A stretch of DNA of 35,397 bases, taken from contig JAFXZT010000023.1 of assembly GCA_017541145.1 (NCBI GenBank), positions 1 through 35,397 of the forward strand. The letters are read 5' to 3'. This document shows, piece after piece, positions 1 through 35,397 of this stretch. A program made the translations under genes and the position numbers. The first letter of the stretch is position 1. The number at the start of each line of letters is the position of its first letter. The notes under the pieces are model-generated. The model saw only the letters and a program-made list of their open reading frames with translations. It did not search any database and was not told the DNA's origin. The stretch is from Bacteroidales bacterium (lineage in GTDB: Bacteria > Bacteroidota > Bacteroidia > Bacteroidales > UBA3824).

Positions 1-462
1 ATAGACCGCGCAAAAAATCCGGGAAAATTTTCAACCGTTGTAATTTCCGAAGGTGCGAAATTCAAGGGTATGACTCCCGAAAATAATTACAGAATCGGCG
101 AAAAAGTAGCGCAAAAACTACACAAAATATCAGCCAAATTCAACAACGGTAAAAAAGTGGATACAATTGTTCAAAATCTTGGTTACCTTGTAAGAAGCGG
201 CGTTCCCGATGCAACTGATTCCATAGTACCGATTGCTTACGGAAATATTGCAATGGATATTATAAGTGACGGAAAATCAGGCATGATGACAGCGTTAAGA
301 GACGGAGTTTACACAGCAGTAGACCTCAATTTGATTGACCAAAGTCCGAAAACTATAAATGTAGAAAAGTTTTACGACAAGTACAATCTGCAACCGAAAA
401 TTGATTCTTACATGTCGATGCCGCAACTGATTATCAACGGTACAACAATACTTAGCAAATAA
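1..462 (+). CDS. pfkA: 6-phosphofructokinase, C-terminal part (5'-truncated)
   Basis: The reading frame is open from the first base of the window, so the gene starts upstream. About 153 C-terminal residues are visible. They contain a segment typical of the end of the phosphofructokinase fold: the strand around NPGKFSTVVISEGAKF, and then LGYLVRSGVPDATDSIVP, which corresponds to the conserved GY-RSG segment near the substrate site. Bacterial PFKs phosphorylate fructose-6-phosphate in cytosolic glycolysis, using ATP or pyrophosphate. The donor cannot be decided because the N-terminal nucleotide-binding loop lies outside the window. The stop codon is followed after 9 bases by argS, so the two are probably co-transcribed. 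Family assignment is fairly firm; the exact subgroup is not. Confidence 0.82.
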   Translation: MDRAKNPGKFSTVVISEGAKFKGMTPENNYRIGEKVAQKLHKISAKFNNGKKVDTIVQNLGYLVRSGVPDATDSIVPIAYGNIAMDIISDGKSGMMTALRDGVYTAVDLNLIDQSPKTINVEKFYDKYNLQPKIDSYMSMPQLIINGTTILSK

Positions 463-471
463 TTATTAAAA

Positions 472-2265
472 ATGTCAATAGAAGAAAGTTTAAAACAAAC
501 AGTAATCAACGCTGTATCAACACTTTATAGTAAAGAAGCAGCAGATTCACAAATTCAAATTCAAAAAACCAAAAAAGAATTTGAAGGCGATTTAACAATT
601 GTGGTTTTCCCGCTTTTGAAATTGTCAGGCAAAAAACCAGAAGACACTGCAAATGAAATCGGAAACTACATCACAGCCAACTGGAACAACGCAAAAGGAT
701 TTAATGTTGTAAAAGGATTTTTGAATATCTCGTTGAAACATACAGTAATCACAGATATATTGCTGGGAATCAACGCAAAACCGGATTTTGGAACAGTACC
801 TGTAACAGAAAAATCCAAGAAAGTAGTAATCGAATTTTCGTCACCAAATACCAACAAACCGCTTCACCTCGGACACTTGAGAAACAACTTTTTGGGCGAC
901 TCAATTTCTAAAATTTTGAAGGCCGGCGGCAACAATGTAATAAAAGTTAACCTCGTAAACGACAGAGGTATACATATTTGCAAATCGATGCTTGCATGGC
1001 AAAAATGGGGTCACGGCGAAACTCCCGAAACTTCAGGAATCAAAGGCGACCACCTTATCGGAAATTATTATGTAGAATTCGATAAGCATTATAAACAAGA
1101 AATCAAAGATCTCATGGCTCAGGGCATGACAGAAGACGAGGCTAAACAAAAAGCACCGTCAATCGTGGAAGCTCACGAAATGCTCAAGAAATGGGAAAAC
1201 GGTGATAAAGAGGTAGTTGAACTCTGGAAGACAATGAATTCATGGGTTTATGCCGGATTTGATGTTACATACAAACTTATGGGCATAGAGTTCGACAAAA
1301 TATACCATGAATCGGAAACTTATCTTGAAGGCAAACAATATGTACTTGACGCTTTAGAAAAAGGAATTTGTCACAAAGACGAAACCGGCGCAACATTTAT
1401 TGATTTAACTGCTGACGGTTTGGACAAGAAAATTTTGTTAAGACGCGATGGTACAACAGTTTACATGACTCAAGATTTGGGAACTGCTGCAATGCGTCAA
1501 CGCGAATTCAATTTCGACGAACATATTTATGTAGTCGGCAACGAACAAGATTACCACTTCAAAGCGTTGAAACTCGTTCTCAAAAAAATGGGTTTTGATT
1601 GGGCTGATGCTATCAAACATTTCTCTTACGGCATGGTGGAACTTCCGAACGGCAAAATGAAGTCGCGCGAAGGTACAGTAGTTGACGCCGATGATTTGAT
1701 TGCAGAAATGACCGAAACAGCACGTCAAACTTCTGAAGAGCTTGGTAAACTTCACGAAATGTCAAAAGAACAACAAGACGAAACCGTTTCAACAATTGCG
1801 ATGGCAGCGTTGAAATATTTCATTTTGAAAGTTGACCCGAAGAAAACCATTCTTTTCAATCCAGCAGAAAGTATTGATTTCAACGGAAATACAGGACCGT
1901 TTGTATTGTACACATACGCTCGTATCTGTTCGATTTTCAGGAAGTTGGAAGAAAAATCAATTTCAAGAGAAACACTCAGCGCAGATTTTGACACTATATC
2001 GGAAACCGAAAGCAATCTTATTCAGTTTATTGCAACATTCCCGAATGTTTTGCAAGACGCTTGCAAGATGTGCAGCCCGGCTCAAATTGCAAATTTTGTA
2101 TACGAAGTTTGCAAACAATTCAATCAATTTTATCATGATTACAAAATTCTTGGCGAAGAAAATTCACAAATCAGAGAATTCCGTCTCACACTTGCCGAAA
2201 ATGCAGGTCGCGTAATCAAAAAATGTTTGAATATGCTCGGTATCAACGTTTTGGAAAAGATGTAA
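472..2265 (+). CDS. argS: Arginyl-tRNA synthetase
   Basis: This 597-residue protein has the usual length for bacterial ArgRS, a class I synthetase that charges tRNA-Arg in the cytosol. The N-terminal ~100 residues form the ArgRS-specific Add-1 domain, which recognises the tRNA elbow. The class I signature is HLGH at residues 132-135 in the context SSPNTNKPLHLGHLRN, the usual ArgRS form of HIGH. The KMSKS-loop equivalent is KMKSREGT near residues 395-402. The C-terminal helical region (about 450-597, ending in LNMLGINVLEKM) is the anticodon-binding DALR domain. The ATG lies 9 bases after the upstream phosphofructokinase stop, so the two genes are probably in one operon. Nothing unusual was seen. 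Confidence 0.97.
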   Translation: MSIEESLKQTVINAVSTLYSKEAADSQIQIQKTKKEFEGDLTIVVFPLLKLSGKKPEDTANEIGNYITANWNNAKGFNVVKGFLNISLKHTVITDILLGINAKPDFGTVPVTEKSKKVVIEFSSPNTNKPLHLGHLRNNFLGDSISKILKAGGNNVIKVNLVNDRGIHICKSMLAWQKWGHGETPETSGIKGDHLIGNYYVEFDKHYKQEIKDLMAQGMTEDEAKQKAPSIVEAHEMLKKWENGDKEVVELWKTMNSWVYAGFDVTYKLMGIEFDKIYHESETYLEGKQYVLDALEKGICHKDETGATFIDLTADGLDKKILLRRDGTTVYMTQDLGTAAMRQREFNFDEHIYVVGNEQDYHFKALKLVLKKMGFDWADAIKHFSYGMVELPNGKMKSREGTVVDADDLIAEMTETARQTSEELGKLHEMSKEQQDETVSTIAMAALKYFILKVDPKKTILFNPAESIDFNGNTGPFVLYTYARICSIFRKLEEKSISRETLSADFDTISETESNLIQFIATFPNVLQDACKMCSPAQIANFVYEVCKQFNQFYHDYKILGEENSQIREFRLTLAENAGRVIKKCLNMLGINVLEKM

Positions 2266-2273
2266 AAATAAAA

Positions 2274-2329
2274 AACGATAACATATAGTCAGGTAAAATA
2301 AAAACAAACCTGGCTATATGAAAATCGTT
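2274..2329 (+). other. Long hairpin downstream of argS
   Basis: Two nested inverted repeats lie just after the argS stop. The inner arms are CATATAGTCAGGT (2282-2294) and ACCTGGCTATATG (2308-2320), 13 bp with one G-U pair if transcribed. The outer arms are AACGAT and ATCGTT. There is no T-tract after the right arm on the + strand, and an A-rich run precedes the left arm. It is therefore not a textbook + strand terminator. It may be a 3'-end stabiliser or a terminator reading the other way, although no minus-strand gene ends here. Confidence 0.5.
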
Positions 2330-2477
2330 ATAAAAAAAGTTGATATAAAAATCTAAATAATAACATAAACTAAAATTTAACATACACAAATTTTGGTTAT
2401 TTTTTCCATAATAATGGTAAGAATTGCAATTGAAAAATTAATAAAATAGCAGAATAAAACAATTCAAATAAATAATT

Positions 2478-3320
2478 ATGGAAATAATTGAAAATAAGGA
2501 ATTTGAAGGTGAAAGACCTCTTTACAAAACCCAAAATTTAGAGTTAAAAAACGTTACAATTCATGCCGGAGAAAGTGCTCTGAAAGAAACAAAAAATATC
2601 AGTGCCGAAGATTGTGTTTTTGAAGGCAAATATCCGCTATGGATAACAGATAATTTCAAAATTCAAAAATGCAAATTTACGGATGGAGCACGCGCAGGTA
2701 TTTGGTACTCAAGCAATATGGAAATGCAGGACACTTTGATAGAAGCTCCAAAGGCATTTCGCGATTGCAACAAATTGTATTTGAAAAATGTACAAATTCC
2801 AAATGCTGATGAAACTTTTTGGCATTGCAACGATGTAACTTTGGAAGATGTAGAAGTGGAAAATGCACCGTATATTTTTATGCATTGTAACAATATTAAA
2901 ATCAACAATTACAAACAAAAAGGAAATTATTCGTTTCAGTATTGCAAAAATATCGAAATCAGAAACGCAATAATTCACAGCAAAGATGCATTTTGGAATA
3001 GTGAAAATGTAACGATTTACGATTCAGAAATCATCGGCGAATATTTGGCATGGCATAGCAAAAATGTTAAATTAGTAAACTGTTATATCGGTGAAACTCA
3101 ACCACTTTGCTATGCAGACGGATTACAATTAATCAATTGCCGTTTCCGAGAAGACAGCGATTTGGCTTTTGAATATTCAGAAGTTGACGCAGAAATTTCG
3201 GGTCATATTACAAGTATAAAAAATCCGCGAACCGGACGTATAAAAGCTGATTCCGTGGGTGAAATAATAATTGATAAAAATATCAAAAAACCTGCTAATT
3301 GCAAGATTTTGACTAATTGA
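2478..3320 (+). CDS. DUF3737 family right-handed beta-helix protein
   Basis: This 280-residue protein consists almost entirely of short repeated strands of the form xNVTIxx...xCx, for example ITDNFKIQKCKFTDG, CNDVTLEDVEVENA, CKNIEIRNAIIHSKDAFWNS and SKNVKLVNCYIGE. That is the pattern of a right-handed parallel beta-helix resembling pectate lyase. The N-terminus, MEIIENKEFEGERPLYKTQN, matches what I know of DUF3737. No signal peptide is visible, so it is probably cytosolic. Biochemical function is unknown, although proteins of this fold often bind or cut polysaccharides. The stop codon overlaps or lies 15 bases from the start of the PLP lyase that follows, so the two are translated from one message. 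Confidence 0.85.
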   Translation: MEIIENKEFEGERPLYKTQNLELKNVTIHAGESALKETKNISAEDCVFEGKYPLWITDNFKIQKCKFTDGARAGIWYSSNMEMQDTLIEAPKAFRDCNKLYLKNVQIPNADETFWHCNDVTLEDVEVENAPYIFMHCNNIKINNYKQKGNYSFQYCKNIEIRNAIIHSKDAFWNSENVTIYDSEIIGEYLAWHSKNVKLVNCYIGETQPLCYADGLQLINCRFREDSDLAFEYSEVDAEISGHITSIKNPRTGRIKADSVGEIIIDKNIKKPANCKILTN

Positions 3321-3334
3321 AAAAAAAATCGAGA

Positions 3335-4507
3335 ATGAAACATTACTTAAAAACAGTAAACCGCAGTCACACAAACTCTTACAAATGGGATTCTATCGAC
3401 TGCAAAGAACAAAACATCATTCCTCTGTGGGTAGCAGATATGGATTTTGCAACACCCAAACCAATTGTAGACGCTGTTGTACAACGCGCGAAACATCCGG
3501 TTTACGGATATGTAAAAGTTCCAAACGAATACAAAGAAGCCGTTTGCAACTGGTTTGAAACTCAACACGAATGGCATACCGAACCTCAAGACGTAATTTA
3601 CACTACAAGCGTAGTTACTGCAATTTCTGCAATAATTAAGGCCGTAACTAAAAATAAAGATAGAGTTCTAATTCAAACTCCGGTTTACAATTGTTTCTTT
3701 TCGTCTATTGAAAATAATGGTTGCAAAATACTTGCTAACTCATTGATTAACAAAGACGGAGAATATTCAATTGATTTTGAATTCTTTGAAATGATGGCAA
3801 GACAAGCATCTGTTTTCATTCTTTGCAATCCACACAATCCGGCAGGAAGATGTTGGACAGAGAGTGAACTCGATAAAATGGCATTAATTTGCAAAAGACA
3901 CAAAGTTTTTGTAATTGCAGACGAAATCCATTGCGAAATCATCATGCCGGGATACAAATACACTCCGTTTGGAATTATTGCTGACAAACATAAATTAAAT
4001 TATGTACAATGTTCATCAATTTCAAAAACATTCAATACAGCCGGTTTGCACATCGCAAATATCATTTGTAAAAACGAAAAATATCGCGAACAAATAATTC
4101 AAGCAATCAATGCAAACGAAGTTGGTGAAGTAAATCCGTTTGGCGTAGAAGCTCTGATTACTGCTTATACAAACAGGGAATGCAAATTTTACATCAGAGA
4201 TCTCAACAACACAATTTACGACAATTATTTGCTTGCTAAAGAGAAACTTAAAAATACAAAAATTGTTGTAACTCCACTTGAAGGAACGTATTTGATGTGG
4301 ATAGATATCAGATGTTTTGGCAAAAAAGTAGCAATGGTAAAAAAAGAACTTCTGCGCAATTATCATATTTGGGTGAACGAAGGCACGATGTACGGCTCTG
4401 ACGGTGAAGGATTTCTGAGAATAAATCTTGCAACCTCACCGGAAAGGATAGAAGCTGCAATGAATTATTTGTTAGAATATTACAACGATAAAATCAACGG
4501 TAAATAA
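3335..4507 (+). CDS. PatB/MalY-type PLP-dependent C-S lyase or aminotransferase
   Basis: This is a fold-type I PLP enzyme of the MalY/PatB group (cystathionine beta-lyase-like, cleaving C-S bonds of cystathionine or cysteine). With this start it is 390 residues, the usual length. The PLP-binding lysine is in SSISKTFNTAGLH (K231), the aspartate binding the pyridine nitrogen in VIADEIHCE (195-201), and the NPHNPAGR segment at about 165-172. The N-terminus MKHYLKTVNRSHTNSYKWD matches the family's usual start. I therefore prefer ATG 3335 over the in-frame TTG at 3317, which would overlap the DUF3737 stop codon. The next gene begins 15 bases after this stop. Substrate is not determined by sequence. 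Confidence 0.9.
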   Translation: MKHYLKTVNRSHTNSYKWDSIDCKEQNIIPLWVADMDFATPKPIVDAVVQRAKHPVYGYVKVPNEYKEAVCNWFETQHEWHTEPQDVIYTTSVVTAISAIIKAVTKNKDRVLIQTPVYNCFFSSIENNGCKILANSLINKDGEYSIDFEFFEMMARQASVFILCNPHNPAGRCWTESELDKMALICKRHKVFVIADEIHCEIIMPGYKYTPFGIIADKHKLNYVQCSSISKTFNTAGLHIANIICKNEKYREQIIQAINANEVGEVNPFGVEALITAYTNRECKFYIRDLNNTIYDNYLLAKEKLKNTKIVVTPLEGTYLMWIDIRCFGKKVAMVKKELLRNYHIWVNEGTMYGSDGEGFLRINLATSPERIEAAMNYLLEYYNDKINGK

Positions 4508-4522
4508 CAAGAAAAATTAGAA

Positions 4523-5353
4523 ATGATTCGTTCTTGCTTGATACTGATGATAATAATAACCGCCGTTACTGCAAAAGTTAACGCACAAAATCCAACGATA
4601 AATGCTTTCGGCGAGGGTTTGTCGGGAACGATGTCTGCAGAAAACGGCTTAAATTCAATAGGATACAATCCAGCCGGAATTTATTCAGCCGGACTTGAGG
4701 CGGGAATCAGTTACAACAGCAGATTTTGTATGAAAGAACTTTCGCAAAAATCAGCCGTAGCAACCGTTCCCGTTTCAAAAGGCTGTTTTGGCGTTGACTT
4801 CAATTATTTTGGATTCAACCTTTACAACAATATTCAAACCGGACTCGGCTACGCAATGAATCTTGGCGCAGGTATTAAAGCCGGAATCAAGATTAATTAT
4901 CACAATATTCATATTGATGACAGCCCCGAAAAAACGAATACCATGACCGGCGAAATTGGCGTAATCTACTCGCCTGCATCGTCAATTGATTTTGGAGCTT
5001 ACATTAAAAATCCTACAAATCAACAGTTTAGCAATTGCGATACAATAATTCCGGTAGAATTATCTGCGGGAATTAAATACAAATTTCAGAACTACGGAAG
5101 CGCAAGTGTTGAGCTGAGCAAAAACAATTTGGAAGATCAAATAAAAATTTCGCTCGGAGTTCAAGGCGTAATTGCAGAACGTGTTACGTTACTTGGCGGA
5201 ATTTCTACTTATCCGTTTGAAGCGTCAATCGGAGTTGCAACAGGTTTTGAAAAAATAAATTTTCAGATGTCATTTGTAAAAAATGAATACTTAGGCTGGA
5301 TTCCTACAGCAACAATTATCTGGAGCAACAAACAAAAATCAAATAAAAAATAA
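4523..5353 (+). CDS. PorV/PorQ-like outer-membrane beta-barrel protein
   Basis: This 276-residue secreted protein has a cleavable signal peptide: a hydrophobic stretch at residues 4-17, with likely cleavage after VNA-Q near residue 22. The mature part starts with a GLSGTMSAENGLNSIGYNPAGI segment, characteristic of the PorV/PorQ and FadL-like barrels (the NPAGI/NPA motif). It is followed by alternating amphipathic strands ending in aromatic residues. It should sit in the outer membrane. PorV/PorQ proteins are linked to type IX secretion, but no other T9SS gene is in the window, so that role is only a possibility. It is the third gene of the 2478-5353 run, 15 bases after the PLP lyase. Confidence 0.68.
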   Translation: MIRSCLILMIIITAVTAKVNAQNPTINAFGEGLSGTMSAENGLNSIGYNPAGIYSAGLEAGISYNSRFCMKELSQKSAVATVPVSKGCFGVDFNYFGFNLYNNIQTGLGYAMNLGAGIKAGIKINYHNIHIDDSPEKTNTMTGEIGVIYSPASSIDFGAYIKNPTNQQFSNCDTIIPVELSAGIKYKFQNYGSASVELSKNNLEDQIKISLGVQGVIAERVTLLGGISTYPFEASIGVATGFEKINFQMSFVKNEYLGWIPTATIIWSNKQKSNKK

Positions 5354-5354
5354 A

Positions 5355-5387
5355 TAGTTTTGCGGGCGTAATGCCCGTACAAAACTA
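5355..5387 (+). terminator. Hairpin after the DUF3737-PLP lyase-OMP run
   Basis: Inverted repeat starting 1-2 bases after the stop codon. TAGTTTTG plus CGGGC (5355-5367) pairs with GCCCG (5373-5377) and CAAAACTA (5380-5387), with a GTAAT loop and a 2-base bulge. No clear T-tract follows. It may be a weak terminator, an mRNA-end stabiliser or a copy of a small palindromic repeat. Confidence 0.45.
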
Positions 5388-5467
5388 TGTTACAACTCTC
5401 CCACCCCCAAAAAAAATCACACAAAATTCTTTAATATATTTTAATTTTTCAACTTCAAAATAATTAA

Positions 5468-5475
5468 TAATTTTG
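5468..5475 (+). promoter_or_regulatory. Putative -7 box for the BspA-like gene
   Basis: TAATTTTG fits the Bacteroidetes -7 consensus TAnnTTTG. It lies about 125 bases before the start codon at 5603. No good TTTG-type -33 element is seen at the expected spacing, so this is tentative. Confidence 0.38.
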
Positions 5476-5602
5476 CGACATATTTATCAACATTTAAAGG
5501 GAATTATTGTATAAAAACAAATATTTATTTAGAAAAAAACTGTTTACTAATACAAAAATATACAAACATTTTTTTTAATTATCAACTATAAAAAACAACA
5601 AA

Positions 5603-6880
5603 ATGAAAAAGAAACTAGTTTATGCAGCTGCAATTATTTTAGCAACTGCAACGGTATTTTCATCTTGCAAAAAAGACAAAGAAGATGAAATTCCGCAACA
5701 AGAAAAAACTGAAGAATCTCAAAAAACTGATGATTCTCAGAAAACTGAAGAACAACAAAAAAACGATGATTCACAGAAAACTGATGAACAACAAAAAACT
5801 GATGATTCACAGAAAACTGACGTAGGTACAAAACCTCAGGAAACCACCAAAGTAAAAATTACTTTTGACCTCAACGGTTTCGAAGGAACAGCTCCAGCAG
5901 CAATCGAAACTGAAAAAAATAAAGAAGTTACCCTACCGAAACCTACCACAAATTCCAAATTCAAGTTTATGGGTTGGTCAAAAGAAAAAAACGGTACAGT
6001 AATCAAAGATTTTAAATTCGACAAAGATGTTACACTCTACGCAATTTTTTCAACTGAAGTAAAATGTAAATTAGACGACATTGAAAAATATTTGGCAGAA
6101 TACTCAAAATTGAACAAAAAAGAAAAATTGAATTTTGAAATTACTGACAAATGCGGTTTAACAGAAAATGTTGAAACGCCGTACTTAACTAACGGAGAAT
6201 CAAAAGATTACCAAGAATGGGCAAACAAAAATCTTAGTAAAATTAATCTTAGTGCGATTTTTGAAAAACTCAACAAAAGTTTGGATAAATACCCAAATGT
6301 TCCACTTGTATTAGACTTTACTAATTCCGGATTGAAATATTTACCGGCAAATATGTTGTCAAATCTTAAAAATACAGGAGCAACAATTGAAATTAAATTA
6401 CCAAAAACTCTTGAATTTTTATATCAAACTTTCCAAGGTTGCAAAAGAATCAAATCAATTACAATTCCGGCAAGTGTAAAAGTAATAGCAGGTGCAGCAT
6501 TTCAAACTTGTACAAATCTTCAAACAGTAATATTTGAAGGAAACAGCCAATTGGAAAATATCACTACAGAAGCATTTTTCCAATCAGGAATTACAAGTAT
6601 CAAAATTCCTAAAAATGTTAAAAAAATAGGTAATCAAGCATTTTATGAGTGCAATAATCTCAATAAATTGACATTTGAAAACGAAAGCCAATTGGAAACT
6701 ATTGAAGTACAAGCTTTTTGTGGAGATGAAAAAATAACAGCGGTAACACTTCCTGCAAAAGTCAAAACAATTAAAAACGAAGCTTTTGCTCGTACAGGTC
6801 TGAAAAGTGTAACATTACCAAAAAGCGCAACTGATGTAGCAGAAAACGCATTCCCAACCGGTTGTAAAAAGAACAAATAA
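5603..6880 (+). CDS. BspA-like leucine-rich-repeat surface lipoprotein
   Basis: A 425-residue lipoprotein. The signal peptide ends in a lipobox, VFSSC, with acylated Cys22. The residues after it (KKDKEDE) resemble the acidic export signal that sends Bacteroidetes lipoproteins to the cell surface. Residues 34-75 are a low-complexity linker made of a 12-residue unit (QKTDDSQKTEEQ and variants). About 84-149 is a Listeria/Bacteroides repeat (InlB B-repeat-like) domain: ITFDLNGFEG, FKFMGWSKEKNGT, TLYAIF. From about 270 to the end are BspA-type LRR_5 repeats with the pattern SITIPASVKVIAGAAFQTC. Such proteins usually act as adhesins or surface binders; the ligand is not predictable. It is a single gene with its own upstream region and terminator. 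Confidence 0.9.
   Translation: MKKKLVYAAAIILATATVFSSCKKDKEDEIPQQEKTEESQKTDDSQKTEEQQKNDDSQKTDEQQKTDDSQKTDVGTKPQETTKVKITFDLNGFEGTAPAAIETEKNKEVTLPKPTTNSKFKFMGWSKEKNGTVIKDFKFDKDVTLYAIFSTEVKCKLDDIEKYLAEYSKLNKKEKLNFEITDKCGLTENVETPYLTNGESKDYQEWANKNLSKINLSAIFEKLNKSLDKYPNVPLVLDFTNSGLKYLPANMLSNLKNTGATIEIKLPKTLEFLYQTFQGCKRIKSITIPASVKVIAGAAFQTCTNLQTVIFEGNSQLENITTEAFFQSGITSIKIPKNVKKIGNQAFYECNNLNKLTFENESQLETIEVQAFCGDEKITAVTLPAKVKTIKNEAFARTGLKSVTLPKSATDVAENAFPTGCKKNK
5720..5821 (+). repeat. 36-bp in-frame tandem repeat, about three copies
   Basis: Inside the BspA-like gene, a 36-base unit encoding QKTDDSQKTEEQ, QKNDDSQKTDEQ and QKTDDSQKTD is repeated with few changes. The unit length is a multiple of three, so copy-number slippage would keep the frame and only lengthen or shorten the linker behind the lipid anchor. 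Confidence 0.85.
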
Positions 6881-6901
6881 AAAAAATTAAAATAAAATCG
6901 A

Positions 6902-6934
6902 ATCCCGTCATCACAAAATGACGGGATTTTTTTT
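6902..6934 (+). terminator. Rho-independent terminator of the BspA-like gene
   Basis: A perfect 10-bp stem, ATCCCGTCAT and ATGACGGGAT, with a 6-base loop, followed directly by a run of T. It starts about 20 bases after the stop codon at 6880. Confidence 0.93.
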
Positions 6935-6942
6935 ATAGACAC

Positions 6943-6982
6943 AAAAAAAAACTCATCTTACATAACAAATTGTAAGATGAGT
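6943..6982 (-). terminator. Rho-independent terminator of the minus-strand cell-wall block
   Basis: Perfect 11-bp arms ACTCATCTTAC and GTAAGATGAGT with a 10-base loop. Read on the minus strand, a run of 8-9 T follows the stem. It lies about 28 bases past the stop of the signal-peptidase-like gene and directly abuts the opposing terminator at 6902-6934. Confidence 0.9.
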
Positions 6983-7010
6983 TTCAGATAATTTATAACG
7001 TAATAAACAT

Positions 7011-8126
7011 TTATAGAGCAACACCAAGTACATGATTATCAGGCAAGAAGCCGAAATAACGAGAGTCGTTACTTGAAGCGTGGTTGTCGCTGATAACGAA
7101 ATAATAATTTCTCTCAAACTTGTAAGAATCTACTTGTTTGTCGTTGATATAAACTTTGTTGTCTTTCACCTCTACCTTTTTGCCTTCGTAAACTTCAATA
7201 CAACGGCGGTAAAGGAGAATCGTATTTGGATTTAATGGAATACTCTTATCTTTTTGTGGAATTGCAACCGGTCCAAAGTTACTAAAATTCCAATGTTTAG
7301 ATTCTGAATAAGGATAAAATGTACGGTCAAAAAAATCTGTAGGCAAAACTATTCTTTCAACATCCTTAATTACAGCAAATTTAGACAATTTATCAGCAGC
7401 ACTTGCTGTAAGACTGTAAATTGTCATAGACTCGTTGTTAGAAATTTTGTTACTGAAATATTCAAGATAACGTTCAGCAAAAATATCTTCGCCAACCGAC
7501 ATGCCTTCTTTTGTAAGTCCGATAGAATCAAGACTTGTCGGATTAAGGATACCGTTGTTTACAACGAGATACGCATATTTGGAATTCTCAACGTCATTGA
7601 TTTTGTTCTTATTTATAAAAACCACGTTGTTTTTTATCTGAACAATCTGACCCGGAAGTCCGATAACACGTGAAAGGTATACTTCACGATTATCCAACGG
7701 TTGGAAAATAAGTTCAGATTTAGAACACCAATTTCCGAATTTTCTACACATCGTATAATAATTTTTGTCAATACTCTGAGGATTGATAGTATCACGCTCA
7801 GGATGACGAAAAACTACTACGTCGTTGAAATCAGGGTTTGAAAGTTTTGAATAAAAGACAACAGAACCTAATTTGTAAGAAGGATCCATAGAATTTGATG
7901 AAACCTTTACCTTACCAATTGTGAAAAATATTAAAACGTTAACAACAAGTAAAACACCTCCCAAAATAATGAGAGTTTTCACCCAGGTTTTAAGACCGCC
8001 CCAACCTTTTTTCTTCTTAGAAGTAGTTGTTGTAGTGGTTGTTACAGTTTTAATAGTTTTGTCACCGTCTTTAGAAACAGTTTCTGTTTTTGTTGTCTTT
8101 ACAACTTTTTCCTTGTTATCTGCCAT
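7011..8126 (-). CDS. Signal peptidase I-like (S26) membrane protein, catalytic lysine replaced
   Basis: A 371-residue protein. The N-terminal ~45 residues are charged and very rich in Thr and Lys. One membrane segment follows at about 50-70, then the S26 periplasmic fold. Box B is present as VSSNSMDPSYKLG, with nucleophile Ser79. The C-terminal box is SDNHASSNDSRYFGF (346-360), with the conserved Asp354. In the box where family members read Y-I/V-K-R-x-V-G-L-P-G, this protein reads YLSRVIGLPGQ (150-160). The general-base lysine is therefore Ser152. Family members cleave secretory signal peptides at the membrane. This copy may be inactive, use a different base, or be a second paralog with another role. 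It is the last gene of the block, 7 bases after the MBOAT gene. Confidence 0.85.
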   Translation of the reverse strand: MADNKEKVVKTTKTETVSKDGDKTIKTVTTTTTTTSKKKKGWGGLKTWVKTLIILGGVLLVVNVLIFFTIGKVKVSSNSMDPSYKLGSVVFYSKLSNPDFNDVVVFRHPERDTINPQSIDKNYYTMCRKFGNWCSKSELIFQPLDNREVYLSRVIGLPGQIVQIKNNVVFINKNKINDVENSKYAYLVVNNGILNPTSLDSIGLTKEGMSVGEDIFAERYLEYFSNKISNNESMTIYSLTASAADKLSKFAVIKDVERIVLPTDFFDRTFYPYSESKHWNFSNFGPVAIPQKDKSIPLNPNTILLYRRCIEVYEGKKVEVKDNKVYINDKQVDSYKFERNYYFVISDNHASSNDSRYFGFLPDNHVLGVAL

Positions 8127-8133
8127 TTTTAAG

Positions 8134-10386
8134 TTAGAATTGGAAGTAAATAAATGGCTGCAAATCAGATGTTTGAACCTGATACAGCATAAATATTATC
8201 ACAATACAGATTAATAATTTCACCCAAATAGGCGAATTTATAAACCAATTTGTGTATCTATCCTTAAACGGAACTGAAAGCCAATGTATTAACATCCCTA
8301 AAAGTATTACTACAAAAACTTTCTTGTAACTCATTACCATTGTCGGAATTTGTGAAATATCCCAAGCATTTAGCAACCTGTCCAAAATTTGTGTCGTAGT
8401 TTCCACTTTGGATGCTCGGAACCAAATTCGCGTAAAGGTAATAAAATTAAATGTTAAAAAGATACCCCAAACATAAGCAATTATCTTGGTTGGCTCTTTA
8501 ATTTGCGGTTTTGTAATATAAAACAAATTAGCAGCAAGTATAACAATTGCTGATAAAAGCCAAATTAGATAAAAATTAGTCGTGTATCCTATATAACAAA
8601 ATCCTAACGAAATTACAAAATTTATCCATAAAATAATAGAAATAATCAAATTATTTTTTTGCGGATTTTGATTTTCGTTGTAACTAACTTTATTTGTGTG
8701 AGATAAAATTTTATTCCAATTGTCTGCAAGATAGAAAACTATGCTTGCAAAAGATGTCAACAATATCCATGAAAGATATTTTGAATCTGATTGCCAATAT
8801 CCTGTAAGCACCACCGCACAAAGCGAGAAAAACGCAATTAAAACAAAACCAAGGAAATATTTTAAAGCAATCATGTTTTTTTCCGAAAGTCTAACAACCC
8901 AAACAAGATAAGCGTAAAACCAAACGCCGTCAGCCAACATCCAAAGAATCAAGCCGTTGGGATTTGACCAAACACCGTAATGATAGGTTATTGCAGCAGC
9001 GATATTTAGTACTACAAGAAAAATCCATCTGAGAACTTGCGTCGGTTTTTTCCAAAGTTTGTAAATTACAAGTCCGATACCGTTGTAAGCACCCCAAGTT
9101 ACGAACAACCAACTTGAACCGTGCCAAAGTCCTCCAAGCCACATCGTTACAAAGTTGTTCATAGAAGTTGTAAGAGTGTGTTTGAAATTCGGATTGAAAT
9201 ACGAAATAATTGCCAAAATCAGCATGATGCCAAACAAAATAGCACCGACAATCAAACTGCCTGACAACATGACAATTACGAGCATAATTACAACCCAACA
9301 AAGGTAACCGCCTACAGAACCGTTTCTGTTACCGCCGATCGGGATGTAAAGGTAATCTTTCAACCATGTTGACAACGAAATATGCCAACGATGCCAAAAT
9401 TCAGCGGTTGATTTGGCTTTGTAAGGCGAATTGAAGTTGATACTAAGTTTGAAACCAAGCAACAACGCCAAACCGATTGCAATATCCGTATAACCCGAAA
9501 AGTCAGTGTAAACTTGCAAACTATAACCGTAAAGCGACATCAAAGTTTCAAAACCCGAATATTTCATCGGAGTATCAAAAACACGGTCAACAAAATTGAC
9601 AGAAATATAGTCAGAAATGAAAATTTTCTTGATTAAACCTTTGAAAATCATGAACAAAGCCATACCAAATTCTTGTCGAGAAAGAGAATATGGTTTGTAG
9701 ATTTGCGGAATAAATTCCGAAGCTCTTACGATTGGTCCGGCTACAAGCTGAGGGAAAAATGAAACGTAAAATCCGAAGTCCAAAACAGATTTTACAGGTT
9801 CAATCTGACGACGGTAAACGTCTACACAATAGGAAATTGCCTGAAATGTAAAGAACGAAATACCAACCGGAAGAATAATTTTGTCAACATTGAAACTAAC
9901 ATTCGCAGCCGAATCTGCCGGAGCAGACGCCAAATGATTAAAAATGTCAAGAAAATAGTTTGCCGCAACAGCAAAGTAATTGACAACTACGTAGTTAGTT
10001 CCGCAAAATGTATTAACGGATTCTACAATAAAGGCAGTGTATTTGAAGTAAAAAAGTACGAACAAATTTACAACAACTCCTAACGCAAGAATCAATTTAC
10101 GTTTCAAACCGTCGGGCTGCCGATGCAACCATTTGGTAATGAAGTAAATAGAAACAACCGTAAAGATAAGCAACAATACATAAAGTCCGCCCGTTTTGTA
10201 ATAAAAAAACAGACTGACTGCCAATAAATAAATATTACGTAATGCGATTTTCTTGTAAAGAAACGCATACATAAATAATACTACTGTAAAAAATCCCCAA
10301 AAATAAAACTGCGTAAAAAGCAGCGGTTTTTCCGGGTCATAAATAAACCAACTCAGGAAATCAAAGTTCTGTAAAAATTCTCCCAT
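8134..10386 (-). CDS. MBOAT family membrane O-acyltransferase (AlgI/PatA-like)
   Basis: A 750-residue polytopic membrane protein of the MBOAT family. These proteins transfer acyl groups from cytosolic donors to acceptors at or across the inner membrane. Conserved segments are LPVGISFFTFQAISY (172-186), FFPQLVAGPI (210-219), YTDFSGYTDIAIGLALLLGF (293-312) and STAEFWHRWHISLSTWLKDYLYIPIGGNR (326-354). The catalytic-histidine motif is GGLWHGSSW, with His422. The family C-terminus TFTRIWFRA is at about 650-658. It is clearly longer than the ~470-500 residues usual for AlgI or PatA, with extra hydrophobic segments at about 370-410 and 490-640. Two SGNH-hydrolase genes lie immediately upstream, which supports O-acetylation of a cell-wall or surface glycan. 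An internal promoter-like box lies at 10434-10441. Confidence 0.93.
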   Translation of the reverse strand: MGEFLQNFDFLSWFIYDPEKPLLFTQFYFWGFFTVVLFMYAFLYKKIALRNIYLLAVSLFFYYKTGGLYVLLLIFTVVSIYFITKWLHRQPDGLKRKLILALGVVVNLFVLFYFKYTAFIVESVNTFCGTNYVVVNYFAVAANYFLDIFNHLASAPADSAANVSFNVDKIILPVGISFFTFQAISYCVDVYRRQIEPVKSVLDFGFYVSFFPQLVAGPIVRASEFIPQIYKPYSLSRQEFGMALFMIFKGLIKKIFISDYISVNFVDRVFDTPMKYSGFETLMSLYGYSLQVYTDFSGYTDIAIGLALLLGFKLSINFNSPYKAKSTAEFWHRWHISLSTWLKDYLYIPIGGNRNGSVGGYLCWVVIMLVIVMLSGSLIVGAILFGIMLILAIISYFNPNFKHTLTTSMNNFVTMWLGGLWHGSSWLFVTWGAYNGIGLVIYKLWKKPTQVLRWIFLVVLNIAAAITYHYGVWSNPNGLILWMLADGVWFYAYLVWVVRLSEKNMIALKYFLGFVLIAFFSLCAVVLTGYWQSDSKYLSWILLTSFASIVFYLADNWNKILSHTNKVSYNENQNPQKNNLIISIILWINFVISLGFCYIGYTTNFYLIWLLSAIVILAANLFYITKPQIKEPTKIIAYVWGIFLTFNFITFTRIWFRASKVETTTQILDRLLNAWDISQIPTMVMSYKKVFVVILLGMLIHWLSVPFKDRYTNWFINSPIWVKLLICIVIIFMLYQVQTSDLQPFIYFQF

Positions 10387-10433
10387 CGCTTGATTTTTGT
10401 AAAAAATATTTTTGTTTTTCCGTTTTCAAAGTG

Positions 10434-10441
10434 CAAAAGTA
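10434..10441 (-). promoter_or_regulatory. Putative internal -7 box upstream of the MBOAT gene
   Basis: On the minus strand TACTTTTG (followed by C) fits TAnnTTTG. It lies in the 77-base gap before the MBOAT start, the largest gap in this part of the operon. No clear -33 element is visible at the usual distance. Confidence 0.38.
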
Positions 10442-10463
10442 GCAATTTTAAATAAAATTCACG

Positions 10464-11702
10464 CTATTTTTTGTCCAAATAATTGCTATAACTCTGTAAA
10501 AAAGCGTTAAAAAACATGTCAGCGCAAAAAGTATAGCCCGCCGAAGTCATGTGAACTTTATCAAAAGCCATCAAACCTTTGTTTACCCAAATGGCTGACG
10601 ATCCGAAACCTCCCATGATGTCGTAAATACTAAACATGGATTGATTGTATTTGTTAACCAACTGAAGTACTGCATGTTGCTCTTTTTCTACAGCCGGATT
10701 CGGACGACGTCGATACAAATAATAATCATTCGGAACAACAAATGTCCAAACCGCATTCGGACAATATTTTTTGATTCGATCTATAAAAGCTACGTAATTA
10801 TTGTAAAAATAATCTTCGTTGAAACTATATGAGTTACCGTCGTTTACACCAAGAAAAATCACAAACCAATCCGGATTCAGGAACTGCAATTGCGATTCCA
10901 GATGTGCGCAACCGAGCCACGAAGTAAGACTTGCGCCGTTGATTCCCAACGCGGAATATGTAATTCCCGGATTGTCGTTTCCTAAGTAAAATCCGTAAAG
11001 TGTAAATGACTGTTGAATTTCGTCCGTACGTTCAAAATGGAAGTTGGCTTCTGTAAGATATTTTTCAAAATGAAAAACCATATATCCAAGACTGTCAACA
11101 CTTTCCACAGTATATTTTCCCATATCTTCGTCAGGAACAATATCAAACTGAACTGCCGACGGAGATTTGAAAACTTTTATTTCATTGAAATCGTAAGCAA
11201 CTGTATTTTTGGGACTCATTTTAATTTGAAGTCTCGCATTAATATCCATGGTGGTAGCCGATGCGCCCGACAAACCAAGTTCGCAACTGCGTTTCCATTC
11301 CACATTGCGACAAGTAGTCCAAAAACCGGTATATGTAATACTGTAATTGCTTGGATTATTGGATTTTGTCATGCGGTAAGGAAATACAAAACCTCGACTT
11401 CCAACCAATCCGGGGTGAAAAGTCTGCAATCTTACTCGCATTTCGTGACTGAAAATGTCCGCCTGAGTATGCGATGCGCCAATTTGTACAACATTGATTT
11501 TGCCTTTTCCTAACATAATCAACGAATCAAGTTTAGCGTACAATTTATTAAAGTCAGACGAATCTTTTGAAAATGTCAATTTACCTTTGCTGTAGTCAAC
11601 AAAAGGATAAAATGTAATATCGTAAGGATAATCTTGTGCTGAAACTGTAAATGTAAAAAGTAAAAATAAGAACGCTATCCGGTATTTTAAACTATTTTTC
11701 AT
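10464..11702 (-). CDS. Secreted SGNH/GDSL-type hydrolase or acyltransferase (first of a pair)
   Basis: A 412-residue protein with a signal peptide: hydrophobic residues 8-20, with cleavage likely after VSA-Q at 22-23. The SGNH block I appears as VVQIGASHTQAD with Ser77; the usual GDS is GAS here, but the nucleophile is kept. Block III is FLGVNDGNSY. The C-terminal Asp-x-x-His is DKVHMTSAGY, giving a complete Ser/Asp/His set. Expected in the periplasm. SGNH proteins encoded beside MBOAT proteins transfer acetyl groups onto peptidoglycan or exopolysaccharide (PatB, AlgX/AlgJ types) or remove them. I cannot tell transferase from esterase. It is followed by the MBOAT gene after a 77-base gap and is itself 27 bases after the second SGNH gene. 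Confidence 0.82.
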   Translation of the reverse strand: MKNSLKYRIAFLFLLFTFTVSAQDYPYDITFYPFVDYSKGKLTFSKDSSDFNKLYAKLDSLIMLGKGKINVVQIGASHTQADIFSHEMRVRLQTFHPGLVGSRGFVFPYRMTKSNNPSNYSITYTGFWTTCRNVEWKRSCELGLSGASATTMDINARLQIKMSPKNTVAYDFNEIKVFKSPSAVQFDIVPDEDMGKYTVESVDSLGYMVFHFEKYLTEANFHFERTDEIQQSFTLYGFYLGNDNPGITYSALGINGASLTSWLGCAHLESQLQFLNPDWFVIFLGVNDGNSYSFNEDYFYNNYVAFIDRIKKYCPNAVWTFVVPNDYYLYRRRPNPAVEKEQHAVLQLVNKYNQSMFSIYDIMGGFGSSAIWVNKGLMAFDKVHMTSAGYTFCADMFFNAFLQSYSNYLDKK

Positions 11703-11729
11703 TTCTAACTTATTGAATTTCAGTTGATA

Positions 11730-13295
11730 TTATTTTTTAATAAATTGATTGTAACGAGCAATAATTGCAGAATAAAGCATTCGCGCCATCACATTAGCAC
11801 CGTTTGGTGTAAAATGTACAAAATCTTTTTCTGCTAAAGCCGGTTCGTGATAAACCCAATCCGGCATAGTATTTTTACCGCCCATTGCAGCGTACATATC
11901 CCAAAACGCACATCCGTTGTTAAGAGCTGAAGCTTTCATTTTTTCTACCAAGATAGGCAAAACTTCGTATGTTTCGTACTGATCTTGAACTTTTTTACTC
12001 ATATCAGCAGGACCGACAACAATTATCGACATCTTAGGACAAAGCTTTTTGATGTATCGGATTTGAGACGCAAATGCACTTACAAAATTACCGACATTGT
12101 CAGGATTCAACGACGGAACAGCATTACCGCCAAACTGAAGTATAAGACATTTTACATTAAATTCGTTATACATCTGAGCCAACATCTTGCCGTTCATCTT
12201 GGTAAAAATTGTACCGCTACAACCTCTCAATGCGATGTTATCAACTGCAATTCCGCTCAAACCATCCATCGCAAAACCGTATATTTCAGGACTTTGTGTA
12301 CTTGAAAATTCAATTTTGAGATTTGCAGGCGTTTCGCTGAAATTCCAAAGTCTTGTAGTATAAAATTCTGACGGTTTCAGATTATCAGTAAACAAAAGAT
12401 TATCACCGTCAAAAACTTGCACGTCACACTCTTGATCTGTATTACCGTAAATCAAACGACATTTTTTGATTGTCTTAACATTAGAACGGCTAACTGAAGA
12501 AGGAATAAATTGAACAACTCCGGTATGAACTTGTTTCGGCTCTTCGGGTTGAATAGATTCTGCAAGCTTGTTCATCACCAAAATAGAATCTTCAAAAGCT
12601 ACAGAATCAGGAACAACCTGGGGAGTTTCAACCTTTTTAGGACGAAGCGGACCAAACATCGAGAAAGCCGCCAAAACGCCATAACGGGAATGACCGACCG
12701 CAGTATCAATTTTCGGGAAAATGGTGTAACGCTTCCAATCACCGAAATTTACAACTTTGCACGGCGAAGTATAATCGTAAGCCGTTTTTGCAGGAATCAA
12801 GCCCGGCCCCGAACCGCCAAACTGCTGTTGCAACTTGTAACGCAAATATCCTGTAATACGGTCGGTTTCTATCTGAGAATCACCGTAATGCATGATTCTT
12901 ACAATACGTTTCAATTCATCGGGATTGGTAAGTGCCTGAAACAAACCTTCAAGACAAGCCAATCCTGATGACGGCAACTCCAACGGCTGACGAATAGAGT
13001 CAGTCATAATGGCACGCGGCTTAAACTCAAAAACAGAGGAGTCAACCATCTCTGATTCAACATATTTCATAGTATCTTCTTCAATAATAGACAAATCGTT
13101 GTCTACCAAATTGAGAACACTATCGTTTTTCGGCTGTTTCTTGATGCCGGCAGCTAGCCACGAATTAAATTCCGGGAATAATAACGTGACATCTTTAGAT
13201 AATTCGATTCCGTCTTTAGGAAATGTAAGGCTCAAAACCAACAACATCACCAAAAGAACCGAAAAAAATGTGAATGTATGAGATGGCTTTACCAC
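11730..13295 (-). CDS. Membrane-anchored SGNH/GDSL-type hydrolase or acyltransferase (second of a pair)
   Basis: A 521-residue protein. Residues 7-25 form an N-terminal membrane segment or signal anchor. About 100 poorly conserved, probably periplasmic residues follow, then an SGNH domain. Block I is MHYGDSQIETDRITGYLR (Ser140), block III-like LQFGGNAVP, and the Asp/His motif is KDFVHFTPNGA near the C-terminus. It shares overall architecture with the neighbouring 412-residue protein, so the two look like diverged members of one family. This one keeps the canonical GDS. The stop-to-start gap after mltD is 9 bases. Most likely it works on acyl groups of cell-wall glycan together with MBOAT; the direction of the reaction is not determined. 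Confidence 0.82.
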   Translation of the reverse strand: MVKPSHTFTFFSVLLVMLLVLSLTFPKDGIELSKDVTLLFPEFNSWLAAGIKKQPKNDSVLNLVDNDLSIIEEDTMKYVESEMVDSSVFEFKPRAIMTDSIRQPLELPSSGLACLEGLFQALTNPDELKRIVRIMHYGDSQIETDRITGYLRYKLQQQFGGSGPGLIPAKTAYDYTSPCKVVNFGDWKRYTIFPKIDTAVGHSRYGVLAAFSMFGPLRPKKVETPQVVPDSVAFEDSILVMNKLAESIQPEEPKQVHTGVVQFIPSSVSRSNVKTIKKCRLIYGNTDQECDVQVFDGDNLLFTDNLKPSEFYTTRLWNFSETPANLKIEFSSTQSPEIYGFAMDGLSGIAVDNIALRGCSGTIFTKMNGKMLAQMYNEFNVKCLILQFGGNAVPSLNPDNVGNFVSAFASQIRYIKKLCPKMSIIVVGPADMSKKVQDQYETYEVLPILVEKMKASALNNGCAFWDMYAAMGGKNTMPDWVYHEPALAEKDFVHFTPNGANVMARMLYSAIIARYNQFIKK

Positions 13296-13304
13296 TTTTT
13301 TAAA

Positions 13305-14924
13305 CTATTTCTTTTTACGTATTTTAATAACCTGACCGATTTGCAATCTTCTGACATCTGCTGAAGTAAAACCGTTGATTTTCATGATATCTTGATCAGA
13401 AATTCCGGGATAATGTGCAGCAATTGTATTAAGATTGTCACCCTTGCGGATGGTATAATATTCATAATTGGAATCAAGTTTTTTACCATTAGTATTGCTC
13501 TGAGCTACAATCTGATTAGACTTTTGCGACTGTTTCTGAGCAAATGTCATGTTATCAATATTTTTGTATGAATTAAGACGTTTGGTAGGAACGTAAACTA
13601 CAAGTTTCTGACCAACATTCAATCTGTCGCGAACGATGTTATTCCAACATTTGAGTTTAGAGATTTTTACATCATACCAATTGGCAATAAATCCGAAAGT
13701 ATCGCCTTGTTTTACAGTATAAGTAAGTTTTGATGAACCGGCAGGAATAGAATTGTCGCAAGGTTCCGGAGCGTAATTTCTTGAATTTGAAGAGTTTGCA
13801 TAAGCAGATGCTGTAGCTTTTGCAATTTCAAGAGTTTGAGCCGGAGAGAAAAATATTGAATCTTTGTAATCATAAATTTCTTTTTCCTGTTCAGCAAATC
13901 TTGTAGCATAATCACCCGGAAGTCTCAAACTCATAGGCTTGATGTCACCCGGAATAATATCTTTTTTGTACTGAGGATTCAAAGTACGAAGTTCATCCAA
14001 TGTAACTCCCAATACGCCAACCACTTGACCAAAATGCAATTTATCACTGATAACAACAGTGTCAGAATACGAAGGCATATCAACTCTAAAAGGTGCGTAA
14101 CCGTGAGCTTTGTAATTGTTCATCAAATAGTTAACAGAAATAAAAGCCGGTACGTAACCTCTGGTTTCCAACGGCAAATAAGGATAAATTTCCCAGAAAT
14201 TGGTTTTTCCGCCGGAACGTTTGATAGCTTTGTTAACATTGCCCGGACCACAGTTGTAAGCCGCAATCACCAAAGCCCAATCACCGTAAATACTATAAAG
14301 ATCTTTCAAAAATTTTGCAGCAGCAATAGTTTCCTTATCAGGATCGCGACGGTCATCAACCAATGTTGTGACTTCCAAATCGTACATCCTACCGGTTCCG
14401 TACATAAACTGCCAAAGACCTGTAGCACCGGTTTTTGAAACTGCAACCGGATTAAGAGCCGATTCTACAATTGTAAGATATTTCAACTCCAAAGGAATTC
14501 CGTATTGATCAAAAACTTGTTCAATCTTCGGAAAATAATATTGAGACAATCCCAACAATGTAGGAATCAAATATTTACCACGACGGATATACATCTCAAT
14601 CCATTCTTTTACCTTTTGATTGTAAACCAAAGGAAAAGTAGTAGGAATAGATTTCAAAACCGAAGAGTAAATAGAATCAGAAAAGTACACAGGAGTAGAC
14701 TGAAGAGCAGTTTCTCGAGACATCTCCTCTGAATTGATAGAATTTTTGATATACCAAAGGGAAAGCAGGCTGTCGATTTCGTCGCTAACCTGATTTTCCT
14801 CGGCAACAATTTCAGAGATAGAGTTAGAAACCAAAGCATCATCGGTGCTCTCCGGATCCTGCGCAAAGGCTGTGGTCATACCCAGACAACAAACCGACAA
14901 AGCTGATACAAAAAATTTTTTCAT
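13305..14924 (-). CDS. mltD: Membrane-bound lytic murein transglycosylase D-like, SLT plus two LysM domains
   Basis: A 539-residue exported protein: signal peptide residues 1-21, cleaved after AFA-Q. The GH23 lytic transglycosylase domain covers about 130-290. The catalytic glutamate is E154 in LTIVESALNPVAVSKTGATGLWQF, and the AAYNCGPGNV motif lies further on. Two LysM peptidoglycan-binding domains follow: YTVKQGDTFGFIANWY at about 400 and YYTIRKGDNLNTIAAHY near 490-537. It cleaves glycan strands of peptidoglycan with formation of 1,6-anhydro-muramic acid, in the periplasm. Unlike E. coli MltD there is no lipobox (the segment is SVCCLGMTTAFAQ), so membrane attachment is uncertain. It sits between DUF5683 and the SGNH pair in a common Bacteroidetes arrangement. 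Confidence 0.94.
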   Translation of the reverse strand: MKKFFVSALSVCCLGMTTAFAQDPESTDDALVSNSISEIVAEENQVSDEIDSLLSLWYIKNSINSEEMSRETALQSTPVYFSDSIYSSVLKSIPTTFPLVYNQKVKEWIEMYIRRGKYLIPTLLGLSQYYFPKIEQVFDQYGIPLELKYLTIVESALNPVAVSKTGATGLWQFMYGTGRMYDLEVTTLVDDRRDPDKETIAAAKFLKDLYSIYGDWALVIAAYNCGPGNVNKAIKRSGGKTNFWEIYPYLPLETRGYVPAFISVNYLMNNYKAHGYAPFRVDMPSYSDTVVISDKLHFGQVVGVLGVTLDELRTLNPQYKKDIIPGDIKPMSLRLPGDYATRFAEQEKEIYDYKDSIFFSPAQTLEIAKATASAYANSSNSRNYAPEPCDNSIPAGSSKLTYTVKQGDTFGFIANWYDVKISKLKCWNNIVRDRLNVGQKLVVYVPTKRLNSYKNIDNMTFAQKQSQKSNQIVAQSNTNGKKLDSNYEYYTIRKGDNLNTIAAHYPGISDQDIMKINGFTSADVRRLQIGQVIKIRKKK

Positions 14925-14981
14925 AGTATTTCTTAAATAGAGTATTATTTAGTGTTAGGAAAAAACATGTTACAAATTTTT

Positions 14982-15677
14982 TTAAAATCTGATAACCAAC
15001 CTCGCGCCCATCACGGCATTAGCCCCCAACATATCAGGAGCAGCATAAGGCTCTAAACGCATTGCAATATCATCAGTTACATTATAATCATACAAATGCG
15101 CATCAACTACGGCATCAAATATATTCATCATATAAACCAAAAACGTGCCAAGATAACACAAATCTCTGTAACGTCGATATTTACGCATATAATGTACGAT
15201 ATCGGCCTCGTTGGTTAAATTATAAAAGCTGACTCCGGTGTAGGAAGGATCTCCTCCGGCAGTAATGGCAAGATAATATCTTTCATCATTTTTCAACTGT
15301 TTGTATCTCACATTATAAAACTGAGATACATAAATCAAAGTACCAAAAGTACCGTAAATAATAGGAATTTTCCAATATTGACCGTTGTAAAACTGACCGG
15401 AACCCGGCAATGCAAAAGACAACCAACCGGCTAGTTTCGGATTTTTTGTAGGAGGAACATAATCTGTATCATTCAGAAATTCACTGTCTTCCACGTATTG
15501 ATAGCTATCGCCATCGGTAGAAAATCTTCCACGTGTGGAATCATTTCTACCGGGTCTGTAGCCCTGTTTAACAGCAGGATCATTTAAATCTGGCTCTTCC
15601 GGCTCTTGTGCACTCAATGTAGAAGCAAACACAGTCACCAAAAGAATCAAAAAAATCCATACTTTCTTGATGTACAT
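14982..15677 (-). CDS. DUF5683 domain membrane protein
   Basis: A 231-residue protein with a signal peptide at residues 1-23 (LSA-Q). A hydrophilic stretch of about 60 residues follows, then a hydrophobic domain starting with LAGWLSFALPGSGQFYNGQYWKIPIIYG. This is the signature of DUF5683, a family found next to parAB in many Bacteroidetes. Later hydrophobic segments (YLGTFLVYMMNIFDAVVDAHL) suggest membrane association. Function is unknown. The start is 7 bases from the end of parB, so translation is probably coupled. Confidence 0.85.
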   Translation of the reverse strand: MYIKKVWIFLILLVTVFASTLSAQEPEEPDLNDPAVKQGYRPGRNDSTRGRFSTDGDSYQYVEDSEFLNDTDYVPPTKNPKLAGWLSFALPGSGQFYNGQYWKIPIIYGTFGTLIYVSQFYNVRYKQLKNDERYYLAITAGGDPSYTGVSFYNLTNEADIVHYMRKYRRYRDLCYLGTFLVYMMNIFDAVVDAHLYDYNVTDDIAMRLEPYAAPDMLGANAVMGARLVIRF

Positions 15678-15684
15678 AAAAATA

Positions 15685-16641
15685 CTAGAGTTGAATATTA
15701 TTCAAGATGTCAACTATACGCTGATATTCTTCTTGAGATTTGAGATTGAATGTAAGTTTACAACTACCTTTGCCGTCAACTTTGAGATCTACAGGAACAT
15801 TAAATTTCTGTGTAAAGTTCTGTTTTACTTGCTTTTGGTCGTCAGAAAGTTTCGGTCTGTCTTTTTTTACCATTACTTTCTTTTCAACATTCGCATCTTG
15901 AGGAGTATCAACATTTTCGGCATTTGGTTCACCGTTGTTGTCCTCAAAAACATAACCGTCAGGGTCTTTTACCAATTGTTCAACTTGACGGGCAGAAAGC
16001 TGATATTTTAAAACTTTTTCAAATAAATCCAATTGAGTATCAGGATTTTCAACACTGATAAGCGGACGAATCTGACCAACTGTAACGCTTTTGTTTCTCA
16101 AAGCCGCTTGCATTTCATCAGGCAACTTCAAGAGACGAAGCGAGTTAGTAATTGTAGTACGCGCTTTACCAAGCTGTGTGCTGAGTTGCTCCTGAGTAAG
16201 ATGACATTCCTCAATAAGACGGTTGTAAGTTAACGCAACTTCTATAGAGTTGAGGTCTTCACGCTGAATATTTTCAACCAAAGCCATCTGAAGCATCTTA
16301 ACATCGTCAGCCTCAGTAATATAAGCCGGCACTTGAGTTAAATCAGCAAGTTTAGAAGCGCGATAACGTCTTTCACCCGAAATAATTTCGTAAGTGTCAC
16401 CAACTTTTCTAAGAGTCAACGGCTGAATAATTCCCAACGCCTTGATAGACTGGCTCAACTCCAAAATCTTGTCATCATCGAAATCAGTACGCGGCTGGGT
16501 AGGATTTGGATGAATCTTATCAATATCAACCAACGCAATCTCACCTGTATCAACTACTTTGGTAGGATCTTTCTCAAACGTTGTATTGTCCTGGATCAAA
16601 TAGTCAAGTCCACGACCTAAACCCATTTTTTTAAGTGCCAT
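15685..16641 (-). CDS. parB: Chromosome-partitioning protein ParB
   Basis: A 318-residue protein of typical ParB/Spo0J length. The N-terminal KKMGLGRGLDYLI segment is the ParA-contacting tail found in chromosomal ParB. The ParB/Srx domain has IHPNPTQPRTDF and the GERRYRAS CTP-binding motif at 89-96. A helix-turn-helix (LTQEQLSTQLGKARTTITNSLRLL, about 143-166) recognises parS. The C-terminal ~60 residues are the dimerisation domain, reached through a charged linker. It loads on parS as a CTP-dependent clamp for origin segregation with ParA. parA ends 86 bases upstream. I found no perfect parS site in the window. Confidence 0.96.
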   Translation of the reverse strand: MALKKMGLGRGLDYLIQDNTTFEKDPTKVVDTGEIALVDIDKIHPNPTQPRTDFDDDKILELSQSIKALGIIQPLTLRKVGDTYEIISGERRYRASKLADLTQVPAYITEADDVKMLQMALVENIQREDLNSIEVALTYNRLIEECHLTQEQLSTQLGKARTTITNSLRLLKLPDEMQAALRNKSVTVGQIRPLISVENPDTQLDLFEKVLKYQLSARQVEQLVKDPDGYVFEDNNGEPNAENVDTPQDANVEKKVMVKKDRPKLSDDQKQVKQNFTQKFNVPVDLKVDGKGSCKLTFNLKSQEEYQRIVDILNNIQL

Positions 16642-16726
16642 TCTACTGTTTTTTAGAAATTACTTGTCGTTAACTAATTAAAAACTAATATATTGAAAAA
16701 ATATTTAATGTTGCAAACAAAATTTG

Positions 16727-17521
16727 TTAAGCCTGAGCCGGAGCTTCGCCTTGCGCTTTAGCTTCTTTTTCAAGAATCTCTTTAGCGAGGTTCAAGTAAT
16801 TGACAGCACCGTTGCAAGCCGCATCGTATTCGATAACAGGTTTTCCGAACGAAGGAGCTTCAGACAAACGTGTATTTCTCAAAATCAATGTGTTGAACAC
16901 CATATCTTGGAAATGTTGACGAACTTCTTCTACAACTTGGTTACTCAATCTCAAACGAGAATCGTACATTGTGAGCAAGAAACCTTCGATTTGCAATTCA
17001 GGATTGAGTCTCGCTTGAATCATCTTAACAGTATTAAGAAGTTTACCAAGACCTTCCAACGCAAAATATTCGCACTGAACCGGAATAATCACACCGTCAG
17101 CCGCAGTTAAAGCATTAACTGTCAACAATCCCAAAGACGGAGAACAGTCAATCATAATATAATCATACTGATCACGAATCTTGTCGATGAATGCTTTCAT
17201 CTTGTATTCGCGGTTTTCTTGAGAAAGCAGTTCGATTTCTGCACCAACCAAGTCAATATGTGACGGGATGATGTCCAAGCCGTCGGTTTCTGTTTTTAAA
17301 ATAACATCCTTAGGATCGACATCCTCTGTCAAACAATCATAAATGCTTTTTTCAATGTTTCTAAGCTCGAATCCCAAACCTGATGTACAGTTAGCCTGTG
17401 GATCAGCATCTATTAAAAGAATTTTCTTATCCAATACTGCTAATGAAGCACCAAGATTAATTGAAGTTGTTGTTTTGCCAACTCCACCTTTCTGGTTGGC
17501 AATTGCAAATACTTTTGACAT
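16727..17521 (-). CDS. parA: Chromosome-partitioning ATPase ParA/Soj
   Basis: With the start at 17521 the protein has 264 residues, the usual size, beginning MSKVFAIANQKGGVGKTTT. The deviant Walker A box (KGGVGKTT) follows, then LLIDADPQANCTSGLG (Walker A') and YIMIDCSPSLGLLTVNALTAAD (Walker B). This is a MinD/ParA-family ATPase that binds DNA as an ATP dimer and is driven by ParB in chromosome segregation. The frame stays open 30 codons further upstream to 17611. That stretch (MAKSKKNCYFC...) is unlike the family, and a promoter-like box lies inside it, so I reject the longer start. It is the first gene of the long minus-strand block. Confidence 0.95.
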   Translation of the reverse strand: MSKVFAIANQKGGVGKTTTSINLGASLAVLDKKILLIDADPQANCTSGLGFELRNIEKSIYDCLTEDVDPKDVILKTETDGLDIIPSHIDLVGAEIELLSQENREYKMKAFIDKIRDQYDYIMIDCSPSLGLLTVNALTAADGVIIPVQCEYFALEGLGKLLNTVKMIQARLNPELQIEGFLLTMYDSRLRLSNQVVEEVRQHFQDMVFNTLILRNTRLSEAPSFGKPVIEYDAACNGAVNYLNLAKEILEKEAKAQGEAPAQA

Positions 17522-17579
17522 ACCGTTATTTATTTTGTGATCTATCGTTTCCAAATAATCATTTCCATTATTTGGTCTG

Positions 17580-17587
17580 CAAAAATA
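17580..17587 (-). promoter_or_regulatory. Putative -7 box for parA
   Basis: TATTTTTG on the minus strand fits TAnnTTTG, about 58 bases before the preferred parA start. A CTTTG at 17620-17616 could serve as -33 but the spacing (28) is longer than usual. Confidence 0.38.
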
Positions 17588-17845
17588 ACAATTCTTTTTG
17601 GATTTAGCCACTACACAAAGAAAAATTTACATTTACGTAATATAAAAAAATGCAAGTTACAAGTGTTTTGTTTTTTACAAACTACTGATTTACTGTATAT
17701 TTACAAAATAAATATTTTTTTTTGCATTTTCGATTTTTTTTGTGTCGCCCGATCAGACCAGATACTGCGAATCTTAAAGATATTCTTATAATTGCAAACC
17801 AATGTTAATTTTTATACACTATTAAGTTGTTAAATCCTTAACATC

Positions 17846-17882
17846 TTGTTAATATAACAAGCAAATATCATTCCTAAATTTG
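17846..17882 (+). promoter_or_regulatory. Putative promoter of the TonB receptor gene
   Basis: TAAATTTG (17875-17882) fits the -7 consensus TAnnTTTG, and TTG at 17846-17848 may be the -33 element (spacing 26, a little long). The start codon is 24 bases further, giving a very short leader with no room for a riboswitch. Confidence 0.42.
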
Positions 17883-17905
17883 CAAAAATTTTTAAATAAC
17901 TTAAA

Positions 17906-19795
17906 ATGAAGAAGATTACGTTACTTACAGCTTCTCTGCTATCAGGAATTCTACAACTGAATGCTCAGACAGATTCCTCTATAAATCAATTAATTGAAAA
18001 TGACTTGCTCGAAGTTACTCACAAAGATGTTGTTATTACCGGTACTCGAAACCAAGTTTCTGTAAGACTTTTACCGCTTACTGTTACTAAATACACTCAT
18101 GATGATTTGGAGCGAAACTACTCATTATCAATACTTCCGACAATTGCGGAACAAACTCCGGGTCTGTTTACCACCACCCGTGGAACTATCGGTTACGGCG
18201 TATCAACTAATGCTGCCGGCGGCATTAAAGTTCGCGGCGTTGGTTCGGGTGCTGAACTTTTGGTACTTATCGACGGTCAACCTCAATACGCCGGACTTAT
18301 GGGGCATCCGATTCCCGATGCGTATCAAACGTATATGGCTGAAAATGTAGAAATTATACGTGGTCCATCGTCACTTCTCTATGGTTCTAACGCAATGGGC
18401 GGCGTGGTAAATATTATTACAAGAAAGTCAAAAGAAGACGGCTCGCATACCGATGCTATTTTCTCCGGCGGAAGCTACGGAACGGTTCTGAGTCAAGTAG
18501 TTAACCGTACTAAAAAAAATAAATTCAGCAGCATTGCCGGATTGAATTACCAACGTACCGACGGACACAGATCGAACTCTGAATTTGAACAATATTCCGG
18601 TTTTCTGAAACTTGGATACAATGTCAACAAGAATTGGAAAATAAACGGCGATATCAATTTTACATTTTTTGATTTCATGAATCCCGGACCAGAATCCGAA
18701 CCGCTTTTCGATGCTGAAGGCAAAATCTCAAGAGGTCTTACAAGTATCTCGTTGACAAATGATTACGGATATACTTCCGGAAGTTTGAGAGTTTATTACG
18801 ATTGGGGACATCATGAAATAAACGACGGTCATACATGGAGCGCAGAACCTCGAAAATATTTGTACAAACATGATGATTTTATCGGCGGAATCAACTGGTA
18901 TCAAACAGCAAAACTTTTTGCAGGAAACAGAATTACAGTAGGTTTCGATTGGCAAAGTTTTGGCGGCGAAGCTTGGAACGATTTTTTTGCCGGTGACAAG
19001 AAATATTATGACAAAATAGAAAATCAAAACGAAATTGCCGGTTATGCGGATTTCCGTCAAGATTTGGCAGTTTGGTTGACAGCGGATTTGGGCGTAAGAA
19101 TCGACAATCATTCTCAATCGGGTACAGAGATTGTTCCTCAAGGCGGTTTGTCGTTCCATCTGAATCCTCAAAACGATATCAAACTGTTGGTTTCCAAAGG
19201 TTTCAGAAATCCTACGATTTCCGAGATGTATATGTTTGCTGCAAATCCCGACTTAAAACCGGAACGAATGATGAATTACGAATTGTCATACAAAACTACC
19301 TCGTTAAAAGGTTCGTTCGGTGCAAACATATATTATATAAAAGGTGATAATTTGATTTCACGCGGTCCGAATCCCAACGGTGCAGGATTTTTGCAACAAA
19401 ATCTCGGCGAATTTGAAAACTACGGTTTTGAACTGGAGAGCGAATACAAAGTTACGTTGTTTTGTACAATCAAAGCCAACTACTCGTATCTTTACATGGA
19501 TCAACCCGTTACATGCGCACCGGAAGGTAAATTTTATGCCGGAGGATTTTTTCATTACGACAAATTCTCGTCAAATATCGGAATCGAAAATATTTCGGGA
19601 CTGTATATCACAACGGGCGAAAATCCTGAAAAAGAAAATTATACTTTGGTAAATTTTGATTTCAGTTTTCAAGCTTTGAAATGGATGAAAATTTTTGTAA
19701 AAGCCGAAAACATCTTGAACGAAAAATATTCAACTTACGCAGATTTTCCAATGCCCGGAACTACTTTTATGGGCGGAATTGCATTGAATTTATAA
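17906..19795 (+). CDS. TonB-dependent outer-membrane receptor
   Basis: A 629-residue outer-membrane transporter. The signal peptide is residues 1-20 (LNA-Q). DVVITGTRNQ near 40-50 begins the plug domain. It continues with GGIKVRGVGSGAELLVLIDG and the plug signature MAENVEIIRGPSSLLYGSNAMGGVVNIIT at about 150-178. A beta-barrel follows, with the family's C-terminal strand ending in FMGGIALNL (terminal aromatic/hydrophobic pattern) and the LNEKYSTYADFPMPG segment. There is no N-terminal carboxypeptidase-like (SusC-type) extension. It therefore resembles the siderophore, haem or cobalamin group (CirA/BtuB) rather than SusC. Energy comes from TonB-ExbBD. No ABC transporter or periplasmic binding protein is adjacent, so the substrate remains open. 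Confidence 0.92.
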   Translation: MKKITLLTASLLSGILQLNAQTDSSINQLIENDLLEVTHKDVVITGTRNQVSVRLLPLTVTKYTHDDLERNYSLSILPTIAEQTPGLFTTTRGTIGYGVSTNAAGGIKVRGVGSGAELLVLIDGQPQYAGLMGHPIPDAYQTYMAENVEIIRGPSSLLYGSNAMGGVVNIITRKSKEDGSHTDAIFSGGSYGTVLSQVVNRTKKNKFSSIAGLNYQRTDGHRSNSEFEQYSGFLKLGYNVNKNWKINGDINFTFFDFMNPGPESEPLFDAEGKISRGLTSISLTNDYGYTSGSLRVYYDWGHHEINDGHTWSAEPRKYLYKHDDFIGGINWYQTAKLFAGNRITVGFDWQSFGGEAWNDFFAGDKKYYDKIENQNEIAGYADFRQDLAVWLTADLGVRIDNHSQSGTEIVPQGGLSFHLNPQNDIKLLVSKGFRNPTISEMYMFAANPDLKPERMMNYELSYKTTSLKGSFGANIYYIKGDNLISRGPNPNGAGFLQQNLGEFENYGFELESEYKVTLFCTIKANYSYLYMDQPVTCAPEGKFYAGGFFHYDKFSSNIGIENISGLYITTGENPEKENYTLVNFDFSFQALKWMKIFVKAENILNEKYSTYADFPMPGTTFMGGIALNL

Positions 19796-19816
19796 TTTAA
19801 ATTTACAAAAAATCAA

Positions 19817-19862
19817 CAACGGAAAACTCATATTTTCTATTTGTTTTCCGTTGTATTTTTTT
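19817..19862 (+). terminator. Terminator between the TonB receptor and lipoprotein genes
   Basis: Perfect 11-bp arms CAACGGAAAAC and GTTTTCCGTTG around a 15-base loop, then TATTTTTTT. An A-rich run before the left arm means it can also stop transcription coming from the minus strand. The two flanking genes are convergent, so it is likely bidirectional. Confidence 0.88.
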
Positions 19863-19884
19863 AGATGTTAACAAAAAAAGGGAA

Positions 19885-21438
19885 TTATTTCTCCCAATTT
19901 TCGCCATTCCATTTGAATTCTCCTTTGAAAAATTCATCATCGGAATTCAACTCAATTACCAATCCGTTTTCATCGATGTCAAAATAAGGATCTTCGGTTT
20001 CTACCGACGAACCAACATGCAACAACTTTTTAGCAGCTACAATATCCGGCAAAACTGAATTTGAAACTGTTTCCAATTTTTGATTTTTGAAAACATATTC
20101 TTTGATCTCGTTAACAGATTCTTTGTCAGAGATATATTTTACAAAAACCTGCCATGAACCGTCATTATTTTTAAAACAAATTTCATTCAACTGTTTTGAA
20201 ACTTCCGATTCGTTTCCATCGTCATCGGTTACAGTTTCTTTGTAATTGTAAGACAAAAACTTACCGTCATTTTTAATCTGCGGAGTTAAATTTTTTTCCT
20301 TGAAAAATACCGCATTGTTGTTGATTGTGATAAGTTGTTCAAAAATAATTTCCGCAACTTTGCTTTCGTCAATAGCATTTTTGTCAACAAAAATTCTAAT
20401 TTTTTCGATATTACCGTCAGATTTACTTGACGAAAAACGGATACAATTACGAGCATCCAACGGCGAAACAGCTGTAAAAACAAATTCTCCGTTGATTTCT
20501 TCAGGAGTTGCACCGTTACAAATATTTGCGAGCGGATCACCGATTTTGGTATCGTAAGTTGAATAACGTGAAGTCATTACATCAATAGCCTCTGCATTTT
20601 CGTCTTTGTCAACCAAAACTGCAAAAAATTTAGTACCGTCTTTTGAATAATAATATTTGTTACCGATATGACTTACAAAAAATCCTGAAATTTCAGTAGG
20701 CGGCTTCTGCCCTATTACAATTCCGCCAAGACGATCCGGCTTTATAATATTAAAACTCAAACCGGTATATTTTTCGGGAACGTCCACAGCATCAAACTGT
20801 TCGGTAGTTTTATTCCACTTGAAAAACAAACTTTTGAAAGCTCCGTAATATTGTTCGTTGTAACCGAGCAAACCGGCCTTGATACTTGCAGTAAGTGTAT
20901 CACCGTAAAATTCATAATTGCAAACTTCATCAAAAGGCTTGGTTTTCAGGTCTTTTTTCAAATTATTGAAATCCTCTTCAAAACCCAAAATCAAGAAAGG
21001 ATCCAAAACATAATTTTCCAAATCTCTGTCAACAGGCAACGGCGAAGACTTCAATTCTGTAAGTTTGTCACCATCAAAAGAATATGTTAAAACCTTTGTA
21101 GAACAAAAATCAAAACATTGTGTGGCAAGATAAACTACCAAAAAAGTTCCGTCAGATTTCGGGAAACATCTTACAACAAAAGATTCTTCCGCACCTTCTT
21201 CACCAACTTGATTGAAACCCGAAAATACCAAATCTCCTTTCTTTTCAAGAGCTTTGCTTCTGAAACTTTCCAACACATCTTTTTCAGGCAAATTCATATA
21301 AGCATCCCATGCCACGCCTTCGTAATTAGGTTCTGTTACGGTTTCAATTCCGGCAGACGGCTTAGGATTGTTGTTAACGGTTGTGTTGCAACCCGATAAA
21401 GCTGCAACGGCAACCAAAGGTAAAATAATTTTTTTCAT
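19885..21438 (-). CDS. Uncharacterised lipoprotein, about 517 residues
   Basis: I prefer the internal ATG at 21438. It gives a clean lipoprotein signal, MKKIILPLVAVAALSGCNTT, with lipobox LSGC and acylated Cys17. The longer frame to 21471 adds 11 unlikely residues that overlap the preceding gene. After the lipobox comes NTTVNNNPKPS, a flexible tether. The body is rich in Asp, Glu, Lys and Phe with repeated short strands (for example FLVVYLATQCFDFCSTKVLTYSFDGDKL, KYYYSKDGTKFFAVLVDKD), suggesting a beta-propeller or beta-rich fold. I do not recognise the family. It begins 7 bases after another lipoprotein gene, so the two form an operon. Confidence 0.8.
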   Translation of the reverse strand: MKKIILPLVAVAALSGCNTTVNNNPKPSAGIETVTEPNYEGVAWDAYMNLPEKDVLESFRSKALEKKGDLVFSGFNQVGEEGAEESFVVRCFPKSDGTFLVVYLATQCFDFCSTKVLTYSFDGDKLTELKSSPLPVDRDLENYVLDPFLILGFEEDFNNLKKDLKTKPFDEVCNYEFYGDTLTASIKAGLLGYNEQYYGAFKSLFFKWNKTTEQFDAVDVPEKYTGLSFNIIKPDRLGGIVIGQKPPTEISGFFVSHIGNKYYYSKDGTKFFAVLVDKDENAEAIDVMTSRYSTYDTKIGDPLANICNGATPEEINGEFVFTAVSPLDARNCIRFSSSKSDGNIEKIRIFVDKNAIDESKVAEIIFEQLITINNNAVFFKEKNLTPQIKNDGKFLSYNYKETVTDDDGNESEVSKQLNEICFKNNDGSWQVFVKYISDKESVNEIKEYVFKNQKLETVSNSVLPDIVAAKKLLHVGSSVETEDPYFDIDENGLVIELNSDDEFFKGEFKWNGENWEK

Positions 21439-21445
21439 AATAATA

Positions 21446-22135
21446 TTACTTGTTTTCCAACTCCTTCTCATTTACAAAAGATTCACCGTTCCAAAAATAT
21501 TTCAAAATTTTCAGTTTCATTCTGTCATATTCGCGGTCGCCGGTAAAACCGTAAGCATTTTTATCATATCCGACATAAAGTACAGTATCTTTCATTGCGT
21601 AAACATATTTTCCCATTCCTCTTGCACGTTCCAAAAGTTCTTTGGAAAATTTTTCAACCGGAAATTTGCCGGCAAGTTCCAACAAATCAGGCTTTGGCAA
21701 ATCAAGATCGATACTTACAGCAGTACGACCGCCGTCTTTCAAAACAAATTCTTCCATATAAACGGTTTTCATCTTGCGGTGAAAATCAGCTTCTACTTTG
21801 GCAAGCGCAATCCACTCACCGCTATTTTTTTTGTAACAATAAAATGAAAGTTTTTGATAACTTTGTTTACCTCTATCAATCTCCTTTTCAAAATGACTGC
21901 CCAAAACTTCTACATCTCCCTTGAATTTGGCAGGTCGCATAACTGTATCAATAGCATTGTAAAACAACTGAGCCACATTTTGTTCCGAAATTTCCAACGG
22001 TTTGGAATTAGAATTGGGAACAACAGCAGCTTGTTGTTTGTTAACATCGCTTTGCATAGGCTGATGACTATGCTTAAAATCTACTCCGCAACTGCACAAC
22101 ATCGCAATTGATACAATAAGTAAAAATCTATTCAT
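21446..22135 (-). CDS. Uncharacterised lipoprotein, 229 residues
   Basis: The signal peptide MNRFLLIVSIAMLCSCGVDF has a lipobox with Cys at 14 or 16 (LCSCG). A short disordered tether (HSHQPMQSDVNKQQAAVVPNS) follows. The rest is a soluble domain with strands such as KLSFYCYKKNSGEWIALAKV, TAVSIDLDLPKPDLLELAG and YVYAMKDTVLYVGYD. I do not recognise a family. It is the first gene of a two-gene lipoprotein operon and ends 7 bases before its partner. That gene's product is similarly rich in 'network of acidic residues plus FW' text, but I see no clear homology between the two. Confidence 0.78.
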   Translation of the reverse strand: MNRFLLIVSIAMLCSCGVDFKHSHQPMQSDVNKQQAAVVPNSNSKPLEISEQNVAQLFYNAIDTVMRPAKFKGDVEVLGSHFEKEIDRGKQSYQKLSFYCYKKNSGEWIALAKVEADFHRKMKTVYMEEFVLKDGGRTAVSIDLDLPKPDLLELAGKFPVEKFSKELLERARGMGKYVYAMKDTVLYVGYDKNAYGFTGDREYDRMKLKILKYFWNGESFVNEKELENK

Positions 22136-22230
22136 AATATTATATAAAAATTCTGGTATTTAGAAAATAAAAAAACTGCAAACTATTTTTCCGGATGCAG
22201 ACATCACACAATATGATGTAATATAACGCA

Positions 22231-22238
22231 CAAAATTA
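22231..22238 (-). promoter_or_regulatory. Putative -7 box for the lipoprotein operon
   Basis: TAATTTTG on the minus strand, about 95 bases before the start at 22135. No clear -33 element at the usual spacing. Confidence 0.36.
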
Positions 22239-22452
22239 AAAAAATATGATAACAAAAAAAGAACGAAATATATTTTGTTAACAAAAAAATTGATAATAAC
22301 GGAACACAATCTGTTGATAAAACAAATAAATGAACAAAACGAATACTATGTTTTGTATCGAAATTACTAATAACAACTATCGAAAATAATGAACATCGAT
22401 AGAAAAAAAATAATAAAGTATAATTGAAAAAATAGTAAACTCACAAAAAAAC

Positions 22453-22488
22453 AAAAAAAAACACCCTTGCGGAAGTGGTCTGCAAGGG
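22453..22488 (-). terminator. Distal GCAAGGG hairpin, minus-strand terminator
   Basis: CCCTTGC (22464-22470) pairs with GCAAGGG (22482-22488), extendable by GGA/TCT with a mismatch. Reading on the minus strand, a run of T follows (A run 22453-22461). It sits about 230 bases past the end of the 78-residue gene, so it may end a read-through transcript or a small RNA. Confidence 0.7.
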
Positions 22489-22627
22489 CAAAATGGAAAA
22501 TTTGAGAGAGAATAGACGATTTGGTGTCTATGAAACTAACAAATGACTTTAATAAAAAAACAATAATTAACTATAAAAAAAACAATAATAAACTATTTAA
22601 AATTTTCAATTAACTACAATCATATAC

Positions 22628-22664
22628 AAAAAATCACCCTTGCCGATATTACTCCGCAAGGGTG
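22628..22664 (-). terminator. Proximal GCAAGGGTG hairpin, terminator of the 78-residue gene
   Basis: CACCCTTGC (22635-22643) and GCAAGGGTG (22656-22664) form a perfect 9-bp stem with a 12-base loop. On the minus strand it is followed by ATTTTTT. It lies 55 bases past the stop of the small membrane protein gene. Confidence 0.8.
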
Positions 22665-22718
22665 GAGGGAAGTTTGATTTTTTACAAAAAAAGTCGAATG
22701 TAAAAATTAAAAAAAAAC

Positions 22719-22955
22719 CTAAACCATTTTTAAATTGTTGGGAATAAACGAATTTGATATTTCATGTGTTTCTTGTTGCTGTTCAGTTTCAGGAACTTTT
22801 ACGATAACAGCATCAGAATCGATAACAATTTCGTGAGATTTTGATTTCAAATGTCTCATTTTGATAACAGCATTCAAAATCAATGCTCCGAAAATAACAA
22901 CTAATAAGATAATCCAAAAAATGGATGCGCTTAAACTTAAAACTTCTGTATTCAT
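22719..22955 (-). CDS. Small single-pass membrane protein, 78 residues
   Basis: The sequence has one strong hydrophobic segment, IFWIILLVVIFGALILNAVI (residues 12-31). A basic stretch (KMRHLKSKSH) follows, so the topology should be N-out, with a cytosolic tail of about 45 polar residues rich in Glu and Gln. No known family is recognised. It is supported as a gene by its length without shadowing a larger frame, a TAATTTTG promoter-like box 63 bases upstream, and a good terminator 55 bases downstream. It is monocistronic. Confidence 0.65.
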   Translation of the reverse strand: MNTEVLSLSASIFWIILLVVIFGALILNAVIKMRHLKSKSHEIVIDSDAVIVKVPETEQQQETHEISNSFIPNNLKMV

Positions 22956-23017
22956 TTTTACTAATATTTACCGTCTTTTTAATTAAAAGATTTGTTTTTA
23001 TTGTTCTTTTGACAATG

Positions 23018-23025
23018 CAAAATTA
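23018..23025 (-). promoter_or_regulatory. Putative -7 box for the 78-residue gene
   Basis: TAATTTTG on the minus strand, followed by CATTG, fits TAnnTTTG. It implies a leader of roughly 55 bases. The -33 element is not clear. Confidence 0.42.
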
Positions 23026-23170
23026 TGAAGGATTTCAAACATAGAATAATGTTTATCAATGTTTGTTTCTATAGCAGCTATTAGTAAAATTGCATGATAA
23101 TTTCGTTTTTACCGATAGCTGATATTGATTATACCAATAAATTTCTATAGATAAAATAAATTATTTTATT

Positions 23171-23178
23171 TAATTTTG
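23171..23178 (+). promoter_or_regulatory. Putative -7 box for the LysR gene
   Basis: TAATTTTG followed by CGC, only 17 bases before the ATG at 23196, implying a very short leader. No -33 element is visible at the usual distance. A regulator could substitute for it. Confidence 0.42.
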
Positions 23179-23195
23179 CGCAAAATTATCAAGAA

Positions 23196-24098
23196 ATGGA
23201 ATTGCGACAACTTAGGTATTTTTGCACTGTAGCTGCATACAAGAATTTTTCGAACGCTGCGCATGAATTGAATATTACACAAAGTACTTTATCACAGCAG
23301 ATTAAACAGTTAGAACAAGAATTAAATGTAGAATTATTAAATCGTGACTCACGACACGTACGACTAACTGATACCGGACTTGCATTTTTGCCACAAGCAA
23401 GAAAAACTATCGTTGAAGCCGATAGTTGCATCGACAAAATCAGGGATGTACAAAAATTAGGAACCGGAACTTTGAATATCGGTTCTACTTATACATTCTC
23501 GCCGATATTAAAAGAAGTGGTTTTGGACTTCATGAAAGCGTACCCCGGAGTAAAACTCAATTTATTTTGCCACTCGATGGAAAAACTTATGGAAATGCTT
23601 GACGATCAAGAAATTGACGTAGCTCTCAGTTACAAACCTTACGAAAATTATCCGAATATTGAATCTCATATCATTTTCGACAACTCGCTGGTTTGCGTTG
23701 CGTCGAAAAAAAATAAACTCTCGGAGCAAAAATTGATACGACTTTCGGAATTGGAAAAATGGAAACTTGCATTGCCCGCCAAAGGTCTTCAAGCAAGAAA
23801 CACTTTTGACAGAATGGTGGAAGGTCTGGATTACAGATTTGATGTCAGACTGGAAATCAACGAGATAAATGTTTTACTCGATCTGATTCGCGAGACAACT
23901 CTCGTAACTGTACTTTCTCAAGCAACAATAGCCGGACAACAAGATTTGTGCGCTATAAAACTTGATCAATCGGGAACATCGATGGAAGGTTCATTTCATA
24001 TCAAAAAAAATGCGTATATGAAATCGGCTACTAAAACTTTTATCAAAATGCTTTACGACAACAGAACATATTCTATGGCATTGATGGATTTGTTTTAG
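23196..24098 (+). CDS. LysR-family transcriptional regulator
   Basis: A 300-residue protein of standard LysR length. The N-terminal winged HTH is at residues 1-60 (MELRQLRYFCTVAAYKNFSNAAHELNITQSTLSQQIKQLE), with the recognition-helix signature NITQSTLSQQIKQLE. A linker helix follows, then a periplasmic-binding-protein-like effector domain from about 90 (GTLNIGSTYTFSPILKEVVLDFMKAYPGVKL). It binds DNA as a tetramer and usually controls a divergent or nearby gene. No gene lies divergent within 240 bases except the small membrane protein gene at 22719-22955. The effector is not predictable; the CynR/OxyR-like group is plausible. Confidence 0.95.
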   Translation: MELRQLRYFCTVAAYKNFSNAAHELNITQSTLSQQIKQLEQELNVELLNRDSRHVRLTDTGLAFLPQARKTIVEADSCIDKIRDVQKLGTGTLNIGSTYTFSPILKEVVLDFMKAYPGVKLNLFCHSMEKLMEMLDDQEIDVALSYKPYENYPNIESHIIFDNSLVCVASKKNKLSEQKLIRLSELEKWKLALPAKGLQARNTFDRMVEGLDYRFDVRLEINEINVLLDLIRETTLVTVLSQATIAGQQDLCAIKLDQSGTSMEGSFHIKKNAYMKSATKTFIKMLYDNRTYSMALMDLF

Positions 24099-24130
24099 TG
24101 TAAAAATCAGAATTATAATCAATTGTAAAG

Positions 24131-24187
24131 ATAAAGTGTAAAGGTATTTTACAAAACATGTAAAAAATCTTTACACTTTATTTTTTT
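24131..24187 (+). terminator. Terminator of the LysR gene
   Basis: 13-bp arms ATAAAGTGTAAAG and CTTTACACTTTAT with a 25-base loop that can itself pair partially, followed by a run of seven T. Confidence 0.82.
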
Positions 24188-24296
24188 ATACATTTTACTA
24201 AAATTCTGAAATTCAGCAAAATAACAGATTTGGCACACCACGTGATAAACTTTCAAGTGTTAATAACTTATAATGAACTAATCAAAACTTATAAAG

Positions 24297-25082
24297 ATGA
24301 AAAAAGCGATTTTACTAGTTTCCGTTTTAACACTTGCATTATTAAGAGTGTTTGGAAATACCGACAACAACGATCCAATTGAAGATAAAATATTTACATC
24401 AATCAATTGCGACGGCAGAGCAAATATTTACATCAGTCAAAGCGACAAATACGATGTAAAAATTGAAGACGAAACTCCTGACAAAATTTGTAAAGTTGAG
24501 ATAAAAGACAATATTTTGTACGTAACAACACGAAATACCAAAAATAAACTCAACAATCAAAAAAAGATTAACGTCTATGTTACATGTCCAAACCTTGAAG
24601 AAATTGATTACAGCGGAGTAGGCTCTGTGGAAATTGCCGACGGAGTAAACTACGAAAACGATTTTAGAATAAAATACAACGGAGTCGGCTCTGTTATGAT
24701 TCCGAAATTTGAATGTAAAAACCTCAATATCAATTATCAAGGAACAGGTTCAGTAAAAACCGGAGAGATCAATTGTCAATACTTCAACATGAAACACGGA
24801 GGCGTAGGCGCATTCAACGCTTCTGAAATTACAAGCTCTGAAATTGAAATCAGACAAAACGGAGTAGGTCAAATGGATTTCAAAGCTACATGCAACAACC
24901 TGATACTTACCAAAGACGGTACAGGAAAAGTAAGCATGGAAATTGATTGCGACAACCTGAATATCAGAAACAACGGAATCGGCAACGTTGACGTAAAAGG
25001 CAAAGTAGGTGCAGTAGATATTCAGAAAAACGGTATCGGAAAAATAAATACTTCCGAATTAGAATTTGAAAACAAATTTTAA
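24297..25082 (+). CDS. DUF2807 (head GIN domain) exported protein
   Basis: A 261-residue exported protein with a signal peptide at residues 1-20 (LLRVFG-N). The mature part is a series of short beta-helix turns with a recurrent G-V/I-G-x-V/M motif: YSGVGSVEI, YNGVGSVMI, YQGTGSVKT, HGGVGAFN, QNGVGQMDF, NNGIGNVDV and KNGIGKINT. This is the pattern of DUF2807 (putative auto-transporter adhesin, head GIN domain), common and abundant in Bacteroidetes. The cell location should be periplasm or outer-membrane-associated, as no lipobox is seen. Function is unknown. It is a single gene bounded by terminators on both sides. Confidence 0.9.
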   Translation: MKKAILLVSVLTLALLRVFGNTDNNDPIEDKIFTSINCDGRANIYISQSDKYDVKIEDETPDKICKVEIKDNILYVTTRNTKNKLNNQKKINVYVTCPNLEEIDYSGVGSVEIADGVNYENDFRIKYNGVGSVMIPKFECKNLNINYQGTGSVKTGEINCQYFNMKHGGVGAFNASEITSSEIEIRQNGVGQMDFKATCNNLILTKDGTGKVSMEIDCDNLNIRNNGIGNVDVKGKVGAVDIQKNGIGKINTSELEFENKF

Positions 25083-25139
25083 CAAAAACAACGTAACCTA
25101 CAAAATATTTACAGCTAAATTATATTTTTATACAGACTG

Positions 25140-25177
25140 GCTGCCAAGTAGATAGCAATCTATTGGCAGCTTTTTTT
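25140..25177 (+). terminator. Terminator of the DUF2807 gene
   Basis: GCTGCCAA-G-TAGAT pairs with ATCTA-TTGGCAGC around a 4-base AGCA loop, a 13-bp stem with one bulged base, followed by seven T. Confidence 0.93.
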
Positions 25178-25190
25178 ATGCAAAAAAATA

Positions 25191-25221
25191 TTGGCAAGTA
25201 AGGAAATTCTGCGTAATTTTG
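25191..25221 (+). promoter_or_regulatory. Promoter of the tannase-like esterase gene
   Basis: TTG (25191-25193), 20 bases, then TAATTTTG (25214-25221). Both boxes and the spacing fit the Bacteroidetes -33/-7 consensus (TTTG, about 19-23 bases, TAnnTTTG). The start codon is 25 bases further. Confidence 0.62.
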
Positions 25222-25246
25222 AACTCAGAAAAAACCAAGAACTAAA

Positions 25247-26665
25247 ATGAGAAAATCAATATACGGAATAATTATAGGACTAAGCATCAACGCAAATATT
25301 ACCACGGCTCAAGATTTGAATTTCAACAGCGAAAATTTCAAAGAAATGGAATTAACAATGCCGGACGGTAAAGTTGTAAAATACAAAGCTTACGAAAAAA
25401 TATATTATGTAACAAATATTCAAGACGAAGCATCTCAATCACTTAACATCTACGTTCCTGAAAATTGCAAAAAAAATGCGCCGATATTTTTAAAAACATA
25501 CGTTGGCGGTTACCTCGCATCCAAAGCCAAACAACCATCGGCAAACGATGCTACAGGACGCGCTCTTGAAGAAGGTTACGTAGTTTGTATTCCGGGAAGC
25601 AGAGGTAGTAACTCATTCTATCACAAGGATATACTCAACAAAAGAGGCAATCCGAGCGGAGAATTTGAAACCATTTATATCGGAAAACTTCCGGCGGGAC
25701 TTCTCGACCTGAAAGCCGCAATAAGATATTTGAAATTCAACGACGACAAAATTCCGGGTAACTCTCAGAAAATCATTACAGACGGCACTTCAGCCGGCGG
25801 TGCGATGTCGTCGCTGCTCGGCGCTACCGGAAATCATCCGGATTACGAACGACTACTTAACGAAATGGGTGCGGCAAAAGCCTCCGACAATATTTGGGCT
25901 GCCGTATGTTATTGTCCCATAACAGATTTGGATCACGCCGACATGGCTTACGAATGGCTTTACAAGTCAACTAACAACAATTTAAGAAATCTAAACAGCA
26001 GTCAGAAAAAAACTTCGGAAGCACTTGCTGCGCTTTATCCCGAATATATCAATTCGCTCAATTTGAAAAATCCGAAAACCGGCGAACAAATTACGGACAA
26101 AAATTACATGAAATATTTGGAATCATGGATTTTGAAATCCGCCGAAAAAGCTATGAATCAAGAAATTGAGTTAGGCGATACAATGGGTTTGATTTTTTAC
26201 GACGAATCAAAAGTCAGCCAATATATTTTGGGTGTTGACATGAAAAAGTACGTAGAATATGTATCAAAATGTCAAAAACTAAAAAATCCGCCGGCATTTG
26301 ATGCACAAAATATCAACGGCAACTTGCCATCAGCAGAAAACAAAGCATTCGGATTGTCAGATGGTATCACACTGAATTTCACAGAGTTTGGCGTTGGTCA
26401 CGAAGTAGCACCTGAACTGAAAAAACGTGTAAAAATGATGAATCCGATGAATTATATCACCGACGACAAAGCTCAAAAAGCTCCTTATTGGTATATTCGT
26501 CACGGCTCAAAAGATCGCGACACCGGATTTCAAATAAGTCTTAACCTCGCGACAAAACTTATGAACAACGGTTACAACGTTAATTATTTCATCGAGTGGG
26601 ACAAGTCACACTCAGGCGATTACAATCTCAACGAGCTTTTCAACTGGTTGGAAAAATTGAAATAA
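25247..26665 (+). CDS. Secreted alpha/beta hydrolase, subtype-B tannase-like esterase
   Basis: A 472-residue exported enzyme (signal peptide 1-21, TTA-Q). It has the alpha/beta hydrolase nucleophile elbow TDGTSAGGAMSSLLGA, with Ser182. CIPGSRGSNSFYH at about 114-126 matches the oxyanion region of bacterial tannases. The acid is in YIRHGSKDRDTGFQISLNLA (Asp423 or Asp425) and the base is His455 in WDKSHSGDYN near the C-terminus. The large insertion between nucleophile and acid forms the lid domain typical of subtype-B tannases and related feruloyl or gallate esterases. The substrate is probably an ester of a plant phenolic or other carboxylic ester. It is monocistronic, and the MATE gene on the opposite strand ends only 3 bases away. 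Confidence 0.8.
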   Translation: MRKSIYGIIIGLSINANITTAQDLNFNSENFKEMELTMPDGKVVKYKAYEKIYYVTNIQDEASQSLNIYVPENCKKNAPIFLKTYVGGYLASKAKQPSANDATGRALEEGYVVCIPGSRGSNSFYHKDILNKRGNPSGEFETIYIGKLPAGLLDLKAAIRYLKFNDDKIPGNSQKIITDGTSAGGAMSSLLGATGNHPDYERLLNEMGAAKASDNIWAAVCYCPITDLDHADMAYEWLYKSTNNNLRNLNSSQKKTSEALAALYPEYINSLNLKNPKTGEQITDKNYMKYLESWILKSAEKAMNQEIELGDTMGLIFYDESKVSQYILGVDMKKYVEYVSKCQKLKNPPAFDAQNINGNLPSAENKAFGLSDGITLNFTEFGVGHEVAPELKKRVKMMNPMNYITDDKAQKAPYWYIRHGSKDRDTGFQISLNLATKLMNNGYNVNYFIEWDKSHSGDYNLNELFNWLEKLK

Positions 26666-26668
26666 AAA

Positions 26669-28003
26669 TCAATTTTTAATCTTTTTGTAGACATAAATAA
26701 AAGCCGGAATCAAAAACAAGTCAGCAGCAACCCACGCCAAAGGATCACCAAGGCAAACACCCATAAATCCCAACGCGGGAACGGCAATGCAACTAACCAA
26801 AATTCGGGCTATCATTTCGGCAACACCGCTAAACAACGAAAGTTTTGTAAAACCAACACCTTGAATTGTATAGCGCAATATACAAAGAACCGCCAAAGTA
26901 ATATGGAAAATTACGTTAACATGTAAAAAAAGTTCAGTTTTGTCAAGAACCTCGATTTCGTTGCCATCCATAAACCACGACCCGAAAATACGAGCAAAAG
27001 GCCAAATAATTGCAAACAGCAACGCCGTGTAAATCAACATCATAATCATAGAATCTTTTACACCGTGAATAATACGGGAAATCTTCTTCGCCCCGAAATT
27101 TTGACCCGCAAAAGTTGCCATTGCCATGCCCATATTATCAAACGCACAAGTAAAAAACATCTTGATTCTCATTGCAGTAGTAAACGCCGCAACCGAAGTA
27201 GTACCAAGCGCATTGTTGGAATTTTGCAACATCATAGAGCCAATGGCAGTAATCGAAAACTGCAAACCCATCGGCACACCCACCGAAAGAAGATGTCCGG
27301 CATGTTGCCAACAAAATTTTTTCTCACCGTCAGATTTTTTCAAGACAGGAAACTTTTTCATCATAAAAAATCCGCACAAAACAGTTGCTACAAGTTGCGA
27401 AACCAAAGTAGCAAACGCCGCACCGCCGACTCCGAATCCAAATCCGAGAATAAACAAAAAATCAAGCGCGATATTAAGAATTGTAGCAACAATCAAAAAA
27501 TAAAAAGGCGTTTTAGAATCACCCAAAGCACGGATAACCGACGCAAAAAGATTGTACATAAAAATTGCCGGAATTGTAAAAAACGTGATTAACAAATAGA
27601 TGTAAGCACCGTCAAAAATATCGTCCGGAGTTGACATCCAAACAAGAATTTTTCGGCAAAGCAAAACAGTTAACAACATAATAATCAACGACATAACAAT
27701 TGATATTCTGATACTTGTGTTAACATAAGATCTCAACATCACAAAATCCTTTGCACCAAACTTTTGCGCTACAGGAATACCAAAACCGCCACAACAACCA
27801 TTACAAAATCCAAGAATAAAAAACAAAACCGATGACGACGAGCCAATAGCTCCAAGCGACTGAATATCAAGACTTTTACCGATAATAGCAGCATCTACAA
27901 GCGAATAAGTTTGTTGCAAAACAGTTCCCAACAAAAGCGGCAACGAAAATTTCAGAATCAACGGGAAAGGTCTCCCGACAGTCATATCTTTGGTAACAGC
28001 CAT
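26669..28003 (-). CDS. MATE family multidrug or metabolite exporter
   Basis: A 444-residue inner-membrane protein with about twelve hydrophobic segments, the usual MATE size and topology. It starts MAVTKDMTVGRPFPLILKFSLPLLLGTVLQQTYSLVDAAIIGKSLDIQSLGAIG, characteristic of the MatE Pfam domain. The repeated second-half motif (QFSITAIGSMMLQNSNNALGTTSVAAFTTAMRI) is also present. These carriers export drugs or other cationic compounds against Na+ or H+. The ATG is 1 base after the stop of the LuxR-type regulator. Regulator and exporter are therefore co-transcribed, and the regulator may control this exporter. Substrate is unknown. Confidence 0.94.
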   Translation of the reverse strand: MAVTKDMTVGRPFPLILKFSLPLLLGTVLQQTYSLVDAAIIGKSLDIQSLGAIGSSSSVLFFILGFCNGCCGGFGIPVAQKFGAKDFVMLRSYVNTSIRISIVMSLIIMLLTVLLCRKILVWMSTPDDIFDGAYIYLLITFFTIPAIFMYNLFASVIRALGDSKTPFYFLIVATILNIALDFLFILGFGFGVGGAAFATLVSQLVATVLCGFFMMKKFPVLKKSDGEKKFCWQHAGHLLSVGVPMGLQFSITAIGSMMLQNSNNALGTTSVAAFTTAMRIKMFFTCAFDNMGMAMATFAGQNFGAKKISRIIHGVKDSMIMMLIYTALLFAIIWPFARIFGSWFMDGNEIEVLDKTELFLHVNVIFHITLAVLCILRYTIQGVGFTKLSLFSGVAEMIARILVSCIAVPALGFMGVCLGDPLAWVAADLFLIPAFIYVYKKIKN

Positions 28004-28004
28004 T

Positions 28005-28664
28005 TTACAATTGTTTTACTTCATTGATATTCAACAATTTATTAGAAATAGCATAAATTGTCAACGCCGAAGCCGAATGAATCTGAAGCTTTTTGGAAAT
28101 ATTTCTGCGATGAGTTAAAACCGTATAAACCGAAAGATTCAAATCTTCAGCGATTTGCTTATTGGATTTGCCTTTTACAACTGAACGAATAATTTCCTTT
28201 TCACGTTCAGAAAGTTCACCATCTTCCACCTCATGGTTCTTATTGAATTTCATCAACTTATCAATAGTAAGATGAATATCAACCGGATCATCATAAAGAT
28301 TGATAACAGCCTCATACTGAGCCAAAACAGAAGAATCCACCGGAGCAACCGACAAAGCAATATAATGAACTTGTTTAGATTTTTTTTGACATTGCATTGT
28401 TGCCTCGGAAGCCCAACCGGGTTGAGGCTTACAATCGGAATTACACTGTTGGAAGTTTCTCACATCAAAAAACTTATCTAACATCGGATTAGTAATTATA
28501 ATATCGGGGTCAAACTCCTTAATATTAACGACTTGAGAAACATTGGCAACTTCTTGAAAAACGACTTCACAGTCCAATTCATTTTTAAGACAAGCAATAA
28601 TTCCAGCCCGCAAAAATTCGGAAGATTCTACTACAGTGATTTTTATAGATACAACGTGCCGCAT
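28005..28664 (-). CDS. LuxR/NarL-type response regulator with degenerate receiver
   Basis: A 219-residue protein. The C-terminal HTH (LuxR type) covers about 148-208: LSEREKEIIRSVVKGKSNKQIAEDLNLSVYTVLTHRRNISKKL. The N-terminal ~130 residues have receiver-like secondary structure but lack the phosphorylation residues. The acidic pair near residue 12 reads VVESSE, and the phospho-acceptor position reads DIIITNPML with Asn59 instead of Asp. Control is therefore probably by something other than phosphorylation. A cysteine-containing insertion (CNSDCKPQPGW, MQC) lies between 74 and 92. It is transcribed before and almost fused to the MATE gene (1 base apart). A good promoter lies upstream at 28690-28723. 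Confidence 0.88.
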   Translation of the reverse strand: MRHVVSIKITVVESSEFLRAGIIACLKNELDCEVVFQEVANVSQVVNIKEFDPDIIITNPMLDKFFDVRNFQQCNSDCKPQPGWASEATMQCQKKSKQVHYIALSVAPVDSSVLAQYEAVINLYDDPVDIHLTIDKLMKFNKNHEVEDGELSEREKEIIRSVVKGKSNKQIAEDLNLSVYTVLTHRRNISKKLQIHSASALTIYAISNKLLNINEVKQL

Positions 28665-28689
28665 TTGGATTTTGGATGTTTTTAAACTG

Positions 28690-28723
28690 CAAAATTAAAA
28701 AATTTCATCAAAAAAAACATCAA
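28690..28723 (-). promoter_or_regulatory. Promoter of the regulator-MATE operon
   Basis: On the minus strand, TTG (28723-28721), 23 bases, then TAATTTTG (28697-28690), in the spacing range of Bacteroidetes promoters. The start codon at 28664 is 25 bases further. Confidence 0.52.
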
Positions 28724-28918
28724 TCTACGGACTTTTGTATTTCTCTTTTCAATTCGGAAAAAATGAAAATTCAATCAGTAAATATTTATGTCTCTATTAA
28801 TAATTTCTATTTCCAGAAAAACGTCAAACAAAAGCATCACTACAAAGCTCAAAATGATGCTAATGCTTATAAACTTTTCAATTCGTTTTTTCATTATGTT
28901 AAAATTTTAGATTGTTAT

Positions 28919-28967
28919 AAAAAAAATTCCGTTTCTCCCGTGCGGAGTCCGCACGGGAGAAACGGAA
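28919..28967 (-). terminator. Strong terminator of the dynamin operon
   Basis: A perfect 19-bp inverted repeat. The left arm 28927-28945 contains CCGTTTCTCCCGTGCGG, the loop is AGT, and the right arm is 28949-28967. On the minus strand it is followed by a run of 8 T (28926-28919). It begins 10 bases after the stop codon of the last operon gene. The stem is much longer and more GC-rich than its surroundings. Confidence 0.93.
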
Positions 28968-28976
28968 AGGAGAAAA

Positions 28977-30077
28977 CTACTTCAACAAATTCTTTTTTAA
29001 CTCTTTAAATAACAAGTTCTTCACATCTGACAATGTTTTTTCTGTTTTTTGCTTTGTTTTGGAGTCAAGATTTTCCAAATATTCCAAAGCACAAACATAA
29101 AGAGCACAATCAAATTCGTTGGTTTCTATTTTTCTAAGCGAATTATGTAAATCGCTAAACAATTTTTTTGTACTGTCTGGAAGGTCTTTTTGTGTTGCTG
29201 CTTTTGTAGATTTCGCACTTTCGTCGTAAACAAAAAAGATGCGTTTCAACAAGTTGATATTCGCAAACTTTCTCTGATACTGAGTAATCAAATCATAAAA
29301 TGTCAAAATCATAAAATCATCATTATGATTGAGAATCGCGAAATTTATTCTTTCAACATCGCAGACATTTTCTGAAAACTTCTTCCAAAAATCATTCTTT
29401 TGATTGTCCGCATCATTTTCCGACCCAAACAAAAAGTTGCCTACAAATTTAAGCAAATCATCAGAATCCGTTTTTTGAGTTTCAACATTTTGTTGAATAG
29501 TTTTCTTGTATTCAGCATACGGTGAATATTTCTCTGGTATCAAGAAAACATCATCCAATGACCTATACAATTCCACATCTATCACTTTCGGATGTTTGAT
29601 TTCTATTTTTTTAATCAATTTGTCGCCGTCAAGATAACGAAAATTATCATTTGGATTGTTCATAAACTCAGTTGCCCAATCATCTTTGACTGTCAGCGGC
29701 GGAACCTTCCTCTTTTGTGAAAAAAACAAACCGAGATTTATGTTTTTGTCCGCATTGTAATGGCTGTACAATGCCCGAAACCATTCCTGCTGTTCGTCGG
29801 TGTAACCACCGTCATTTCCGCCAAAAGTAATTTGAACCTCAGGCGTTTTAGATGATTTTATGCGGACAAGATAATGTACATCGTCATTTATCAAAATCGG
29901 AAAATTAAAACCAAAAAGTTCGGTTAAAAGTTCCTGCTTTTTTATGCCGAATATTATGCACCTATTATCTTTGCTGCAACGGTTGAAAAACGTTTTGCAA
30001 TACTGCTCAAAACCACCGCCTATCAATACGGATTCATTTGACAAAGCGGTTAAAATGTCTTTCTTCAATGCTTCCAT
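28977..30077 (-). CDS. Unknown protein, last gene of the dynamin operon
   Basis: A 366-residue soluble protein: no signal peptide or membrane segment is seen. I recognise no domain. The N-terminal half has mixed alpha/beta character (CIIFGIKKQELLTELFGFNFPILINDD; VRIKSSKTPEVQITFGGNDGGYTDEQQEWFRALY). The C-terminal third is helical and charged (KTKQKTEKTLSDVKNLLFKELKKNLLK). It starts 5 bases after the stop of the dynamin-like GTPase gene, so translational coupling is likely and a function tied to the GTPase is reasonable. It could be an effector, sensor or adaptor of the system; the sequence alone does not decide. Confidence 0.8.
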   Translation of the reverse strand: MEALKKDILTALSNESVLIGGGFEQYCKTFFNRCSKDNRCIIFGIKKQELLTELFGFNFPILINDDVHYLVRIKSSKTPEVQITFGGNDGGYTDEQQEWFRALYSHYNADKNINLGLFFSQKRKVPPLTVKDDWATEFMNNPNDNFRYLDGDKLIKKIEIKHPKVIDVELYRSLDDVFLIPEKYSPYAEYKKTIQQNVETQKTDSDDLLKFVGNFLFGSENDADNQKNDFWKKFSENVCDVERINFAILNHNDDFMILTFYDLITQYQRKFANINLLKRIFFVYDESAKSTKAATQKDLPDSTKKLFSDLHNSLRKIETNEFDCALYVCALEYLENLDSKTKQKTEKTLSDVKNLLFKELKKNLLK

Positions 30078-30082
30078 AATTT

Positions 30083-31843
30083 TCAGATTTTATATTTTAC
30101 TGTTTCAATAACTTCAAGGAGTTCGTCAATTTTTTTAGACAATTCATCCTTTTTATGTTTCAAGGATTTTATATCATCATTAATAGAGGACATATTGATA
30201 TACTCCTTGAATCCTTTTTGAATAGCAATATCTGCATCTTCAATTTTCTTAAAAATGTCATTCTCGAATTTTATCAAGGCTTTATTCAAAGCGTTTTCCA
30301 TGGCTTCTTTGGCTTTAATTTTTTCATTTTTGGTTTTACCAAAAATAGAATTCCAAAAGTTGACAAACCTATTTTTTGCCTTCTGAATTTTTGCCGCAGT
30401 TTTAACACTTTGACTGTCAAAAGATATTTGTTCCAACAAGTCATTAGAATTATTTAAAACCTCTTTTAAACTCTGCTTAAACTCTTTTTTTTGATTTCCT
30501 GAAACATTCAAATTTAAAATGTATTCTTCTGCAACTTCACGCAATTCTGTATTGTAATCATTAAATATTTCTGATACATTATTCCTAAGTACAGAACAAT
30601 CTTTTGCAATTCTGTCGCAAACAGAATCACATTCATCTATACTTTTAATGGAATTAATATCAAGACCTTGTTCGCGTTTGAAAGACTTAATCTCCTTTTC
30701 AATGTCCGAATTGCGTTTTTTCTTCTTATTGCGAATTTTAGAAGTATTAAAAATTGAACAAATGTCAATTTTGTTGTCTTCGTCTTTGCCAATAGAATAC
30801 ATAACAAGATTTTCCAATCTTTTAGGTAATTCCAACGATTTTTGTTTCAAAACGTCAAGTTCTTTTTTCAACTCAGCCGCCTTGCGTTTTTTTACAATCG
30901 GCGTTTCTTGATTTGATTTTTGTATTGCAATTTTTTGCACGGTGATTTTTTGCAAAATTCTTTCGCGAACTTTGTCAACCAAAGCATTATCCTTATTGCT
31001 TACAACAATAATATCATCAGTATCGCCAATATTAGGAAAATGTTTGGCAACTTCACTTTTTGCTTTCTCTATAATTTTAGTCATATCACCTTTGCAACTT
31101 GCATAAGTGTTGTGTCCCTCAGCCAAATCATAAAAAGTCAGAACAACTATTTTGGGACTGCTCACTTTTAATAAGAACTTATTTACAACGGCAGCGGATT
31201 CTTCTATTTCGGTAATTTTAATTGCAACAACCACCAAATCAACTTTTTCAACATACTCTCTCGCCATTGCAGAATCGTCAAAATAAGGACCGCCAAGACC
31301 GGGCATGTCAATCAGTTGAATATTGTTCTGAAAAAAGTTTTTCGCAAGAGTCCGTTTATCGCCTACCGGAATTTTTGCCTCTAAAAAAGCAACTCCCGAA
31401 TTGTCCTCATTCTTACTCTGAGCAGTTTTTTGAAAATCTGCATATTCCGCAAACTGTTCACAATCATGTTCGCCGTTGAAATATTTGTATGCCGTAGGCG
31501 ATGAAATACTATCATCGAAAGCCACTCTGATAACTTTTGAAGTTACGACAGATTCGCCTTCGGGCAGTTTTTTATCTTCGTCCAAAAGAAAAAGACTATT
31601 CACCAATGCCGATTTGCCGTGCGAATAACGACCGAGCATACCAACGTAAACGGGCGACTTCAAAAGTCGGGAACAGTTGTCCAACTGTTCTAAAAGCGGT
31701 CTGGCGCAGTTGTAGTTGATTTCTTTCAAATCAGACTTCAATTTCGGCTCAAAACTGCTTATTACGTCATCGTCAAAAATCTTTTCGATTTCCGTCTTGA
31801 CAGTATCAATCTTTTTTTCGAGTTCTTTTGTTTGTTCTTCCAT
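30083..31843 (-). CDS. Dynamin-like GTPase, intact P-loop
   Basis: A 586-residue large GTPase of the dynamin superfamily. Residues 1-60 are an N-terminal helical segment. The G1 P-loop is GMLGRYSHGKSALVNSLF (GxxxxGKS at 71-78), with a switch I threonine near T101. The G3 motif is IQLIDMPGLGG (Asp179, Pro181, Gly182). The G4 region is VVLTFYDL, where TFYD replaces the usual TKxD, so base recognition may be relaxed. From about 310 onward it is nearly all coiled-coil or helical (stalk), ending in LKHKKDELSKKIDELLEVIE. No TM segment is evident, so membrane contact would be by lipid binding or through the TM partner encoded next to it. 12 bases separate it from the upstream pseudo-GTPase gene and 5 from the downstream gene. 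Confidence 0.86.
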   Translation of the reverse strand: MEEQTKELEKKIDTVKTEIEKIFDDDVISSFEPKLKSDLKEINYNCARPLLEQLDNCSRLLKSPVYVGMLGRYSHGKSALVNSLFLLDEDKKLPEGESVVTSKVIRVAFDDSISSPTAYKYFNGEHDCEQFAEYADFQKTAQSKNEDNSGVAFLEAKIPVGDKRTLAKNFFQNNIQLIDMPGLGGPYFDDSAMAREYVEKVDLVVVAIKITEIEESAAVVNKFLLKVSSPKIVVLTFYDLAEGHNTYASCKGDMTKIIEKAKSEVAKHFPNIGDTDDIIVVSNKDNALVDKVRERILQKITVQKIAIQKSNQETPIVKKRKAAELKKELDVLKQKSLELPKRLENLVMYSIGKDEDNKIDICSIFNTSKIRNKKKKRNSDIEKEIKSFKREQGLDINSIKSIDECDSVCDRIAKDCSVLRNNVSEIFNDYNTELREVAEEYILNLNVSGNQKKEFKQSLKEVLNNSNDLLEQISFDSQSVKTAAKIQKAKNRFVNFWNSIFGKTKNEKIKAKEAMENALNKALIKFENDIFKKIEDADIAIQKGFKEYINMSSINDDIKSLKHKKDELSKKIDELLEVIETVKYKI

Positions 31844-31855
31844 ATTATTAAGAGT

Positions 31856-33535
31856 TTACAGGTTATCTAATAAATTAATAGTCAAATCCAATAGGTTTTC
31901 CATTTGTTTTTCCTTCTGCCTAGTTCCCGAGTTGAAACTACGTTCAACTTCCTGAATTTCAGCAATTATCTTCTTATTGACTTTATCAATATTTTCTTCG
32001 GTTTTACTCCGTGGAAAACTTTTTTTCAAAGCATTTAATTGGTTAATAGTTTGCGTTTTATAATTGTTAAAAGCAATTTTTCTATTTTTTCTCGTAGTCC
32101 ATACAATTACCAATAATATCAGCACAGACAAAATAACTATCAAAAACATAACCGCCTTTGTAACCGAAGCCTGCATATTTTCATCAAGAATATACGAAAA
32201 AGGCCATGTCTGCGCTTGTCCTAAAAACCATGTCAAGGCGAAAATAACCGCTACACCTATAACGACAGCAATTAAAACACTCGGATTTGAAACAATGCTT
32301 ATTATATTTTTAATAGCAAGTTTTATGTAATGCCCTGTTTTGCCGACAAAATTTCCTAAACTACTAATATTTAACGGTTTATAAATGTTTTCAAAATCAA
32401 TATCCAACGAATTTATAAATGCGCTTTCAGTTGCGGTTTTCAATTGTTCCCGCATTTCGCTTTGAACAGAACTATGTCCGATTTGCTTTTCAATCAAATC
32501 TCTAAATTTGTCTTTGTAATCAGCGTAAAAACTTTCTGCGTTTTCAATATGATGTTCAAAACTGTTTTTCTTTTTCAGTTCGTTTCTCATTGAATCAATT
32601 TGTCCGATGTTTTCAGCACGGTTTACTTGAAAAATAGAATTGTCAATTTCAGCAATATATTTGCCGTATTGATTTTCAAGATTTGTAATCAAATGCTTTT
32701 TTAGGTTTTGAGACTCAGAACTTTTGGCAATTTTATCAATTTGAAAACCGCAATCATTTTTTTGCTCTTTTTCAATTTGATTTTTCAAATCCGACAGCAA
32801 AGGTTTCAACACTTTGCTGTGTTCGTTTATCAAATTATTGCGATGTTCTTCGATTTTAATTTTATCATTGCCGAGAGCGTTTTTGTCAGGATTTACAAAA
32901 TGTCTGATAAGTCGCACAATCTTTGCGACTTCATTTTGCGAATCTTCTTTGGTTTTAATAAAAAACAAATCTTCAAATTTTTGATATTTTTCGCATAAAT
33001 CGGAAACATTGTCAAATCCGTCTGTGTTAGTGAAAGCGATAATTATTGGAATGTTAATATTTTTATTTTCAACGATATAGTTCAAAAGTCGGGAATGAAT
33101 AGCATATTCTTCCGCCTTGATAACGATGATGGCAAGGTCAATATTTTCCAATGGCTCAAAACCTTTGTCACCAGAGAACACCGTTATTGAAATGTTTTTC
33201 TGACAGAAAAGTTCTGTTAAATCGTTTTCTGTATAAAAATTATTTTCTGAAAACGAAATGCAGACATCTTTTTCGTTATCATTTTCAGAAATTTTCCAAT
33301 CGCCGTTCAGTGAAAATATTTCATTAACCAACTCGGATTTTTCAGAATTGGAATTTCCTATAACTCCGACATTTAAAGGTTGCTTGATTAAATTCTTGAA
33401 TCTTTCAAGTTCGGTTTTAAGTACACGCAAACGGTTTCCTAACTCGCTATTTTCAAGCGGGCTTTGATTGAGAAACTTGTTGATGCAGTCAACTTGTTTG
33501 CTAAGATTATATATATGATTGTAAGTGTCCGGCAT
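31856..33535 (-). CDS. Dynamin-like pseudo-GTPase with two membrane segments
   Basis: A 559-residue protein with the same overall plan as its neighbour: N-terminal helix, G-like domain, helical stalk. The nucleotide motifs are damaged. The P-loop equivalent is GVIGNSNSEKSELVNEIF (60-67), with Glu65 in place of the glycine before the lysine. The G3 strand ITVFSGDKGFEPL lacks DxPG. The G4 equivalent AFTNTDGF has no lysine. Two hydrophobic segments at about 418-440 and 457-480 form a membrane hairpin within the stalk, as in bacterial dynamin-like proteins with a paddle or membrane insertion. It probably anchors the active GTPase at the inner membrane as a non-hydrolysing heteromer partner. It starts 14 bases after the preceding gene. 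Confidence 0.8.
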   Translation of the reverse strand: MPDTYNHIYNLSKQVDCINKFLNQSPLENSELGNRLRVLKTELERFKNLIKQPLNVGVIGNSNSEKSELVNEIFSLNGDWKISENDNEKDVCISFSENNFYTENDLTELFCQKNISITVFSGDKGFEPLENIDLAIIVIKAEEYAIHSRLLNYIVENKNINIPIIIAFTNTDGFDNVSDLCEKYQKFEDLFFIKTKEDSQNEVAKIVRLIRHFVNPDKNALGNDKIKIEEHRNNLINEHSKVLKPLLSDLKNQIEKEQKNDCGFQIDKIAKSSESQNLKKHLITNLENQYGKYIAEIDNSIFQVNRAENIGQIDSMRNELKKKNSFEHHIENAESFYADYKDKFRDLIEKQIGHSSVQSEMREQLKTATESAFINSLDIDFENIYKPLNISSLGNFVGKTGHYIKLAIKNIISIVSNPSVLIAVVIGVAVIFALTWFLGQAQTWPFSYILDENMQASVTKAVMFLIVILSVLILLVIVWTTRKNRKIAFNNYKTQTINQLNALKKSFPRSKTEENIDKVNKKIIAEIQEVERSFNSGTRQKEKQMENLLDLTINLLDNL

Positions 33536-33549
33536 TATGTTAATTTGAG

Positions 33550-34683
33550 TTAATCTAAGTTAGTAATTAAATTGTAATTAACTTTTATAGTATCAAAATC
33601 TTTTTCCTTCAACAATTCATTCACTATTTTAGCTATTTTTAAGTTGTCTTTTTCGTAATCAGATCCTTCAAAATTCACAAAAACAGTCTTATTAAATACC
33701 TTCACAAATTTTGTATCAATTTGAAATTTTTCAGAAATTAATTCAGATTGTTCTGTACTAATATTAAGAAATTTATCATAATACCCATTGATTACACCTC
33801 TTTCAAAATGTAACCAATTTTGAATATCATTAGATGGACTATCATTGTAATGACTAATGATTTGTTTCTTCTGCTTTTCTGACTTTGTATAGAATTTTAC
33901 TTGATTATCATTAACCTCAAAGTAAATACCCATTTTTCGAATAAATTTATCAGACTTAATTCTATTAAACAAAATTTCATCTGAATAATCTCGTAATGAT
34001 GAACTTTTAATTTTATCTTTAACAGTTTTAAAAAAAATAAAAATTATCATAAAGGAAATTATACATGTAACAAATATATTTAAACAACAAATATTGAAAT
34101 AAATTAAAATACCAAAAACAAATGCACAAATCCAAAAAATAACTAATAGCCAACCTATCAAAATTACAATTTTTGAAGGAGAAAAGCCTCGCACCGAAAA
34201 TATTTTTTCAAAAAATGTTTTATTATTAAAATCTTTATCAGTCTTTAATGACCAATAATTATGAATCAAGGATTCATGTTCAAAAGAAAAAACATTGCGT
34301 AAACTTTCCATATTCCAAATAGCATTTTCATAAACTTCATACCATGCTTTTGATCCCTTTGCCATCCACAACCATAGTAATGATAGAGTACAAGCAATGA
34401 TACAAATAAAAGAACTAAGAATCGGAAACAAATTCTTACTTTCATCACAAAATTTGCCTTCCAAAAATTTACTTATCAGGAATCCGTATGCAGTGAAACA
34501 TACCATAAGGAATGTCCATACAAATATGGAATTTTCCCAAAAGCGTTTCAAATGATAATCTTTTCCTTCATAGTAATGCTTGTACAATTCTTTAAGGTTT
34601 TCAATCTTTAATTTTTTTGCTTTTGCTTTATCATTCATTTCTTGTCCACAAGACGGACATTTTTCCTTGGCTTTTTGTTCCAT
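33550..34683 (-). CDS. Four-TM membrane protein with N-terminal CxxC knuckle, first gene of the dynamin operon
   Basis: A 377-residue protein. The N-terminus has a single CPSC pair (residues 9-12, KEKCPSCGQEM), half of a zinc ribbon. Hydrophobic segments lie at about 51-71, 85-108, 171-197 and 199-219. Between segments 2 and 3 is the hydrophilic part SKAWYEVYENAIWNMESLRNVF, and a cytosolic C-terminal domain of about 155 residues follows from 222. The helix-rich membrane part, with a Trp/Glu/Arg-rich connector, resembles the RipA-type or SLATT-type small membrane modules of Bacteroidetes in layout. I cannot confirm membership. It is the first gene of the four-gene operon (14-base gap to the pseudo-GTPase). 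Function unknown. Confidence 0.78.
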   Translation of the reverse strand: MEQKAKEKCPSCGQEMNDKAKAKKLKIENLKELYKHYYEGKDYHLKRFWENSIFVWTFLMVCFTAYGFLISKFLEGKFCDESKNLFPILSSFICIIACTLSLLWLWMAKGSKAWYEVYENAIWNMESLRNVFSFEHESLIHNYWSLKTDKDFNNKTFFEKIFSVRGFSPSKIVILIGWLLVIFWICAFVFGILIYFNICCLNIFVTCIISFMIIFIFFKTVKDKIKSSSLRDYSDEILFNRIKSDKFIRKMGIYFEVNDNQVKFYTKSEKQKKQIISHYNDSPSNDIQNWLHFERGVINGYYDKFLNISTEQSELISEKFQIDTKFVKVFNKTVFVNFEGSDYEKDNLKIAKIVNELLKEKDFDTIKVNYNLITNLD

Positions 34684-35128
34684 TTTCTGTATTTTTTAAG
34701 TTAACGTTTTCTTATCCAAAGTAAAAAAGGCGTAGAACTATTACGATGACTTATCTAACGTGAAGGCTCCAGACTCCCAGCAAATACATAAGCGCAAAAT
34801 AGTGAAGATTTCAGAAAGCCAAATAAGTATTCTGAAATATACCTTTAAATTTTTTGCCCTTTTTATATTTTATAAGCAATAAAAATTTTTAGTAGTTATT
34901 CACACCGCAAATCTAAGAAAAGAATTCAAAAAAAAAATTATTCGTTCAAAATTTATTATGAAACTTTATTTTTTATTAAAAACACTCAAAAAATGACTTT
35001 TAGCGGAGCTCCAAACAATAAAAAAAGGGAAATTTCAAAAACCAATTCAAAAAGAAATGCCAAATATGAACATAGAAAATATTGGGACTTCCGATGTAAT
35101 ATGTAAAAGGGATTGTTAAAAAATCGAA

Positions 35129-35189
35129 TTGGAACGCAGACGACACGTCTGTGGTTATCTACAAGGCAGGCGAGCCGCCTGCACTCCAA
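35129..35189. repeat. Composite palindromic element with two GC-rich hairpins
   Basis: An outer pair TTGGA (35129-35133) and TCCAA (35185-35189) encloses two perfect hairpins. These are CAGACG-ACA-CGTCTG (35137-35151) and GCAGGCG-AGC-CGCCTGC (35166-35182). In this AT-rich context it stands out strongly and looks like a REP- or MITE-type dispersed element. Only one copy of this exact form is in the window. Confidence 0.65.
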
Positions 35190-35262
35190 CTTTTTAGACA
35201 ACCTCAATTTTAATAAGATGCAAAATTTTTCAAATACCAAAACAACAAGCGCCCCAAAAACG

Positions 35263-35300
35263 AAAAAAAGCGAAACCATTATTTCTAACGATTTCGCTTT
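35263..35300 (-). terminator. Terminator downstream of the 5S rRNA gene
   Basis: AAAGCGAAA (35267-35275) pairs with TTTCGCTTT (35292-35300). On the minus strand it is followed by a run of seven T. It lies a few bases past the 5S 3' end and closes the rRNA operon. Confidence 0.85.
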
Positions 35301-35306
35301 GTAAAA

Positions 35307-35397
<91 letters not shown>

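Follow-up and report, generated by a model that had tools for sequence, protein, structure and literature searches.

A rare dynamin-like gene cluster with a putatively exchangeable first gene, possibly anti-phage, in a Bacteroidales genome

How dynamin-type GTPases protect bacteria is, as a mechanism, largely open. A short operon in the genome of a rumen Bacteroidales bacterium (4.63 Mb in 192 contigs) raises the question in a concrete form: what could a dynamin-like GTPase, a partner with broken nucleotide motifs, a membrane protein and a protein without a family match be doing together? The window, by which we mean the whole stretch of DNA analyzed, is contig C48 of this genome, 35,397 bases long. 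A sequence-only reading had taken the four genes for a compact module of membrane remodelling or surveillance, possibly anti-phage. The features considered here are as follows.

34724-34813, minus strand: leader element upstream of g1; a terminator-like hairpin in relatives, its 5' arm decayed in the window
33550-34683, minus strand: g1, 377 aa; N-terminal CxxC, 8xMP transmembrane domain (residues 31-191) and uncharacterised C-terminus
31856-33535, minus strand: g2, 559 aa; degenerate GTPase-like protein with a predicted transmembrane hairpin
30083-31843, minus strand: g3, 586 aa; dynamin-like GTPase
30093-30783, minus strand: exchanged block within g3, covering C-terminal residues ∼354-584; this allele diverges from that of genome G016
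28977-30077, minus strand: g4, 366 aa; protein without a family match
28927-28967, minus strand: intrinsic terminator; perfect inverted repeat with 20-base arms, then eight T
35306-35397, minus strand: 5S rRNA gene (RF00001, 61.4 bits) clipped by the contig end; right-hand neighbour, outside the module

The ORF coordinates, with intergenic gaps of 14, 12, and 5 bp on the one strand, and the perfect inverted repeat with its T run agree with the original description of four minus-strand genes separated by 5-14 bases and closed by a single strong terminator. None of the four products looks secreted. On the left, the module is flanked by genes for a regulator of the LuxR type (Pfam GerE) and for a transporter of the MATE family (Pfam MatE). 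With these on one side and an rRNA gene on the other, the site is not a defence island.

The GTPase assignment of g3 stands: Dynamin_N matches it with E 4.7e-11 (43.4 bits, cut-off 27), and the motifs reported earlier are intact, the P-loop (G1) reading GRYSHGKS at residue 71 and the DxPG motif (G3) reading DMPG at 179. The canonical G4 consensus is N/TKxD; g3 has TFYD at this position (236), which is not canonical. In g2, the P-loop position reads GNSNSEKS, with Gly changed to Glu, DxPG is absent, and two hydrophobic segments (∼420-438 and ∼461-479) predict a transmembrane hairpin. Both features had been noted before, but the further claim that g2 follows the same plan as g3 holds around the P-loop only, where a profile comparison aligns 53 columns (E 1.2e-4, probability 55); Dynamin_N did not match g2 at E up to 1. 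Because the alignment spans only these columns, we describe g2 as a partner that is GTPase-like but degenerate.

For g1, the profile search gave a family where the sequence-only reading had assigned none, namely Pfam 8xMP (PF24838; E 3.9e-21, 75.7 bits, curated cut-off 30). A single CPSC motif near the N-terminus confirms the CxxC reported for this protein, and an N-terminal CxxC is also present in its homologues from G012 and G017:C180. Of the four transmembrane segments claimed, however, the hydropathy scan yields three (52-70, 85-103, and 164-192), and the fourth (∼195-216) was called by eye. Neither g1 nor a profile built from its family matched a solved structure, no close relatives of g1 were found on plasmids or in phages, and among open-licence papers we found nothing relevant on 8xMP by name. 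The product of g4 stays as unrecognised as it was at the outset: at the thresholds applied, searches of Pfam, NCBIfam, PADLOC, PHROGs, and PDB sequences all came back without a match. The AlphaFold model of g4, made from two sequences, is unusable (mean pLDDT 35.7), and g4 has no similarity to the 871-aa protein of the G002 module. Close relatives of g2, g3, or g4 were not found in viral contigs, nor those of g3 in plasmids or phages.

To find g3 relatives in named genomes, we scanned with two short peptide patterns. The matches listed, which are not proof of absence elsewhere, included one relative, G016 (contig JAFPYR010000132.1, goat abomasum Bacteroidales MAG RGIG1595). The leaders of the window and G016 are 87% identical over 116 aligned bases, and this similarity ends just before the first start codon. 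Homology restarts ∼55 bases inside g2 and stops at the g4 stop codon, g2-g3-g4 being 92.7% identical over 4,526 aligned bases. Between leader and g2, the window has g1, while G016 has a 192-aa protein of the AHH family (PF14412; E 2.7e-9, 37.4 bits, cut-off 22.3) without a hydrophobic segment. AHH is a nuclease family known from polymorphic toxins. A compact four-gene module, as originally claimed, therefore fails as stated: the dynamin genes occur in G016 without the membrane gene but with g4, and the idea that all four genes stay together in other genomes holds for g2-g3-g4 and breaks at g1. Judged from this one genome pair, the conserved unit appears to be the three genes g2-g3-g4, with an exchangeable first gene.

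The surroundings in G016 differ as well. The g4 gene is followed by a gene with an FRG domain (PADLOC PDC-S15, 4.4e-67); according to PMC9503650, FRG domains belong to the ART superfamily and are potential effectors against viruses. Upstream of the G016 module, and of related loci, there is a secreted-looking 576-aa gene.

A second exchange is suggested within g3, again by this one pair. In 100-base steps, identity between the window and G016 is 92-100% across the common stretch, except for one 87% step in g4 and a drop to 61-80% over about 30783-30093, after which it is back to 100% at the g3/g4 junction. For codons 1-350 of g3, dS is 0.035; from codon 351 to the end, it is ∼2.4, which is saturated and unreliable as a number, with omega of 0.11. 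This fits a recombination event in which a divergent allele supplied the C-terminal ∼40% of g3, and also fits purifying selection on both alleles. The GTPase half is constant, and the exchange affects the C-terminal half, from which dynamins build the neck, trunk, and membrane tip. The exchanged block may therefore be a specificity or partner region.

Over the whole gene, dN/dS of g3 is 0.28 (0.36 for codons 1-350). The copies of g2 are 93% identical, with dN/dS of 0.36 overall and 0.24 from codon 19 on (dS 0.08 from that codon), and those of g4 are 95% identical, with dN/dS of 0.11 and dS of 0.18. As these ratios (0.11-0.36) are below 1, g2-g4 look like real genes. In both intact copies, g4 is retained together with g2 and g3.

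The module is a rare and patchy trait. Counting the window's own genome throughout, g2 is found in two of 18 genus genomes, g4 in three of 59 relatives and in one of 296 phylum genomes (the window's own), and full-length g3 in two of 344 order genomes; nine more order genomes match g3 over part of its N-terminal region, at 24-31%. Among 673 ORFs from 74 loci, g2 and g4 matched only their G016 copies. One of the three g4 occurrences, in G006, is a 45-residue remnant, flanked on one side by a gene for a phage tail collar (PHROG tail families) and on the other by a gene with a transposase domain (DUF772).

Other genomes lack the module at the corresponding site. The LuxR regulator matches at 13 other genus places, and at all six examined the MATE gene is adjacent. 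The region upstream of LuxR is readable at five of them; the dynamin module is absent from each, and in four a homologue of the window's TonB-dependent receptor (17906-19795) takes that position. The sixth place, in G016, begins at a contig end, and the G016 module is on another contig. Since the sites differ between the window and G016, the readable LuxR-MATE sites of other genomes lack the module, and the G006 remnant lies between a phage-type and a transposase-domain gene, the g2-g3-g4 unit has moved.

The element shared upstream of the first gene was analyzed separately. Leader DNA matches occur in five of 18 genus genomes (own included), always before an operon with a GTPase, 8xMP, or AHH gene. 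For six of seven leaders, the predicted fold is a long hairpin resembling a terminator (z -2.8 to -5.3). A covariance model (R1) from six leaders gave nine genus places above 82 bits, three of them outside the training set; in the eight with a readable first gene, it is each time an 8xMP, AHH, or dynamin-type GTPase gene. Some match to the leader model is present in 16 of 18 genus genomes, and the weaker ones inspected mostly precede unrelated operons, by eye secreted-repeat, radical-SAM-like, and others; an exclusive tie between the hairpin and dynamin modules was thus rejected. No Rfam family matched it in five loci at E up to 0.01. Pairing in the hairpin is 98.2%, compared to 31.6-50.0% in slid controls, and its covariation score and cells paired were reached by 23 of 500 shuffles. 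Only two of the 28 pairs show changes in both partners, a result reached in 130 of 500 shuffles, so that covariation is too thin to decide whether the leader acts as RNA, terminator, or DNA; it could be an attenuator, a terminator, or a recombination point.

In the window leader itself, the 5' arm has been lost; this copy shows no folding advantage over shuffles (z +1.96) and scores only 38.4 bits against the R1 covariance model. Together with the G006 genome, which retains no more of g4 than the remnant, this could mean that the cluster is a relic or neutral cargo without current function in this genome, its leader possibly no longer regulating. We consider this very unlikely, given that all four frames are open, that selection on g2-g4 is as described above, and that a strong terminator is present.

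The domain of g1 recurs in other contexts. A search with the g1 protein found 8xMP in nine of 18 genus genomes, at 15 loci (16 rows, two from one gene), and the Pfam search added at least one more, G009:C63, whose 3.3-kb contig carries no dynamin. Dynamin-type GTPases lie within two genes of 8xMP at seven of the 15 loci, namely the window, G008, G012, G017 (two), G010, and G002, and the partner GTPases of the six non-window loci all score above the Dynamin_N cut-off; on the stretch examined, the remaining eight loci have none. Hence the statement that the partner genes fit no known dynamin operon holds for g2-g3-g4 but not for g1.

Some of these neighbours resemble the Eleos system (LeoA and LeoBC). 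The LeoA profile matches LeoA-like proteins of G008, G012, G009, and G017 at 2.7e-7 to 2.1e-17. The G008 pair is Eleos-like, with LeoA at 2.1e-17 and LeoBC at 4.8e-7 (over part of the profile); its locus starts with an 8xMP gene behind the same leader as in the window, and the pair is followed by a 134-aa gene and then by an 89% identical homologue of the G016 FRG gene. In G012, LeoA reaches 3.3e-17 but LeoBC is only marginal (0.0076); in one of the G017 pairs, LeoA scores 2.7e-7 and LeoBC 5.8e-7. In the order, LeoA-like proteins at E up to 1e-20 were found in one of 393 sampled genomes, a genus member.

Across the order, 8xMP scores above the cut-off at 22 places in 20 of 393 genomes; 18 of these places were newly examined, 17 of them outside the genus, and the other four had been examined already. 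None of the 18 has a dynamin beside 8xMP by BLAST and the P-loop motif, a search made without a dynamin profile and on contigs some of which are short, and a general linkage of 8xMP and dynamins was rejected. Recognised immune genes lie within four genes of 8xMP in at least five of the 18, all outside the genus: L109 has two ThsB TIR genes, L110 genes for an OLD and an E1-like ThiF protein, L112 type I restriction and FRG, L119 a ThsB TIR, and L125 a TIR-NB-ARC. As only immune-looking neighbours were scanned, this number should be read as a minimum and not as a frequency. 8xMP is thus tied to several immune contexts. Taken together, the Eleos-like locus with the same leader and FRG gene, the 8xMP genes near TIR, OLD, and restriction genes, and the patchy distribution agree with the possibly anti-phage reading, and a rare mobile cluster with a varying first gene is the pattern that would be expected of a bacterial immune system.

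A membrane-repair module like DynA of Bacillus, in which g3 and g2 patch damage caused by phage lysis, antibiotics, or bile while g1 has a structural and not a killing role, would account for a dynamin pair accompanied by membrane proteins, and DynA delays host lysis (PMC8844932). Yet an AHH-family gene could hardly replace a structural membrane partner, the trait is rare and not core, and 8xMP also lies near immune genes where there are no dynamins; we regard this explanation as unlikely.

Within the genus, 8xMP also occurs with lipoprotein-like genes (by eye), with a dynamin alongside in L067 and L070 and none in L072 and L073. In L073, which belongs to the genome of the window, two lipoprotein-like genes come after 8xMP, one of them encoding an AHH protein, and the AHH proteins of L073 and L077 have an N-terminal hydrophobic segment, an arrangement that would suit a competition module. 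Along with the secreted-looking 576-aa protein upstream of the G016 module and related loci, and an influence of leoA and leoB on vesicle release (PMC4159319), this might point to a vesicle or export module like E. coli LeoABC, or to contact competition, with lipoproteins and AHH serving attack and not defence. Such a role is quite unlikely, as the G016 AHH protein lacks a hydrophobic segment, no window gene looks secreted, and the linkage to FRG and to LeoA/LeoBC points to immunity.

We lean, with little more than even confidence, towards an immune module that is mobile, associated with the membrane, and similar to Eleos in its mode of action, with interchangeable effectors. In such a module, g3 would be the GTP-binding motor and g2 its membrane-anchored pseudo-GTPase, the two assembling on the inner membrane as other bacterial dynamin pairs do; heterotypic complexes of such pairs are described in PMC6104087. 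The C-terminal half of g3 would read a membrane or phage cue, which would set off assembly in a GTP-dependent manner, and the assembly in turn would switch on a separately encoded effector: g1 in the window, the AHH-family protein in G016. Going by its family name, g1 is perhaps an oligomeric pore. The g4 protein would be an accessory required by the g2-g3 pair.

A bolder version can be offered tentatively, as a possibility that we would not yet expect to hold. The dynamin/pseudo-dynamin pair would serve as a sensor that can be exchanged, with swaps of its C-terminal half in the manner of a specificity domain, and would drive interchangeable effectors (an 8xMP pore, an AHH nuclease, FRG) behind a common hairpin leader, making up a new class of immunity. 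If true, the window would represent one branch of a combinatorial dynamin-immunity repertoire in rumen Bacteroidales. In either version, the same dynamin pair, combined with a membrane protein in the window and with a nuclease-family protein in G016, would separate sensing from killing, and these two loci provide a ready-made natural swap.

Among known systems, Eleos is the closest in kind. Like Eleos, the window has two dynamin-like proteins in tandem; the GTPase domain of g3 aligns with a profile of LeoA-like proteins over 202 columns (probability 96.7, E 4.6e-10); and the Eleos-like locus of G008 resembles the window in its type of first gene and its leader, and the G016 locus in its downstream FRG gene. 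Unlike Eleos, the second protein of the module is a predicted pseudo-GTPase with a transmembrane hairpin, and there is an additional conserved gene, g4. The LeoA profile did not match g3 at E up to 10 or its G016 copy at E up to 0.01, the LeoBC profile did not match g2 or g3 at E up to 1 or their G016 copies at E up to 0.01, and g2 aligns with a LeoBC-like profile with probability 0.2. In BLAST of the g3 GTPase domain, generic dynamins of the order score as well as or slightly above LeoA-like proteins, and in a tree of 28 GTPase domains, whose deep forks are ill-resolved, g3 stands alone on a long branch. The identification of g3 as LeoA is thus unsupported. The best reading, by analogy, is that the module may work like Eleos but is not to be filed as Eleos, because neither defining profile matches and, in the poorly resolved tree, g3 has its own long branch.

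The 8xMP proteins found near TIR, OLD, and restriction genes share their domain with g1, which scores above the family cut-off; g1 differs in adding the N-terminal CxxC and ∼185 residues and in preceding a dynamin pair. In the open-licence literature on dynamins in defence, we found no description of this arrangement. Similar to DynA of Bacillus, which confers phage resistance at the population level (PMC8844932), and to DLP1-DLP2 of Campylobacter, the module has paired dynamin-like units, which in those systems are described as acting on membranes. It differs from both in that one partner has lost G1 and G3 and the operon has a seemingly exchangeable first gene.

Across the genus, many variable operons are preceded by a long, T-tailed hairpin element. 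Among copies with the next gene visible, the strongest stand ahead of 8xMP, AHH (a nuclease family) and dynamin modules, the latter being operons with dynamin-type GTPases. No Rfam match was found for the element at the five loci tested. In several genomes, the hairpin and a GTPase-type module have upstream of them a gene for a secreted-looking protein of 576 aa, which gave no match in the Pfam search and is likely a marker of a variable hotspot.

Features at fetched loci (L-numbers; coordinates count within each locus)
L012 5266-5355, hairpin element
L063 4167-4257, hairpin element
L064 2866-2955, hairpin element
L065 1209-1298, hairpin element
L067 873-967, hairpin element
L070 4233-4328, hairpin element
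L071 6768-6860, hairpin element
L073 1742-1834, hairpin element
L131 3190-3283, hairpin element
L012 3169-4899, 576-aa protein gene
L064 3160-4887, 576-aa protein gene
L065 1511-3244, 576-aa protein gene
L070 2303-4033, 576-aa protein gene
L073 (contig C126) 1868-4958, second 8xMP gene cluster of the genome carrying the window
L110 3919-7925, 8xMP cluster
L013 1266-1402, g4 remnant in the relative G006
L071 6892-13716, dynamin module

In the second 8xMP cluster of the window's own genome, 8xMP is followed by genes for a 348-aa lipoprotein-like product and for an AHH protein whose N-terminus bears a hydrophobic segment; the hairpin leader ahead of this cluster is a strong copy, scoring 93.0 bits. 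The same genome has dynamin-like gene clusters, of at least three genes each, on contigs C8 (L014) and C120 (L015), the latter with a weak hairpin copy upstream (L015 9669-9749, 31.7 bits).

The remnant of g4, the window gene with no family match, is 100% identical to the window over 137 bases; it lies between genes for a tail-collar protein and a transposase-domain protein.

At L110, 8xMP has an OLD-type ATPase on one side and a weakly polymerase-beta-like protein and a ThiF E1-like protein on the other, possibly a further immune combination. The L071 cluster is another dynamin module without a name: 8xMP stands there with a dynamin-like GTPase of 854 aa, a protein of 871 aa that found no match in the Pfam search and one of 228 aa whose JetC-like matches are weak.
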